Shown here piece after piece: positions 1 to 64,000 of a DNA stretch of 64,000 nt. The notes beneath the pieces were generated by a model. That model saw nothing but the letters and a program-made list of their open reading frames with translations, was not told where the DNA came from and made no database searches. The DNA comes from Achromobacter insuavis (GTDB lineage: Bacteria > Pseudomonadota > Gammaproteobacteria > Burkholderiales > Burkholderiaceae_B), in contig NZ_CADIJR010000022.1 of the NCBI RefSeq assembly GCF_902859645.1, positions 1 through 64,000 of the forward strand, written 5' to 3'. A program made the position numbers and the translations under genes. Every line of letters starts with the position of its first letter. Position 1 is the first letter of the stretch.

Positions 1-2
1 CC

Positions 3-476
3 TATGCGGCCGCCAGCGACACCGCCGTCGCGACCGCCGCCGACACGGCCGACGCGGCGGATCCCGCCCCCGCGGCGCAAGGCGCGACCCCGGCGCCGCG
101 CGACGCCGCCAAGGGCGTCTCGGTGCCCGGCGAGCAAGACAAACCCGACGGCGCCAGCGGCGAGGACGACAAGTCGACGTCCGCCGCCGACTCCCGCCAG
201 GAACGGCAGGTCGAGCAGAAACGCCGCCAGGACGATGCCCAGGCGGTGCGCGACGCCATCCGCGCCATGAAGGAACTGCTCGCCATGCTCAAGAGCAAGC
301 TGCGCATGCAGGACAAGGCCACCCAGAAACAGGTCGCCGAGGTGCAGGACGCCCTGGCCGACGCCGAAAAGACGGCGCACGCGATCGAAGGCGGCGGCGC
401 AATGAGCGGTCTGGACAGTGGCGGCCTGGGCGCCGCCAGCATGGATGCCGGCGGCGCCATGACGGCGTCGGCCTGA
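3..476 (+). CDS. C-terminal part of an unknown Ala-rich coiled-coil protein (5' truncated)
   Basis: The reading frame is open from the window edge to a TGA at 474-476, giving at least 157 residues; the true start lies upstream of the window. The first 60 visible residues are low-complexity Ala/Asp/Pro-rich. Residues about 66-129 are highly charged and helical (Glu, Gln, Lys, Arg with regularly spaced Leu/Val/Met), typical of a coiled coil. The last 25 residues are Gly/Ala/Met-rich. I do not recognise the family and no catalytic motif is visible. The frame is supported by strong third-position GC, while the overlapping +1 frame is a shadow. Confidence 0.6.
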   Translation, partial: YAAASDTAVATAADTADAADPAPAAQGATPAPRDAAKGVSVPGEQDKPDGASGEDDKSTSAADSRQERQVEQKRRQDDAQAVRDAIRAMKELLAMLKSKLRMQDKATQKQVAEVQDALADAEKTAHAIEGGGAMSGLDSGGLGAASMDAGGAMTASA

Positions 477-597
477 CCCGGCGGCGTCTTGCCGCCATTC
501 ACGGCCCCGGGGTTTCACCCCGGCGCCGCGCGGCTCGCGGGAAGCGGCATATGATGACGCTCCGTCCCTCTTGTCACGGCCGTTGCCGCCCTCCGCG

Positions 598-1092
598 ATG
601 TCCTTCATCCGCCCGTTCCTGCTCGTCCTGCTGGCCCTGCCGCTCCCGGCCATCGCCCAGGCCGACATCGAAGACGCCGCCGCACAGGCCCGCGCGACCT
701 TGAAGCAACAGGCCCTGGAGCCCGAATGGATAGACGAGTGCTTCCTCGCCAGCAATCCATTTCGCTACTGCATCTACCTCGACAAACAAGCCGGCGGATT
801 CCGTGTCGCCGACGTGCAATTGCGCGAGCCCTACCAGGTCTACCTGTTCGACAACGGGCCTGACTATCCGCAGGACGGGCGCTACCGCATCCGCCTGAAC
901 GGCAAGATCGGCTATGCCGACGAGGAAACGGGCGCCATCGTCGTCGCCCCGGTCTACGACTGCGCCTTTCCGTTCAAGGACGGCAAGGCCAGCGTGGGCC
1001 ATGGCTGCAAGAATGAAAGCGATGGCGAGCATCGCTGGTGGTCGGGCGGAGACTGGCAATCGATCGACCGGCAGGGCAAGGTCATTAACTAG
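598..1092 (+). CDS. exported WG-repeat-like protein
   Basis: 164 residues. I start at the ATG at 598 because a clean signal peptide follows directly (SFIRPFLLVLLALPLPAIA, cleavage near residue 20-22); the longer TTG form from 571 would bury it. The mature part carries a WG-type beta-hairpin motif around residues 100-140 (GKIGYADEETGAIVVAPVYD, then FKDGKASVGHG), a repeat that usually acts as a periplasmic or surface interaction module. Four Cys residues in the mature part could form disulfides. The specific role is unknown. It stands alone, facing the stop of the convergent monooxygenase 31 bases downstream. Confidence 0.7.
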   Translation: MSFIRPFLLVLLALPLPAIAQADIEDAAAQARATLKQQALEPEWIDECFLASNPFRYCIYLDKQAGGFRVADVQLREPYQVYLFDNGPDYPQDGRYRIRLNGKIGYADEETGAIVVAPVYDCAFPFKDGKASVGHGCKNESDGEHRWWSGGDWQSIDRQGKVIN

Positions 1093-1123
1093 CCGGCGGC
1101 GCGAACGCACGCGCCGTCGACCC

Positions 1124-2428
1124 TCACGCCAACCCCAGGTTGCCCGCGAACGTCGTGCTGGCATATGCGCGCCGCGCCAACCCCAGCGCCGCCAGCCGCG
1201 GCACCACCGCCTCCAGGAACAGGTCCAGCGACTGCATCGCGCCGCCCGGCAGGGCGATGAAGCCGTCTGCCGCCCCGGCGTCGGCACGCTGGCGGATCGC
1301 ATCGACCGCATCGTCGACGGTGCCGACCACCGTCCAATGCGCCGACGCGCTGGCCTCGGGCCGCGCCAGCAATTCGCGCAGACAGGGTTGCTCGCGTTCG
1401 ATCAGACGACGCAGCAACTGGGCATGCGTCGGGCTGCGCAACCCCTTCTGCGGCTGCCCCAGCATGCGCGCCGTAATGGGCGCCGCCGGATCAAGGTGCT
1501 CGACGTCCAGGCCGAGCGCCTGCCCGATGTAATGGCGCTTGCGCGACGCATCCTGGCCCGCGTGGGTCGCCTCATGGAGCGCCCGGGCCTGCGCCCGGGT
1601 GGGCGCCAGGTACAAGCTCAGGCCGGGCAGCATCCGTATCGCGTCCGGCTCGCGGCCATAGGCGGCCACGCGCCGCCGCAGGTCCTGCCGCAAGGCCTGG
1701 CCGCAAGCCACGTCGGGCGTTGCGGCAAACACCGCGTCGGCCACCCGGGCGGCGAAATCCCGCCCCCAGTCCGAGGCGCCCGCCTGGAACAGGGGAATGC
1801 GGCCGCCGGCGCGGGCGGGCACATTCAACGGCCCCTGCACACTGAAATACTCGCCGCGATGCGCGATCGGGCCAATGCGGGCCAGATCGGCGTACCGCCC
1901 GGATGTCCGGTCCGCCAGCACCGCGTCCTGCGGATAGCTGCGCCACAGCGCCTGCACCACCTCGGTGAACTCCAACGCCTTGCGATAGCGCTGCGCCGAC
2001 GGCGGCAGCGGCGCATCGCCAAAGTTCTGGCTGCCGTCGAGCGCCGTGACGATGTTCCAGCCCGCGCGGCCATCGCTGATCCAATCGAGCGATTGCAATT
2101 GCCGCGCCACCACGTAGGGGGGATTGAACGAGGTGGCGGCGGTCGTCACCAGGCCGATGTGCCGCGTGTCCCGCGCCAGCGCAGCCAACAACAGCGCCGG
2201 GTCGAGGCTGCTGAAACCCGGGCCTTGCGCCAGCGCCGGCAGGTCCAAAAACAACGCATCGGGGCGGAACACGAAGTCCAGGCAGGCGTCCTCCGCGCGC
2301 TGCGCGACACGACGGTAGAAATCCAGGTCGCACAAGCGCTCGACCTGGCTGTCCGGCCGCCGCCATGCCGAGGCGGACAGCCACGTGGCGGCCAGGGACA
2401 ATCCGATGCACAAGGGGGATGACTGCAT
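1124..2428 (-). CDS. LLM-class flavin-dependent monooxygenase of the NtaA/SnaA/DszA type
   Basis: 434 residues. The ATG at 2428 is preceded by AAGGAG nine bases upstream, so the in-frame ATG at 2458 is rejected. The TIM-barrel family is recognised by the segment ending in the motif FNPPYVVARQLQSLDW and GRAGWNIVT, the flavin-binding core of nitrilotriacetate, EDTA and pristinamycin/DBT-sulfone monooxygenases. These FMNH2-dependent enzymes take reduced flavin from a separate reductase and oxidise chelators or sulfones. It is the last gene of the iron-chelate uptake operon, 26 bases after the ATPase gene. By inference it could oxidise an imported iron chelate in the cytoplasm and release iron; the substrate is not visible from sequence. 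Alternative: a sulfonate or sulfone monooxygenase placed there by chance. Confidence 0.85.
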   Translation of the reverse strand: MQSSPLCIGLSLAATWLSASAWRRPDSQVERLCDLDFYRRVAQRAEDACLDFVFRPDALFLDLPALAQGPGFSSLDPALLLAALARDTRHIGLVTTAATSFNPPYVVARQLQSLDWISDGRAGWNIVTALDGSQNFGDAPLPPSAQRYRKALEFTEVVQALWRSYPQDAVLADRTSGRYADLARIGPIAHRGEYFSVQGPLNVPARAGGRIPLFQAGASDWGRDFAARVADAVFAATPDVACGQALRQDLRRRVAAYGREPDAIRMLPGLSLYLAPTRAQARALHEATHAGQDASRKRHYIGQALGLDVEHLDPAAPITARMLGQPQKGLRSPTHAQLLRRLIEREQPCLRELLARPEASASAHWTVVGTVDDAVDAIRQRADAGAADGFIALPGGAMQSLDLFLEAVVPRLAALGLARRAYASTTFAGNLGLA

Positions 2429-2454
2429 GACGCGGAACTCCTTGAAATACGCAT

Positions 2455-3276
2455 TCAATCGCCAGCGGCGCTGGCAATGGGCACGACCAGGGGCGTGCCG
2501 GACACGGGATCGGCCATCACCACGCAGCGGATGCCGAACAGGCGCTGCACCCGCTGCGGCGTGAGGACGTCGACCGGCGGCCCGCAGGCCTCGACCTTGC
2601 CGTCGCGCAGCGCGATGATGTGATCGGCATAGCGCGCCGCCTGGTTCAGGTCATGCAGCACCATCACCAGCGTCTTGCCCTGCTGCCGGTTCAACCGACG
2701 GCACAGGTCCAGCACCTCGAGCTGGTGGGCGATATCGAGATAGGTAGTGGGCTCGTCGAGCAGCATCACCGGCGCGTTCTGCGCCAACGCGAACGCCAGC
2801 CATGCGCGCTGGCGCTGCCCCCCCGACAGGGTGTGCACCGGCCGGTCGGCCAACGCGGTCAGGCCGGTCTGCGCCAGGGCCTGTAGCACCGCGTCGTCAT
2901 CGGCCGCGCACCAAGGCCGCCAGAAGGTCTGGTGCGGATAACGGCCGCGCGCGACCAGCTCCCCTACCCGAATGCCGTCTGGCGCTTGCGGCGCCTGGGG
3001 CAGAAGGCTCAACCGGGCCGCCAGTTCGCGCGCGCCATAACGCTGCAGCGCCTTGCCCTCGAGTTCCACCCGGCCCGCCTGCGGCGCCAGCAGGCGGGCC
3101 AATCCTCGCAGCAGCGTCGACTTGCCACAGCCGTTGGGCCCCAGGATGACGGTGATGCGTCCGGCGGGAATATCCAGGTCCAGGTCCTGGCACACGGGCG
3201 ACAGCTCATGCGACAGCGTGAGTCCGCGCGCGCGCAACACGACATCTGAGGGCGGAGGTGGAGGGCAGTCGCGCAT
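2455..3276 (-). CDS. iron-siderophore ABC transporter ATPase (FepC/FecE type)
   Basis: 273 residues from the ATG at 3276; a TTG at 3291 would add five residues. Walker A GPNGCGKST at 46-54, Q-loop near 95, signature LSGGQRQR at 151-158, Walker B VMLLDEPT at 171-178 and the switch His in VLHDLNQA. The family energises FepD/FepG-like permeases on the cytoplasmic face. It lies 25 bases after the second permease gene and just before the monooxygenase, with no room for a separate promoter, so it is part of the same leftward operon. Assignment to ferric siderophore import rests on the FepB-like partner and the Fur box at the upstream regulator. Confidence 0.92.
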   Translation of the reverse strand: MRDCPPPPPSDVVLRARGLTLSHELSPVCQDLDLDIPAGRITVILGPNGCGKSTLLRGLARLLAPQAGRVELEGKALQRYGARELAARLSLLPQAPQAPDGIRVGELVARGRYPHQTFWRPWCAADDDAVLQALAQTGLTALADRPVHTLSGGQRQRAWLAFALAQNAPVMLLDEPTTYLDIAHQLEVLDLCRRLNRQQGKTLVMVLHDLNQAARYADHIIALRDGKVEACGPPVDVLTPQRVQRLFGIRCVVMADPVSGTPLVVPIASAAGD

Positions 3277-3301
3277 GCAGGCTTTTCGCAATCGGATTGT
3301 G

Positions 3302-4339
3302 TCAGCGGGGGCCGCGGCGCAGCAGCAGCCAGATCAGGTAAAGCCCCCCCAGCAAGCCGGTCAGCTTGCCGATGGGCAGGTTCAATTGCCACGGATGCCG
3401 CTGGCCGAGCACGTCAGCGCCGATCACCAGGCAGGCGCCCATGGCGGCCGAGCCGATGATCGAGGGGCCCGCGCCGCCCAGCAGGCGCCGGGCCAGTTGC
3501 GGCGCGGCCAGCGCGATGAAGGCGATCGGCCCGGCCGCGCCCGTGGCCAGCGACGCCAGCATCACCGCGCAGAAAAACATCGTCACGCGCACCCGCGCCA
3601 CCGGCACGCCCAGCTGGTTGGCCAGGTCATCGCCCATTTCCAGTAAAGCCAGACCGCGCGCCGACGCGCACACGAGGGGCAGGCACAACGCGAGGGCGCC
3701 CCCCGCCAGCCAGGCATGCGTCCAGGTGCGCGCATTGAGGGAGCCAGACAACCAGAGATTCGCCAACAGCGCATGATCCAGGTCGCCCTTGACCAGCAAC
3801 AGGCCGTTCACGGCATGCAGCATCGCGCCCACGCCGATGCCGACCAGCACCAGCCGGCGCGCGCTCATTCCGCCACGGCGATAGGCCAGCAGCCAGACCA
3901 TGGCAGCGGTCAGCAGGCCGCCGAGGGCCGCGCCTCCCGCCGCGCCGATCACGGACGGGCCATACAGGATGATGTGCAGCAAGGCGCCGGAAGCCGCGCC
4001 CGTGGTGAAGCCGATGAGATCGGGGGACCCCAGCGGATTGCGCGACAGCGACTGGAACACCGCCCCCGATACGCCGAGCGCGGCGCCCACGAACAGGCCG
4101 GTCAACACGCGTGGCAGGCGAAAGCCCAGGATCAGTTGCTCGCCAGACGTCGCCGGCGGGCCGCTGGCCAGCATGTCGAGCATGCGGCCCAGCGACAGCC
4201 CGCCACTGCCCGTCCCCAGCGCGACCAGCGCCAGGATCCCGGCCGACAGCAGCAACGCCAGGCCGGCCAGCGCGGCGCGCGGCGCCGCGCCGGCCACGCG
4301 CGGCCGCCACCAAGCCATCGAATGGATCGCGTCGCGCAT
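3302..4339 (-). CDS. FecCD-family ferric siderophore permease, second subunit (FepG-like)
   Basis: 345 residues. The start is taken as ATG at 4339, one base after the stop of the preceding permease gene (TGACATG), rather than the GTG at 4357 inside that gene. Nine to ten hydrophobic segments are visible, with the FecCD hallmark GAALGVSGAVFQSLSRNPLG after the second segment and the cytoplasmic coupling segment GPIAFIALAAPQLARRL. The protein pairs with the 339-residue permease to form the inner-membrane channel. The tight spacing suggests translational coupling and equal production of the two subunits. Confidence 0.92.
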   Translation of the reverse strand: MRDAIHSMAWWRPRVAGAAPRAALAGLALLLSAGILALVALGTGSGGLSLGRMLDMLASGPPATSGEQLILGFRLPRVLTGLFVGAALGVSGAVFQSLSRNPLGSPDLIGFTTGAASGALLHIILYGPSVIGAAGGAALGGLLTAAMVWLLAYRRGGMSARRLVLVGIGVGAMLHAVNGLLLVKGDLDHALLANLWLSGSLNARTWTHAWLAGGALALCLPLVCASARGLALLEMGDDLANQLGVPVARVRVTMFFCAVMLASLATGAAGPIAFIALAAPQLARRLLGGAGPSIIGSAAMGACLVIGADVLGQRHPWQLNLPIGKLTGLLGGLYLIWLLLRRGPR

Positions 4340-4340
4340 G

Positions 4341-5360
4341 TCAGCCCATCCCGGCACGGCGCGCCAGCGCCACGAACAGCGGCCCGCCCAGCACTGCCGC
4401 CATGATCCCGGCGCTGATCTCGTCCGGCGCCGCGATCACGCGGCCCAGGGTATCCGCGGCCAGCAGCAGGCAGGCGCCCACCAGCGCGGCGCAGGGGATC
4501 ACGCGGCGATGGCCGGGGCCACAGACATGGCGCGCCACGTGGGGCGCGGCCAGCCCGACGAAGGCGAGCGGGCCGGCGGCGGCGGTGGCCGCGCCAGCCA
4601 GCAACACAATGACGACGGCGGTCCCGATCCAGACCAGGCGCGGCCGCGCGCCCAGGGACTTGCCAAGGTCCTGTCCCAGCGCCAGCGCATCCAGCGCGCG
4701 CGCCAACGCCAACGCGCCCACCGAGCCCAGCGCCACGGCCGGCAGCACGGCCACCAGCACCTGGCCCGAACGCCCCTGCAACGAACCGACCACCCAATGG
4801 CGGAACTGATCGAAGACCCGCTCCTCGCTGTTGAGGGTGATGAGCTGCGTGACGGCCAGCAGGATCGCCGATATCGCCGCGCCGGCCAGAACCAGCCGCA
4901 GCGGATCGTGCGCGCGATGCAGCCCGCCGATCGCATAGACCAGCGCGCCGGCCGCCGCCGCGCCGGCAAAACCCGCCATCACCTGCCCCGCCGGCCCGTG
5001 CGCGGCGCCCAGCGCCATGGCGGCGGCGATCGCCGCCGCCGCGCCCGCATTGACGCCCAGCAGACCGGGATCGGCCAATGGATTGCGCGTCAGGGTCTGC
5101 ATCAGCGCCCCGGCGACGCCGAGCGCCCCGCCCGCGACCAGCGCCAGCACGGTGCGTGGCAAGCGCAGATGGCGCAGCAGCAGGTGCTCGCTGTCACGCG
5201 CATCGAAGGCGGTGAGCGCGTGCTCCACCGTCGCCAGCGACAACGGCCGCGCGCCGACCATCAGGCTCGCCAACGCCAGCAGGGCGATCGCGATCATGCA
5301 GGCCGGCAGCAAGGTCCAGGCGAGGCGGCGGCGCGCGGCCGGCGGGTGCGGGAAGGTCAT
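4341..5360 (-). CDS. FecCD-family ferric siderophore permease, first subunit (FepD-like)
   Basis: 339 residues; ATG at 5360 overlaps the stop of the binding-protein gene (ATGA), so the two are translationally coupled. An N-terminal basic stretch is followed by nine to ten membrane segments. The FecCD motif GGALGVAGALMQTLTRNPLA lies near residue 75-95 and the coupling segment GPLAFVGLAAPHVARH near 255. It should sit in the inner membrane with the neighbouring permease and take a ferric chelate from the FepB-like protein. Nothing unusual is seen apart from the tight coupling. Confidence 0.92.
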   Translation of the reverse strand: MTFPHPPAARRRLAWTLLPACMIAIALLALASLMVGARPLSLATVEHALTAFDARDSEHLLLRHLRLPRTVLALVAGGALGVAGALMQTLTRNPLADPGLLGVNAGAAAAIAAAMALGAAHGPAGQVMAGFAGAAAAGALVYAIGGLHRAHDPLRLVLAGAAISAILLAVTQLITLNSEERVFDQFRHWVVGSLQGRSGQVLVAVLPAVALGSVGALALARALDALALGQDLGKSLGARPRLVWIGTAVVIVLLAGAATAAAGPLAFVGLAAPHVARHVCGPGHRRVIPCAALVGACLLLAADTLGRVIAAPDEISAGIMAAVLGGPLFVALARRAGMG

Positions 5361-6298
5361 ATGCCGAAGCGTTCGAGCAGAGTGTCGATGATCTGACCGG
5401 CGCTGTACGCATCGATGCGAAAGGCGTCGCGGCCAAGGCCGTAGACCTGCCCCGCCCGCACCGACGGCAGGTTGGCCAGCACCGGATCGCGCAGCAGGGC
5501 GCCGGCGCCCGCGGCGTCGGCGCGCAGCACGAAGGTGGTGCGCGCCGTCAGGCGCGTCAGCGCCTCGTAGGGCGCCCAGACGAAATCGCCCGGCGCGCCC
5601 AGCGCCACGTGCCAGGCCGGATCGGGCGCCTCGATCCGGAAGCCCAGCGAGGCCAGCAGGCGCGCATGCGGGCTGGCCGGCGTGGCGATGGGATTGTTGG
5701 TGCCCGGGCCGTTGTAGCTGACGATGTTGACGGCGCCTTCGGGGATGCGCAGGCGGGCGCGGGCCGCGGCGACCCGCGCGTCAAAGTCCGCGATGGCGCG
5801 CGCGGCGGCGGCCTCGATGCCGAGCGCCCGGCCCAGTTGCACCGCGAGCTCCTGCCAGGTCTGGTGGCTGTAATCGACCACGATGACCGGCGCGATGGCG
5901 CGCAGCGCATCGAGCTGCTCGCGCGCCGAGTCGGCACCGGTGGCCGAGACGATGATGAGATCGGGCCGGGCCGCATACGCCGCTTCCAGGTCGACCTGCC
6001 CGGCCGGCCACAGCGGCGTGAGGCCGCGTTCGCGCGCGACCGGCGCCCATTGATCGAAAAAGCGGCCATTGGCGCCGCCGGCGCTGGCAATGAGCGGCGC
6101 GTCGATGGCCAGCAACGTGCCGCTGACCGTCACCGACGTCGACAGCACGCGCCGCGGGGCCACGGTCAGCGTGGTCTGCGTGCCATCGGCATTGTCGAAG
6201 CGCCGTGGCCAATCCGGCGCCGTCTCCGCCTGCGCCGACGCCCCCAGGCCCAGCGCGAGCGCCATCAGCCACGCGGCCAGCCGGCGACGTGTCGTCAC
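5357..6298 (-). CDS. FepB-like periplasmic ferric siderophore-binding protein
   Basis: 313 residues from GTG at 6298, which overlaps the TonB receptor stop as GTGA. An open frame continues upstream to 7546 but that part is only a shadow of the receptor gene. The N-terminus (TTRRRLAAWLMALALGLGASAQA) is a signal peptide. The mature part matches the FepB pattern: WPRRFDNADG, RVLSTSVTVSGTLLAIDAP, LIASAGG and LTPLWPAGQVDLEAAYAARP. Such class III binding proteins deliver catecholate ferric siderophores to FepDG-type permeases. The usual partner in enterobactin uptake is a FepA-like receptor, whereas the receptor here looks more FhuA/FoxA-like, so the ligand class is uncertain. Confidence 0.9.
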   Translation of the reverse strand: MTTRRRLAAWLMALALGLGASAQAETAPDWPRRFDNADGTQTTLTVAPRRVLSTSVTVSGTLLAIDAPLIASAGGANGRFFDQWAPVARERGLTPLWPAGQVDLEAAYAARPDLIIVSATGADSAREQLDALRAIAPVIVVDYSHQTWQELAVQLGRALGIEAAAARAIADFDARVAAARARLRIPEGAVNIVSYNGPGTNNPIATPASPHARLLASLGFRIEAPDPAWHVALGAPGDFVWAPYEALTRLTARTTFVLRADAAGAGALLRDPVLANLPSVRAGQVYGLGRDAFRIDAYSAGQIIDTLLERFGI

Positions 6299-8514
6299 CA
6301 CGACAGTCGCGCGGTCGCCATGACCGTGCGCCCGGTGCCGTAGTAGCACGAGGTGGCCGCCGAGCACGTGGCCACGTAGCGCTTGTCGGCCAGGTTGCTG
6401 CCATTGAGCGCCAACTGCAGGTTCATGCCGCCGATCTTGCCCGCGTCGTAGCGCAGGGCGGCATCGAACAGCGTGTAGGCCGGAATGTGCAGATTGTTGG
6501 CCAGGTCGCCATAGGTCGCGCCGACATAGCGCACCCCCGCCCCCATGCCCAGGCCGGCCAGCGGACCGCCATGGAAGGTGTAGTCCACCCACATCGAGCC
6601 CATCCACTCGGGCACCCGGATCATGCGGTTGCCAGTGTAGCCGTCGTTGTTGCGCACCACCTTCGAATCCATGCGCGTGACGGCGCCGATGACGCTCAGC
6701 CCCCGCAGCGGCGTGATGCGGCCCTCCAGCTCGACGCCGCGCACGCGCACCTTGCCGGTCTGTACCTGGTAGGCCTCGTCGGCCTCGTTGAGCGGATCGG
6801 CCGTCAGCACGTTCTGTTGCGACAGCTCGTAGGCCGACAACGTGATCATGCCGTCGATGTGGCGCGGTTCGTACTTCAGGCCCGCCTCCCATTGCGTGCC
6901 GGTGGTCGGCTTGAAGGCGCTGCCCGCGCGCGTCGTGCCGCCCGTGGGCTGGAACGACTCCGAATAGCTGAAGTAGGGCGCCAGGCCATTGTCGAACAGG
7001 TAGGTGACGCCGGCGCGACCCGTGAAGGCCTCGTCGCGGGTCACCTGGCGCACACCGGTCAGGCGGTTCAGGGAATCCATGCGCGTCCAGTCCTGCCGCC
7101 CGCCCAGGGTGAAGCGCCAGCGGTCCAGCGCGATCTGGTCCTGCAGGTACACGCCGTACTGCGAGTCGGTCTCGCGAGTGGACATCTGCTTGGCCAGCGT
7201 CGGCTCGAAATCGTAATGGGTATAGACCGGGTCGTACACATTGATGGCAATGACGGCCGGCGAAACGGTCGCGGCCTGGCGCAAGAAGGTCCAATCGGTC
7301 TTCTGCCAATCGAAGCCGGCGATCATCGTGTGGGTGAGCGGTCCGGTTCCGAACTTGCCCTCGATGCGCGTGTCGATGGTCTGCGCGTCGGAATCGCCTT
7401 CGCCCTGCACCGCGCGACGATTGAGGATGCGGCCGCCGATGAGCGTATTCAGGTTGGTGAGCGCGGCGCCGCGCACCCCGTTGCCCACCGTCGCGCGGTA
7501 GAGCGAATCCACGTGCGTGTAGCGCGCGTTCTGGCTGAACTTCCATGCGTCGTTGAACTGATGTTCGAGCTGCCAGCCGGCGGTCCAGATATCGCGGTTG
7601 TAGGTGTTCCAGTCGGGCTCGCCCAGGAACGTGGTGTTCTTGATGTAGCCCTCGGCGGCCGGCACCACCGTTCCCTGATAGGGCAGGAACTGGAAGGTGC
7701 TGCCGCCCCGATCCTTCTGGTACAGGCCGTGCAGCGTCAACCGTGTGGCGTGATCGTTGAAATACATCGTGGCGCTAGGCGCAATGAACCACTGCTCGTG
7801 GTCGGTGTGCTTGATCTGTGTCGCGCCGTCGCCATACAGGCCCACCAGCCGCCACAGCACGTTCTCGTCGCCGTTGGCGCCGCCCAGGTCGAACGCGGTC
7901 TGCCTGCGTCCGTGACCGTCGACCTGCAACTGCACCACCTGCTCCTCTCCCAGCGTCGGCAGCTTGCTGACCTGGTTCACCATGCCGCCCGGCGCCAACT
8001 GGCCATACAGCACGCTGGAGGGACCTTTCAGCACCTCGACACGCTCCAGGTTCCAGGTATTGAACGAGGTCCGGTTCCAGCTCAGGCTGCTGTCCGACGG
8101 CGCGCGCAATCCATCGAGCATCACGTTTGCGCCAAAGCTGCCGGCATCGAAGCCGCGGATATAGAGATCATCGACCCGGTTGTCGATGCCCTGGCTCTCG
8201 GGTAAGACACCCGCCGTGTAGCGGGTCGCCTCATTCAGGTTGCGCACGCCGCGCAGGTCCATCTCGCGCCGCTCGATCACCGACACCGATTGCGGCACTT
8301 CACGCAGCGGCGTGTCGGTCTTGGTCGAGCCGCCGATCGTCTCTGCGGGCCGGTAGGCATTGACCGTTACGGCTTCCAGGCTGACCGGTTCGTCGGCCGC
8401 GAAGACGACGCCAGCCTGCCCCGACAGGGCGAGCAACAGCGGATAGACTGCGCGGCGCCTGGCCGGACGAGCGGCGCGGCGGAAGGGGAGGCGCTTCGGC
8501 GCGAGGGCTGGCAC
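6295..8514 (-). CDS. TonB-dependent siderophore receptor
   Basis: 739 residues from GTG at 8514, which has a good Shine-Dalgarno AGGAGA about eight bases upstream. The leader runs to AAD near residue 42; a TonB box-like EAVTVNA follows. The plug domain shows PQSVSVIERREMDLRGV, YIRGFDA and ERVEVLKGPSSVLYGQLAPGG; the C-terminus ends in aromatic Trp, as in beta-barrel receptors. There is no N-terminal STN signalling domain, so control should not use a FecIR-type surface signal. That fits with the AraC regulator just upstream. The plug sequence resembles hydroxamate (ferrichrome/ferrioxamine) receptors, which by inference suggests a xenosiderophore since no siderophore synthesis gene is present. 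Confidence 0.93.
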   Translation of the reverse strand: MPALAPKRLPFRRAARPARRRAVYPLLLALSGQAGVVFAADEPVSLEAVTVNAYRPAETIGGSTKTDTPLREVPQSVSVIERREMDLRGVRNLNEATRYTAGVLPESQGIDNRVDDLYIRGFDAGSFGANVMLDGLRAPSDSSLSWNRTSFNTWNLERVEVLKGPSSVLYGQLAPGGMVNQVSKLPTLGEEQVVQLQVDGHGRRQTAFDLGGANGDENVLWRLVGLYGDGATQIKHTDHEQWFIAPSATMYFNDHATRLTLHGLYQKDRGGSTFQFLPYQGTVVPAAEGYIKNTTFLGEPDWNTYNRDIWTAGWQLEHQFNDAWKFSQNARYTHVDSLYRATVGNGVRGAALTNLNTLIGGRILNRRAVQGEGDSDAQTIDTRIEGKFGTGPLTHTMIAGFDWQKTDWTFLRQAATVSPAVIAINVYDPVYTHYDFEPTLAKQMSTRETDSQYGVYLQDQIALDRWRFTLGGRQDWTRMDSLNRLTGVRQVTRDEAFTGRAGVTYLFDNGLAPYFSYSESFQPTGGTTRAGSAFKPTTGTQWEAGLKYEPRHIDGMITLSAYELSQQNVLTADPLNEADEAYQVQTGKVRVRGVELEGRITPLRGLSVIGAVTRMDSKVVRNNDGYTGNRMIRVPEWMGSMWVDYTFHGGPLAGLGMGAGVRYVGATYGDLANNLHIPAYTLFDAALRYDAGKIGGMNLQLALNGSNLADKRYVATCSAATSCYYGTGRTVMATARLSW

Positions 8515-8590
8515 GGGACTTCTCCTGCGAGTAAATAAGATTTGTTCTCACTGGAGTAGAGCATGGGGTGCCGATACGCGTCGTTCGTGA

Positions 8591-8627
8591 AAACGGCAGA
8601 TTTGTTCGCGCAAACGGCGATCTGCCG
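8591..8627. promoter_or_regulatory. candidate AraC-type operator: 21-bp direct repeat plus inverted repeat
   Basis: Between the regulator stop (8643) and the receptor start (8514), AAACGGC occurs at 8591-8597 and again at 8612-8618, a spacing of exactly 21 bases or two helical turns, as is typical for AraC-family half-sites. The same stretch also holds a perfect 8-bp inverted repeat, CGGCAGAT at 8594-8601 and ATCTGCCG at 8620-8627. It lies 75-115 bases upstream of the receptor start, where an activator would sit. An alternative is a terminator of the regulator gene, but no T-run follows the hairpin on the minus strand. Confidence 0.45.
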
Positions 8628-8642
8628 CTAGCGCCGGCGCCG

Positions 8643-9542
8643 CTACAGACGCGCCCGCACCTGCCGCGGCGTCAGGCCGAAATGGCGCCGGAACGCTGTC
8701 GAAAAACTGCCGGGATTGGCGTACCCGGCGATTGCCGCCGCCTGCGTCACGTTGATCCCCTCCGCTTCGAGCGCCTGGCGCGCCAGGCGCAGGCGTTCCT
8801 GCTGCAGGAAGTCGAATACCGTAATGCCCAGCGCCTGGCGGAAATGGCGCTGCAAGGTGGTGGGCGTGGTGTTCATATGGCGCGCGATCTGCTCGATGCT
8901 CAGGGGCTCGCCGGCGTGGCGCCGCAACCACTGCGTCAGGTCCACCATGCGGCGGCGCAGAACGGCGGGCTGCGGCGCCGGATCAGTCGCCTGCCCGGCT
9001 GCCCCGCCATCGAGCGACAACGCCTCGATGACCAATTCGATGGCGCGGCTTTCGAGATACAGGCCGGCGACCTGCCGCGGCAGCGACGGTGGATTCAGGA
9101 GCTGCTCGGCCAGCAGCCGGGCCCGTGTCGAGGCGCGCCAGCTGCGCGTGGCCAGATGGGGAACCCCATGTGGTGCGAGCGCCCGGGTCTCGCCAAACGA
9201 TTCTTCCAGCCACTGCCGATTCACGCCGATGCTGACGCGGCGCGACGATTCGCCGCCCAGCACCACTCGCCTGCATTCCTCGGGCTCGCGCAACGTCACC
9301 ACCCCCGCGTCGACTCCTTGCCCGCGCGCCAGCCGCAGGGCGCTGCGTCCGTAGCTGACGTCGATGCGGCCGTCGAGCACCAGCACGATCCGCAGATGAT
9401 CATCGACCATCGCCAGCCCGGTCGACGCGTCGCTATCGGTCTCGCAGGCCAGTTGCAGGCTCAGGCCGGGGCGCAAGTGGTGGATCTTCCGCAAGGGCGG
9501 CGCGCCGGTGGCACCGGGCGCGCCAGACAGAACGCTAGCCAT
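8643..9542 (-). CDS. AraC-family regulator of the iron-chelate operon (PchR/AlcR-like)
   Basis: 299 residues from ATG at 9542. The C-terminal 95 residues hold two helix-turn-helix motifs: LSIEQIARHMNTTPTTLQRH and the second containing VTQAAAIAGYANPGSFSTAF, ending in FGLTPRQVRARL. The N-terminal 200 residues resemble the ligand-sensing part of siderophore regulators such as PchR and AlcR, which bind the ferric siderophore and activate receptor and transport genes. It is transcribed toward the receptor in the same direction, 128 bases upstream, with a Fur box in its own promoter region. Thus low iron should raise the regulator and the chelate should switch on the operon. No clear Shine-Dalgarno is visible. 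Confidence 0.88.
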   Translation of the reverse strand: MASVLSGAPGATGAPPLRKIHHLRPGLSLQLACETDSDASTGLAMVDDHLRIVLVLDGRIDVSYGRSALRLARGQGVDAGVVTLREPEECRRVVLGGESSRRVSIGVNRQWLEESFGETRALAPHGVPHLATRSWRASTRARLLAEQLLNPPSLPRQVAGLYLESRAIELVIEALSLDGGAAGQATDPAPQPAVLRRRMVDLTQWLRRHAGEPLSIEQIARHMNTTPTTLQRHFRQALGITVFDFLQQERLRLARQALEAEGINVTQAAAIAGYANPGSFSTAFRRHFGLTPRQVRARL

Positions 9543-9586
9543 GGGAGCATGGCGGCCCCGGAAGGTCTTCCAGGCCGCACCGTATC

Positions 9587-9605
9587 AATGAAAACGATTC
9601 TCATT
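9587..9605. promoter_or_regulatory. Fur box upstream of the AraC-family regulator
   Basis: AATGAAAACGATTCTCATT matches the Fur operator pattern (inverted AATGA and TCATT arms around a GATT-type centre; consensus GATAATGATAATCATTATC). It lies 45-63 bases upstream of the regulator start at 9542, a repressor position. Under iron-replete conditions Fur-Fe2+ would silence the regulator and so the whole operon. The next gene upstream is convergently placed and ends at 9683, so the site serves the regulator only. Confidence 0.8.
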
Positions 9606-9682
9606 GTATTTTTCGGATGTGAACCTGGCAAGCGTCGACGCCTGTTGTCGCGGGCGGTTCGGTTCGCCCGCCATTTCCGCGC

Positions 9683-10456
9683 CTACTCCACCCGAACCGA
9701 TTTGACCGTCATGGTAGTCACCGACCTGGCCGTCGCGATCTCGGCGGTAATGGTGAGGCCGAATCGGCGCAGGAAGACGTAATGCAGCTTGCGGACCGGC
9801 ACGCCGTTCTCGCTGGTCTCGACGCAGTTCACATCGAGCGCCTGCCCCGGGATCTGCGTCAGGACCCGGCTGGCGGGATAATCCGTGCCGCTGGCGCAGG
9901 TGAGCGTTTGCCTGGGCCCGGTCCTCCGCCCTTCCCATCCGCCCTCGCTCTCGAGCGTGAACCGGGCATTTTCCGGCGGATTGGCCAACACATCGCCCGG
10001 CCATTGCTGGATGTCGCGCACCATCCAGCGCGGCGGCACCTGCGCGGCCTTGAATCCGCCGGCCTGATGGATCAGCAGCGCCAGGCTGCGATAGTTGAGC
10101 GCCAACACATAGTTGACCGGCAGGCCATTGAGCTTGCCGATATAGATACTGCGCAACGTGCCATCGTCGCGGTCATTGTGGAACGTCAACTCATACTCGC
10201 TGTCCACCGCGACGTGGTCGATGCCGACGGTATGCTGGGTGCCCGTCAGGCGCAAGACGCGAAACCCCATGGGCTGCGTGCCCGCCGCCGGCAGCCTGGC
10301 CCGCACCGCGGGCGGCAGGGCATCGGGCGACAGGGTGCGCGTGGTGTAGCCATCGGCATTGAGCGCGACTTCGCGGGTCGACACAGGTTGCGCGCAGCCC
10401 GCCAGCACGGCAACGGCCGCCACCGCGGCCAGTCGGGAAATCGCTTCGGTACGCAT
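9683..10456 (-). CDS. lipoprotein of unknown function
   Basis: 257 residues. The N-terminus (AISRLAAVAAVAVLAGC) is a lipoprotein signal with lipobox LAGC, lipid-modified Cys at residue 21. A GGAGCC Shine-Dalgarno precedes the ATG at 10456. The mature part has no transmembrane segment and no motif I recognise; it is rich in beta-type sequence, with two Cys (TCASG and NCVET) that may pair in the periplasm. It lies between the iron operon and the methionine genes, in the same direction as both, but its own stop is 78 bases from the Fur box and it does not share a clear operon with either. Confidence 0.7.
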   Translation of the reverse strand: MRTEAISRLAAVAAVAVLAGCAQPVSTREVALNADGYTTRTLSPDALPPAVRARLPAAGTQPMGFRVLRLTGTQHTVGIDHVAVDSEYELTFHNDRDDGTLRSIYIGKLNGLPVNYVLALNYRSLALLIHQAGGFKAAQVPPRWMVRDIQQWPGDVLANPPENARFTLESEGGWEGRRTGPRQTLTCASGTDYPASRVLTQIPGQALDVNCVETSENGVPVRKLHYVFLRRFGLTITAEIATARSVTTMTVKSVRVE

Positions 10457-10529
10457 GGGATGGGCTCCACTTCAGGCAACAGGCAGGCAAACGCCAAGGC
10501 GTGGTGCATTCTGAGGGAGCATCGAGGCG

Positions 10530-12011
10530 TCAACCAGACTTTGGCAACGATTGGCAATCATTGCCCGGCGTCGGATCCTCCGGCTTGAACCATTCGGGCC
10601 ACGAGCTGCGATGCCGGTCGCCCGCTTCGATACCGGGAATCAATGTCTGCGCCAGCGCAGGCAACTGATCCGCGGACTTGGCGATCCGATACTTGACGCT
10701 GTGCACGCATTCCCGGTCGCCGAATTCGCACCGATTGAGCCGAGTGCCGCCGCAGGGGCCGTTCGCCAGCCCTTTGGGACAGGTCTCGGGGCAGACATAG
10801 AGCGTGTCCTGCAAGCGGCAGGTGCCACAGGTGTCACAACCGACCAGCGGCCGCTTGAGCGTCCGTTCGACCGCGTGCAGCGCCTGCGCCGCCACGCCGG
10901 TCTTCCAGAACGGCCGCGTCACACTCCAGCCAAAGGCGCTGCCGAGCCATCCCGTGCGATTGAAGAGCTGTTCATGCACCGTGGAAAGCAGCGCATAGCG
11001 CAAGCGCTCCCCAGGCGTGGCGGCGACATCGGACTGCCCCAGCTCCCACGTGTCAATGTCAGGGGCGAAGCCTGCCTGGGGCATGCCGGGCATCCGCCAA
11101 CTCGCCTGCCATCGCTGCGCCCAGTCGGACAGCGAGGTCACCGCATCGCGTTGCTCGGCGATCGCCTGCTCCAGCAACAGCAGTTCGTCCAGCGTATGCA
11201 CCCCGGACAGATGCACACCGGCATAACCCATCCATTGCAGGCCCACGATCTGCAACGCCAGCCGCTCGAGGCTGCGCGCGCTGGCATGGGCGGGTGATAT
11301 CTGTTGCTCCCTGCCCAGCAATTCGCGCATGGCGTCAGTGATGACGATGCCGGGCACGTCCTGCAACGCCGCCGCGCGCCTGTGGGTCAGCTGCATCACA
11401 CAGGCCAGCATGGGTTTGACGCGGCCCTGGGCGCGCATCCAGGCCTGGGCCTCGAGATGCTTGGCGGCGTCGAAACCCAGCTGCAGGGTCAGGAAATCCG
11501 CGCCCGCCAGCAGTTTCTTCTGCGCCTTCAGGTACTGCGCGGCGCCTTCTTCCTCGCGGTATTTGAATGGGTTCAACGCGGCGCCCAGCAGCCAGTCCGG
11601 GCCGCGCTCGCGGGCAATCTGCAGCGCGGGCACCGACTCCAGATAGCGCACGGGCGCCCGTCCCGGATCATGGCCCGGCAGGCGGTCCCCACTGAGGAGC
11701 AGCAGTTGCGACAGGCCCCGCGCCTGCATCGCGTCCATCTGGCGCAGCAGGTCGGCACGCGCGCGATCCTTGCCTGAAAAGTGCAGCAGGGATGAAGCCG
11801 GATCGCCCAACGCGCCGGCCCCTTGCAGCGGGCTCAGGTCAGAATGCAGGCCGACACGATCGGCGAAGGCCGGCAGCAACGGCCAGCCGGCCAGGCGCCC
11901 GCGCCGCACGATCCGCTGGAGTGCGGCCTGGCGCGCGGGCGCATGCTGGGGAATGATCTCCAGCACGCAGGCGAAGCGTCTCTCGCCCAGCGCCTGTTTC
12001 AATGAACTCAA
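10530..12011 (-). CDS. methylenetetrahydrofolate reductase-like protein with C-terminal Cys-rich MTHFR_C domain
   Basis: 493 residues; no ATG is available near the N-terminus, so a TTG at 12011 (SSLKQALGERR) is used. The N-terminal 300 residues follow the MTHFR TIM barrel: FACVLEIIPQ, LLLLSGDRLPG, and GADFLTLQLGFD. The C-terminal part carries the zinc/iron-type Cys cluster CDTCGTC, CPETCPKG and NGPCGG of the MTHFR_C domain, found in proteins that pair with corrinoid or iron-sulfur partners. It follows the flavin reductase gene by 78 bases and so is likely the last gene of the methionine synthase group. Its chemistry is unclear because the neighbouring synthase type is regarded as folate-independent. 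Confidence 0.82.
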   Translation of the reverse strand: MSSLKQALGERRFACVLEIIPQHAPARQAALQRIVRRGRLAGWPLLPAFADRVGLHSDLSPLQGAGALGDPASSLLHFSGKDRARADLLRQMDAMQARGLSQLLLLSGDRLPGHDPGRAPVRYLESVPALQIARERGPDWLLGAALNPFKYREEEGAAQYLKAQKKLLAGADFLTLQLGFDAAKHLEAQAWMRAQGRVKPMLACVMQLTHRRAAALQDVPGIVITDAMRELLGREQQISPAHASARSLERLALQIVGLQWMGYAGVHLSGVHTLDELLLLEQAIAEQRDAVTSLSDWAQRWQASWRMPGMPQAGFAPDIDTWELGQSDVAATPGERLRYALLSTVHEQLFNRTGWLGSAFGWSVTRPFWKTGVAAQALHAVERTLKRPLVGCDTCGTCRLQDTLYVCPETCPKGLANGPCGGTRLNRCEFGDRECVHSVKYRIAKSADQLPALAQTLIPGIEAGDRHRSSWPEWFKPEDPTPGNDCQSLPKSG

Positions 12012-12089
12012 GACAGCTCGATACCGTGTCGATCAAAGGGCGCCGCGCGACCTCAGGCCACCAAGGATGCGGCCAGCGGCGATACGCGC

Positions 12090-12599
12090 TCACGCCGCGC
12101 CGTGCGCGGCGATGTTGCGATATTGCCCCTTGAAATACAGCAATGGCTGCGTGGCGGCGGCTTCCTGCAGATCCAGCGCCTTCACTTCGCCAATCACGAT
12201 CACGTGATCGCCCGCGGCGTGTTCCGCATGGATCTCGCAATCGATCCAGTGCAGGCTGCCGGCAATGAGCGGATTGCCCAGCGGCGATTCCTGCCAGTCG
12301 ATACCGCGCCACTTGTCCGTGCCGCGCCGGGCGAACTGGTTGGACACCTCGACTTGCGCTTCCGACAGGATGTTGACGGCGAAACGGCCCGCCTGGCGAA
12401 TCTTCGGATAGCTGGCCGAACTGGACATCACGCTGAACGACACCAGCGGCGGACTCATCGACACGCTGTGGAACGACTGGCAGGTGAAGCCGATCGGCTC
12501 GCCATCGATGTGCGTGGTGACCACCGTGATGCCGGACGCGTAGTGCCCGAGCGCTTCACGAAAGCGCAACGGCTCGATGGCGGGACTGAGGAGTGACAT
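12090..12599 (-). CDS. flavin reductase-like FMN-binding protein
   Basis: 169 residues from ATG at 12599. The family pattern is clear: FREALGHYASGITVVTT, GFTCQSFHSVSMSPPLVSFSV, FAVNILSEAQ and the C-terminal DHVIVIGEV. Such proteins reduce FMN or FAD with NAD(P)H and hand the reduced flavin to a monooxygenase. It lies between the MTHFR-like gene and mesD. By inference it supplies reduced flavin to MesX, the putative oxygenase that the core methionine synthase needs. It could alternatively serve the NtaA-like monooxygenase of the iron operon 10 kb away, which lacks a reductase of its own. Confidence 0.88.
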   Translation of the reverse strand: MSLLSPAIEPLRFREALGHYASGITVVTTHIDGEPIGFTCQSFHSVSMSPPLVSFSVMSSSASYPKIRQAGRFAVNILSEAQVEVSNQFARRGTDKWRGIDWQESPLGNPLIAGSLHWIDCEIHAEHAAGDHVIVIGEVKALDLQEAAATQPLLYFKGQYRNIAAHGAA

Positions 12600-12667
12600 A
12601 GTAGGTACTGCCGAATACTGGCGACGGGGCGCAGCGCGAAAGCGCTACGGAAGGCCTTGCGAGTCTG

Positions 12668-12692
12668 GCCGTCGCAAGCAGCTTGCGACGGC
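12668..12692. terminator. strong hairpin between mesD and the flavin reductase gene
   Basis: GCCGTCGCAAG at 12668-12678 pairs perfectly with CTTGCGACGGC at 12682-12692 around a 3-base loop. It starts 17 bases after the mesD stop on the minus strand. No T-run follows on that strand, so full intrinsic termination is doubtful. It more probably attenuates or stabilises the upstream mesX-mesD message relative to the downstream genes. A spacer of 110 bases without coding potential surrounds it. Confidence 0.45.
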
Positions 12693-12709
12693 CATTTGCC
12701 GTCTCGAAA

Positions 12710-13738
12710 TCAGTTCGAGAGTTCGTTGCGGACGATCTCCGCGCCTGCGCTCAGGGAGCTCAGCTTGGCGCGTGCGATCGCGCGAGACAGCGGGGCCATG
12801 CCGCAGTTGGTGCAAGGATAGAGCTTGTCGGCATCCACGAACTTGAGCGCCTTGCGCAGGGTGTTGGCCACTTCCTCGGGCGTTTCGACGGTATTGCTCG
12901 CCACGTCAATGGCGCCCACCATCACCTTCTTGCCGCGGATGAGCTCGATGAGCTCCATCGGCACGTGGGAGTTGTGGCACTCCAGCGAAACGATGTCGAT
13001 ATTGGACTTCTGCAGCTTGGGGAAGGCTTCTTCATATTGCCGCCATTCCGAGCCCAGCGTCTTCTTCCAATCCGTATTGGCCTTGATGCCATAGCCATAG
13101 CAGATGTGGACCGCGGTTTCGCACTTCAGTCCTTCGATGGCGCGCTCCAGCGTGGCGACGCCCCAGTCATTGACCTCGTCGAAGAAGACGTTGAACGCGG
13201 GTTCGTCGAACTGGATGATGTCGACGCCGGCCGCCTCGAGTTCCTTGGCTTCCTGGTTCAGGATCTTGGCGAATTCCCAGGCCAGCTTTTCGCGGCTCTT
13301 GTAGTGATCGTCGTACAGCGTATCGATCATCGTCATGGGACCTGGCAGGGCCCATTTGATCGGCTGCTTGGTCTGCTGGCGCAGGAACTTGGCATCCTCG
13401 ACAAAGACCGGCTTGCGGCGGGCGACGGCGCCCACCACCGTCGGCACGCTCGCATCGTAGCGATCACGGATGCGAACGGTCTTGCGGTTCTCGAAATCCA
13501 CGCCATCGAGGTGCTCGATGAACGTCGTCACGAAATGCTGGCGCGTCTGTTCGCCATCGCTGACGATGTCGATGCCGGCGTGCTGTTGTTCCTGCAGCGA
13601 CAGGCGCAGGGCATCCTGTTTGCCCTCGATCAGTCCGCCATCCTGCAATTTCCAGGGCGACCACAGGGTCTCGGGTTCTGCCAGCCAGGAAGGTTTGGGC
13701 AGGCTGCCGGCGGTGGAGGTGGGAAGCAATTTTTTCAC
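12710..13738 (-). CDS. mesD: core methionine synthase MesD (MetE catalytic domain only)
   Basis: 342 residues, less than half of full MetE, corresponding to its C-terminal catalytic barrel only. Zinc ligands of MetE are all visible: His211 and Cys213 in HICYG, Glu253 in SLECHN, Cys312 in TNCGM; the homocysteine-site GSLPKP is at residue 11. GTG start at 13738. Core MetE proteins next to DUF1852 form the MesD family, described as a folate-independent methionine synthase that needs the putative oxygenase MesX. It lies 25 bases after mesX, so the two are co-transcribed. The methyl donor is not established. The reaction makes methionine from homocysteine in the cytoplasm. Confidence 0.92.
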   Translation of the reverse strand: MKKLLPTSTAGSLPKPSWLAEPETLWSPWKLQDGGLIEGKQDALRLSLQEQQHAGIDIVSDGEQTRQHFVTTFIEHLDGVDFENRKTVRIRDRYDASVPTVVGAVARRKPVFVEDAKFLRQQTKQPIKWALPGPMTMIDTLYDDHYKSREKLAWEFAKILNQEAKELEAAGVDIIQFDEPAFNVFFDEVNDWGVATLERAIEGLKCETAVHICYGYGIKANTDWKKTLGSEWRQYEEAFPKLQKSNIDIVSLECHNSHVPMELIELIRGKKVMVGAIDVASNTVETPEEVANTLRKALKFVDADKLYPCTNCGMAPLSRAIARAKLSSLSAGAEIVRNELSN

Positions 13739-13763
13739 GATAAGACCTGATGCTCTTTATTAA

Positions 13764-14747
13764 TCAATGAGGGGTAGCCGCGGACCACTGCTCGAGAACC
13801 GCCTGATACGGTTTGATGAAGTGTTCCTCGACAAACTTGCCCTGCTCGACAGCCAGCCGGCTACGTTCTTCCCGATCGTAGACAATGCGCGTCAGGGAAT
13901 AATCCTGGTGCTTCAGGCTCGGCTGATAGGACTTCCCCGCGGCCGAGTTGGCGTTGTAGATCTCGGGCCGATAGATCTTCTGGAAGGTGTCCATCGTGCT
14001 GATGGTGCTGATCAGCTCGAGATTGGTGTAATCGCCCAGCAGATCGCCGGTGAAGTAGAAAGCCAGCGGCGCGGCGCTGTTCGGCGGCATGAAGTAGCGA
14101 ACCTTCATGCCCATTTTCTTGAAATACTCGTCCGTCAGCGAATATTCATCCTGCAGGTATTCGACGCCCAGCACGGGATGCTGATTTTCGGTGCGCTGGT
14201 AGACCTTGCTGCTCGACACGCTCAGGCAGATGACGGGCGCCTTGCTGAAGTTCTCTTTGTAGGCGCTCGAGTTCACGAAGCTCTTGAAGAGCTTGCCGTG
14301 CAGGTCGCCGAAATTCTCCGGCGCGCTGAATGCGGGCTGGTTCTTGTTGTGCTCCAGCAGCAGCACGCTGAAATCGTAATCCCGCACGTAGGAGGAAAAG
14401 TTGTTCCCCACGATGCCTGCGAAACGCTCATTGGTTTTCCGGTCGAGAATGCTGGTCTTCAGCACTTCGATCAGCGGCAGGCCATTGCCGCTGCTTTCGC
14501 CCTCGATATTCAGCTCGACGGAAATGATTTCAAGGTTGACGGCATAGCGGTCGCCCTTGGGATTGTCCCAATGCGCCAGGGCATTGAAACGATTGTCGAT
14601 CATCGCCAGCGTGTTGCGCAGGTTCTCTTGACGGCTCGCGCCTCTGGCCAGATTGGCGAAGTTGGTCGTGATTCGCGTATTGTCCGCGGGACGATAATCC
14701 TCGTCGAAACAAATGCTCTTGATGGCAAATGTGAACTCTTTACTCAT
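13764..14747 (-). CDS. mesX: MesX, DUF1852 putative oxygenase partner of MesD
   Basis: 327 residues from the ATG at 14747 (SKEFTFAIKSICFDEDYRP); an ORF reaching 14861 has an AT-rich non-coding-like extension. The protein matches DUF1852, which occurs almost only next to core methionine synthases. It is needed for MesD activity and proposed to be oxygen-dependent. No standard cofactor motif is visible, though several conserved Tyr/His/Asp positions are. Base composition is clearly lower in G+C than the neighbours, which hints at acquisition or relaxed codon use. It is the first gene of the group; the promoter should lie in the AT-rich stretch upstream. Confidence 0.9.
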   Translation of the reverse strand: MSKEFTFAIKSICFDEDYRPADNTRITTNFANLARGASRQENLRNTLAMIDNRFNALAHWDNPKGDRYAVNLEIISVELNIEGESSGNGLPLIEVLKTSILDRKTNERFAGIVGNNFSSYVRDYDFSVLLLEHNKNQPAFSAPENFGDLHGKLFKSFVNSSAYKENFSKAPVICLSVSSSKVYQRTENQHPVLGVEYLQDEYSLTDEYFKKMGMKVRYFMPPNSAAPLAFYFTGDLLGDYTNLELISTISTMDTFQKIYRPEIYNANSAAGKSYQPSLKHQDYSLTRIVYDREERSRLAVEQGKFVEEHFIKPYQAVLEQWSAATPH

Positions 14748-14845
14748 TCTGATCCGGCGCCCAAATTTCTGAAATAAAACCCGCGACTGTTTCCTGCTTT
14801 TCAGTAATTTCCAATGCTTTTTTGGATTTTTTTGATTTAGCAGTA

Positions 14846-14858
14846 TTGACACTGTCAA
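14846..14858. promoter_or_regulatory. palindrome TTGACA-C-TGTCAA upstream of mesX
   Basis: A perfect 6-1-6 palindrome about 100 bases upstream of the mesX start. On the minus strand its first half also reads as an ideal -35 box, though no good -10 follows at 16-18 bases. It may be the operator of a regulator of the methionine genes; the binding protein is unknown. It does not match the MetR pattern TGAA-N5-TTCA. Confidence 0.35.
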
Positions 14859-15008
14859 CATTCGGGTCGTATTTTATGTCGCGCCTTCCATGAATAAAAA
14901 TGATTTTATTTCGATCAAATCATTAGTTCGGCTCATGATCCGGCGGGCGCGCACGAGACCTGGCAAACGGTCCTTGGCGGCCCCGCTTGGCGGCCCCGGA
15001 AACGACAA

Positions 15009-15031
15009 GGGGAAGCCGGTCCGGCTTCCCC
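15009..15031 (-). terminator. intrinsic terminator of glmS
   Basis: GGGGAAGCCG at 15009-15018 pairs perfectly with CGGCTTCCCC at 15022-15031, loop of three. On the minus strand it stands 48 bases after the glmS stop and is followed by TTGTCGTTT, a moderate T-rich tail. Confidence 0.7.
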
Positions 15032-15078
15032 TCATCAATTCAACGCGTTCTTGGCCAACGGCCTTGTTCGGACGCGGC

Positions 15079-16911
<1,833 letters not shown>

Positions 16912-16992
16912 AGGAGAGACTCCGGAAAGTTCGAGTACGGAACGCATTGTGCGCGCAGCGCCAAGAAATTTGATTTCTTTATCTGCTCAGAT

Positions 16993-17035
16993 TTGACAGT
17001 TTATTCACTTACATATTTGTGATTAAATAATATTT
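16993..17035 (+). promoter_or_regulatory. AT-rich divergent promoter region of glmS and the Lrp-type regulator
   Basis: TTGACA at 16993-16998 is an ideal -35 box for the rightward regulator gene, followed by AT-rich sequence with candidate -10 stretches near 17014-17020. A perfect palindrome AAATA-A-TATTT at 17025-17035 lies 28 bases before the regulator start. Lrp-family proteins bind AT-rich palindromes and usually repress their own genes, so this is the probable autoregulatory site and may also influence glmS. Confidence 0.4.
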
Positions 17036-17062
17036 CATGAATAACGGATTGGTGAATTAATC

Positions 17063-17554
17063 ATGCAAAATCCGCCGCTTTCCCACCCCGAACTGGATGA
17101 TCTGGACCTGCGCATCCTGGAACAGCTGCAGGACGACAATTCGCTGACCAACCAGGAACTCGCCTCGCGCGTGCATGCCTCGCCGCCGACCTGCCTGCGG
17201 CGGGTGCGGCGCCTGGTGGAAGAAGGGGTGATTGCGCGCCAGGTGGCCATCCTGGCGGCCGAGAAGCTGGGCAGCACGCTGACCGCCATCGTCGAGATCA
17301 CGCTGGACGTGCAGGCGGCCGAAAGCCTGGACGCCTTCGAACAGATCATGCTGGCCGAACCGGCGGTGCTGCAGTGCTACCGCGTGTCGCCGGGGCCGGA
17401 TTTCGTGGTGATCGCGCAGGTCCGGGACATGCCGGCCTATCACGCGCTGGCGCACCGCGCCTTCACCGCGCACGCCAACGTGCGCAACGTGCGCACGTTC
17501 TTCTCGGTGCATCGCGCCAAGTTCGAGACCCGCATCGACCTGCGGGCGCCATAG
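17063..17554 (+). CDS. Lrp/AsnC-family transcriptional regulator
   Basis: 163 residues. The N-terminal helix-turn-helix is LDLRILEQLQDDNSLTNQEL followed by ASRVHASPPTCLRRVRRL (residues 14-50). The C-terminal RAM domain for amino-acid binding includes AVLQCYRVSPGPDFVVIAQV. It is divergent from glmS, separated by 151 bases of AT-rich sequence. The effector amino acid is not deducible. By position it could regulate itself and glmS. Its 3' end faces the glycosyltransferase with only nine bases between the stop codons. Confidence 0.92.
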   Translation: MQNPPLSHPELDDLDLRILEQLQDDNSLTNQELASRVHASPPTCLRRVRRLVEEGVIARQVAILAAEKLGSTLTAIVEITLDVQAAESLDAFEQIMLAEPAVLQCYRVSPGPDFVVIAQVRDMPAYHALAHRAFTAHANVRNVRTFFSVHRAKFETRIDLRAP

Positions 17555-17563
17555 CGACGCGCC

Positions 17564-18621
17564 TCAGCGGGCCGCCAGCAACCGCTCGAACTGCGCCAGG
17601 TAACGGTTGCCCATCTTCTGCACGTCGTGCTCGTCGCGCACGTAGTCATAGGCACGGTCGGTGATCTCCTGGCGGAACGCGGCATCGTCCAGGCAACGCG
17701 CCATGCCCTGCGCCATGGCATGGAAATCGGCCACCGCGCACAGCACGCCGCGGCCATCGGCCAGGCTTTCCTTCAAGCCGCCGGCGTCGGTGGACACCAC
17801 CGGCACGCGCTGCAGGAAGGCGTCCAGCACGCTGCTGCCCAGCGCCTCTTCCTCGGAGCTCATGACGAAGACGTCGAGGACGCTGTAGAAATCCTCGACG
17901 CCCTTGCGAAAGCCCGCGAAGCGGTAGACGTCCTCGACGCCCAGCGCGCGCGCCTCGTCGCGCGCCTGCTGTTCGCGGTCGCCGCCGGCGCCGAAATGCA
18001 GGAAGACGAAGTCGCGCCGCGTCCTGGCCAGTTCGGCCACCGCGCGCACCAGCGTCACCGGATCCTTGTCGCGGATCAGCGCGGCCGACGTGGCCATGAC
18101 CTTCTTGCCTTCCAGATCGAACTCGCGCACCAGCGCGGCGACGTTCGCCTGGTTGATCTGGTGCGGCTCGACCGCGCTGCGGATGATGACCGGGTCCAGC
18201 CCCAGGCGCCGCGGCTCGCTGGCCGCCATGTCGCTGATCGCCACGAACAGGTCGGTGTGGCGCCACTTGTAGCCGGTCTTCCATTCCTCGTTCGGCTTGA
18301 CCACGAACGAGGTGCGGCGCGAGAACGCCACCGGGCGCCGGTGCAGCCACTTGGTCAGCACCGCCCAGGTGATGGTGTTGGCGGTCTGGGCATGGATGAT
18401 GTCATAGCCGCTGCCCGCGCGCGCCAGGAACGCCAGCTGCGCCGGCACGTTGCGGACGGTGTGCGCCACGAAGCCCTCCTGGCGCACGCGTTCGGCCAGC
18501 GGGCCGCCTTCGCGGCACAGCACTTCGACCTGGTGGCCGGCATTGCGGAAGGCGCGCATGCAATACAGCGTCTGCCGCTCGCCGCCGCGCCAGCCCTTCT
18601 CGAAGTTGAGCTGCAGGATCT

Positions 18622-18625
<4 letters not shown>
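17564..18625 (-). CDS. glycosyltransferase family 4-type protein
   Basis: 353 residues; ATG at 18625 overlaps the ugd stop (ATGA). The N-terminus [16 protein letters not shown] is the sugar-acceptor side loop of GT-B enzymes, and the C-terminal donor site shows FHFGAGGD-type and [16 protein letters not shown] with the EX7E pair typical of retaining GT4 enzymes. It probably adds a sugar to lipopolysaccharide or another envelope glycan. Translational coupling to UDP-glucose dehydrogenase suggests the donor is UDP-glucuronic acid or a sugar derived from it; that is inference. Confidence 0.88.
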
Positions 18626-19944
<1,319 letters not shown>

Positions 19945-20007
19945 GCCTGAACGCCTTAAAAATAGGTAATCATCGCGCCGGGGCATCCCACCCCAGCGCC
20001 GGTCGCC

Positions 20008-20013
20008 ATTATA
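20008..20013 (-). promoter_or_regulatory. -10 box of the ugd promoter
   Basis: A perfect TATAAT reads leftward in the short gap between the MFS gene and ugd, preceded by TTC. The -35 position (AGACCC) is poor, so the promoter would depend on the -10 or on an activator. Confidence 0.35.
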
Positions 20014-20067
20014 GAAGCGGGCCGGCCGGCGGGTCTGGCGCCGCCCGGCCCGGGAACGGAGGGCGCG

Positions 20068-21459
20068 CTACGGCGCCCGCAGCTTGCTGAAGCGCACCGT
20101 GTTCACCACCACCGCCAGCGCGGCGCAGATCGTGCCCAGCACCAGGGCCAGTCCGGGGCCATGCGCCACGCTGACGCTGAAGGCGATCGCCACCAGCGCG
20201 GTGCCGAAACTCTGCCCGAACACCCGGGTGGTGGCCTGCAGGCCGCCCGCCGCGCCGCTGCGCGAGCGCGGGGCGGCCGACAGCATGGCGCGGTTGTTGG
20301 GCGTCTGGAAGAAGCCGAATCCCACCCCGGCCACGAACATGCCGGCCATGATCGGCACGTTGCCCACGGCCGCCGGCAGCGCCGCCAGCCACAACATGCC
20401 CACCACCATGGTGGCCGCGCCCACGCCGCTCAGGGTGGCGGCGGAATAGCGGTCCGACAGGCGGCCCGCCACTGGCGCGATCAGCGCCGTGCCCACCGGC
20501 CAGGCGCCCATCAGCAGGCCGACCTCGAGATACGGCCGGCCCAGCACCTGCTGGAAATAGAACGGCAGCGACACATACGACGCCATCTGCGCCGCGAAGG
20601 TGCAGGCCGACGCCCCCACCGCGAACGCCAGCGGCCGGATGCGTAGCAGGTCCACCGGCACCAGCGGCGCGGGCTGGCGGCTGGCGCGGCGCACCAGCAC
20701 CAGGCCCGCCACGGCCGCGATCGCCACCAGGCCGATGCCACGCAGCAGATCCTCGCCCATCATGTCGATGCCGGTGATGAACACGCCCAGCGTCGCCATG
20801 CACAGCAGGGCGCTGATCCAGTCCAGCTTCACGTCATTGCGCGGCACCTCGGGCAGGTGACGCAGGCCGAACATGGCCAGCACGCAGATCGGCAGGTTGA
20901 CCGCGAAGATCCACGGCCACGGCGCCACCGACAGAATCGCCGAGCCGATGGTCGGCCCCAGCACCGACATCACCGCCACCGTGGTGGCGTTCAGGCTGAT
21001 GCCCCGGCCCAGCATCTTGAGCGGATAGATGTTGCGCACCAGGCCGCCGAACAGACACATCAGCGTCGCCGCGCCCACGCCCTGGAACACCCGCGCCAGC
21101 GTCAGCTGCACCAGCGTGCCGGCCAGCGCGCAGCCCAGCGAGGCCAGCGTGAACAGCACCAGCCCGAAAGTGAACATGCGGCGAAAGCCGATGCGCTCGG
21201 CCAGCGCCGACAGCGGCAGCAGCATCATCACCACCGCCAGGTTGTAGGCGTTGACCACCCACACCGCCTGCGCCGGCGACGCGTTCAGGTCGGCGGCGAT
21301 GGTCGGCAGGGCGACGTTGGCGATGGTGGTGTCCAGCACCGACAGGCTGATGCCCGTCATGACGGTCGCCGCGGCCCAATAGCGGCGCGGGACCGGCAGG
21401 CCGTCCGGCGCGGCGGGCCTGGCGCCGCCGGTCGGGGTTTCAGACGCCGGCGGCGTCAC
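20068..21459 (-). CDS. MFS multidrug efflux transporter, DHA2-like (14-TM type)
   Basis: 463 residues from GTG at 21459, which overlaps the glmU stop as GTGA; a TTG at 21483 would add eight residues. Motif C-like and motif A-like signatures are visible: [17 protein letters not shown] after the first segment and [15 protein letters not shown] after the second, as in EmrB/QacA drug pumps. About 12-14 membrane segments can be counted. It likely exports a hydrophobic compound in exchange for protons. The coupling to glmU is odd, since the functions seem unrelated. Confidence 0.88.
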
Positions 21460-22829
21460 GACTTCTTGACCGGCCGTTGCCAACCGTCGATGGTGAGCTG
21501 CTTGACGCGCGACACCGTCAGTTTCTCGGCCGGCGCATCACGGGTCAGGGTGGTGCCGGCGCCCAGCGTCGCGCCGCGGCCCACGCGCACCGGGGCCACC
21601 AGCTGCGAGTCCGAGCCGATGAAGGCGTCGTCCTCGATGACGGTGCGGTGCTTGTTGACGCCGTCGTAGTTGCAGGTGATGGTGCCCGCGCCCACGTTCA
21701 CGCGCGCGCCGATGGTGGCGTCGCCGATGTAGGCCAGGTGATTGGCCTTGCTGTCGGCGCCCAGCACGCTCTTCTTGATCTCGACGAAGTTGCCGACGTG
21801 GGTGCGATCGCCCAGTTCGGCGCCCGGACGCAGGCGGGCGTACGGACCGATGCGCGCGTCGCCGCCGACCTGGGCTTGCTGCAGGTGGCTGAAGGCCTCG
21901 ATCTGCGTGCCCGCGCCGATGCTCACATCGCGCAGCACGCAATGCGGGCCCACCCGCACGCCGTCGGCCAGCGTCACCCGGCCCTCGAACACGCAGCCGA
22001 CGTCGATGAACACATCACGGCCGCAGGTCAGCGTGCCGCGCACATCGAAACGCGCGGGATCGGCCAGCGTCACGCCGGCCTCGAGCTGGCGGCGGGCCTG
22101 CTCGGCCTGCCAGCGGCGCTCCAGTTCGGCCTGCTGCACGCGGCTGTTCACGCCCAGCGTTTCCCACGACGCGCCCGGCTGGGCCGCGCCCACCGGCACG
22201 CCGTCGGTAACGGCCAGGCCGACCACGTCGGTCAGGTAGTACTCGCCCTGGGCGTTGTTGTTGTCGATGCGCGAGAGCCAGTCCTTGAGCTTGGCGGTGG
22301 GCGCGACCAGGATGCCGGTGTTGACTTCCTTGATGGCGCGCTCGGCCTCGGAGGCATCCTTGTGCTCGACGATGCGGCAGACATTGCCGGCGGCGTCGCG
22401 CACGATGCGGCCATAGCCGGTGGAGTCGGCCAGCACTTCGGTCAGCACCGCCGCGCCGGCGCCGCGCGCCCGCAGCAGGCCGCGCAGCGTCTCGGGCTGC
22501 ACCAGCGGCACATCGCCGTACAGCACCAGGGTCACATCGTCCTGGCCATCGCCTTCGAGCAATTGCGGCACGGCCTGCTGGACCGCATGGCCGGTGCCCT
22601 GCTGCGGCTGCTGCAGCGCGAAGCGCAGATCGTCCTGTCCGGAGAAGGCCTGCTTGACGCGATCGGCGCCATGGCCGACCACCACGATGACGCGGGCCGG
22701 CTCCAGCTGGCGGGCGCTGTCCAGCACGTGGGCCAGCATGGGTTTGCCGGCCAGGGTGTGCAGCACCTTGGGCAGGTCCGACTGCATGCGCTTGCCGAGT
22801 CCGGCGGCGAGAATCACTACATTAAGCAT
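21456..22829 (-). CDS. glmU: bifunctional UDP-GlcNAc pyrophosphorylase / glucosamine-1-phosphate acetyltransferase
   Basis: 457 residues. The uridyltransferase domain starts with [20 protein letters not shown] (residues 4-23) and the nucleotide-binding [11 protein letters not shown] is near 75. The C-terminal half is a left-handed beta-helix with hexapeptide repeats ([20 protein letters not shown]) and the acetyl-CoA site ([23 protein letters not shown]). It makes UDP-GlcNAc from glucosamine-1-phosphate, acetyl-CoA and UTP. A terminator separates it from phaM upstream, and the MFS gene is coupled downstream. Confidence 0.98.
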
Positions 22830-22852
22830 AAGTTCCGGTGTATCGAAAACGC

Positions 22853-22876
22853 CCGGGGCCGACGCGGCGGCCCCGG
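22853..22876 (-). terminator. intrinsic terminator after phaM
   Basis: CCGGGGCCG at 22853-22861 pairs perfectly with CGGCCCCGG at 22868-22876. On the minus strand the hairpin is followed by GGCGTTTTCG. It stands 17 bases after the phaM stop and just upstream of glmU, which therefore needs its own promoter or readthrough. Confidence 0.65.
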
Positions 22877-22892
22877 ATCTGGATTGAAAAAA

Positions 22893-23672
22893 TCAGGGCT
22901 TGCCGCCGGCAGGCCCGGTGTTCTTGGCGGCCGGCTTGCGCGCGGTCTTGCGGGCGGGCTTGGCGACCGTCTTGGCGGCCTTGGCCGCCGGGGCGGCCGC
23001 GGCCTGCGGACCACCCGGCTTGGCCTTGGGCTTGTCGGCCTCGGGCGCCGGCTGGCTGCCGGGCATCGATGCGGCCGTGGCCGCCGCGATCTGGTTGAAC
23101 TGCTGTTGCAGCAGGTCCCACCAGGCCTTGGAGGCCGACTGCGCCGCCGCGCCCATCTGCTCGCTCATGCCGGGCTGGGCGCCGGCCGCGCCGCCGTCGG
23201 CCTCGGGCGCCTTGGCCTCGGCCTTCGCCGCGCCCGCGGCCTCTTGCGACGTGCCTTTCGGCGCGCTCTTGGCGGCGGGCGCCGGCTTCAGGCCCAGCAC
23301 CACTTCCAGCGGCGACGCCGCCCCGCTTTCGCGCATGGCGCCCAGGTCCAGGTTGGCGGCCGAGTCGACGAAGGCGCGCAGGGTGCTGATGGTGGAACGC
23401 TGCACTTCCATGCCCTGGATCGTGCTGGACAGCATCGACAGGTTCATGCGCAGCCAGTTTTCCACCGAACGCAGTTCCGCGATGCGGCGGTCCAGGTCTT
23501 CCAGGTTCATCGGCGGCGCCATCGGCAGGCTGCTCGCCAACCCGCCCGGGCCGGTCAGGCCGGCCCAGGCCTGGCGCATCATTTCCATGCTGGCCAGCAG
23601 CGGATTGCCCGACAGGTCGGCATTCTGGCCCATGCCGGGCAGGACGAACGGGTTGCTGTGTTGGTCGCTCAT
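22893..23672 (-). CDS. phaM: PhaM-family polyhydroxyalkanoate granule regulatory protein
   Basis: 259 residues from ATG at 23672 (AGGA just upstream); the ORF extends to 23768 but that part overlaps the neighbouring gene. The N-terminal 110 residues match PhaM: DQHSNPFVLPGMGQN, MEMMRQAWAGL and the helical LEDLDRRIAELRSVENWLRM. The middle is Ala/Lys/Pro linker with a second amphipathic helix (SKAWWDLLQQQFNQIA), and the C-terminus is Lys/Ala/Pro-rich, histone H1-like, for DNA binding. In Ralstonia PhaM activates PHB synthase and ties granules to the nucleoid. No other pha gene lies in this window. Confidence 0.85.
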   Translation of the reverse strand: MSDQHSNPFVLPGMGQNADLSGNPLLASMEMMRQAWAGLTGPGGLASSLPMAPPMNLEDLDRRIAELRSVENWLRMNLSMLSSTIQGMEVQRSTISTLRAFVDSAANLDLGAMRESGAASPLEVVLGLKPAPAAKSAPKGTSQEAAGAAKAEAKAPEADGGAAGAQPGMSEQMGAAAQSASKAWWDLLQQQFNQIAAATAASMPGSQPAPEADKPKAKPGGPQAAAAPAAKAAKTVAKPARKTARKPAAKNTGPAGGKP

Positions 23673-23715
23673 TCCTGGTTTCCCATAGATCGCAAAGGGC
23701 TGCCGGCCGGCACGG

Positions 23716-24381
23716 TCATCCCGGCAGCAGCTGGTTATTCTCCACGCGCACGTGGTCGCCGGACGCAAACGCGAACGGCTGCGCGCTGCGGAACTGGCGC
23801 GTGCTGCCGTCGTTCATGCGGACCGTGAGCTCATAGTGCGTCACCGTTTGTTGCTGCCTGATATTACGCTCAACTTCACGGCCTGCCAAAGCGCCGCCCA
23901 CCGCGCCCAGCACGGTCAGCGCGGTCTTGCCGCTGCCGCCGCCGAACTGGTTGCCGACCACGCCGCCGGCCACCCCGCCGGCGATGGTGCCGACCAGGTG
24001 GTCGCTATTGTCCTTGACCGGCACCTGCACCTGGCGGATGGTCTCCACCACGCCGCAGGTGCGGCAGGCCTGCGCCGCCGGCGGCGCGGCCGGCGCGGGC
24101 CGGCCCTGGGCCTGGGGCTGCGCCTGGGCAGCGGGCGGCCGCGCGCCCGGGGCTTGCGGCTGGCCGGGGGCTCCAGGCTGGGCCGGCGCCAGGTTGGCGT
24201 TTTCGGGGCCGGCCTGCGCCAGCGCGGGATCCTCGGGGTGCGGCGTAGCCGACGGCGTGGGCAGCCAGCCGAGCACGGCGGCGACGCCGACCGAGCACAT
24301 GACGATGACCGCGATGGCGGCGGCCGAAACCAGCGGATGCAGGCCGCGGCGGGCGGAATCGGACTGGACGGGATTATTCAT
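23716..24381 (-). CDS. envelope protein with glycine-zipper 2TM domain
   Basis: 221 residues. One N-terminal membrane anchor (LVSAAAIAVIVMCSVGVAAVL, given here as residues 17-37) is followed by a Pro/Ala/Gln-rich linker to about residue 105. The glycine-zipper 2TM domain then reads VGTIAGGVAGGVVGNQFGGG and LGAVGGALAGREVE, as in SlyB and rickettsial 17-kDa antigen. A C-terminal beta domain contains YELTVRMNDGSTRQF. There is no lipobox, unlike SlyB; the anchor keeps it in the inner membrane with the rest periplasmic. Two Cys (CRTCG) precede the zipper. Function in envelope integrity is inferred. Confidence 0.82.
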   Translation of the reverse strand: MNNPVQSDSARRGLHPLVSAAAIAVIVMCSVGVAAVLGWLPTPSATPHPEDPALAQAGPENANLAPAQPGAPGQPQAPGARPPAAQAQPQAQGRPAPAAPPAAQACRTCGVVETIRQVQVPVKDNSDHLVGTIAGGVAGGVVGNQFGGGSGKTALTVLGAVGGALAGREVERNIRQQQTVTHYELTVRMNDGSTRQFRSAQPFAFASGDHVRVENNQLLPG

Positions 24382-24512
24382 GACGATGCTCCATCGTTAC
24401 TAACCGGCAGTGGTATAGCACCCGGATGCGGTTTCGGCATGTTGCGATGGTGACGCTTCATTGCTGCACCAATGCGATTGGACAGCCCCTGGCATTCGTG
24501 GACAATAGTGCC

Positions 24513-24734
24513 ATGGATGCCATTACCTTGCCCCAGATCGAAGCGGCCATCAACTACTGGCGCAACGTCTCGCCGTCGGTCGGCGACGAATCACGCCTGT
24601 GCCCCGAGGCGGCCGCGCTGGCCGCCCCCTACGCCTTGATGATCATGTCGCACCGCCGCGAACTGCCCGCGGCCGAACTCGGCGACAAGGCGCGCGATGC
24701 ACTGGCCCGCTGGAGCGCGGCAGCCGGCGCCTAG
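24513..24734 (+). CDS. DUF3717 small protein
   Basis: 73 residues from ATG at 24513. The sequence matches the betaproteobacterial DUF3717 family: ITLPQIEAAINYWRNVSP, then LCPEAAALAAPYALMIMSHR. It is soluble and of unknown function. Divergent from the glycine-zipper gene; 39 bases separate its stop from the convergent SCO gene. Confidence 0.8.
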   Translation: MDAITLPQIEAAINYWRNVSPSVGDESRLCPEAAALAAPYALMIMSHRRELPAAELGDKARDALARWSAAAGA

Positions 24735-24773
24735 CGCCACGCGGTCGCGGCCCGCCGCCGGGCCGCCCGGCGA

Positions 24774-25379
24774 TCAACCCTTGAGCAGGGCCTGGATGTC
24801 GTGCACCAGGGCATCGACCCCGATGTTGTTGTTGGCCAGCACCCGCGATTCGCCCTTGCCGTCGAGCAGGTAGAACGCCGCGGTGTGGTCCATGGTGTAG
24901 TTGCCGTCCTTGGTCGGCGCCTTGGCGTAATAGGCCTTGAACGAGGCCGCCGCCTTCTTCACCTGGTCCGGCGTGCCGGTCAAACCCAGAAAACGCGGGT
25001 CGAACGCCGTTACGTATTGCTTGAGCACTTCCGGCGTGTCGCGCTCGGGATCGACGGTGATCAGCAGCACCTGCACGCGGTCGGCGTCCGGGCCCAGCTT
25101 CTTCATCACCTCGGTCAGTTCGGCCAGCGACGTCGGGCAGACGTCCGGGCATTGCGTGAAGCCGAAGAACACCACCACCGCCTTGCCGGCGAAGTCCTGC
25201 AACGTGCGCGTCTTGCCGTTGTAGTCCGACAGCTCCAGGCCGCGGCCCAACTGGGTGCCGCTGATGTCGCTGCCCTTGAATTGGGGCGCGTTGTCGCCGC
25301 AGGCGGCCAGGGCGGCGGTGAAAGCGGCGGCCGTGGCCAGGCGCAGGGCCAGGCGCCGGCTGGCGGAAAATACGGACAT
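24774..25379 (-). CDS. SCO1/SenC copper chaperone for cytochrome oxidase
   Basis: 201 residues. The leader ends in LAAC, a lipobox, so Cys27 is probably acylated and the protein anchored. The thioredoxin-like fold has the copper motif CPDVC near residue 80 and the third ligand His in MDHTAAFYLLD near 165. SCO proteins deliver copper to the CuA site of subunit II. It is the last gene of the leftward assembly cluster SURF1, CxxxC protein, ctaA, ctaB, SCO, and starts 18 bases after ctaB. Confidence 0.95.
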   Translation of the reverse strand: MSVFSASRRLALRLATAAAFTAALAACGDNAPQFKGSDISGTQLGRGLELSDYNGKTRTLQDFAGKAVVVFFGFTQCPDVCPTSLAELTEVMKKLGPDADRVQVLLITVDPERDTPEVLKQYVTAFDPRFLGLTGTPDQVKKAAASFKAYYAKAPTKDGNYTMDHTAAFYLLDGKGESRVLANNNIGVDALVHDIQALLKG

Positions 25380-25397
25380 CGACTTATCTCCAGGGGG

Positions 25398-26291
25398 TCA
25401 GATCAGCGCGACCCAGTGGTCCACCAGCAGGGCGCCGAACAGCAGCGCCAGGTAGAGGATGGAAAAACGGAACATGCTGCGCGCCAGCTCGTCGCTGTAG
25501 TTGCGGTACAGCCGCCAGGCGTACGACACGAACATGCCGCCCAGCACCAGCGCCGACGCCAGGTACAGCGCGCCGCTCATGCGGATCGCGGTGGGCAGCA
25601 GCGTGGTGGCGACCAGCGCGATGCTGTAGAGCAGGATCTGCAGGCGGGTGAACTGCTGGCCATGCGTCACCGGCAGCATCGGCAGGCCGGCCTTGACGTA
25701 GTCATGGTTGCGGTACAGGGCCAGCGCCCAGAAGTGCGGCGGCGTCCAGATGAAGATGATCAGCACCAGCAGCCAGGCTTCGGCCGGCACGGAATCGGCC
25801 ACCGCCGCCCAGCCCAGCGCGGGCGGCATGGCGCCCGACAGGCCGCCGATGACGATGTTCTGCGGCGTGCGCGGCTTCAGGATGATGGTGTAGATGACGG
25901 CGTAGCCGACGAAGGTGGCGAAGGTCAGCCACATGGTGAGCGGGTTGACCAGCGTGTACAGCACGAACATGCCGGCGCCGCCCAGCAGGCCGGACAGGCT
26001 CAGCACCTGGAAGGCGGAAATGGTGCCGCGGGCGGTGGCGCGCCGCGCCGTGCGCAGCATGCGGGCGTCGACTTCCTGCTCGATCAGGCAGTTGATGGCG
26101 AAGGCGGCGGCCGCCAGCAGCCAGATGCCGAGGGTGCCGAACAGCACGCGGCGCATGTCCGGCACGCCCGGCACCGCCAGGAACATGCCGATCACCGCGC
26201 AGAACACCGCCAATTGGGTGACGCGCGGCTTGGTGAGAACGAAATACTGGCGGAGCAATCCGGATTGGGGAGCGGCAAGACTGGTCATCAT
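25398..26291 (-). CDS. ctaB: protoheme IX farnesyltransferase
   Basis: 297 residues. UbiA-type prenyltransferase with about nine membrane segments. The first aspartate-rich region is [15 protein letters not shown] near residue 70, and the second loop is [15 protein letters not shown] near 195. It converts heme b to heme O using farnesyl diphosphate. It lies ten bases after ctaA, which converts heme O to heme A, so the two act in sequence for the aa3 oxidase. Two ATGs (26291, 26288) are adjacent; either gives the same protein plus or minus one Met. Confidence 0.97.
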
Positions 26292-26301
26292 GCACCCTAT
26301 T

Positions 26302-27336
26302 TTAAACGCGCACCGAATTGGGGCCGTAGCCCCCGGCCGGCGCCCCGCCCGCAGTGGACAGGCGCACCATCAGGACCACCGCGGCCAGCGTCAGGCCGGC
26401 GGCCCCGCCATTGTGCAGCACCGCGATCAACAAAGGCCACTGGAAGAAGATCGTCGTCAGGCCGGTCAGCAACTGGGCCCCCAGCAGCGCCAGCATCAGC
26501 GTGGCCGGCCCGCGCAGGCCGCGGTCGGCCCGCAGGCGCCAGGCCAGCACGCCCAGGTAGGCGAACACGACGAAGGCGAAATTGCGGTGCACCCAGTGGA
26601 TCGCCGTCAGCGCCGGCTGCGAGATCATTTCCCCGGACGGCAGTTCGCCCAGTCCGCGGATGATCGAGTAGCCACCATGGAAGTCCATGTCCGGCACCCA
26701 TTTGCCGTGGCACATGGGGAAATCCATGCAGGCCAGCGCCGCGTAATTGGTGCTGACCCAGCCGCCCAGCGTCACCTGGATGAGCAGCAGCGCGAAGCCG
26801 CCGATCACCCAGGGCTTGAAGCGCCGCGCCGCGGCGGCCACCGCATGGTGCGGGCGTTCGCGCGCCGACAGCCAGGTCATCAGCGCCAGCACCGACAGGC
26901 CGAACACCAGGTGCGCCGTGACCACGGCGGGCATCAGCTTGTGCGTCACGGTCCAGGCGCCGAACGCGCCCTGCACGCACACGGCCACCAGCGTCGTCAC
27001 CGCCAGGGCCGGCGAGCGGCCCAGTTCGCGGCGGTAGCGCCAGGCCATGTAGACGATGCCGATGATCAGCATGCCGAGGATCGAGCCGACGTACCGGTGG
27101 ATCATCTCGATCCAGGCCTTGGACAGCGTCACCGGCCCGAACGGCATGGCCTGCGAGGCCTCGTGGATATCGCCCATCGCCCCCAGCGGCGTGACGCTGC
27201 CGTAGCAGCCGGGCCAGTCCGGGCAGCCCAGGCCCGAGTCCGTCAGGCGCACGAAGGCGCCGAACATGATCAGGTCCAGCGTCAGGAACCAGGTGAAGAA
27301 GACGAGTTTGCGATACCGCGCTTTGATGCGTTCCAT
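26302..27336 (-). CDS. ctaA: heme A synthase (CtaA/COX15)
   Basis: 344 residues from ATG at 27336; a TTG at 27345 is possible. Eight membrane segments are visible. Heme-ligand His residues lie in [16 protein letters not shown] and HWVHRNFAF. The loop [12 protein letters not shown] carries the Cys pair of this family. It hydroxylates heme O to heme A for cytochrome oxidase. No clear Shine-Dalgarno is present, so translation may be coupled to the preceding gene, whose stop is 21 bases away. Confidence 0.96.
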
Positions 27337-27357
27337 GGAAATCAACTAAATACCGAT

Positions 27358-27972
27358 TCAACCGATGCGCGAGTTATAGACCAGCTTGCTGATGTCCTTG
27401 CGCACCTTCACGCCGTCGGCGTCGGCGGGATACTGCATCATCAGGTTGCCCAGGGGATCGATCACCCAAATCGGCGCCTGCAAACCGGGCTGGCCGGCCG
27501 CGGCGTCGCGCGCCAGCAGGAAGCGCGCCAGCTGGTCCGGATCGGCGCGCAGCATGATCGTGCCCTGGTAGGCCTCCAGCACCTTGTCCGGCACCGGGCC
27601 GTCGTCGGTGATGAACCAGACCCGCGCCAGGCGGTCGACGTTCTTGCCCTGGCTGGCGTGGGTGTTGCGGGTGATGTAGAGCTTGCGGGCGCAGCTTTCC
27701 GGGCAGGCCGCGCCGTCGGCCGCGACCAGCAGCCATTTGCCCTTCAAGGTCTGCAGGTCGAACGGCTTGCCGTCCAGCGTGGTCAGCTTGAGCGCCGCGG
27801 GCGCCGGCACGGGCCGCTGCGGCTCGACCAGCTGGCCGTAGTTGCTGGCGTCGGCCGGCCACCATTGCGGATTCATGTAGACCACGAAGGCCGCCACGAT
27901 CGGCGCCAGCGTGCACAGGAACACCAGCACCATGGGCGTCAGCGAGCGCCGGGCGGGTTGGGAAGCAGTCAT
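27358..27972 (-). CDS. membrane-anchored thioredoxin-like protein with CxxxC motif, oxidase assembly cluster
   Basis: 204 residues from ATG at 27972; the longer ORF to 28113 overlaps surf1 in a shadow frame. One N-terminal membrane segment (MVLVFLCTLAPIVAAFVVY) anchors a periplasmic domain with a degenerate SCO/thioredoxin pattern: DLQTLKGKWLLVAADGAACP, then ESC, i.e. a CPESC motif near residue 90, and WVIDPLGNLMMQYP near 175. This parallels CPDVC of the real SCO. The family is found in beta-proteobacterial cox clusters without an assigned role. A copper- or thiol-handling assembly factor is inferred; no third His ligand like that of SCO is obvious. Confidence 0.8.
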   Translation of the reverse strand: MTASQPARRSLTPMVLVFLCTLAPIVAAFVVYMNPQWWPADASNYGQLVEPQRPVPAPAALKLTTLDGKPFDLQTLKGKWLLVAADGAACPESCARKLYITRNTHASQGKNVDRLARVWFITDDGPVPDKVLEAYQGTIMLRADPDQLARFLLARDAAAGQPGLQAPIWVIDPLGNLMMQYPADADGVKVRKDISKLVYNSRIG

Positions 27973-28021
27973 GTCGCGAGCCACGTTGATTCGGAATCCT
28001 GTTGTCGGGAAAGGCGGCCGC

Positions 28022-28819
28022 TCAGGCCGCCGGGTCGTTGGCCGCGCGTTGGCGCATGCGCTTGATGGCGCCCCCCAGCACCACCAGCCACGCGATCGCG
28101 GCGAACAAGGCAAAAGAGAACCACTCTACCGCGTAGACCGTGTTCTGCTGGAAATTCACCGACGGCTGCGGCCAGTCGTGCACCAGGCCGTCGTCCTGGC
28201 CCAGGCCGAACTGGCTCACCACCGTGGGCAGCAGGGTCAGGCCGGTGGCGCGCGCCAGGGCGTCCAGCGGCAGGTTCTGCACCTGCGGCACGGCGCCGCC
28301 GGCCGCGGGCAGCGTGGCCGGCAGGCTGGAGGCATCCTGGCCGCCCAGCGACCACAGCTCGAACATGCGCGGCACGCGCGGCGACAGCTCGCCCTTGATG
28401 GTCTGCTCGCCCTGAGGCGTGGCCGGCAGCGCCGGCGCGCCCTGGCCCTGGATCACCCGGGGCAGCCAGCCGCGCAGCACCAGCACCGCGGTGCGCTTGT
28501 CGGCGTCCAGCAGCAGCGGCGTGGCCAGCCAGTAGCCGGGCCGGCCGTCATGGTTGCGGTTGTCCAGCAGTACACTGAATTGCGGCAGCCACGTGCCGCT
28601 GGCCTGCGCCACGCGCCACGGCTTCATGTCGGCCGGCGCGGTCGAGGGCGCCAGTTGCAGCGGCGCCTGGTTGCGGCCGGCCTCGATAGCCGCCAGAATG
28701 TCGCGTCGCTCGTCGGCGCGCCGCAGTTGCCATTGGCCCAGCGACGCCAGGATCACCACGGCGATCCCCAGCAGGAGCAAGGCGGCTACCGTGTAGCGGG
28801 TTGAATGCGGTCGGGCCAT
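28022..28819 (-). CDS. SURF1-family cytochrome oxidase assembly protein
   Basis: 265 residues. Two membrane segments flank a periplasmic domain: one at residues 9-28, one near 235-255 (AVEWFSFALFAAIAWLVVL). SURF1 signatures include LGQWQLRRADER and RGWLPR, plus the C-terminal YAVEWFSFA. It helps insert heme a3 into subunit I. First gene of the leftward assembly cluster; its start is 36 bases from the divergent twin-transmembrane gene. Confidence 0.94.
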   Translation of the reverse strand: MARPHSTRYTVAALLLLGIAVVILASLGQWQLRRADERRDILAAIEAGRNQAPLQLAPSTAPADMKPWRVAQASGTWLPQFSVLLDNRNHDGRPGYWLATPLLLDADKRTAVLVLRGWLPRVIQGQGAPALPATPQGEQTIKGELSPRVPRMFELWSLGGQDASSLPATLPAAGGAVPQVQNLPLDALARATGLTLLPTVVSQFGLGQDDGLVHDWPQPSVNFQQNTVYAVEWFSFALFAAIAWLVVLGGAIKRMRQRAANDPAA

Positions 28820-28855
28820 TTGTCTTCAATACATTCGATTTGTCCGGAGACCATC

Positions 28856-29056
28856 ATGCGCGTTTTCGTCGTACTGGCCTTCATCGGGATTCTGGCCAGT
28901 CTGGCATCCGCCCTGGTCTACCTGATGCGGGACAAAGGCAGCACCAACCGCACGGTCAATGCGCTGACGGTGCGCATCGGCCTGTCGGTGGCCCTGTTCC
29001 TGTTCGTGCTGTTCGCCCACCACATGGGCTGGATCGAAAGCACCGGTCTTAGATAG
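28856..29056 (+). CDS. twin transmembrane protein (DUF2909)
   Basis: 66 residues from ATG at 28856 with GGAGA upstream. Two hydrophobic helices (residues 3-24 and 41-60) joined by a short basic loop RDKGSTNRTVN. The family is regularly found beside SURF1 and coxC in betaproteobacteria; function unknown. It is transcribed against the cox genes, divergent from surf1 and convergent with coxC. Confidence 0.85.
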   Translation: MRVFVVLAFIGILASLASALVYLMRDKGSTNRTVNALTVRIGLSVALFLFVLFAHHMGWIESTGLR

Positions 29057-29129
29057 GCCCGCGTCCGGCCGGTTCCCGCCAGATGCCGGCGGGTCCGGCC
29101 CTATTGGAACACGACCGCCCTGAAACGAA

Positions 29130-29179
29130 GGGCGAGGCCCGCGGCGCCGGTGTTGCCCGGCGGCCCGCCAGCCTCGCCC
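29130..29179. terminator. inverted repeat between convergent DUF2909 and coxC
   Basis: GGGCGAGGC at 29130-29138 pairs with GCCTCGCCC at 29171-29179 around a GC-rich 32-base loop that can fold further. It lies in the 163-base gap where both transcripts must end. No T-run is evident, so it may be a bidirectional Rho-dependent or structural terminator. Confidence 0.35.
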
Positions 29180-29219
29180 CGTGTCCCGCCAGTCGGCCCG
29201 GCAGCGCCGGGCCCCCGCC

Positions 29220-30095
29220 TCAGAACCAGTAGACGAACAGATACAGGCCCAGCCACACCACGTCCACGAAGTGCCAGTACCAGGCGGCGCCTTCGAAGCC
29301 GAAGTGATGGTCGGCGGTGAAATGGCCGCGCATCAGGCGGATCAGGATGACCGTCAGCATCGTGGCGCCCAGGATCACGTGGAAGCCGTGGAAGCCGGTC
29401 AGCATGTAGAACAGCGAACCGTAGGCGCCCGAATTGAACTTGAGGTTCAGCTCGGTGTACGCGTGGTGGTATTCAGCGGCCTGGCAGGCCACGAAGATGA
29501 AACCCAGGATGACCGTGGCGGCCAGCCAGAACATGGTCTTGCCGCGATGGTTCTCGCGCAGCGCGTGGTGGGCGATGGTCAGCGTCACGCCCGAGCTCAG
29601 CAGCAGCGCGGTGTTGATCGTCGGCAGCCAGAAGGGGCCAACGGTCTGGAAGTGCTCGACCACGCCGGCCGGACCGAAGTTGGGCCACACCGCCTGGAAG
29701 TCGGGCCACAGCATCAGGCGGTGGTCCATGTCGCCCAGCCACGGCGTGGTGATGGTGCGCACGTACCAGAGCGCGCCGAAGAACGCCGCGAAGAACATCA
29801 CTTCCGAGAAGATGAACCAGCTCATGCCCCAACGGTACGACCCGTCGATGCGCTTGCTGTTCATGCCGGCCTCGGATTCCTGGATGGCGTCGCCAAACCA
29901 GTAGTACAGCACCACGATCAGCGCGATGAAGCCGGCCAGCACCGACCACTTGGCCCAGCTCACGCCGTTGATCCAGCCCGCGGCGCCCAGGCCCATGAGC
30001 AACAGCGCCACGGCCGTGCGCACGGGATGCCCCGAATCGGCGGGCACGTAGTAATAGGGTGCCTCTTTACCTTGAACCGAGTGGCTTGCACTCAT
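29220..30095 (-). CDS. coxC: cytochrome c oxidase subunit III
   Basis: 291 residues with seven membrane segments. Family motifs include FIFSEVMFFAAFFGALWY and HHALRENHRGK, and the C-terminal WYWHFVDVVWLGLYLFVY with conserved Trp/His. The N-terminal 95 residues hold two helices before the conserved core, as in other beta-proteobacterial forms. It supports oxygen and proton uptake in the aa3 oxidase. It follows DUF2970 by 38 bases in the leftward cox operon. Confidence 0.97.
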   Translation of the reverse strand: MSASHSVQGKEAPYYYVPADSGHPVRTAVALLLMGLGAAGWINGVSWAKWSVLAGFIALIVVLYYWFGDAIQESEAGMNSKRIDGSYRWGMSWFIFSEVMFFAAFFGALWYVRTITTPWLGDMDHRLMLWPDFQAVWPNFGPAGVVEHFQTVGPFWLPTINTALLLSSGVTLTIAHHALRENHRGKTMFWLAATVILGFIFVACQAAEYHHAYTELNLKFNSGAYGSLFYMLTGFHGFHVILGATMLTVILIRLMRGHFTADHHFGFEGAAWYWHFVDVVWLGLYLFVYWF

Positions 30096-30133
30096 GGCTT
30101 TCTCCCTGGTACTGATTTATAGAATTAAGTGAT

Positions 30134-30358
30134 TCAAGTCAGGCTGGATACCGCCCAACGCACAATTAACACCAGCACGGTCACGAAGATCGCCGCCGCC
30201 AACAATCCCGCCACGATCACGTGCACGGGATTGAGCCTGGCGCTGTCCTCGCGGTAGCCCGCGCCCTTGCGGACGCCGAAAAACCCCCACGCCACCGCCT
30301 TCATCGTCTGAAGGAAACTCAGCTTGCGCTGGGCGGATTCACGCAGGTCGTCGCTCAT
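30134..30358 (-). CDS. DUF2970 small membrane protein
   Basis: 74 residues. Soluble N-terminus SDDLRESAQRKLSFLQTMKA with a conserved WGFFGVRKG, then one membrane helix near residues 46-68. DUF2970 sits in cox operons of Burkholderiales next to subunit III. Six bases separate it from the small assembly gene. Role unknown, presumably in oxidase assembly or stability. Confidence 0.85.
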   Translation of the reverse strand: MSDDLRESAQRKLSFLQTMKAVAWGFFGVRKGAGYREDSARLNPVHVIVAGLLAAAIFVTVLVLIVRWAVSSLT

Positions 30359-30364
30359 GGTTCG

Positions 30365-30493
30365 CTAGCCGCCGATGGCCTTGCCCGTCAACAGCGCCGA
30401 ACCGCGGAACACGGTCCAGGCGAACACGGCAATGACGAATACCAGCAGAATCAGTCCTGCGATCTTGTTGCGTCGGCGCTGCTCGGGGGTCAT
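30365..30493 (-). CDS. small cytochrome oxidase assembly protein
   Basis: 42 residues from ATG at 30493 (TPEQRRRNKIAGLILLVFV), with AGG ten bases upstream; an ATG at 30499 and a GTG at 30532 that overlaps the coxA stop are alternatives. A basic N-terminus is followed by one membrane helix. It matches the tiny cytochrome oxidase assembly protein usually located between subunit I and CtaG (Cox11). Here the next gene is DUF2970 and no ctaG is present. Confidence 0.75.
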   Translation of the reverse strand: MTPEQRRRNKIAGLILLVFVIAVFAWTVFRGSALLTGKAIGG

Positions 30494-30528
30494 TGCCATG
30501 CTGCCTGTTGCGGGGTTGGAATCGGCGC

Positions 30529-32136
30529 TCACTTGACTTCGGGCGGCGTTTCGAAAGTGTGGAACGGGGCGGGCGACGGCACCGTCCATTCCAGCCCTTC
30601 GGCGCCTTCCCACGGCTTGGCCGTGGCCTTCTCGCCCTTGCCCATGTAGCAGCGCAGCACCGCCCACAGGAAGATCAGCTGCGACAGGCCGAACCAGAAG
30701 GCGCCGATGGTGGCGATCTGGTGGAAGGTCGTGAACTGCGCGGCGTAGTCGGCGTAGCGGCGCGGCATGCCGGCCAGGCCCAGGAAGTGCATCGGGAAGA
30801 AGGTCACGTTGAACGAGATCAGCGTCGACCAGAAATGCACCTTGCCCAGCTTTTCGCTGTACATGCGGCCGGTCCACTTGGGCAGCCAGTAGTAGGTGCC
30901 GGCGAACAGCGCGAACAGCGAGCCGGCCACCAGCACGTAGTGGAAGTGGGCCACCACGTAATACGTGTCATGCACCTGGATGTCGATCGGCGCCACCGAC
31001 AGGATCAGGCCGGTGAAGCCGCCCATGGTGAACACGAAGATGAAGCCGATCGAGAACAGCATCGGCGTCTCGAACGTCATCGAGCCGCGCCACATGGTGG
31101 CGACCCAGTTGAACACCTTCACCCCGGTCGGGATGGAGATGAGCATGGTGGCGTACATGAAGTAGAGCTGGCCGGTCACCGGCATGCCCGTCGTGAACAT
31201 GTGGTGGGCCCACACGATGAACGACAGCACGGCGATCGACGCGGTGGCGTACACCATCGAGGCGTAGCCGAACAGCTTCTTGCGGGCGAACGCGGGCACG
31301 ATGGCCGACACGATACCGAACGCCGGCAGGATCATGATGTAGACCTCGGGGTGCCCGAAGAACCAGAACACGTGCTGGTACAGCACCGGGTCGCCGCCGG
31401 CGGCGGCGTTGAAGAAGCCGGTGCCGAAGTGGCGGTCGGTCAGCACCATGGTGATGGCGGCGGCCAGCACCGGCATCACGGCCAGCAGCAGGAACGCGGT
31501 GATCAGCCAGGTCCAGCAGAACAGCGGCATCTTCATCAGCGTCATGCCGGGCGCGCGCATGTTCAGCACGGTCACGATGATGTTGATGGCGCCCATGATC
31601 GAGGACGCGCCCATGATGTGCATGGCGAAGATGGCCAGGTCCATGCCCGGGCCCATCTGCAGCGACAGCGGCGCGTACAGCGTCCAGCCGGCGGCGGTGG
31701 CGCCGCCCGGCACGAAGAACGACGCCGTCAGCATGATCGCGGCCACCGGCAGCAACCAGAAGCTGAAGTTGTTCATGCGCGCGAAGGCCATGTCGGACGC
31801 GCCGATCTGCATCGGGATCATCCAGTTCGCGAAGCCCACGAACGCCGGCATGATGGCGCCGAACACCATGATCAGGCCGTGCATGGTGGTGAACTGGTTG
31901 AACAGCTCGGGACGGAAGAACTGCAGGCCCGGCTCGAACAGTTCGGTACGCAGCAACAGCGCCAGCGTGCCGCCTTCGAGCAGCATGACGAACGAGAAGA
32001 TGAGATACATCGTCCCGATGTCTTTGTGATTGGTGGCGAAAAGCCAGCGGCGCCAGCCCGTGGGCATGGCGTGGTGGTGGTCATCGTGACCGTGGCCGTG
32101 GCCCGGCGACACGTGGTCTACAGTGACGCTGCTCAT
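30529..32136 (-). CDS. coxA: cytochrome c oxidase subunit I
   Basis: 535 residues from ATG at 32136 with AAGGAG upstream. Twelve membrane segments. Heme a and a3/CuB ligands are visible: the first His in [28 protein letters not shown] with the Tyr of the His-Tyr crosslink, and the HFHYVLV motif near residue 400. K-pathway Thr/Lys are in the usual places (aa3 type A). The N-terminal 25 residues are His-rich ([11 protein letters not shown]), common in this group. Encoded 101 bases after coxB and followed directly by the small assembly gene. Confidence 0.98.
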
Positions 32137-32237
32137 GATGGACTCCTTCCTGCTGAGTGCCGGCCCCGTTCCACGGAACCGGCAGGGTATCTCTGACTAA
32201 ACGGAACCAGCTCTGGCGATGGGAAAGCGGGGCGCGA

Positions 32238-33395
32238 TCAACGCGCGGCCGCCACGTCCTTCGGCATCACTGTCGGGTCCTGCCCCTTGCCGGCATTGCT
32301 CCAGGCATGGCGCGTATAGCTGATGACCGCGGCGATCTCGACATCATTGAGCTGCGGCCCGAACGCCGCCATGGCGGTGCCGGGCTTGCCCTTCAGCACG
32401 GTGTTGATCTGGGCGGCTTTCGGGCCCAGGACAACCTTGTCTCCGTCGAGCGCGGGGAAGCTGCCCGGGATGCCCTTGCCGTTGGCCTGGTGACAGGCCA
32501 CGCAATTGGCGGCGAAAACCTTCTCGCCACGGGCAACCAGTTCGGCTTCCGTCCACTCTTTATTGGGATCGTCGGCGTTTGCCGCCATCTTCTTCTTTTG
32601 GTCTTCAACCCACTTATCGTAGTCCGGTTGCGACAGGACTTCCACGACGATGGGCATGAACGCGTGGTCCTTGCCGCACAATTCAGCGCACTGGCCGCGG
32701 TAGATACCGGGCTTTTCGGCGCGGAACCACGCATCGCGCAGGAAGCCGGGGATGGCATCCTGCTTGACGCCGAAATCGGGAATCATCCACGAGTGGATGA
32801 CGTCGGCGGCGGTCAACATCACGCGGATCTTCTTGTCCACGGGCACCACCATGTGGTTGTCCGTTTCCATCAGGTAGAACTGGCCCTTGGGCTCACGGTT
32901 CTCGATCTGCGCGCGCGGGGTCGACAGGGTGGCCAGGAACTTGATCCCGGCGGCGGAGCCATCGAGATATTCGTAGCCCCATTTCCATTGGTAGCCGGTG
33001 ACCTTGACGGTCAGGTCGGCGCTGGAAGTGTCTTTCATGGCGACGACCGTCTTGGTGGCCGGCAACGCCATGGCGATAACGATGATGAAGGGGATGACCG
33101 TCCAGGCCACTTCCACGCCGAGGTGTTCGTGGAAGGTCGCGGCCTTGTGTCCGCGGGATTTCCGGTGCGCCCAGATGGAGTAGAACATCACTCCGAAGAC
33201 GCCCACGAAAATCACGATACAGATCGTGAGCAGTAGCCAGTGCAACCACATGACATCGCGCGTGATCTGCGTGACGCCTTCATGCAGGTTCAGCTGATTG
33301 ACCTTCGGGCCGCCGGGCATGTCTTGCACCTGAGCGACGGCCACGCTGCCAATCAGCAGCGCACAAGCGCCCAGTATCCCTCTCCACTTCTTCAT
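32238..33395 (-). CDS. coxB: cytochrome c oxidase subunit II with fused cytochrome c domain
   Basis: 385 residues. Signal peptide, two membrane helices (about 40-65 and 85-105), then the CuA domain with the cluster RGQCAELCGKDHAFM and MIPDFGVKQ near 195. The C-terminal 100 residues form a cytochrome c domain with CVACHQ (heme c) and an axial Met further on (TAMAAFGP region). This caa3-like fusion is common in betaproteobacteria. GAGGT precedes the ATG. It is the first gene of the leftward oxidase operon; the promoter should lie in the 292-base gap upstream, in which I see no further feature that I can support. Confidence 0.97.
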   Translation of the reverse strand: MKKWRGILGACALLIGSVAVAQVQDMPGGPKVNQLNLHEGVTQITRDVMWLHWLLLTICIVIFVGVFGVMFYSIWAHRKSRGHKAATFHEHLGVEVAWTVIPFIIVIAMALPATKTVVAMKDTSSADLTVKVTGYQWKWGYEYLDGSAAGIKFLATLSTPRAQIENREPKGQFYLMETDNHMVVPVDKKIRVMLTAADVIHSWMIPDFGVKQDAIPGFLRDAWFRAEKPGIYRGQCAELCGKDHAFMPIVVEVLSQPDYDKWVEDQKKKMAANADDPNKEWTEAELVARGEKVFAANCVACHQANGKGIPGSFPALDGDKVVLGPKAAQINTVLKGKPGTAMAAFGPQLNDVEIAAVISYTRHAWSNAGKGQDPTVMPKDVAAAR

Positions 33396-33687
33396 GCTTA
33401 CCTCGAAACACGGCGCGAGGGCCCTTGTCGCCTAGTGGCACGGATGTCACTGCAACAGGACTACGCGCAATTATTAGATGGCAGGGCTAGGCAGGGAGAT
33501 AGAGCGGCCCCCGCATTCCCACTCGAAATCACAAAGAAACTGGCGGATTATAGCGGACGCGCAAATGGATGTAAGTTTGTGCTCTTGAATTCATACCGCC
33601 TGCCCCCATCTGCGCGCGTTCGTTCACGACCCAGGGTAAACAGGGGTGGCATAAAATCGCGGACAGTCTTATTAACACTGCCTCACG

Positions 33688-34494
33688 ATGCCCAAACAGC
33701 TGTCCGATCTGTATGCCGCCCTGAGCGCACGGGCCCAGGAACCCGCCCCGGTTGGCGCACACGCGCTCTATATAGCGGGGCGCCGCTGCGGCTGGGCCAC
33801 GCATGCCGCCTGCGATGCCTTGCAAGGGGCCGCCCATATCGAGTCCGATGCCGACGCGTTGCGCATCGGCGCGACGCTGTCGCCCGGTCCCGCCCTCGAC
33901 GCGGTGCTCGAACAGGCCGCGCAACTGTTGCGCCAAGCCAACTGCCTGCGCGGCTGGCGCGATGAATTGCTCGACGTGCTGGATGGCGACACCACGCTCG
34001 GCGTCATCGAACGCGCGGCGATGCGGCCGCTGGGCCTGTTGACCAAGGCCGTGCACCTGAACGCCTGGACGCCCGATGGCCGCATCTGGATCGCGCGGCG
34101 AGCGCTCAGCAAATCCACCGACCCCGGCATGTGGGACACCCTGGTGGGCGGCCTGGCCGGCCGCGGCGAGGACCTGGACGTTGCCTTGGTGCGCGAATGC
34201 GGCGAGGAAGCCGGCCTGGACGCGCCGGACCTGGCGCAGCGCTCGCCGCTGCGCACCATCCTGCGCATCCACCGCCGCCTGCCCGAGGGCTACCAGGTCG
34301 AAGACGTGCTGACCAGCACCTGCGTGCTGGCGGCGGACGCGCGGCCCGCCAACCGCGATGGCGAAGTGATGGAAATCGCGGCCGCCGACGTCGACACCGT
34401 GGTGCAACGCGTGGCCGATGGTGAATTCACGCTGGAAGCGGCGCTGGTGATCCTCGAAGACATCATGCAGCGCCGGGCGGCCGGCGAAATCTGA
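33688..34494 (+). CDS. NUDIX hydrolase with N-terminal DUF4743 domain
   Basis: 268 residues. The Nudix box is complete: GLAGRGEDLDVALVRECGEE followed by AGL, near residues 153-175. The N-terminal 110 residues match DUF4743, found in thiamine pyrophosphokinase-associated Nudix proteins of plants, fungi and bacteria. A MPLGLLTKAVHLNAW-type segment links the domains. It hydrolyses a nucleoside-diphosphate-linked compound; the family includes damaged thiamine diphosphate (oxythiamine/oxothiamine forms) as known substrates. Its stop is one base before the stop of the convergent antiporter gene. Confidence 0.88.
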   Translation: MPKQLSDLYAALSARAQEPAPVGAHALYIAGRRCGWATHAACDALQGAAHIESDADALRIGATLSPGPALDAVLEQAAQLLRQANCLRGWRDELLDVLDGDTTLGVIERAAMRPLGLLTKAVHLNAWTPDGRIWIARRALSKSTDPGMWDTLVGGLAGRGEDLDVALVRECGEEAGLDAPDLAQRSPLRTILRIHRRLPEGYQVEDVLTSTCVLAADARPANRDGEVMEIAAADVDTVVQRVADGEFTLEAALVILEDIMQRRAAGEI

Positions 34495-34495
34495 A

Positions 34496-37285
34496 TCAGG
34501 CGCTGGCGCCTCCTGGCGCCGCGTCGGCTTCTCGCGCGTCGGGGTCTCGCGCGTCGGTCTTGTGCGCCTCGGCCTGGCGCGTCTCCACCTGCTGCAACGG
34601 CGCGGCGCGCGTCTCGACCTGCTGCAACGGCGCAGGGCGCTTATCGCCCTGCTGCGGCTCGGCCGCCCGCAGCGCCTGCACCGCCCGCGTATCGAGCCCG
34701 CTATCCGCCGCCCCCGCGGCCTCGGCCGCTTCCGCCGCCTGTGACGGCGTGAGCGCCGACGCCGGCGCGGGCGCGGGCGCCGGCGCCGCGTTGGCCTGCG
34801 AGAACTGCTTCCAGACCTCGATGGCGCGCAGGCGCTGCTTGGCCACCACCTGGATGCGCTCGCGCAGGTGCTCGTCGCGCGCCAGCAGGGCGTGGAAATC
34901 GCGCGACGACAGCATCAGCAGCTTGCTGTAGCCCAGCGAGGTCACCTCGGGCGCGATCTGCTGCTCGCCCAGCAGGCCGAGTTCGCCGAAGAACTCGCCG
35001 CTGCCCAGTTCGATCATGGTGTTGTCCGGCAGGTGCACCGCCACCGCGCCCGACGCCACGAAGCACATCTCTTCGCCATGCCGGCCCTTGGTCAGCACGC
35101 GCTGATCGGGCAGCGACAGGCGCGGCTTGAGCAGCTTGCTGATGGCGCGCAGCGAATCGGCCGACAGCCCCTCGAACAGCGGCACGCGGTTGATCAGGTC
35201 GGCCGCGCTCATCTCGATATCCAGCGGCGGATGCGTGTCGATATGCGCCCAGCGGCTCTTCAACTGCGCCATCAGGTCGGCGTAGACCTCGCCGCTGATC
35301 AGGAACTGTTCCAGCATGTCGCGGTAGCGGATCCGCTCCAGCTCGCGCGCCACCCGGCCCAGATAGCTTTCCTGCAGCCACTGCGCATACGACGGGTATT
35401 GCAGGTTCAGCGCCTGCATCGCGTTCTCGATCAGGTCCAGGCGGCGCTGGTGCAGCGACACGATGCGCTGCGTGGCGGTTTCCCCCAGCAGCGGCGTGAT
35501 CTGCTCGCGCGCGAACACGATCAGGCGTTGCGCCACCGACCGCTTGCTCATCAGGTTGGCGAAACGATGGCCCAGCTCGCGCGCCAGCCAGCCCTGGAAA
35601 CCGAATAGGTAGTGCAGCCGCAAGGCCAGCCGGAAGCCCGAGGAATAGCGCACGTCGGCGATGATGGCGCGCTCGAAGCCCGGCACCCCGCCCATGCGGA
35701 TTGCGTCCTCCAGCCGTTCGGCCCGCGCCAGCAGCGTTTCCGCCATGCGCCAGTCGACGATCTGCGCCTTGAGAATGTCGAAGAACATTTCCTCCTCGCG
35801 CTGCGCCACGATCGCCAGGCCCACCGCCACCCGCTGCTCGTCGCTCATCTGGCTGACCTGGCCGTCGTGCACGCTGGTCAGGCTGGCGTCGAACACGGCG
35901 CGGATGCGGTCGCGCACCTCGCTGCCGATGTGCTCGGTCTTGGCGACTTCCTCGGTCTTGCCCTGCAGGTCTTCCAGCGCCACCGCCAGCGCCTGATTGC
36001 GGATGGTGCGCTCGACCGGCGACAGCTGGTTCAGCCCCAGCATCCGGATCAGCGGCCGCAGGCTGATGCCGTTGACGAACAGCGTCAGCAGCACGAAGCC
36101 GGTGGTGGCCACCGCGATGAACTGGCGCGCCTCCTCGGCCACGCCGGTCTGCTCGGTCACGGCCAGCGCCAGGGCCAGCGACACGGCGCCGCGCAGGCCG
36201 CCCCACAGCATCACCGCCTTATACGGGTTGCTGACCTTGGTGCCCAGCTTGGTCAGCCCCAGCAACGGCAGCAGGCCGAACACCACGATGGCCCGCGCCA
36301 CCAGCGTCACCAGGAACACCACGGCCACCAGCACCAGTTCCTGCCAGTCGGCGGCCGCCATCAGCTTGGGGATCAGCATGGCCGCGAACAGGAAGATGAG
36401 GGAGTTGGCCCAGAAGCCGAATTGTTCCCAGGCGCTCGACAGGTATTCGAAGGTGGTCGGCGACATGCGGGTGCGGCCGGTCGACCCCACCACCAGGCCG
36501 GCGATCACCGTGGCGACCACGCCCGACACGTTCAGGTAGTGCTCGGAGATGAAGAAGGACAGATAGGCCAGCGTCAGCGTCAGCGTGATCTCGGCCGTGG
36601 GAAAGCCGCGCAGCCAGGCGAACAGGAAACAGGCCAGGCGCCCCATGGCGAAGCCGGCGATGCCGCCGCCGATGAAGTGCACGATGAAGTCATTGAAGAT
36701 GCCGCTGACGGTCAGTTCGCCATGGCCGCCCAGCACGGCCAGCAGCACCGAGTACAAGGCGATCGACGCGGCGTCGTTGAACAGGCTTTCGCCTTCCACC
36801 AGCGTGGTCAGGCGCTTGGGAGCGCCCACTTCGCGGAAGATGCCCACCACCGCCACCGGATCGGTGGTCGCCACGATGGCGCCCAGCAGCAGACAGACCA
36901 CCAGGCCATAGGACGAGATCGCGTCCAGCGTCACGCCGACCACCACGGTGCACACCACCACCGCGACGATGGCCATCATCAGGATCGGGCCGATGTCGTC
37001 CATCAGGCGCCGCACGTTCATGGACAGCGCGGTCTCGAACAACAGCACCGGCAGGAACACCATCAGGAAGGTCTCGGAGGAGATCTCGAACCGTTCCAGC
37101 GAGTCGAGGAAGTCGCCGATCCAGCTCGGCGCCCAGCCATGGACGTGCACGATGATGCCCAGCAAGCAGCCGACGATAGCCAGCAGCACCGAGTAGGGCA
37201 GCTTGAGGCGGCCGGCCAGCGGCGGCATGAAGCACACCAGGGTCAACAGCCCGGCCAGGCCGAATACGAGAAAACCTACATCCAT
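34496..37285 (-). CDS. Na+/H+ antiporter (CPA1) with C-terminal degenerate cyclic nucleotide-binding-like domain
   Basis: 929 residues from ATG at 37285 (DVGFLVFGLAGLLTLVC). The first 430 residues form a CPA1 exchanger of about 12 helices: FLPVLLFETALSMN, ATTDPVAVVGI, EGESLFNDAAS with the ion-binding Asn-Asp, and WGGLRGAVSLALAL. A long helical region (430-690) follows, then a cyclic nucleotide-binding-like fold at about 720-840 with CFVASGAVAVHL and GEFFGELGLLGEQQ. The Arg normally needed for phosphate binding after GELGLL is missing (IAPEV instead). The Ala/Pro-rich tail has a tandem PLQQVETR repeat. The family is seen in plants (SOS1-like) and proteobacteria. Role: cytoplasmic pH or sodium homeostasis. 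Confidence 0.9.
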   Translation of the reverse strand: MDVGFLVFGLAGLLTLVCFMPPLAGRLKLPYSVLLAIVGCLLGIIVHVHGWAPSWIGDFLDSLERFEISSETFLMVFLPVLLFETALSMNVRRLMDDIGPILMMAIVAVVVCTVVVGVTLDAISSYGLVVCLLLGAIVATTDPVAVVGIFREVGAPKRLTTLVEGESLFNDAASIALYSVLLAVLGGHGELTVSGIFNDFIVHFIGGGIAGFAMGRLACFLFAWLRGFPTAEITLTLTLAYLSFFISEHYLNVSGVVATVIAGLVVGSTGRTRMSPTTFEYLSSAWEQFGFWANSLIFLFAAMLIPKLMAAADWQELVLVAVVFLVTLVARAIVVFGLLPLLGLTKLGTKVSNPYKAVMLWGGLRGAVSLALALAVTEQTGVAEEARQFIAVATTGFVLLTLFVNGISLRPLIRMLGLNQLSPVERTIRNQALAVALEDLQGKTEEVAKTEHIGSEVRDRIRAVFDASLTSVHDGQVSQMSDEQRVAVGLAIVAQREEEMFFDILKAQIVDWRMAETLLARAERLEDAIRMGGVPGFERAIIADVRYSSGFRLALRLHYLFGFQGWLARELGHRFANLMSKRSVAQRLIVFAREQITPLLGETATQRIVSLHQRRLDLIENAMQALNLQYPSYAQWLQESYLGRVARELERIRYRDMLEQFLISGEVYADLMAQLKSRWAHIDTHPPLDIEMSAADLINRVPLFEGLSADSLRAISKLLKPRLSLPDQRVLTKGRHGEEMCFVASGAVAVHLPDNTMIELGSGEFFGELGLLGEQQIAPEVTSLGYSKLLMLSSRDFHALLARDEHLRERIQVVAKQRLRAIEVWKQFSQANAAPAPAPAPASALTPSQAAEAAEAAGAADSGLDTRAVQALRAAEPQQGDKRPAPLQQVETRAAPLQQVETRQAEAHKTDARDPDAREADAAPGGASA

Positions 37286-37473
37286 GGATAACGCCGCGTC
37301 CCGATCATGAAGCTTGTGAGAAGTTCCACAAGAATAGCGGGTTTTCCGGTCGATTCCGGCGAACAGATATTTCCGGCGCACGTTTCGTTACCCCGATCGG
37401 GCCGGGCGATGCGCGCCGCGCCATGTTTTTTCGGTAAGGTAGGGGCCGTGCAGAAACTTCGCAGGAGCCGCAC

Positions 37474-38313
37474 TTGGCACGCGTCCATACCCTGGCCCGG
37501 CGCACCGACGCCCCGGCCATGCTCGTCCAGCTGACCGATTGCCACCTGTTCGGCGAGCCCGACACCGTGATGCTCGGCGTCAACACCGATGCCAGCCTGC
37601 GCGCCGTGCTGCGCCAGATCGAGGCCGACGGCAAGCATCCCGACCTGCTGCTGGCCACCGGCGACCTGTCCCAGGACGGCGAGCCCGCCGCCTACCAGCG
37701 CCTGGCCGCCATACTGGGCGCCGCGCCGGCGCTGGAAGGCGCCCGGATCCGTTGCCTGCCGGGCAACCACGACCTGCCCGTGGCGATGCGCCATGAACTG
37801 CCCGAATGGTCGGTGCCGGTGACGGACGTGGGCGCCTGGCGCGTGGTCTCGCTGGACACCACCGTGCCCGGCTCGAACGCCGGCCACCTGCCCGACAGCC
37901 AGCTCGACCTGCTGGAAGCCGCGCTGGCCGAGGCGCCCGGACGGCACACGCTGCTGGCCATGCACCACAACCCGATGCAGATCGACAGCCACTGGCACGA
38001 CTCGATGATGATCGACAACCCGCAGGCGCTGTTCAAGCTGCTGACGCGCTGGCCGCAGGTGCGGGTGCTGCTGTGGGGCCACGTGCACCACGAGTTCGAC
38101 CGCCGCCGCCACAACCTGCGCATGCTCGCCACGCCGTCCACCTGCTTCCAGTTCAGCATCCGCGACGGCAAGCACGTGGTCGACAACCTCGCGCCCGGCT
38201 ATCGCTGGATCAAGCTTTACCAGGATGGCTCCATGGCCACCGGCGTGCGGCGCGTGCAGGACGCGCTGTGGCAGGCGACGCAGCCCGGCCCCGACAGCGC
38301 GCAAGCGGCCTGA
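37474..38313 (+). CDS. cpdA: CpdA-like 3',5'-cyclic AMP phosphodiesterase
   Basis: 279 residues from TTG at 37474, favoured by AGGAG six bases upstream; an ATG at 37519 would remove 15 residues. All metallophosphoesterase motifs are present: QLTDCHLFG, ATGDLSQDG, CLPGNHDLP, MHHNPM and GHVHHE. The protein is cytoplasmic with two metal ions and hydrolyses cAMP, lowering CRP-type signalling. It is divergent from the antiporter that carries a cyclic nucleotide-binding-like domain, separated by 188 bases. Substrate assignment is by family; other phosphodiester substrates are possible. Confidence 0.85.
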   Translation: MARVHTLARRTDAPAMLVQLTDCHLFGEPDTVMLGVNTDASLRAVLRQIEADGKHPDLLLATGDLSQDGEPAAYQRLAAILGAAPALEGARIRCLPGNHDLPVAMRHELPEWSVPVTDVGAWRVVSLDTTVPGSNAGHLPDSQLDLLEAALAEAPGRHTLLAMHHNPMQIDSHWHDSMMIDNPQALFKLLTRWPQVRVLLWGHVHHEFDRRRHNLRMLATPSTCFQFSIRDGKHVVDNLAPGYRWIKLYQDGSMATGVRRVQDALWQATQPGPDSAQAA

Positions 38314-38342
38314 GCAGGCGCCGCGCGTTTCGCGCGCGCAAT

Positions 38343-38373
38343 AAAAAACGGGGCACCATATGCGTGGTGCCCC
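38343..38373 (-). terminator. strong intrinsic terminator facing left
   Basis: GGGGCACCA at 38350-38358 pairs perfectly with TGGTGCCCC at 38365-38373, loop of six; on the minus strand it is followed directly by CGTTTTTTATT. On the plus strand no T-run follows, so it does not end cpdA. Because rpoH already has its own terminator 220 bases upstream, this one must end another leftward transcript. Confidence 0.85.
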
Positions 38374-38440
38374 GCAAGCATCCGTCTCATAGGGGAGGGG
38401 AAAGAGGAGAAGCCGAGACGGATGACAAGACTGCCAACCA
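38343..38440 (-). ncRNA. candidate small RNA with CU-rich hairpin loop
   Basis: Read leftward, CATCCGTCTC (38415-38424) pairs with GAGACGGATG (38379-38388) to form a 10-bp stem. Its 26-base loop is almost purely C/U and contains CTCCTC and CCCCTCCCC, complementary to Shine-Dalgarno sequences. Ten bases on, a 9-bp terminator hairpin with TTTTTT ends the RNA. The 5' end is not defined; transcription may start near 38490-38500, giving 120-160 nt. The architecture recalls the CCUCC-loop (cuckoo/CcsR) RNAs of proteobacteria, which are stress-induced. On the plus strand the loop would be GGA-rich, but no terminator faces that way. Confidence 0.45.
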
Positions 38441-38589
38441 AAGTTTGCGGTCTACGTGAAGTTAGGCGGCGCCCACCTCATTAAGTTTCTGAAATGGCCC
38501 GTTATTTCGCGGTGAATTTGTATCAATTTATTGGTGCGTCGCGACAACGGCCGCCACGGCCCCTTCCCACGGGCGCGCACAGGCGGCGG

Positions 38590-38620
38590 AACCAAAGAAA
38601 AGGGCCGCGAATCGCGGCCC
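38590..38620 (-). terminator. intrinsic terminator of rpoH
   Basis: GGGCCGCGA at 38602-38610 and TCGCGGCCC at 38612-38620 form a stem with GC-rich base; on the minus strand it is followed by TTTTCTTTGG. It stands 36 bases after the rpoH stop. Confidence 0.75.
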
Positions 38621-38656
38621 TGGGCATGGATGCGGCGGGGAGGATGTGGCGGAGAA

Positions 38657-39541
38657 TCAGGCGGCCAGGTTGCCGCGCATCTTCTTCAGCGCGGCCGCCT
38701 CGATCTGGCGGATGCGCTCGGCCGACACGCCGAATTCCTGCGCCAGTTCATGCAGCGTGGCGCCGCCGTCGTCCTGCAGCCAGCGCGCTTCGACGATGCG
38801 GCGCGAACGCGGGTCGAGCGCTTCCAGCGCGCTCGACAGGCCCGAGCTCTGCAGCTGGTCGCGCGCGGCGCGTTCCAGCACGCGGGTCGGCTCCTGGCGG
38901 CCTTCGTCGGACAGGTAGGCGATGGGCGCGTAGCTGTCGTCATCGTCGTCCTGGTTCTCGAGCGACATGTCGCGGCCGGACAGGCGCACTTCCATTTCGC
39001 TCACGTCCTCGCGGCGCACGTTGAGTTCGCGCGCGATGTGGTCGACCTGTTCCGGGTCCAGCGTCTGGCCGTCCGGGCGCATGCTGCGCAGGTTGAAGAA
39101 CAGCTTGCGCTGGGCCTTGGTGGTCGCTACCTTGACCAGGCGCCAGTTGCGGATGATGTATTCGTGGATCTCGGCCTTGATCCAGTGCACGGCGAACGAC
39201 ACCAGGCGCACGCCGCGCTCGGGGTCGAACCGCTTGACGGCCTTCATCAGGCCGACGTTGCCTTCCTGGATCAGGTCGGCGTGAGGCAATCCATAGCCCA
39301 GGTACTGGCGCGCGACCGACACCACCAGACGCAGGTGCGACAGCACCAGCTCGCGCGCGGCGCCCAGGTCTTCGCTGTCGCGCAGGCGACGGCCAAGTTC
39401 GGTTTCGCGTTCGGCCGACAGGACCGGCAGGCGGTTCACGGCCGAGATGTAGGCGTCGATCGTGCCGAGCGCGCCCGGATTGGCGATGGCCAACGCCAGG
39501 GCGTTGCCGGACGTGGCCAACGAAGTACTGGGTTGTTTCAT
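38657..39541 (-). CDS. rpoH: RNA polymerase heat-shock sigma factor RpoH (sigma-32)
   Basis: 294 residues from ATG at 39541 (KQPSTSLATSG) with GGAG ten bases upstream; the in-frame ATG at 39577 lacks a Shine-Dalgarno. Region 2 shows DLIQEGNVGLMKAVKRFDPE and VHWIKAEIHEYIIRNWRLVK; the RpoH box QRKLFFNLR is present; region 4.2 ends with GVSAERIRQIEAAALKKMR. It directs transcription of chaperones and proteases under heat stress. A perfect CIRCE element and a sigma-E-like promoter lie just upstream, so its transcription is itself stress-controlled. Confidence 0.97.
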   Translation of the reverse strand: MKQPSTSLATSGNALALAIANPGALGTIDAYISAVNRLPVLSAERETELGRRLRDSEDLGAARELVLSHLRLVVSVARQYLGYGLPHADLIQEGNVGLMKAVKRFDPERGVRLVSFAVHWIKAEIHEYIIRNWRLVKVATTKAQRKLFFNLRSMRPDGQTLDPEQVDHIARELNVRREDVSEMEVRLSGRDMSLENQDDDDDSYAPIAYLSDEGRQEPTRVLERAARDQLQSSGLSSALEALDPRSRRIVEARWLQDDGGATLHELAQEFGVSAERIRQIEAAALKKMRGNLAA

Positions 39542-39587
39542 TGCGACGGTCTCCGGAAGGCGAAGGGGTAAAGACATGGATTCGATG

Positions 39588-39614
39588 TTAGCACTCTAGT
39601 AAAGGGAGTGCTAA
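39588..39614. promoter_or_regulatory. CIRCE element (HrcA operator) upstream of rpoH
   Basis: TTAGCACTC at 39588-39596 and GAGTGCTAA at 39606-39614 are separated by exactly nine bases: a perfect match to the CIRCE consensus. It lies 47-73 bases upstream of the rpoH start, directly after the candidate promoter. The HrcA repressor bound here would block rpoH at low temperature and release it when GroEL is titrated. No hrcA gene is in the window. Confidence 0.95.
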
Positions 39615-39643
39615 TTCGACTATTGCGGCGCGTCAAAGTTTCC
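39615..39643 (-). promoter_or_regulatory. candidate sigma-E promoter of rpoH
   Basis: Read leftward: GGAAACTT (39636-39643), 15 bases, GTCGAA (39615-39620). The sigma-E pattern is GGAACTT, about 15-16 bases, GTCTAA/TCTGA. The start point would fall inside the CIRCE element, so repression and envelope-stress activation would meet here. A sigma-70 alternative (TTGACG at 39631-39636 with a weak TAGCAC) overlaps the same stretch. Confidence 0.5.
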
Positions 39644-39736
39644 TTTCCTTGATACGACCCCATTTTAAATCCCCGGCTGTCGGCAGGGCTGGGGTCCGGC
39701 TCGCCAGGCGGGTCCGCCACGGGCCAAACGGCCCGG

Positions 39737-40426
39737 CTACCAGCCCAGGCGCTTCAGGCCGGCCGCGGTGGCCTCGCCATCCGGACGCGCGAACAGCGCG
39801 CCGCGGGGATCCATATAGACCTGGTACTTCGCGCCGTCGAACAACGGCATGTAGGCCGCGCTGCCGAATTGGACATCGACAAAGGGGAACCAGTTCGGGA
39901 AGCTCTGCTTGAGCGAGCCCAGGTCCGGCGCCGGCCAGTCGTCCAGCGCGTGCACCGAACGCGTCGCAGAGGCCTCGCGCACGGCGTCGCTGTAGCGGCC
40001 CGAGAGGCGCTCCAGGCGATACAGGGGCGACACGCCGGCCATCAGGGCCGGCAGACGCCAGCGCACCACGCGGGCGTCGATCTGCCACTGGTCGCCGTAC
40101 AGCACGTACTGCTTGGTGCCCACGCCTGGCGCGGTGGCGCTGACCTGGAACTGGCCCTCCGCCTGCTGGCGGATCTCGATCCGGGCGACCGGTTCGTCCG
40201 TGGTCAGCTTGAAGAACTGAACCAGCGACAGCGCCAGCAGCCCCGACACGCCGCCCAGCAACAGCAGCAACAGGCCGAACACGCGCCGCACGGGCCGGAA
40301 CTGGAAGGTGCGCCGGCCGCGCTCGTCGCGCGGGCCGCCCTTGCCCAGCAGCATCGCCAGGCCCGGCAGGAAGACGACCACCGCGGCCAGCAGGATCCAG
40401 ACGAAGGGAGCGATTCCGTTGATCAA
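39737..40426 (-). CDS. uncharacterised membrane protein
   Basis: 229 residues from TTG at 40426 (INGIAPFVWILLAAVVVFLP), with AGGA about ten bases upstream. Two N-terminal membrane helices (4-24 and 48-70) flank a basic loop GGPRDERGRRTFQFRPVRR; the remaining 150 residues are exported and soluble, containing the pattern YVLYGDQWQIDARVVRW and ending with ARPDGEATAAGLKRLGW. The family occurs in betaproteobacteria and is sometimes labelled multidrug transporter without reason; I see no transporter fold. It lies 96 bases after the S-formylglutathione hydrolase gene, on the same strand. Confidence 0.75.
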   Translation of the reverse strand: MINGIAPFVWILLAAVVVFLPGLAMLLGKGGPRDERGRRTFQFRPVRRVFGLLLLLLGGVSGLLALSLVQFFKLTTDEPVARIEIRQQAEGQFQVSATAPGVGTKQYVLYGDQWQIDARVVRWRLPALMAGVSPLYRLERLSGRYSDAVREASATRSVHALDDWPAPDLGSLKQSFPNWFPFVDVQFGSAAYMPLFDGAKYQVYMDPRGALFARPDGEATAAGLKRLGW

Positions 40427-40522
40427 ATCAGGCGATCCTATGCAAAGAACGCCACGGCCGGGGACCGGGCGGGGGACGCCGCGGGCCTGCCACGGCAGGC
40501 CGCCCAGTATAGAAGCGGGGCG

Positions 40523-41386
40523 TCAGGCCGCCGGCTTTCCAAGCCGCTCGACGTGAAACCGGATGTGATCCTCGATGAAGGTCGAGATGAAGTAATAGCC
40601 ATGGTCGTAGCCCTCCTGGCGGCGCAGCACCAGCGGCTGGCCGGCGCTGGCGCAGGCGGCCTCGAATACCTCGGGATACAACTGCTCGGCCAGGAACTGG
40701 TCGGCGGTGCCCTGGTCGACCAGGATGCCGTCGGGGAACGGCTGGCGCAGGCAGCGCATCAGCGCCGAGGCATCGTAGGCGGCCCAGTCGTCGCGGTTCT
40801 CGCCCAGGTAGGCGCCGAACGCCTTCTGGCCCCAGGGGCACTGGCTGGGCGCGGCGATCGGGGCGAAGGCCGAGACCGAGCGGAACTTGCCCGGATTGCG
40901 CAGCGCCAGCACCAGCGCGCCGTGGCCGCCCATCGAGTGGCCGAAAATGCCGACGCGCGCGGCGTCGCCGGGCAGGGCGGTGGTGACGATGCCATGGAGC
41001 TCGCGGGTCACGTAGCTGTCCATCCGGTAGCGGGCGCGCCAGGGCGCGGTGGTGGCGTCCAGGTAGAAACCGGCGCCGGTGCCCAGGTCCCAGCTTTCGT
41101 CTTCGCCGGGCACATTGGCGCCGCGCGGGCTGGTGTCGGGCGCCACCAGCATCACGCCCAGTTCGGCGGCCAGGCGCTGCGCGCCCGCCTTGATCATGAA
41201 GGTTTCCTCGGTGCAGGTCAGGCCGGCCAGATAGAACAGCACCGGCACCGGGCCGTGCTCGGCCTGCGGCGGGACGAACACCGAAAACCGCATCGGCAGG
41301 CCGATCTCGGCCGACTCATGGCGGTAATAGCGCTGCGAACCCCCGAAACAACGATGCTGGGAAATGAGTTCCAGGGAGGCGGGCAT
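40523..41386 (-). CDS. fghA: S-formylglutathione hydrolase
   Basis: 287 residues. Esterase D fold with the catalytic Ser in GHSMGGHGAL near 150, Asp in VDQGTADQF near 225 and His in GYDHGYYF near 260. It hydrolyses S-formylglutathione to formate and glutathione, the second step of glutathione-dependent formaldehyde oxidation. The usual partner, the class III alcohol dehydrogenase gene, is not adjacent here. The ATG at 41386 is used. Confidence 0.96.
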   Translation of the reverse strand: MPASLELISQHRCFGGSQRYYRHESAEIGLPMRFSVFVPPQAEHGPVPVLFYLAGLTCTEETFMIKAGAQRLAAELGVMLVAPDTSPRGANVPGEDESWDLGTGAGFYLDATTAPWRARYRMDSYVTRELHGIVTTALPGDAARVGIFGHSMGGHGALVLALRNPGKFRSVSAFAPIAAPSQCPWGQKAFGAYLGENRDDWAAYDASALMRCLRQPFPDGILVDQGTADQFLAEQLYPEVFEAACASAGQPLVLRRQEGYDHGYYFISTFIEDHIRFHVERLGKPAA

Positions 41387-41537
41387 GGGAAGTCTCCGGG
41401 TCTGAGGCTGAAGAAAATTCGGTCGGAATTAGGGTATATCCACGGTACGAGGATCCGTCGCCGAATGTTAACCTGCCCGAATTGGAGTCCTTTCCACAAA
41501 AAGTAGCGATTCCGCGCCCATATTGTGATCGCGGGGC

Positions 41538-41566
41538 TTGACCAGCGTTCACCGTGGCACTATTTA
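41538..41566 (+). promoter_or_regulatory. promoter of the REP-transposase-like gene
   Basis: TTGACC at 41538-41543, 17-base spacer, TATTTA at 41561-41566: a good sigma-70 promoter. Expected start near 41573, leaving a 45-base leader before the ATG at 41618. It indicates that the degenerate transposase-like gene is really transcribed. Confidence 0.55.
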
Positions 41567-41617
41567 TATACGTGAGAGAAGACAACCCGTTCTTCTGGAA
41601 GCGCAAGCCCTGACACT

Positions 41618-42412
41618 ATGGCCCGTCTGCCCCGTCTGTACGCCCCTGGGCTGCCCCAACTGGTGCAGGCCAACTTCATTCAGCCGCTGGCGGCGGCATC
41701 ACAGCCCGCCCCGGCCGATATCCTCAACCAGCTGGCCACGTGGCTGGGCGAATCCGCCCAGCGCCACCGCGTGTCGGTGCACGGCTGGCTGCTCGCCAAC
41801 GACCGCATCCTGCTGCTGGCCACCCCCGCCGACGAGGAAGGCCTGCCGCGCCTGATGCAGACGCTGGGGCGCAACCTGGCGGCGCGCCTGCGCGGCGGCC
41901 GGGTGTTCGCCGGACGCTACCGATCGGCCCTGCTCGAACCCGGCGCCTGGGTGCTGCCCGCGCTGGTCTGGCTGGAAACCTACCCGGTGCGCAGCGGCGC
42001 CTCGCAGGATCCCGATTCCTGGCCCTGGTCGTCGGCCTCCAGCCATACCGGCAACACCACCGCCGCGCCGGCGCAGTGGCAGTCCGACCACGCCGACTAC
42101 TGGGCCTGCGGCAACACGCCGTTCGATCGCCAGGCCAACTACCGCAAGCGCCTGCAGGACGGCCTGTCGCGCGAGGAAAGCCAGCGCATCGATCAGGCCG
42201 TTTCGGGCCAGTGGGCGCTGGGCGGCCCGAGTTTCATCGCCAGCCTGGCCCACACCGCCAGCCGCCGCGTGGCCCCGGGCCAGCGCGGACGCCCGCGCAA
42301 GAAGCCGGCCACGCCGGCCGCCGCCGAGTCCGACAGCGATGCCGCGGTGTCCGCACCGTCGGCGTCACCGCCGCCCACCAGCGGAACCTCCGGAAGCGGA
42401 TCGTCTTCCTGA
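41618..42412 (+). CDS. degenerate REP-associated tyrosine transposase-like protein (catalytically dead)
   Basis: 264 residues. The N-terminus MARLPRLYAPGLPQLVQANF and later LPRLMQTLGRNLAARLRGGR, VFAGRYRSALLE, LVWLETYPVRSGASQDPDSW and PWSSASSH follow the RAYT (IS200-like Y1 transposase) pattern closely. But the HUH metal motif (normally NHVHLL) reads NDRILLL, and the catalytic Tyr region (normally RRYVQYFN) reads GRNLAARLR. Both active-site elements are gone while the frame is intact, has a promoter and a terminator, and gained a charged Ala/Ser/Pro tail with an AT-hook-like RGRPRKK at about 227-233. A domesticated DNA- or RNA-binding role is inferred. Confidence 0.8.
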   Translation: MARLPRLYAPGLPQLVQANFIQPLAAASQPAPADILNQLATWLGESAQRHRVSVHGWLLANDRILLLATPADEEGLPRLMQTLGRNLAARLRGGRVFAGRYRSALLEPGAWVLPALVWLETYPVRSGASQDPDSWPWSSASSHTGNTTAAPAQWQSDHADYWACGNTPFDRQANYRKRLQDGLSREESQRIDQAVSGQWALGGPSFIASLAHTASRRVAPGQRGRPRKKPATPAAAESDSDAAVSAPSASPPPTSGTSGSGSSS

Positions 42413-42415
42413 CAC

Positions 42416-42436
42416 AGCGCCTTCGGGCGCTTTTTT
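42416..42436 (+). terminator. intrinsic terminator of the transposase-like gene
   Basis: AGCGCC (42416-42421), tetraloop TTCG, GGCGCT (42426-42431), then TTTTTT. It starts three bases after the stop codon; a textbook rho-independent terminator. Confidence 0.9.
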
Positions 42437-42467
42437 CATGCCGCCGCGAGCACATCGCGGCGGCATG
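42437..42467. repeat. perfect 13-bp palindromic hairpin, REP-like
   Basis: CATGCCGCCGCGA at 42437-42449 and TCGCGGCGGCATG at 42455-42467 pair perfectly around GCACA. It follows the terminator T-run directly and has no T-run of its own. Being next to a REP-transposase relative it could be a relic REP sequence; only one copy is visible in this window. Confidence 0.6.
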
Positions 42468-42693
42468 ATCGCGTGCTCCAGCTCGGCCCAACGGGCGTCG
42501 AACGACCTGCCGGATTTGCCAAAAAGCATCACAATAATTGGGGACTGAACATAGGGAAAATGGGGGATTTATCCCCCCAGGGTCGATGCCGGCCGGCACA
42601 CCCCCTTGGCAAGCCTTGATTGGCGCGGCCGTTGTTGCGTCCCCATATTAATGCTCTATGACGGTGCATCTAATTAATTAGGGTCACACCCCT

Positions 42694-42699
42694 TATATT
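42694..42699 (+). promoter_or_regulatory. -10 box of a gltB promoter candidate
   Basis: TATATT stands 83 bases before the gltB start in the most AT-rich part of the leader. The -35 region (TAATTA at 42671) is poor, so an activator is likely. A second candidate is TTGCGT (42635-42640), 16 bases, TATGAC. I found no acceptable sigma-54 site. Confidence 0.3.
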
Positions 42700-42781
42700 C
42701 CTATTGCACCCTACTGCTCTCGGGGGTATTGTCCGTTCCTGCACTGCAACATTAGAACGCAGTCTTACTGCGGAGCGCGCC

Positions 42782-47521
<4,740 letters not shown>

Positions 47522-47529
47522 GGGATACC

Positions 47530-48996
47530 ATGGGAAAGATTACCGGCTTTATGGAATTTCAGCGTCTGCAGGAGGCCTCCGAGGCCCCGCAGAAGCGGCT
47601 GAAGAACTGGCGCGAATTCGTGCTGCACCTGACCGACGACCAGGCCAAGCAGCAGGCGGCGCGCTGCATGGACTGCGGCATCCCGTTCTGCAACAACGGC
47701 TGCCCGGTCAACAACATCATCCCCGACTGGAATGACCTGGTGTACAAGCAGGACTGGCGCCGTGCGCTGGACGTGCTGCACTCCACCAACAACTTCCCGG
47801 AATTCACCGGCCGCATCTGCCCGGCGCCGTGTGAAGCCGCCTGTACCTTGAACATCAACAGCGACGCCGTGGGCATCAAGTCCATCGAGCACGCCATCAT
47901 CGACAAGGGCTGGGCCGAAGGCTGGGTCGCGCCGCAACTGCCGGCGCGCAAGACCGGCAAGAAAGTCGCCGTGGTCGGCTCCGGCCCCGCCGGCATGGCC
48001 TGCGCGCAGCAGCTGGCGCGCGCCGGCCACTCGGTCACGCTGTTCGAGAAGAGCGACCGCATCGGCGGCCTGCTGCGCTACGGCATCCCCGACTTCAAGC
48101 TGGAAAAGCACCAGATCGACCGCCGCATCTCGCAGATGGAAGCCGAAGGCGTGGAATTCGCGCCCTCGACCTACGTCGGCAATCCGTCCGACCCGGTGGC
48201 CGACGGCCTGACCGTGCGCACCCCGGACTCGCTGCTGGCCGAGTTCGACGCCGTGGTGATGAGCGGCGGTTCGGAAACCCCGCGCGACCTGCCGGTGCCG
48301 GGCCGCGAGCTGTCGGGCGTGTACTTCGCCATGGACTTCCTGCGCCAGCAGAACAAGGCCGTGGCCGGCGACCGCCTCACCAACCAGACGCTGGCCAAGG
48401 GCAAGCACGTGGTGGTGATCGGCGGCGGCGACACCGGTTCCGACTGCGTTGGCACCAGCAACCGACACGGCGCGGCCTCGGTCACGCAGTTCGAGCTGAT
48501 GCCCCAGCCGCCCGAATCCGAGAACAAGACCATGACGTGGCCGTACTGGCCGCTGAAGATGCGCACTTCGTCCTCGCACGAGGAAGGCTGCGAACGCGAC
48601 TGGTCGGTGACCACCAAGCTGCTGCAGGGCAGCAACGGCAAGGTCGAGAAGCTGGTCGGCGCCCGCGTCGAGTGGTTCAAGGACGAAGCCACCGGGCAGA
48701 TGAAGATGCGCGAGGTCGAAGGCTCGGAATTCGAGATCAAGGCCGACCTGGTGCTGCTGGCCATGGGCTTCGTGTCGCCGGTGCAGACCGTGCTGGACGC
48801 CTTCGGCGTCGACCGCGATGCGCGCGGCAATGTGCGCGCCAACACCGACGACTACCGCACCAACGTGGAGAAGGTCTTCACCGCCGGCGACATGCGCCGC
48901 GGCCAGTCCCTGGTGGTCTGGGCCATCCGCGAAGGCCGCCAGTGCGCGCGCTCGGTGGATGCCTACCTGATGGGGTCGAGCGAACTGCCGCGCTGA
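47530..48996 (+). CDS. gltD: glutamate synthase (NADPH) small subunit
   Basis: 488 residues from ATG at 47530. N-terminal 4Fe-4S region with [18 protein letters not shown] and [16 protein letters not shown]-binding [17 protein letters not shown] near 150; NADPH-binding [20 protein letters not shown] near 300; the C-terminal [20 protein letters not shown] closes the FAD site. It feeds NADPH electrons to GltB. A hairpin and a terminator follow its stop. Confidence 0.98.
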
Positions 48997-49039
48997 TCGC
49001 GCCGCGTTGCCAGGCCGGCCATCGGCCGGCCCCCGCTTT

Positions 49040-49077
49040 CGCCGCCCGGCACGTCGTGCCCGGCGGCGAAATTCTTT
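49040..49077 (+). terminator. intrinsic terminator of gltBD
   Basis: A 13-bp stem with one mismatch (49040-49052 with 49056-49068, loop GTC) is followed by AAATTCTTTC. A smaller perfect hairpin (GGCCGGCC, loop ATC, 49013-49031) lies between it and the gltD stop. The chromate transporter start is at 49138. Confidence 0.55.
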
Positions 49078-49137
49078 CAGCCAGCCGACATTTCGCATTG
49101 CGTAAGATGCGGCATCGACCCCATCGCGCCGCCCGCC

Positions 49138-49716
49138 ATGTCCGCCGCTGACCCCGCCGTTGCCGCACCGCCGACGCTGCCGCAGATTTTCCTGGCCTTC
49201 GCCAAGGTCGGCCTGACCAGCTTCGGCGGCGGGCTGAGCGGCTGGATGATGCGTGAATTCGTGCAGCAGCGGCGCTGGCTGTCCGAATCCGATTTCCTCA
49301 GCGGCCTGGCGCTGGCGCAGTCGTTCCCCGGCGTGAACGTGGTGAACCTGGCCATCTGGATCGGCTTTCGCCTGCGCGGCGGCCCCGGCGCGCTGCTGGG
49401 CGGCCTGGGCATCACCGTGCCGCCGATGCTGGTGGCGATCGCCGCCGCGGCGCTGTTCGCCCGTCTGGCCCAATCGCACGGCCTGCACGTGGCGATGGCG
49501 GGCGTGGCGGCGGCGGCGGTGGGCGTATCGCTGCAGACCGGCCTGCGCGCCGCCCGGCGCGCGCTGCAGGGCTGGGTGCCCGCCGCGGTCATGGGCGTGA
49601 CCTTTGCCGCCATCTTCCTGCTGCGCCTGCCGTTGTTGTGGGTGGTGGGCGTCATGGCGCCGCTGTCGATCGGCATCGCCTATTCGCGCCTGCGGCGCCG
49701 GGAGCGACAGCCATGA
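49138..49716 (+). CDS. short-chain chromate transporter, first subunit
   Basis: 192 residues, half of a full ChrA. The CHR domain is recognised by FAKVGLTSFGGGLSGWMMREF near residues 20-40 and the FPGVNVVNLAIWIG segment. Five to six membrane helices. Split CHR proteins work as a pair of opposite topology; the second gene overlaps this stop as ATGA. The family exports chromate by the sulfate-like route, but many short-chain pairs have no proven substrate. Confidence 0.88.
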   Translation: MSAADPAVAAPPTLPQIFLAFAKVGLTSFGGGLSGWMMREFVQQRRWLSESDFLSGLALAQSFPGVNVVNLAIWIGFRLRGGPGALLGGLGITVPPMLVAIAAAALFARLAQSHGLHVAMAGVAAAAVGVSLQTGLRAARRALQGWVPAAVMGVTFAAIFLLRLPLLWVVGVMAPLSIGIAYSRLRRRERQP

Positions 49717-50240
49717 ACCTGGCCACGCTGCACGACCTGTTCGCGGTCTTCACGCCGCAGTCGTTCCTGACGGTGGGCGGCGGCCAGAGCATCCTGCCCG
49801 AAATCCACCGCCAGGCCGTCGACAACTATGGCTGGATCACCGAAGCGCAGTTCCTGGACTACTTCGCCCTGTCGCGCATCACGCCGGGGCCGGCCTCGCT
49901 GCTGGTGACGCTGATCGGCTGGCAGGTGGGCGGCTGGGCCGGCGCCATCGCCGCCTCGATCGCGATCTTCCTGCCCTGTTCGCTGCTGATCTATGCGCTG
50001 GCGCGGGTCTGGGCGCGATATCGCCACGCCACCTGCGTGCGCGCCATCGAGGCCGGACTGGTGCCGGTCGCCGCCGGCATGATCCTGGCCTCGTCGTGCA
50101 CGCTGCTGCGCGCCGCCGAGGGCGGCGCGTGGGCCTGGGGCGTGGCCGCCGCCTCGACGCTGGCGCTGGTCTACACCCGCGTCAGCCCCTTCCTGATGCT
50201 GGCGCTGGGCGCGCTCGTGTTCCTGGCCGCGCTGGCCTGA
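49713..50240 (+). CDS. short-chain chromate transporter, second subunit
   Basis: 175 residues from ATG at 49713. CHR-domain signature FLTVGGGQSILPEIHRQAV near residue 18-36 and LSRITPGPASLLVTLIGW; five to six membrane helices. It is translationally coupled to the first subunit and should form a heterodimer with it. The stop is 65 bases from the convergent NCS1 permease. Confidence 0.88.
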   Translation: MNLATLHDLFAVFTPQSFLTVGGGQSILPEIHRQAVDNYGWITEAQFLDYFALSRITPGPASLLVTLIGWQVGGWAGAIAASIAIFLPCSLLIYALARVWARYRHATCVRAIEAGLVPVAAGMILASSCTLLRAAEGGAWAWGVAAASTLALVYTRVSPFLMLALGALVFLAALA

Positions 50241-50304
50241 CACGCGACGGCGCCCATCGTTGCGCCGCGCACCGTCGACGCGGCGCCCACCGGACGGCAT
50301 GGCG

Positions 50305-51642
50305 CTAGGCGCCGCCGCCCTGCATGCGCTGGCCCGACACCGCGGCCTGCCCCAGCCAGTACACCACGCCCGCCACCACGAAGCTGGCCGGCGCCGCGAA
50401 CGTCGCGGCCAGGCCGCTCACGTGCATCAACGCCAGGCCGCTCGCGGCGCCCGCGAACCAGGCGCCCAGGCCACGGCGGTTGTAGGCGCTGCCGCCGCCC
50501 GGCGCCGGCGCGGACTCGCCCGCCGCCAGGATGTGCACCAGCGCCACCGCGACCCACGCCACCACGAAGATGCCCTGGTAGGCCAGCGCCTGCAGCAGAT
50601 AGGAGAACACGTCGAACAGCATCAAGGCGTACGACACCAGCCCCACCACCACCGCCCACGCCGCCTTGGGCCAGCGGCCCAGGCCGAAGCGCGCGAAGAA
50701 GGCCTGCATGTTGATGGTGGCCAGGTAATAGTTGGCGGTGTTGATGCGGGTCTGCGTCACCCAGACGAAGAACAGGCCGCCCAGTCCCATCAGCTTGAGC
50801 AGCGCCAGCACCACCGACACCTCGCTCAAGGCGCCATCGCCGGGAATGATGGCGACCAGGTAGATGCCGGCCACGCCGTTGAGCAGGAAGGTGACCAGGT
50901 AGAACGGCATGCCGAAGTTGTAGCGGCCGTGGTAGCGCGCATCCTCGCGGCGGCCGAAGCGCGCGTAATCGAAGGTGAACATCATCAGGATCCAGACGCC
51001 CATGTAATACACGTAGGCGTCCCACCAGCCGCCCGCCACCGGCCCGCCGGCCGGGCCGAACGCCAGCCAGGCGTCGCTGTAGCCGTACTCGCGCGTGGCC
51101 AGCGCCACCGCCAGCAGCAGGCCGCCCAGGTAGAACGGCAACAGCACGCCGTTGAACTTGTCGAGCCAGCGCTGCACGCTGCCGAAGATCAGCAGCACGC
51201 TGTAGATGACCACCAGCAGCGCGAAGGCCCAGTACGGCACGGCCGGGAACATGTGGTGCGCGGCCACCGCCATCACCGAACCCTCGAACACGGCGTAGTA
51301 GATGGCGGTGGCGAAGAAGATCAGGGTGGCCAGCGCCGCGCCCGAGGTGCCGAACACGCCGCGCGAGAACAGCGCCACCGACTGGCCGGTGCGGATGGCG
51401 TAACGCGAGATCACGGCGTTGATCAGGCCATAGGAAATCACCGACAGCACCATGCCGATGATGGCGTTGCGGGCGCCGTAGTTGAGCGCCAGCGTGGCGC
51501 CGACCACGATGTAGAAGATGGCGCTGCACACGGCCCACCAGGCCATGGTGAGCGGGAATCGGCCCATGCGGTCGGCATCGGCCACAGTGGCTAGGGAAGT
51601 GTCCCGGTCGGAGGACGAGGAGCTGGAAGCAAGGTTGGCCAT
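50305..51642 (-). CDS. NCS1-family permease (cytosine/allantoin/hydantoin type)
   Basis: 445 residues from ATG at 51642 with AGGAG upstream; the ORF extends further but lacks a start signal. Twelve membrane helices. The pattern FYIVVGATLALNYGARNAII and YDYARFGRRED-like segment (FTFDYARFGRREDARYHGRY) identify NCS1 nucleobase/hydantoin symporters. It is 154 bases downstream of pxpC on the same strand, with an 8-bp hairpin (51739-51758) between them. By context it imports the substrate of the carboxylase/lactamase genes; which compound is open. Confidence 0.85.
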   Translation of the reverse strand: MANLASSSSSSDRDTSLATVADADRMGRFPLTMAWWAVCSAIFYIVVGATLALNYGARNAIIGMVLSVISYGLINAVISRYAIRTGQSVALFSRGVFGTSGAALATLIFFATAIYYAVFEGSVMAVAAHHMFPAVPYWAFALLVVIYSVLLIFGSVQRWLDKFNGVLLPFYLGGLLLAVALATREYGYSDAWLAFGPAGGPVAGGWWDAYVYYMGVWILMMFTFDYARFGRREDARYHGRYNFGMPFYLVTFLLNGVAGIYLVAIIPGDGALSEVSVVLALLKLMGLGGLFFVWVTQTRINTANYYLATINMQAFFARFGLGRWPKAAWAVVVGLVSYALMLFDVFSYLLQALAYQGIFVVAWVAVALVHILAAGESAPAPGGGSAYNRRGLGAWFAGAASGLALMHVSGLAATFAAPASFVVAGVVYWLGQAAVSGQRMQGGGA

Positions 51643-51738
51643 GGAGGCTCTCCTGACGTGCTGAAGAACCGCGGAATGCGGACGAGTACGGCGTGCAGCG
51701 TGTGAAACTCGAAAAGCACAGGCGCAGGCGCGCCCGCC

Positions 51739-51758
51739 CGGCCTGTCGGAACAGGCCG
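51739..51758. terminator. hairpin between pxpC and the permease
   Basis: CGGCCTGT (51739-51746), loop CGGA, ACAGGCCG (51751-51758), perfect stem. No T-run on the minus strand, so it may attenuate rather than end the message, lowering permease expression relative to the enzymes. Confidence 0.35.
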
Positions 51759-51796
51759 GAAGGAAAGCAACGATCAACGGGGAAACGGGGCGGGGA

Positions 51797-52786
51797 TCAA
51801 CCCATGGCGGCACGCAGCCTGTCGAGGCGGGCGCGGTAGTCCTTGCGGGCCTGCAAGGCCGTTTCCAGCGTGACCCGTTCGAAGCGGGCCTGCTGGTTGG
51901 GCTGCATCTGGCCGACCTTGTCGAGATCGGCGCTGATCACGGTGCCGATCATGGCGTAGCCGCCGCCGGACACGGCATCACGATGCAGGATGATGGGTTC
52001 CACCCCCGCCGGCACCTGGATGGAACCGATGGGATAGCAGGCGTCGACGATGTTGGACGGATCGGCGCCCGCGCCGAACGGCTGCTCGCGCGGCTGGAAC
52101 TTCAGCGCGCGGCCCTTCTTGTAGCGGTAGCCGATGCGGTCGGCCTCCGAGGTCACGCTCCAGGCGTCCTCGTAGAACGAGGCGGCCGATTCCGGCATCA
52201 GGCGATGGTCGTACAGGCCCGGCACCACGCGCAGTACCTGCTCCTTCGGGCATTGGCTGGCGAGCTCCGGCGGCAGCGCGCGGCCGACCCGCGTCCCCGG
52301 GCGCGGCACGCCCACGCGCAAGCGGTCGCCGGCCTGCAGGCGGCGGCCGTCGAAGCCGCCAATGGCGCCCAGCGTGTAGGTCGAGCGGCTGCCCAGCACC
52401 TCGGGCACGTCGATGCCGCCGGCGATCGCCAGGCAGGCGCGCGCGCCGGCCTGCACGAAATCGAACGACAGCCGGGCGCCGGCCGGCACCGCCAGCGCGG
52501 TGTTGCAGGCCTGGGCCTGGCCATCGATCCTGGGCATCATGGTGGCGCCGGTGACGGCGATCACCGCGGCGCGCGTGAAGCGCAGCTCGGGGCCCATCAG
52601 CGTGCATTCCAGCACCGCCGCGTCCTCGGGATTGCCCACCAGCAGGTTGGCGGCGGCCAGCGCGTACTGGTCGAGCGCGCCCGAGGGCGGAATGCCCAGG
52701 TGGTAGTAGCCCTGGCGGCCACGATCCTGGACCGACGTCGCCAGCCCGGGCTTGATCACTTCGATGAGCGGTTCGTCATGCGGCAT
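51797..52786 (-). CDS. pxpC: biotin-dependent carboxyltransferase subunit, PxpC/KipA type
   Basis: 329 residues. It matches 5-oxoprolinase subunit C / allophanate hydrolase subunit 2: IEVIKPGLATSVQDRGRQGY at residues 8-27 and the C-terminal RDAVSGGGYAMIGTVISADL. The same fold forms half of the carboxyltransferase domain of urea carboxylase. The start overlaps the pxpB end by 11 bases. Together with the PxpB-like protein, biotin carboxylase and carrier protein, it should transfer a carboxyl group to an amide or lactam. 5-Oxoproline is the known substrate of PxpABC without biotin; here the substrate is open. Confidence 0.85.
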   Translation of the reverse strand: MPHDEPLIEVIKPGLATSVQDRGRQGYYHLGIPPSGALDQYALAAANLLVGNPEDAAVLECTLMGPELRFTRAAVIAVTGATMMPRIDGQAQACNTALAVPAGARLSFDFVQAGARACLAIAGGIDVPEVLGSRSTYTLGAIGGFDGRRLQAGDRLRVGVPRPGTRVGRALPPELASQCPKEQVLRVVPGLYDHRLMPESAASFYEDAWSVTSEADRIGYRYKKGRALKFQPREQPFGAGADPSNIVDACYPIGSIQVPAGVEPIILHRDAVSGGGYAMIGTVISADLDKVGQMQPNQQARFERVTLETALQARKDYRARLDRLRAAMG

Positions 52787-53651
52787 GGAGCGTCTCCAGA
52801 AGGCGGGCGTTGTACTGCTCGGGCGCCGCCATGAATTCGGACAGCGAGAACGACACGGGGCGGATGTCGAGCTGGAAGGTGCCGGCCTCGACCCGCGCCA
52901 CCGCCGCGTCGTACTCGGCGCGGCTGATCGGCTTGAACTTGACGATGTCGCCGGGGCGGAAGAACACCATGGAGTCGCGCAGGTGCGCCTGGCGCTGCGC
53001 GGGCTCGAAGATCGGCGCGGGCGTCACGCCGAACATCTGGTAGCCGCCGGCGCCGCGCACGGAATAGATGCAGGCGAAGCAGCCGCCATGTCCCACCGTG
53101 TGCTTGGGCGTGTCGGTGCGCGGCCGCAGGTACTTGGGCACTTCGAGCTGGCGCTCGCGCTCGACCATCTGGAACATGAACGGCAGGCCGGCCACGAAAC
53201 CAACCATCGACACGAACCAGGGCGCGCTGGAATGCGCCGCGATGAATGCATCGGTATCGGCAAAGCCATTGATGCGCGCGGCGTACTCCAGGTCGGTCGA
53301 GGCCGGGTCCTGGTGGCGCTCGCGAAAGCGCATCAGCGTCTCGTGGGTCCAGGGATCGTTGTAGAGCACCGGCACCTGGATCACGCGGGTGTCGAGCCGC
53401 AGGTTGTCCAGGTCGATGGTGGCCTCGATCTCGCGCAGGATGGCCAGCATGGCCTCGGGCGCGACCTGGTCGGGGTCGTAGCGGATCTGGTACGAGGCGT
53501 TGGCCGGGCAGATCTCGCTCACGCCGGGCACGGCGCGCTCGCGCAGCGCGCGCGTGATGGCCATGCCCTTGAAGAACGCGGCCAGCGACATCGATTCGCT
53601 GATCTCGGCGAAGATGAATTCATCGCCGCCATGGGTGTAGCGCACCGTCAT
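52776..53651 (-). CDS. pxpB: biotin-dependent carboxyltransferase subunit, PxpB/KipI type (long form)
   Basis: 291 residues, about 70 more than the E. coli PxpB. KipI-fold motifs include SSAPWFVSMVGFVAGLPFMF near 140 and HTVGHGGCFACIYSVRGAGG near 185, then GGYQMFGVTPAPIF. The C-terminal extension (RPVSFSLSEFMAAPEQYNAR) resembles the linker that precedes the carrier domain in urea carboxylase. The start overlaps the biotin carboxylase stop (ATGA). It pairs with the PxpC-like subunit to form the transferase site. The length and partners separate it from classic 5-oxoprolinase. Confidence 0.83.
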   Translation of the reverse strand: MTVRYTHGGDEFIFAEISESMSLAAFFKGMAITRALRERAVPGVSEICPANASYQIRYDPDQVAPEAMLAILREIEATIDLDNLRLDTRVIQVPVLYNDPWTHETLMRFRERHQDPASTDLEYAARINGFADTDAFIAAHSSAPWFVSMVGFVAGLPFMFQMVERERQLEVPKYLRPRTDTPKHTVGHGGCFACIYSVRGAGGYQMFGVTPAPIFEPAQRQAHLRDSMVFFRPGDIVKFKPISRAEYDAAVARVEAGTFQLDIRPVSFSLSEFMAAPEQYNARLLETLHAA

Positions 53652-55036
53652 TGGGTCCCCTCCCGCTGCTGCATCCAGCTTTCCAGGTAGTTGGTGTGAT
53701 AGTCGCCCGCCAGCACGCCCGGATCGGCCACCAGGGCGCGATGCAGGGCCAGCGTCGACGGCACGCCCTCGAATTCGGTTTCATCCAGCGCGCGCGCCAT
53801 CCTCGCCAGCGCGGCGTCGCGGTCTTCGTCCCACACGATCAGCTTGGCCAGCAGCGAATCGTAGTAGGGCGGCACCACGCTGCCGGCGTACACCATCGAG
53901 TCGATGCGCACGCCCGGCCCGGCCGGCCAGCGCACGTGCGACACGGTGCCGGGGCCCGGCGCGAAGTTGCGCGCCGGGTCTTCGGCGTTCAGGCGGCATT
54001 CGATGGCGGCGCCGCGCATGGCGATGTCCGCTTGCTTGAAACGCAGCGGCTCGCCGTCGGCGATGCGCAGCATCTCGCGCACCAGGTCGATGCCGGTGAT
54101 GGCTTCGGTGATCGGATGCTCGACCTGGATGCGCGTGTTCATTTCGATGAAGTAGAACTCGCCGCGGGTCTCGTCGTACAGGTATTCCAGCGTGCCCGCG
54201 CCGCGATAGCCCACCGACTCGGTCAGGCGCAGCGCCGATTCGCACAGCGCCTGGCGCAGCGCGGGGCTCAGCGCCGGCGACGGCGCTTCCTCGAACACCT
54301 TCTGGCGCCGGCGCTGCAGCGAGCATTCGCGCTCGAACAGGTGCACCGCGCGCTCGCCGTCGCCCAGCACCTGCACCTCGATGTGGCGGGCGCGCGGCAG
54401 GTAGCGCTCCAGGTAGACGCCGCCGTCGCCGAAGGCGGCGCGCGCCTCGGCCTGGGCCATGGGAATGGCTTCGCGCAGCTGCGCCTCGTCGGCCGCCACG
54501 CGGATGCCGCGGCCGCCGCCGCCGGCGGACGCCTTGATCATCAGCGGATAGCCGATCTGCGCCGCGTGGCTCAGGGCCTCGTCCAGCGAGCCCACCACGC
54601 CCTCGCTGCCCGGCACCGTGGGCACGCCCGCCGCCTTGGCGCAGGCGCGCGCGGCGGCCTTGTCGCCCATGCTGCGGATGGTGCTGGCGTCGGGGCCGAC
54701 GAACACCAGGCCGGCGTCGGTCACGGCCTGGGAGAAATCGGCGTTCTCGGCCAGGAAGCCGTAGCCCGGATGGATCGCGTCGGCGCCGCTCTCGCGCGCC
54801 GCGGCCAGCAGGGCCTCGGCATTCAGATAGCTGCGGGTGGCGTGGGCCGGCCCGATGTGGACGGCGGCGTCGGCCAGGCGCACCGCCAGTGCGTCGCGGT
54901 CGGCGTCGCTGTAGACCGCCACCGTGCGCATGCCCAGTTCGCGCGCGGCGCGGATCACGCGCAGCGCGATCTCGCCCCGGTTGGCGACCAGCAGGGTCTG
55001 GATGCAGCGCGGCCGGTAGAAGGAATGCACGCCCAT
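53648..55036 (-). CDS. biotin carboxylase (AccC-like)
   Basis: 462 residues from ATG at 55036. Biotin carboxylase N-domain TLLVANRGEIALRVIRAARE; ATP-grasp with KASAGGGGRGIR near 165; catalytic region FIEMNTRIQVEHPITEAITG near 295; C-domain follows. It carboxylates biotin on the carrier encoded just upstream, three bases away, and passes CO2 to the PxpBC-like transferase. It differs from housekeeping accC by this context; no accB-accC pair typical of acetyl-CoA carboxylase is here. Six genes from the LamB gene to the permease appear to be one leftward unit. Confidence 0.93.
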   Translation of the reverse strand: MGVHSFYRPRCIQTLLVANRGEIALRVIRAARELGMRTVAVYSDADRDALAVRLADAAVHIGPAHATRSYLNAEALLAAARESGADAIHPGYGFLAENADFSQAVTDAGLVFVGPDASTIRSMGDKAAARACAKAAGVPTVPGSEGVVGSLDEALSHAAQIGYPLMIKASAGGGGRGIRVAADEAQLREAIPMAQAEARAAFGDGGVYLERYLPRARHIEVQVLGDGERAVHLFERECSLQRRRQKVFEEAPSPALSPALRQALCESALRLTESVGYRGAGTLEYLYDETRGEFYFIEMNTRIQVEHPITEAITGIDLVREMLRIADGEPLRFKQADIAMRGAAIECRLNAEDPARNFAPGPGTVSHVRWPAGPGVRIDSMVYAGSVVPPYYDSLLAKLIVWDEDRDAALARMARALDETEFEGVPSTLALHRALVADPGVLAGDYHTNYLESWMQQREGTQ

Positions 55037-55039
55037 GCC

Positions 55040-55282
55040 TCAGCCCTCGATCCGCAGCAGGGCCTGGCCCGGTTCGACCGGATCGCCGTCGGCCACCAGG
55101 ATCTCGGCGACCACGCCGCCGATCTCGGCCTCGATCTGGTTGAACTGCTTCATCACCTCGACGATGCCGACCACGTCGCCGGGCTGGATGGTGGCGCCCA
55201 CCTCGACAAACGGCGCGGCGTCGGGACTGGGCCGGCGATAGAAGGTGCCGGGCAGGGGGCTCTGGATCTCTTGCTGCGACAT
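55040..55282 (-). CDS. biotin carboxyl carrier protein, free-standing
   Basis: 80 residues from ATG at 55282. The whole protein is a biotinyl domain: SPLPGTFYRRPSPDAAPFVE, then GDVVGIVEVMKQFNQIEAEI with the biotinylated Lys in EVMKQ (common form is EAMKM), and a C-terminal GQALLRIEG. It lacks the long N-terminal part of AccB. It is coupled with the biotin carboxylase gene and 39 bases downstream of the LamB gene. Confidence 0.92.
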   Translation of the reverse strand: MSQQEIQSPLPGTFYRRPSPDAAPFVEVGATIQPGDVVGIVEVMKQFNQIEAEIGGVVAEILVADGDPVEPGQALLRIEG

Positions 55283-55320
55283 GGGTTTTCTCCTTGGAAT
55301 GTGTGGGAATGATGGGCGGA

Positions 55321-56091
55321 TCAGGACAGCCGCGGCGGCGCGATGCGGATGCCGTGCGCCTCCAGGCGGGCGCGGGTGGCCTGCACCAGCGCCAGCGCGC
55401 CGGGCGTATCGCTGTGGATGCAGACGGAGTCGAAGCCGATCGGAATGTCGCGGCCGTCCACGGTGCGCACCTTGCCGTCGGTACACGCGCGCAGCACCTT
55501 GTCGGCCACCTGCTCCGGATCGAGCGCCTGGGTGTAGCGCGTGAAAACGATGGAGCCGCTGGCGTCGTAGTCACGGTCCGCGTAGAACTCGCGCACCACC
55601 GGCAGGCCCAGCTCGCGCGCCACCTTGCAGGTCAGCGAGTTCTCCATGCAATACAGCATCAGCGTGGGCTCCAGGTCGCGCAGCGTCTGCACCAGGCGGC
55701 GCGACAGGGTTTCGTCGCGCGCGGCGCGCATGTAGAGCGCGCCATGCGGCTTGACGTGCTGCAGCCGCAGGCCATAGAGGCGGGCGAATTCGCGCAGCGC
55801 GCCGACCTGGTAGACGATGTCGTTGACCAGGCCCTCGGCGTTCTCGTTCAGGTCGCGGCGGCCGAAGCCGACCAGGTCGCGAAAGCCGGGATGCGCGCCG
55901 ATGCCGATGCCATGCTCGCGCGCCATCACCACGGTGCGGTTCATGATGTTGGGATCGCCGGCATGAAAGCCGGTGGCGATGTTGGCCGAGCTGATCAGCG
56001 GCATGATGGCGTCGTCCACGTCATCGCCGATCTTCCAGGAACCAAAGCCCTCGCCCATGTCGGAGTTCAGGTCTATCGTCGCCTTGCTCAT
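55321..56091 (-). CDS. pxpA: LamB/YcsF family protein (5-oxoprolinase subunit A, PxpA)
   Basis: 256 residues from ATG at 56091 with AAGGAG ten bases upstream. The family start [20 protein letters not shown] is at 7-26; [10 protein letters not shown] and [19 protein letters not shown] carry the conserved metal or catalytic His/Asp; the C-terminus [14 protein letters not shown] is also typical. In PxpABC it hydrolyses activated 5-oxoproline to glutamate. As the first gene of the leftward unit it is divergent from the LysR regulator, across two palindromes. Confidence 0.9.
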
Positions 56092-56193
56092 GAAACAGGA
56101 TCTCCTTCTTCTTGCAGGCCGGCTGGCCGCGCAATGCCTGCACAGTAGCGAAGCGTCCGAGGGATAAAAAGTTCTTTTTTTGGATCAATCCTT

Positions 56194-56208
56194 ATCTGAA
56201 TTTCAGAT
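56194..56208. promoter_or_regulatory. LysR-type operator, ATCTGAA-T-TTCAGAT
   Basis: A perfect 7-1-7 palindrome with the T-N11-A pattern of LysR regulators, in the divergent region, 103 bases from the pxpA start and 142 from the LysR start. It is the best candidate for the primary binding site of the adjacent regulator. Confidence 0.6.
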
Positions 56209-56258
56209 GCCCCACGTTACGCACCAAATCGGAGCGATCGATAAATTCCTATGAAATT

Positions 56259-56274
56259 TCAGGGATTTCCCTGA
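56259..56274. promoter_or_regulatory. second palindrome in the pxpA-lysR divergent region
   Basis: TCAGGGA-TT-TCCCTGA, a perfect 7-2-7 palindrome, 65 bases from the first one and 76 from the LysR start. Its left side (GAAATTTCAG at 56253-56262) resembles the first site. It could be the activation or autoregulation site. Confidence 0.45.
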
Positions 56275-56349
56275 GATTTGCCGCACCCCGATGGCGCGGA
56301 TAAACAGATATTCTGGTGGCTACCTATCTATTAATCAGATATTGCCGCC

Positions 56350-57267
56350 ATGTCGCTTACCCTCCGGCAGCTCAAATATTTCGTCGCGGCCGCCGAACTC
56401 GGACAGATCTCCCAAGCGGCGATCCAGCTGGCGATCTCGCAATCCGCCGTCACCACGGCCATCCGCGAACTGGAAGAGATCGTGGGCTCGCCGCTGTTCC
56501 AGCGCAGCGCCAGCGGCGTGGCGCTGACCGAGACCGGACGCGGCTTTCTCAACCACGCCTACAACATCCTGTCCTCGGTCGACGAGGCGCTGCGCATGCC
56601 CAGCGCCGATGCGCGCGAAAGCGGACGCCTGCTGCTGGCGGCGTCCTACACCGTGATCGGCTACTTCCTGCCGTATCACCTGCAGCGCCTGTCGCAGCTC
56701 TATCCCAACCTGGACATCCAGCTGCACGAGCTCAACCGCAACGCCATCGAGGAAGGCCTGATCGCGCACCGCTACGACATGGCGGTGCTGCTGACCTCGA
56801 ACGTGGTGAATCCGGAATTGGCGGTCGAGCACTTCTTCGGCTCGCCGCGGCGGCTGTGGGTGCCGGCGCGCCATGCGCTGCTGGCGCGCGACACCGTCAC
56901 GCTGGAAGACGTGGCGCACGAACCGTTCATCATGCTCACGGTCGACGAGGCCGCGCACACCGCGCTGCGCTACTGGAGCGAGACGCCGTTCCGCCCCGAC
57001 GTGCGCCTGCGCACCTCGTCGGTGGAAGCGGTGCGCAGCATGGTGGCCAACGGCGGCGGCGTGGCGGTGCTGTCGGACATGGTCTATCGGCCGTGGTCGC
57101 TGGAGGGCCGCCGCATCGAGACCATCCAGTTGAAGGATCCGATCCCGCCAATGAACGTGGGGCTGGCGTGGCGCAAGGGCGCGGACATCACCGGCCCGAT
57201 GCGCGCGGTGCGCGACTATTTCCGCCACGCCTATGCCGTGCCGCGCGGCACCGACAATTTGCGTTGA
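56350..57267 (+). CDS. LysR-family regulator of the carboxylase island
   Basis: 305 residues. The N-terminal helix-turn-helix LRQLKYFVAAAELGQISQAA and SQSAVTTAIRELEEIVGSPL at residues 5-50; a type 2 periplasmic-binding-fold effector domain follows (SYTVIGYFLPYHLQRLSQLY). Divergent from pxpA across 258 bases with two palindromes. Its ligand should be the substrate of the permease and enzymes, or a product; unknown. Confidence 0.9.
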   Translation: MSLTLRQLKYFVAAAELGQISQAAIQLAISQSAVTTAIRELEEIVGSPLFQRSASGVALTETGRGFLNHAYNILSSVDEALRMPSADARESGRLLLAASYTVIGYFLPYHLQRLSQLYPNLDIQLHELNRNAIEEGLIAHRYDMAVLLTSNVVNPELAVEHFFGSPRRLWVPARHALLARDTVTLEDVAHEPFIMLTVDEAAHTALRYWSETPFRPDVRLRTSSVEAVRSMVANGGGVAVLSDMVYRPWSLEGRRIETIQLKDPIPPMNVGLAWRKGADITGPMRAVRDYFRHAYAVPRGTDNLR

Positions 57268-57317
57268 GTCCGATTCGCGCGGGGTTGTGGCGCCGCAACC
57301 ACGCGCCATGTCCCCGC

Positions 57318-57331
57318 TTGATGCACGTCAA
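57318..57331. promoter_or_regulatory. FNR/Anr-type box upstream of ompW
   Basis: TTGAT-GCAC-GTCAA, one base off the FNR/Anr/Dnr consensus TTGAT-N4-ATCAA. It ends 65 bases before the ompW start. FNR control of ompW is known in enterobacteria, which supports the reading. A -10-like TACATT lies at 57367-57372, giving a site centred about 54 bases upstream of the start point. Confidence 0.65.
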
Positions 57332-57396
57332 GACCGGCTTTTCCCGCCTCTGCGAACCTGAATGCCTACATTCACGCAATACACGGAGAGAGGAAA

Positions 57397-58038
57397 ATGT
57401 TCGCGATGTATCGGCGCACCCGCGCCCTTGCCCTGGCCACTGCCTGCGGCGCCACCCTGATGCTTGCCGCCCCCGCCCATGCCCACGAAGCCGGCGACAT
57501 CCTGTTCCGCGTCGGCGTGACGCAGGTCCGCCCCGCGTCCGACAACGGCACCGTGCTCGATGGCAGCGTCAAACTCGACGCCAACAACAACGTGCGCCCC
57601 AGCTTCACGCTGGCCTACATGGCCACGCGCAACATCGGCATCGAACTGCTGGGCGCCTGGCCGTTCCAGCACGACGTGAGCGGCAGCGGACTGGGCAAGA
57701 TCGGTTCGAGCAAGCAGTTGCCGCCGACCCTCAGCCTGCAATGGCACATTCTGCCCGACAGCATGGTGCAGCCGTATATCGGCGTCGGCATCAACTACAC
57801 CAAGTTCTTCGACACCAAGGCCGAAGGCGCGCTCAAGGGCTCGGACCTGAAGATGGGCGATTCGTGGGGCGTGGCCGCGCAACTGGGCGCGGACATCAAG
57901 ATCAGCGAACGCTGGTTCATGAACGCCGACATCCGCTACATCGACATCAAGTCGAAGGTGAAGCTCAACGGCGAACACATCGGCACCGCCCGCATCAATC
58001 CGTGGGTCGCCACGCTGGGCGTCGGCTACCGCTTCTGA
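57397..58038 (+). CDS. ompW: OmpW-family outer membrane protein
   Basis: 213 residues from ATG at 57397 with GAGAGGA upstream. Signal peptide to about residue 29 (AHAH). OmpW barrel features: GDILFRVGVTQVRP after the leader, PTLSLQWHIL and QPYIGVGINYTKFF in the middle, C-terminal Phe (VGYRF). Eight strands are expected. The family forms a small hydrophobic channel in the outer membrane and is often induced by low oxygen, which fits the upstream box. Confidence 0.94.
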   Translation: MFAMYRRTRALALATACGATLMLAAPAHAHEAGDILFRVGVTQVRPASDNGTVLDGSVKLDANNNVRPSFTLAYMATRNIGIELLGAWPFQHDVSGSGLGKIGSSKQLPPTLSLQWHILPDSMVQPYIGVGINYTKFFDTKAEGALKGSDLKMGDSWGVAAQLGADIKISERWFMNADIRYIDIKSKVKLNGEHIGTARINPWVATLGVGYRF

Positions 58039-58055
58039 TACCCGCCCCCCACCGG

Positions 58056-58928
58056 CTACTGGCGCCGCTGCGCCAGTAGCTGCCGCAACGCCTGCAATGC
58101 AGGCGTTTCGTCGTCCGCGCGCCAGATCAATCGCGTCTGCGCGCGGCCGTGCCTGCCGGACAGCGGCGTCACGCGCAGCGACTGCTCCGCGCCCAGCACC
58201 GCCAGCACCGAGCGCGGCACGATCGCCACGCCCGACCCCGCCGCCACGCAGGCCACGATCGCGTGGTAGGACGCGAACTCCATCACCTTGCCCGGCGCCA
58301 CGCCTTCCTGGCCGAACCAGGATTCCAGGATGCGGCGATAGGAACACCCTGCCGCGAACGCGATGACGCTGCGATCGCCCACGTCCTCGGGACCGTGGAT
58401 CTCGGGCCAGGCCAACGGCGAGATCAACGCCAGCTCTTCCTCGAACGCCGGTTGCTGCGCCAGGCCCTGCGCCTCGAAGGGCTGCGCCACGAACGCCGCC
58501 TCGATCTCGAAGTCGCGCACCTTGGCCGCCAGCGCGCCCGAAGTGCCCGTCACCAGTTCGATCCGCACTTTCGGCCAGGCCGCGTGGTACGCCGCCAGGA
58601 TGGGCGGCAGGCGCGCCGCGGCCGTGCTTTCCATGGTGCCGATGCGCAACAGCCCTTGCGGCGCACCGTCGCGCACGGCCGCCTGGGCCTCGGCCGACAG
58701 GCGCAGCATGCGGTCGGCATAGGACAGCAGCACGCGCCCCTGTTCCGACAGCACCAGGCGCCGGTTCTGGCGGCGGAACAGCGGCGCCTCCAGCGTCGCT
58801 TCCAGCTGCTTGAGGCGGGTCGAGACATTCGACTGCACCCGGTTCAGGTGGGCCGCGGCGCGCGCCACGCCGCCATGGTCCGCCACCGCCTTGAAGATCT
58901 GCAGCGCGTCGAGGTCTAAGTTTCTCAT
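58056..58928 (-). CDS. LysR-family transcriptional regulator
   Basis: 290 residues. Helix-turn-helix LQIFKAVADHGGVARAAAHL and VQSNVSTRLKQLEATLEAPL at residues 9-50, followed by a standard effector domain (GLLRIGTMESTAAARLPPIL). Divergent from the YbfB-like MFS gene with 64 bases between starts and a palindrome in that gap. It should control that transporter and itself. Confidence 0.92.
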   Translation of the reverse strand: MRNLDLDALQIFKAVADHGGVARAAAHLNRVQSNVSTRLKQLEATLEAPLFRRQNRRLVLSEQGRVLLSYADRMLRLSAEAQAAVRDGAPQGLLRIGTMESTAAARLPPILAAYHAAWPKVRIELVTGTSGALAAKVRDFEIEAAFVAQPFEAQGLAQQPAFEEELALISPLAWPEIHGPEDVGDRSVIAFAAGCSYRRILESWFGQEGVAPGKVMEFASYHAIVACVAAGSGVAIVPRSVLAVLGAEQSLRVTPLSGRHGRAQTRLIWRADDETPALQALRQLLAQRRQ

Positions 58929-58931
58929 TTC

Positions 58932-58947
58932 AAGAACTCATGTTCTT
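58932..58947. promoter_or_regulatory. palindrome in the LysR-MFS divergent region
   Basis: AAGAAC-TCAT-GTTCTT, perfect 6-4-6, four bases before the LysR start and 45 before the MFS start. A likely operator for LysR autorepression and MFS activation. Confidence 0.5.
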
Positions 58948-58992
58948 AATAATTCACTATTCAAGATATTAGTACAGCCGTAGAGTGGGGCC

Positions 58993-60213
58993 ATGTCAAT
59001 AGCCAACCACCCCGATCCCGCGCCCCCGCGCGGCGCCCTCAGCCTGGCCCTGCCGGCCGCGCTGGCGCTGGCCGCCGCCATGGGCATCGGCCGCTTCGCC
59101 TTCACCCCGGTCTGGCCGCTGATGGCCCAGGAAGCCGGGCTGTCGCTGGCGCAGGGGAGCTGGCTGGCGTCGGCCAATTACGCCGGCTACCTGCTGGGCG
59201 CGCTGGCCGCGGCGGTGCGGCCGCCGCGCCATCCGCGCGCCATGCTGGCGGTCAGCCTGCTGGCCGTGGCCTTGCTGACGCTGGCCATGCCGTGGGTCCA
59301 CGGCATCCTGGCCTGGAGCCTGCTGCGGCTGGCGGCGGGCTATGGCAGCGCCAGCGCCTTCATCTGCGTGGCCGCCGCGCGTCCGGTCGCGCCCGGCGAC
59401 CCGCGCGCGCCGGCGGTGTCCGCCATCACCTACGCTGGCGTCGGCGCCGGCATCGCGCTGACGGGCCTGGCCTGCCTGGCGCTGATGGCGTCCGGCGCCG
59501 GCGCCAATGCCAACTGGACCGCGTTGGGCGCACTGACGCTGGCGCTGTCGGCGCTGGCCTGGCCGGGCCTGAACCGGCCGGCGCCGGCCCGCCACCTGGC
59601 CGCCGCGCCCGCCCCGGGACGCCTGCCGCCGGGCATCGGCCAACTGGCGCTGCACTACGGCGTGTTCGGCGCCGGCTACATCATTCCCGCCACCTTCCTG
59701 CCCGCCATGGCGCGCGAAATCATTCCCGACCCGGCGGTGTTCGGCTGGGCCTGGCCGCTGTTCGGCCTGGCCGCCGCGCTCTCCTGCCTGGTGGCGCCGC
59801 GCGTGGCGCAGGCCCGCGACGACAAGACCGTGTGGCGCGGCGCGCAGGCCGTGATGGCGCTAGGCATGCTGGCCGTGGCGCTCTGGCACACCATCGCCGC
59901 GGTCATCGTCGCCGCGCTGCTGGTGGGCGGCACCTTCATGGTCATCACCCAATCGGGCATGCTGGCCGCGCAGCGGCTGGCCGGCAGCGCCGCGCCGCGG
60001 GCCGCGGCCGTCATGACGTCGGCCTTTGCCGCCGGGCAGATCATCGGGCCGCTGCTGGCCTCGGGCGCGGCGCGCTGGGGCGCCAGCCTGCCGCAGGTGC
60101 TGGCCGGCGGCGCGGCGCTGCTGGCGCTGTCGGCCTGGCGCTTGGGAAATATCAGCGCCGCGGGCAGGAACGCTGGGCATAATGCGATCGGTTCCCAGGA
60201 ACCATCAAATTAA
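58993..60213 (+). CDS. YbfB/YjiJ-family MFS transporter
   Basis: 406 residues with twelve membrane helices. Family signs: the first helix with MGIGRFAFTPVWPLMAQEAG (residues 30-49), then SANYAGYLLGALAA and YAGVGAGIALTGL. The substrate is unknown; the family is related to uncharacterised drug/metabolite exporters. Regulated presumably by the divergent LysR. The Bug protein gene starts 19 bases after its stop, with its own AGAGGAG. Confidence 0.88.
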   Translation: MSIANHPDPAPPRGALSLALPAALALAAAMGIGRFAFTPVWPLMAQEAGLSLAQGSWLASANYAGYLLGALAAAVRPPRHPRAMLAVSLLAVALLTLAMPWVHGILAWSLLRLAAGYGSASAFICVAAARPVAPGDPRAPAVSAITYAGVGAGIALTGLACLALMASGAGANANWTALGALTLALSALAWPGLNRPAPARHLAAAPAPGRLPPGIGQLALHYGVFGAGYIIPATFLPAMAREIIPDPAVFGWAWPLFGLAAALSCLVAPRVAQARDDKTVWRGAQAVMALGMLAVALWHTIAAVIVAALLVGGTFMVITQSGMLAAQRLAGSAAPRAAAVMTSAFAAGQIIGPLLASGAARWGASLPQVLAGGAALLALSAWRLGNISAAGRNAGHNAIGSQEPSN

Positions 60214-60232
60214 GAGAGAGGAGTCACCCAGC

Positions 60233-61210
60233 ATGAAATCGCTACGCCCCCTGGTCGCCGCCCTGGCCACCTTCGCCGCCCTTGGCGGCACCGCCCACGC
60301 CCAGGCCGCCGACTGGCCCGCCAAGCCCATCACCATGATCGTGCCCTACGCCCCGGGCGGCTTTGCCGATACCCGCGTGCGCCTGCTGGCGCGCAAGCTG
60401 GGCGAATCGCTGGGCCAGCCGATCGTGGTCGAGAACAAGGCCGGCGCGGGCGGCGTGGTCGGCACCAACCTGATCGCCAAGGCGGCGCCCGACGGCTACA
60501 CCATCGGCACCGGCAACCTGGCGCCGATGGCGGTCAACCCGTCGTTGATGAAGGACATGCCGTACAACCCGCAGAAAGACCTGGCGCCGGTCATCCTGAT
60601 CGAGAACAGTCCGCTGGTGCTGAGCGTGAACAACGAACTGCCGGTCAAGACCCTGGCCGACCTGATCGCCATGGCCAAAAAGCAGCCGGGCAAACTGTCG
60701 TTCGGCTCGTCCGGCGTCGGCGGCGCGCACCACCTGTCCGGCGAGATGTTCCGCGAACAGGCCAAGATCGACATCGTGCACGTGCCCTACAAGGGCGGCA
60801 GCCTGGCCGCGACCGACCTGATGGGCGGCCATATCTCGATGATGTTCGAGATGGGCTATTCGGCGCTGCCGGCCATCCAGGGCCAGAAGATCCACCCGAT
60901 CGCGGTGACCTCGGCCCAGCGCCTGGCGGTGCTGCCGGACGTGCCGACCATGGCCGAATCCGGCCTGCCGGGCTTCGAATCGTATAACTGGCAGGGCATC
61001 GTCGCCCCCGCCGGCACCCCGGCGCCCATCATCGCCAAGCTCAACGCCGAGTTCAACCGCATCCTGAAGGAACCCGACGTGCAGAAGGCCATCGCCGACA
61101 CCGGCAGCCAGGCCGGCGGCGGCACGCCCGAGGAATTCGGCGCGTTCATCAAGAGCGAAACGGCCAAGTGGGCGCACGTCATCCAGGCTGGAAACATCCA
61201 GCTCCAGTAA
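60233..61210 (+). CDS. Bug-family tripartite tricarboxylate transporter substrate-binding protein
   Basis: 325 residues from ATG at 60233. Signal peptide to about residue 25; mature part with ADWPAKPITMIVPYAPGGFA, VVENKAGAGGVVG, FGSSGVGGAHHLSGEMF and HVPYKGGSLAATDL, all typical of Bug receptors. These bind small organic acids in the periplasm. No TctA/TctB membrane partners are adjacent, as for most of the very many Bug genes in Bordetella and relatives. It forms a unit with the nitronate monooxygenase gene 19 bases on. Confidence 0.95.
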   Translation: MKSLRPLVAALATFAALGGTAHAQAADWPAKPITMIVPYAPGGFADTRVRLLARKLGESLGQPIVVENKAGAGGVVGTNLIAKAAPDGYTIGTGNLAPMAVNPSLMKDMPYNPQKDLAPVILIENSPLVLSVNNELPVKTLADLIAMAKKQPGKLSFGSSGVGGAHHLSGEMFREQAKIDIVHVPYKGGSLAATDLMGGHISMMFEMGYSALPAIQGQKIHPIAVTSAQRLAVLPDVPTMAESGLPGFESYNWQGIVAPAGTPAPIIAKLNAEFNRILKEPDVQKAIADTGSQAGGGTPEEFGAFIKSETAKWAHVIQAGNIQLQ

Positions 61211-61229
61211 GCCAACCAGGAGTATCCCC

Positions 61230-62297
61230 ATGACATCCCGCCTTTCCGATCTGCTCGAGCTCGACCACCCCATCATCCAGGCGCCCATGGCGGGCGGCGC
61301 GACGACGGTGGCGCTGGTGTCGGAGGCCTCGAAGGCGGGTGTCCTGGGTTCGCTGGGCGCCGCCTACCTGACGCCCGAGCAGATCGAGACGACCGCCGCA
61401 GCGATCCGCGAGCGCACCGACCGGCCGTTCGGCATCAACCTGTTCGCGGCGGTGCCCGAACAGCCCTTCAAGGGCGACGCCAGCCGCATGCTGGCCCTGC
61501 TGGCGCGCTACCACGCCCAGTTGGGCCTGCCGGCGCCCGTCGCCCCCGGCCCGCAGGCCGATCCGCTGCCCGGCCAGATCGAGGCCGTGCTGCGCGTGAA
61601 GCCGGCGGTCCTGAGCTTCACCTTCGGCCGCCTGCCGGCGGACGCGCTGGCGCGCTGTCGCGAACTGGGCATCCTGACGGTCGGCACCGCCACCACCGTG
61701 CGCGAAGCCGTGGCCCTGGAACAGGACGGCGTCGACGCCGTCGTGGCCCAAGGGGCGGAGGCGGGCGGGCATCGCGGCACCTTCCTGGACGATTTCGAGC
61801 ATTCGCTGATCGGCACCATGGCCCTGGTGCCGCAGGTGGCCGACGCGGTGTCGATCCCCGTGATCGCCTCCGGCGGCATCATGGACGGCCGCGGCATCGC
61901 CGCCGCGCTGGCCCTGGGCGCGGACGTCGCACAAATGGGGACGGCTTTTCTGACCACGGACGAAGCCGGCATCGGCGACGCCTACAAGGCGGTGCTGCCG
62001 GCCTCGCGCGCGGAACAGTCACGGGTGACCCGGGCCTTCTCCGGGCGGCCGGCGCGCGGCATCGTGAATTCCTTCATGCGCGACGCCGACCAGATTTCGG
62101 ACGATATCCTGCCGTACCCGCTGCAGAACGCGCTGACCCGGCCGATGCGCACCGCCGGCGGCCAGGCCGGCAACATCGCCGTCCTGTCGCTCTGGGCCGG
62201 CCAGGGCGCGCCGCTGGCGCGGCGGGAGAGCACGGCCGCGCTGGTGGCGCGGCTGGCGCGTGAAACCGCCGCGGCGCGCGGCTGCGGCCCGGCCTGA
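61230..62297 (+). CDS. nitronate monooxygenase-like FMN enzyme
   Basis: 355 residues from ATG at 61230 with CCAGGAG upstream. TIM barrel of the 2-nitropropane dioxygenase/NMO family: HPIIQAPMAGGATTVALVSE near 12-31, GVLGSLGAAYLTPEQI, VVAQGAEAGGHRGTFL near 170, ASGGIMDGRGIAAALALGAD near 210. FMN-dependent oxidation of alkyl nitronates by oxygen protects against propionate-3-nitronate and similar toxins. Co-transcribed with the Bug gene; the link between the two is not obvious. Confidence 0.92.
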   Translation: MTSRLSDLLELDHPIIQAPMAGGATTVALVSEASKAGVLGSLGAAYLTPEQIETTAAAIRERTDRPFGINLFAAVPEQPFKGDASRMLALLARYHAQLGLPAPVAPGPQADPLPGQIEAVLRVKPAVLSFTFGRLPADALARCRELGILTVGTATTVREAVALEQDGVDAVVAQGAEAGGHRGTFLDDFEHSLIGTMALVPQVADAVSIPVIASGGIMDGRGIAAALALGADVAQMGTAFLTTDEAGIGDAYKAVLPASRAEQSRVTRAFSGRPARGIVNSFMRDADQISDDILPYPLQNALTRPMRTAGGQAGNIAVLSLWAGQGAPLARRESTAALVARLARETAAARGCGPA

Positions 62298-62577
62298 CGG
62301 ACGCTGGCGCCGGCGGTTCGGGGGCCCTGGGCGCCTCCATCGATTGTTCCCAATGGCGAAAACACTGTTCCATGGGCAGTCATATCGCACTGCGATGACA
62401 ATTCGTCGGGCTACAATGGCCCCTCGCCGCCGGGTGCGACGGGTCTTTCCTCGTCCCCGGCATATGAGTAACAGGGCGCTTCCCGACGCAGCCCGTCTCG
62501 CTCGCGCCGGCCGGATGACCCGCCCCGCATGAGCGCGGCGGCAGGGCACCCGCCACCGAAACACCCTTTTGTTGCCC

Positions 62578-63414
62578 ATGCCCGATCAAACCCGCAGCAC
62601 CCCGGAATTCGCCCTGCGCCTGGAAGGTGTGGCGCTAGGCTACGGTGATTTCACCGTCTTGCGCGACATTTCCATGGAAGCGCGCTCGGGCCAGGTGGTC
62701 GCCATCATGGGCGGCTCGGGCTCCGGCAAGACCACGCTGCTGCGGGCCGCCACCGGCCAGCTCATCGCGCAACAGGGCACCGTGCTGGCGTTCGGCCAGG
62801 ACATCGCCCGGGCCACGCCCGCCGAACTGCAGTCCCTGCGCAAGCGCATGGGCGTGCTGTTCCAGCAGGGCGCGCTGTTCACCGACCTGAACGTGTTCGA
62901 GAACGTCGCCTTCCCGCTGCGCGAACACACCACGCTGGCCGAATCCGAAATCACCGCCCGCGTGCTCGACAAGCTCGACGCCGTGGGCCTACGCGCCGCC
63001 GCCCACCTGAAGGTGGCCGAAGTCTCCGGCGGCATGGCCCGCCGGGTGGCGCTGGCCCGCGCGGTGGTGCTGGAACCCGAACTGATCCTGTACGACGAAC
63101 CCTTCGCCGGCCTCGACCCGATCTCGCTGGGCATCACCGCCCGCCTGATCCGCAGCCTGGCCGACCGCCTGGGTTGCGTCTCGGTGCTGATCACCCACGA
63201 CGTGCACGAATCGTTCGCGATCGCCGACCAGGTCTACCTGGTGGGGCAGGGCCAGCTCAAGGCCGCCGGCAGTCCCGAGAGCCTGTCGGCCTCGCAGGAC
63301 CCCTACGTGCAGCAATTCCTCAAGGGCGAACCCGACGGCCCGGTCGCGTTCCAGTACCCCGAAACGCCGGCCTTCCAGAAGTGGCTGTCGCAACAACAAG
63401 GGCGCAAGGCATGA
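62578..63414 (+). CDS. mlaF: phospholipid ABC transporter ATPase MlaF
   Basis: 278 residues from ATG at 62578. Walker [12 protein letters not shown] near 46-56, signature [14 protein letters not shown] near 148, Walker [14 protein letters not shown] near 168, as in MlaF proteins. It powers retrograde or anterograde glycerophospholipid transport between membranes with MlaE, MlaD and MlaB. mlaE overlaps its stop (ATGA). The 280 bases upstream hold only a weak promoter-like TACAAT (62412-62417). Confidence 0.95.
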
Positions 63415-64000
63415 GCGGATCCAACAACGCCGTGAGCGCGCTGGGCGGCTGGGTGCGCACCCGGATCGCCGGCATCGGCTACTTCACCCGTTTCTTCGGC
63501 GCCATGCTGGCGCGCAGCGGCATCGCGCTGTCGCGGCCGCGGCTGGTGTCGCAGCAAATCCATTTCATCGGCAATTTTTCGCTGCTGATCATCGCCGTGT
63601 CCGGCATGTTCGTGGGCTTCGTGCTGGGCCTGCAGGGCTATTACACGCTGAACCGCTACGGCGCCGAGGAATCGCTCGGCCTGCTGGTGGCGCTGTCGCT
63701 GGTGCGCGAACTGGGGCCGGTGGTGACCGCGCTGCTGTTCGCCGGCCGCGCCGGCACCTCGCTGACCGCCGAGATCGGCCTGATGAAGGCCGGCGAGCAA
63801 TTGTCGGCCATGGAAGTGATGGCGGTCGACCCGATGCGCCGCGTGCTGGTGCCGCGCCTGTGGGGCGGCATCATCGCCATGCCGATCCTGGCCGCCGTGT
63901 TCTCCATGGTGGGCATCCTGGGCGGCTGGGTGGTCGGCGTGCTGATGATCGGCGTCGACGCCGGCGCCTTCTGGTCGCAGATGCAGGGCGGCGTCGATGT
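63411..64000 (+). CDS. mlaE: phospholipid ABC transporter permease MlaE (3' end outside window)
   Basis: The frame opens at ATG 63411 and is still open at the window end, 196 codons visible of about 260. MlaE features: [20 protein letters not shown] near 42-61, [40 protein letters not shown] near 98-117 and the coupling helix [20 protein letters not shown]. Inner membrane partner of MlaF. The remaining mla genes are expected beyond the edge. Confidence 0.95.

Follow-up and report, generated by a model that had tools for sequence, protein, structure and literature searches.

The window, a stretch of 64,000 nucleotides from Achromobacter insuavis (contig NZ_CADIJR010000022.1), harbored at positions 50305-57267 an operon with the gene order LamB/PxpA, biotin carrier, biotin carboxylase (BC), KipI, KipA and NCS1-like permease, and a divergent LysR gene preceding it (Table 1). 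All seven genes were recovered at these positions, the permease without a profile match of its own, and the five core genes either overlapped or were separated by 3-38 nt, which confirmed the parts list and the tight coupling described in an earlier note on this DNA. When started at ATG 51642, the permease gene followed KipA after a gap of 154 nt; a GTG-initiated ORF extending to 51813 overlapped KipA.

Table 1. Features of the operon and its upstream region (window coordinates)
Feature	Position	Strand	Evidence
NCS1-like permease, predicted importer, start ATG 51642	50305..51642	-	Aligned members match PF02133; Foldseek CodB, Mhp1
KipA-type carboxyltransferase subunit (CT_A_B), Q257 at putative substrate-selecting position	51797..52786	-	PF02626, 305 bits
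KipI-type carboxyltransferase subunit (CT_C_D), catalytic-type K173	52776..53651	-	PF02682, 133 bits
Biotin carboxylase (BC), free	53648..55036	-	NF009471/PRK12833, 828 bits (cut-off 686)
Biotin carboxyl carrier, free, 80 residues, EVMK biotin lysine	55040..55282	-	NF005457, 131 bits (cut-off 87)
LamB/PxpA-type hydrolase, predicted ring-opening subunit	55321..56091	-	PF03746, 306 bits
Candidate LysR operator, palindrome ATCTGAAATTCAGAT, core TCTGN5CAGA	56194..56208	.	Recurrence in intergenic regions
LysR-type regulator, divergent from operon	56350..57267	+	HTH_1 and LysR_substrate domains

The same core order was encountered in beta-, alpha- and some gammaproteobacteria, and a haloarchaeon displayed identical enzyme parts in a rearranged order. 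Departures from this order were few among BC-bearing loci and annotated plasmid loci, a recurrence that ruled out a chance grouping of genes. Relatives of KipI were encoded on at least 591 stretches of public genomes, 80 of which were examined. The locus sample comprised 111 distinct loci (L139 and L119 were the same record and were counted once), including 15 evenly drawn ones; the viral contigs searched yielded no match. The host genome also encoded a fused urea carboxylase, with Asn at the position of KlUA residue 1330, as well as a separate PxpA/PxpB locus on contig C36, so that the window operon represented a third system.

The permease displayed no sequence match in Pfam, NCBIfam or PDB, and its profile retrieved only two chance-level matches from PDB (E 1.4 and 1.9). 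The NCS1 membership announced in the earlier note was nevertheless supported indirectly: of 19 aligned permease sequences, 14 matched PF02133 with E values up to 10 (the lowest being 5.8e-7), though not the window protein itself, and the AlphaFold model (pLDDT 74) was placed by Foldseek closest to CodB (E 5e-9) and Mhp1 (E 1.4e-7) among PDB entries. On these grounds, a first view that it lay outside the NCS1 family was abandoned. Other loci carried a TorT-like ABC importer. Orthologs of the LysR regulator (52-99 %) were likewise divergent in most loci compared, and the regulator may control the operon through the palindrome listed in Table 1. The core of this candidate operator occurred in 31 of the 83 LysR-LamB intergenic regions, many from related loci, against 0.2 expected from mononucleotide shuffles.

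All operon carriers read (69/69) displayed the EVMK motif and all operon carboxylases (70/70) the ATP motif GGGG[RK]G[IM], which indicated a complete biotin enzyme. Both NF009471 and NF005457 bear the NCBIfam name acetyl-CoA carboxylase. According to the sequence alignment, K173 of KipI corresponds to KlUA Lys1605, which is described as the most likely CT general base (PMC5770610). Lys occupied this position both in the operon loci (92/92) and in those of urea/guanidine carboxylases (19/19), whereas the PxpB of the same genome and 2zp2, a kinase A inhibitor, carried Arg. Q257 of KipA aligned with KlUA position 1330, where Asn versus Asp is reported to separate urea from guanidine carboxylase. 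Gln was found there in all 90 readable loci (of 92), and also in PxpC (from the same genome and YbgK 5dud); the 19 urea/guanidine carboxylase loci displayed Asn in 18 cases and Asp in one. By alignment, the operon active site is thus a hybrid, combining a urea-carboxylase-type Lys with a PxpC-like Gln, and the roles of the two residues would be those carried over from urea carboxylase.

The LamB protein exceeded the cut-off of NF003814 (306 versus 226 bits) but fell short of those of three more specific models, the PxpA equivalogs NF003812, NF003813 and NF003815. Its closest PDB entry was 1v6t, and one of its loops was two residues shorter than in the PxpA paralog of the same genome, a trait common to all 91 aligned LamB rows. 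A main role as 5-oxoprolinase was rejected on account of the separate PxpA/PxpB locus and of model scores below cut-off.

The operon probably encodes a split biotin-dependent lactamase, in which an omega-lactam is N-carboxylated and then opened by LamB. We infer the following order of events. The permease, or elsewhere the TorT-like importer, would take up a small lactam, and BC would carboxylate the biotin borne by the free carrier, consuming ATP and bicarbonate. KipI and KipA would pass the carboxyl group on to the nitrogen of the lactam, with K173 serving as the base and Q257 recognizing the amide, and the carbonyl would become more electrophilic. Hydrolysis by LamB would give an N-carboxy amino acid that loses CO2, so that, on balance, lactam, ATP and water would yield an amino acid and bicarbonate would be recycled. 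The earlier note's interpretation, carboxyl transfer to a cyclic amide followed by LamB-mediated opening, agreed with the residues, the biotin motifs and the neighbor genes; its claim of a distinct chemistry stood less firmly (see below).

Neighbor genes bore on the substrate. A GABA transaminase was located nearby in 11 of the 111 loci (9/92 operon loci and 2/5 further plasmid loci), in part related ones (three Variovorax), whereas only ~0.4 would be expected by chance if such genes occur 13 times in ~66.7 Mb. GABA genes occurred in at least five arrangements, seven of the 11 loci also carried SSADH, and the operon-linked transaminase was the only one of its genome in three out of five genomes checked. 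No ortholog was found in the 15 evenly drawn loci, which gave only two 30 % matches, and none was seen beside the window operon. SSADH of L105 and L107 scored above the TIGR01780 cut-off. Three putative SSADH from BC-less loci were discarded as GABA evidence: the L104 gene encoded betaine-aldehyde dehydrogenase (889 bits against a cut-off of 593), and those of L106 and L116 matched no SSADH model at E 1e-200. Biotin-synthesis genes adjoined the operon in Burkholderia L050 (bioF, bioD and bioB) and in Acidiphilium (bioB). The broad substrate list of the earlier note could be narrowed towards omega-lactams yielding GABA. Conversion of 2-pyrrolidinone to GABA is the leading, if tentative, candidate, with slightly less than even chances, followed by that of 2-piperidone to 5-aminovalerate.

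The same enzyme class might instead act on another cyclic amide, such as a hydantoin, a dihydropyrimidine, an allantoin-like compound or another N-heterocyclic lactam. The similarity of the permease model to transporters of cytosine (CodB) and hydantoin (Mhp1) points in this direction, as do a permease relative annotated as allantoin permease, HyuA/HyuB-type genes near five of the 111 loci (L043, L091, L141, L152 and L157) and a xanthine-dehydrogenase-type Mo enzyme downstream of the operon in Diaphorobacter. GABA genes were however commoner and variously arranged, and the substrate of the hydantoinase pairs could be this lactam or a different one; we consider such a substrate rather unlikely.

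Conservation of carboxylase and carrier alongside the PxpABC-like genes, the absence of which would according to the earlier note refute its reading, was observed in BC-bearing loci but not throughout Pseudomonas, where 42 of the 63 genomes with a KipI ortholog displayed no operon BC. The BC-less lineages retained LamB-KipI-KipA without BC or carrier, and dN/dS values of 0.03-0.15 for the three genes in four BC-less pairs indicated purifying selection. These lineages would suit a PxpABC-like enzyme in which KipI and KipA activate the lactam directly with ATP, BC and carrier being accessory; PxpBC is assumed in the literature to phosphorylate 5-oxoproline. Such an enzyme is nonetheless improbable: the K173 position was Lys in 21/21 BC-less loci versus Arg in PxpB, the PxpB and PxpC models stayed under their cut-offs (74 versus 145.55 and 217.6 versus 500 bits), and BC and carrier motifs were intact wherever present.

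For the BC-less Pseudomonas, either the housekeeping AccB/AccC serve KipI/KipA or biotin is dispensable. That KipI, KipA and LamB take carboxybiotin from the housekeeping acetyl-CoA carboxylase is conceivable, though we would sooner doubt it. Fatty-acid synthesis and N-heterocycle breakdown would then draw on one carboxybiotin pool, and the MAG locus L095, which has the carrier but no carboxylase, would be an intermediate. The idea that the BC-less spacer is a remnant of the 3' end of BC was abandoned, since BC-bearing L117 displayed the same spacer. If the lactamase reading is correct, the Pseudomonas losses amount to an experiment of nature on whether transferases of this kind depend on a dedicated carboxylase.

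A split urea or guanidine carboxylase shares the same domains, and TIGR02712 was matched by BC, carrier, KipI and KipA, but the separate ORFs scored only 556, 247, 119 and 30 bits (cut-off 1303.85). This identity, very improbable, was rejected on the Gln at the 1330 position, neither Asn nor Asp; moreover, the genome already possesses the fused Asn-bearing enzyme, the partner is LamB, and in 15 annotated plasmid loci (with incomplete gene tables) only KipI/KipA genes were named allophanate hydrolase. A plain acyl-CoA carboxylase, suggested by the NCBIfam names and held by the earlier note to speak against its reading, is hardly credible and was rejected, the transferase (CT_A_B and CT_C_D) being of the urea-carboxylase type and BC and carrier sharing no more than about 50-56 % identity with the AccC/AccB-like pairs found in the searched genomes.

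The operon genes are misleadingly named acetyl-CoA carboxylase, allophanate hydrolase and 5-oxoprolinase. If the lactamase reading is correct, amide-bond activation for hydrolysis by biotin enzymes extends beyond urea and guanidine, and bacteria can attack 2-pyrrolidinone, a lactam of industrial use, by a route that recycles bicarbonate. Among open-licence papers, searched by title and start of abstract, no biotin-dependent lactamase from these genes and no biochemistry on this gene set were found, which does not establish absence from print.

The nearest precedent for lactam utilisation is LamA/LamB of Aspergillus nidulans, where LamA is a urea-carboxylase-like biotin protein. If this fungal pair works alike, the distinct chemistry claimed in the earlier note was probably overstated. 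The likeness, by description, lies in a LamB homolog and a urea-carboxylase-like biotin protein; LamA, which we take to be P38095, is however one protein of 1,241 residues, whereas the operon has five free enzyme genes and adds a permease and LysR. According to the fungal literature, lamA/lamB belong to the AmdR regulon together with the omega-amino-acid genes gatA/gabA, and 2-pyrrolidinone is named for lamB. Urea/guanidine carboxylases have homologous BC, carrier and CT halves and keep the K1605-type Lys, but form one fused chain with Asn or Asp instead of Gln at 1330 and are partnered by an amidase or a deiminase rather than LamB. PxpABC shares homologs of LamB (PxpA), KipI (PxpB) and KipA (PxpC) and the Gln, but is devoid of BC and carrier, displays Arg in place of the catalytic-type Lys and has another PxpA loop. 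CapAB/OplBA also open lactams using ATP, and bicarbonate dependence is reported for the CapAB caprolactamase; they are nevertheless unrelated proteins of the hydantoinase/oxoprolinase family that use no biotin.

All parts announced in the earlier note, namely a free biotin carboxylase (BC), an 80-residue carrier, the KipI and KipA halves of a carboxyltransferase, LamB/PxpA, a permease and a divergent LysR, were recovered at window positions 50305-57267. BC and carrier exceeded the cut-offs of NCBIfam models NF009471 and NF005457, which carry the name acetyl-CoA carboxylase, and the KipI and KipA halves remained below those of the NCBIfam PxpB, PxpC and urea carboxylase models. Nearby, putative glutamate synthase large and small subunit genes (42704-48996) and, after the permease on the other strand, two ORFs resembling a split chromate transporter pair (49138-50240) were recognized by eye.

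Features of the operon in the window
Feature	Position	Strand	Remark
LamB/PxpA	55321-56091	minus	
Biotin carrier, 80 residues	55040-55282	minus	biotin site EVMK
Biotin carboxylase	53648-55036	minus	above NF009471 cut-off
KipI-type transferase half	52776-53651	minus	
KipA-type transferase half	51797-52786	minus	
Permease	50305-51642	minus	if ATG start used
LysR gene	56350-57267	plus	pointing away from operon

Close KipI proteins (67-100 %) occurred in 12 of 61 genomes from the organism, its genus and its order; 11 of these belonged to the genus, as did 37 of the 61. Scanning public genome contigs yielded at least 591 KipI relatives, the best 80 being retained for study. The 92 loci compared (91 fetched plus the window, some broken off at contig ends) displayed, as a rule, the order LysR<>LamB-BCCP-BC-KipI-KipA (BCCP, biotin carrier). 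In a few, LysR was displaced or missing, or a gene was inserted; in L107, for example, the permease gene separates LamB from the carrier. On a haloarchaeal Natronorubrum plasmid (L154; parts 43-53 % identical), KipI-KipA-BCCP stood together, PxpA and BC lying nearby in a different order. A tree built from 90 operon loci together with five fused carboxylases, and rooted on one PxpBC pair, placed operon KipI and KipA in one clade with the fused enzymes outside. The operon system is real, widespread and mis-named.

Conservation of the carboxylase with the PxpABC-like genes, the absence of which would refute the reading in the earlier note, was the rule outside one lineage, Pseudomonas. KipI orthologs (E 1e-80) turned up in 16 of 398 genomes drawn evenly from the phylum, and BC adjoined KipI in 14 of them (13 by genome scoring, and one in L148, where a contig end cuts it short). 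It was lacking in two, both Pseudomonas-type: G617, the same record as L119, and G512, whose match has the same coordinates as that of G215 among the Pseudomonas genomes drawn. With the four best BC candidates scored per genome, one genome, G524, displayed a BC (60 % identity) without such a KipI ortholog. Among the 92 loci, 21 (20 titled Pseudomonas, one Pantoea; L099-L104, L106, L108-L116, L118-L121, L123) lacked exactly carrier and carboxylase, and kept LysR, LamB, KipI and KipA orthologs. L095, from a proteobacterial MAG, had a carrier; BC was found neither between carrier and KipI (9618-10870) nor elsewhere in the 16 kb analysed, possibly through an assembly fault. Gene content of the operon is not universal.

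KipI K173 aligned with Lys1605 of KlUA, the K. lactis urea carboxylase, most likely the essential general base according to an excerpt of its description (PMC5770610). Lysine was found in all 71 loci outside the BC-less group (L095 included), all 21 BC-less loci and all 19 urea/guanidine carboxylase loci; PxpB of the same genome and 2zp2 had Arg. KipA Q257 aligned with K. lactis position 1330, which, in the portions of two papers available, separates guanidine carboxylase (Asp) from urea carboxylase (PMC11410670), as Asp versus Asn (PMC12186494). Gln occupied it in 69 of the 71 loci (the others being gaps), in 21/21 BC-less loci, and in YbgK and the genome's own PxpC; the 19 carboxylase loci displayed Asn (18) or Asp (one). 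These alignments suggest a transferase with a catalytic residue of carboxylase type and a substrate residue of lactam type: it shares Lys with urea/guanidine carboxylases but has Gln instead of Asn/Asp, and shares Gln with PxpBC but has Lys where PxpB has Arg. PDB entry 9yx5 (chains V and W) contains 'allophanate hydrolase subunits' 1 and 2.

KipI orthologs (E 1e-80) were present in 63 of 199 Pseudomonas genomes drawn, and operon-type BC (E 1e-165, eight best candidates per genome) in 21, all within the 63. Scoring every candidate in 16 BC-less genomes revealed no BC above 55 % identity; their AccC-like gene was 53-55 % identical to operon BC, and the closest carrier was the adjoining AccB-like protein (52-56 %). 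BC-less loci nested with three BC-bearing ones (L098, L117, L124; node support 0.918). As dN/dS was 0.03-0.15 for three genes in four BC-less pairs, and four KipI columns (46, 47, 49, 238) and no KipA columns separated the two groups at 90 %, the proteins of BC-less loci are maintained. In these genomes KipI/KipA would either be served in trans by AccB/AccC or do without biotin; the retained K173 favours supply by AccB/AccC over dispensability.

The window's genome contained three CT_C_D genes: the operon KipI, a urea-carboxylase type within a 1259-residue open frame and a PxpB type (252 residues), with a PxpC-like match in its locus and a second LamB/PxpA gene ~1.1 kb away on the same contig. 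Urea and 5-oxoproline are therefore probably served by separate enzymes of their own. Operon LamB was two residues shorter than this second PxpA, in a loop within residues 166-196, and the shorter loop occurred in all 91 LamB rows aligned. It characterized both LamB types encountered among operons (about 43 % and >55 % identical to the window's), the former beside the same transferase genes in L040, L043, L081, L089, L091, L093, L095, L122 and L154.

A GABA transaminase lay near the operon in nine of 92 loci (L036, L067, L071, L075, L087, L095, L097, L105, L107), each hitting TIGR00700 with E no higher than 1e-100, and in two of five extra plasmid loci (Aestuarium and Agrobacterium T29, the latter with KipA, transaminase and SSADH on one strand). 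From the density of such genes (13 in some 66.7 Mb across ten genomes), ~0.4 were expected in 111 loci versus 11 seen, the loci not being independent. SSADH accompanied seven of the 11 (L036, L067, L075, L105, L107, L155, L156), transaminase and SSADH flanking the operon in Hydromonas L107. The 15 evenly drawn loci displayed no transaminase beyond two 30 % matches, and one 50 % SSADH match (L153). The sole gene above the TIGR00700 cut-off was the one near the operon in G668, G670 and G672; G669 and G671 had two each.

The permease was found near the operon in 37 of 92 loci; the model of the window's permease (predicted structure, pLDDT 74, pTM 0.77) best matched CodB and Mhp1. TorT-like binding protein and ABC genes occurred in 18-21 of 92. 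In many loci, as at L036:10929-14570, a TorT-family binding protein and ribose-type ABC genes replaced the permease; the label that assigns this binding protein to a TMAO reductase system seems misleading in such loci. Thirteen of the 92 loci further had a bioB-like cluster as neighbour (family checked in L050 only, annotated in L037), and 5 of 111 had hydantoinase/oxoprolinase pairs. The palindrome TCTGN5CAGA was present in 31 of 83 LysR-LamB gaps versus 0.2 expected in shuffles.

The most plausible reading of the operon is a biotin-dependent lactamase in split form, its substrate and chemistry being predicted. Active-site residues, neighbouring genes and established biotin-enzyme chemistry suggest that BC would form carboxybiotin, KipI/KipA would pass the carboxyl group to the lactam nitrogen and LamB would hydrolyse the N-carboxylactam, CO2 being lost last. 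The fungal lam genes provide a genetic precedent. LamA is presumably A. nidulans P38095; the open-licence papers searched yielded no statement to that effect. In the excerpts available, P38095 is an A. nidulans urea carboxylase (PMC3073912), AmdR controls the omega-amino-acid genes gatA/gabA and lamA/lamB (PMC8016842), and ycsF was linked early to lamB and 2-pyrrolidinone (PMC3412718). The proposed lactam N-carboxylation would share its general logic with the conversion of urea to allophanate and of guanidine to carboxyguanidine (PMC11410670).
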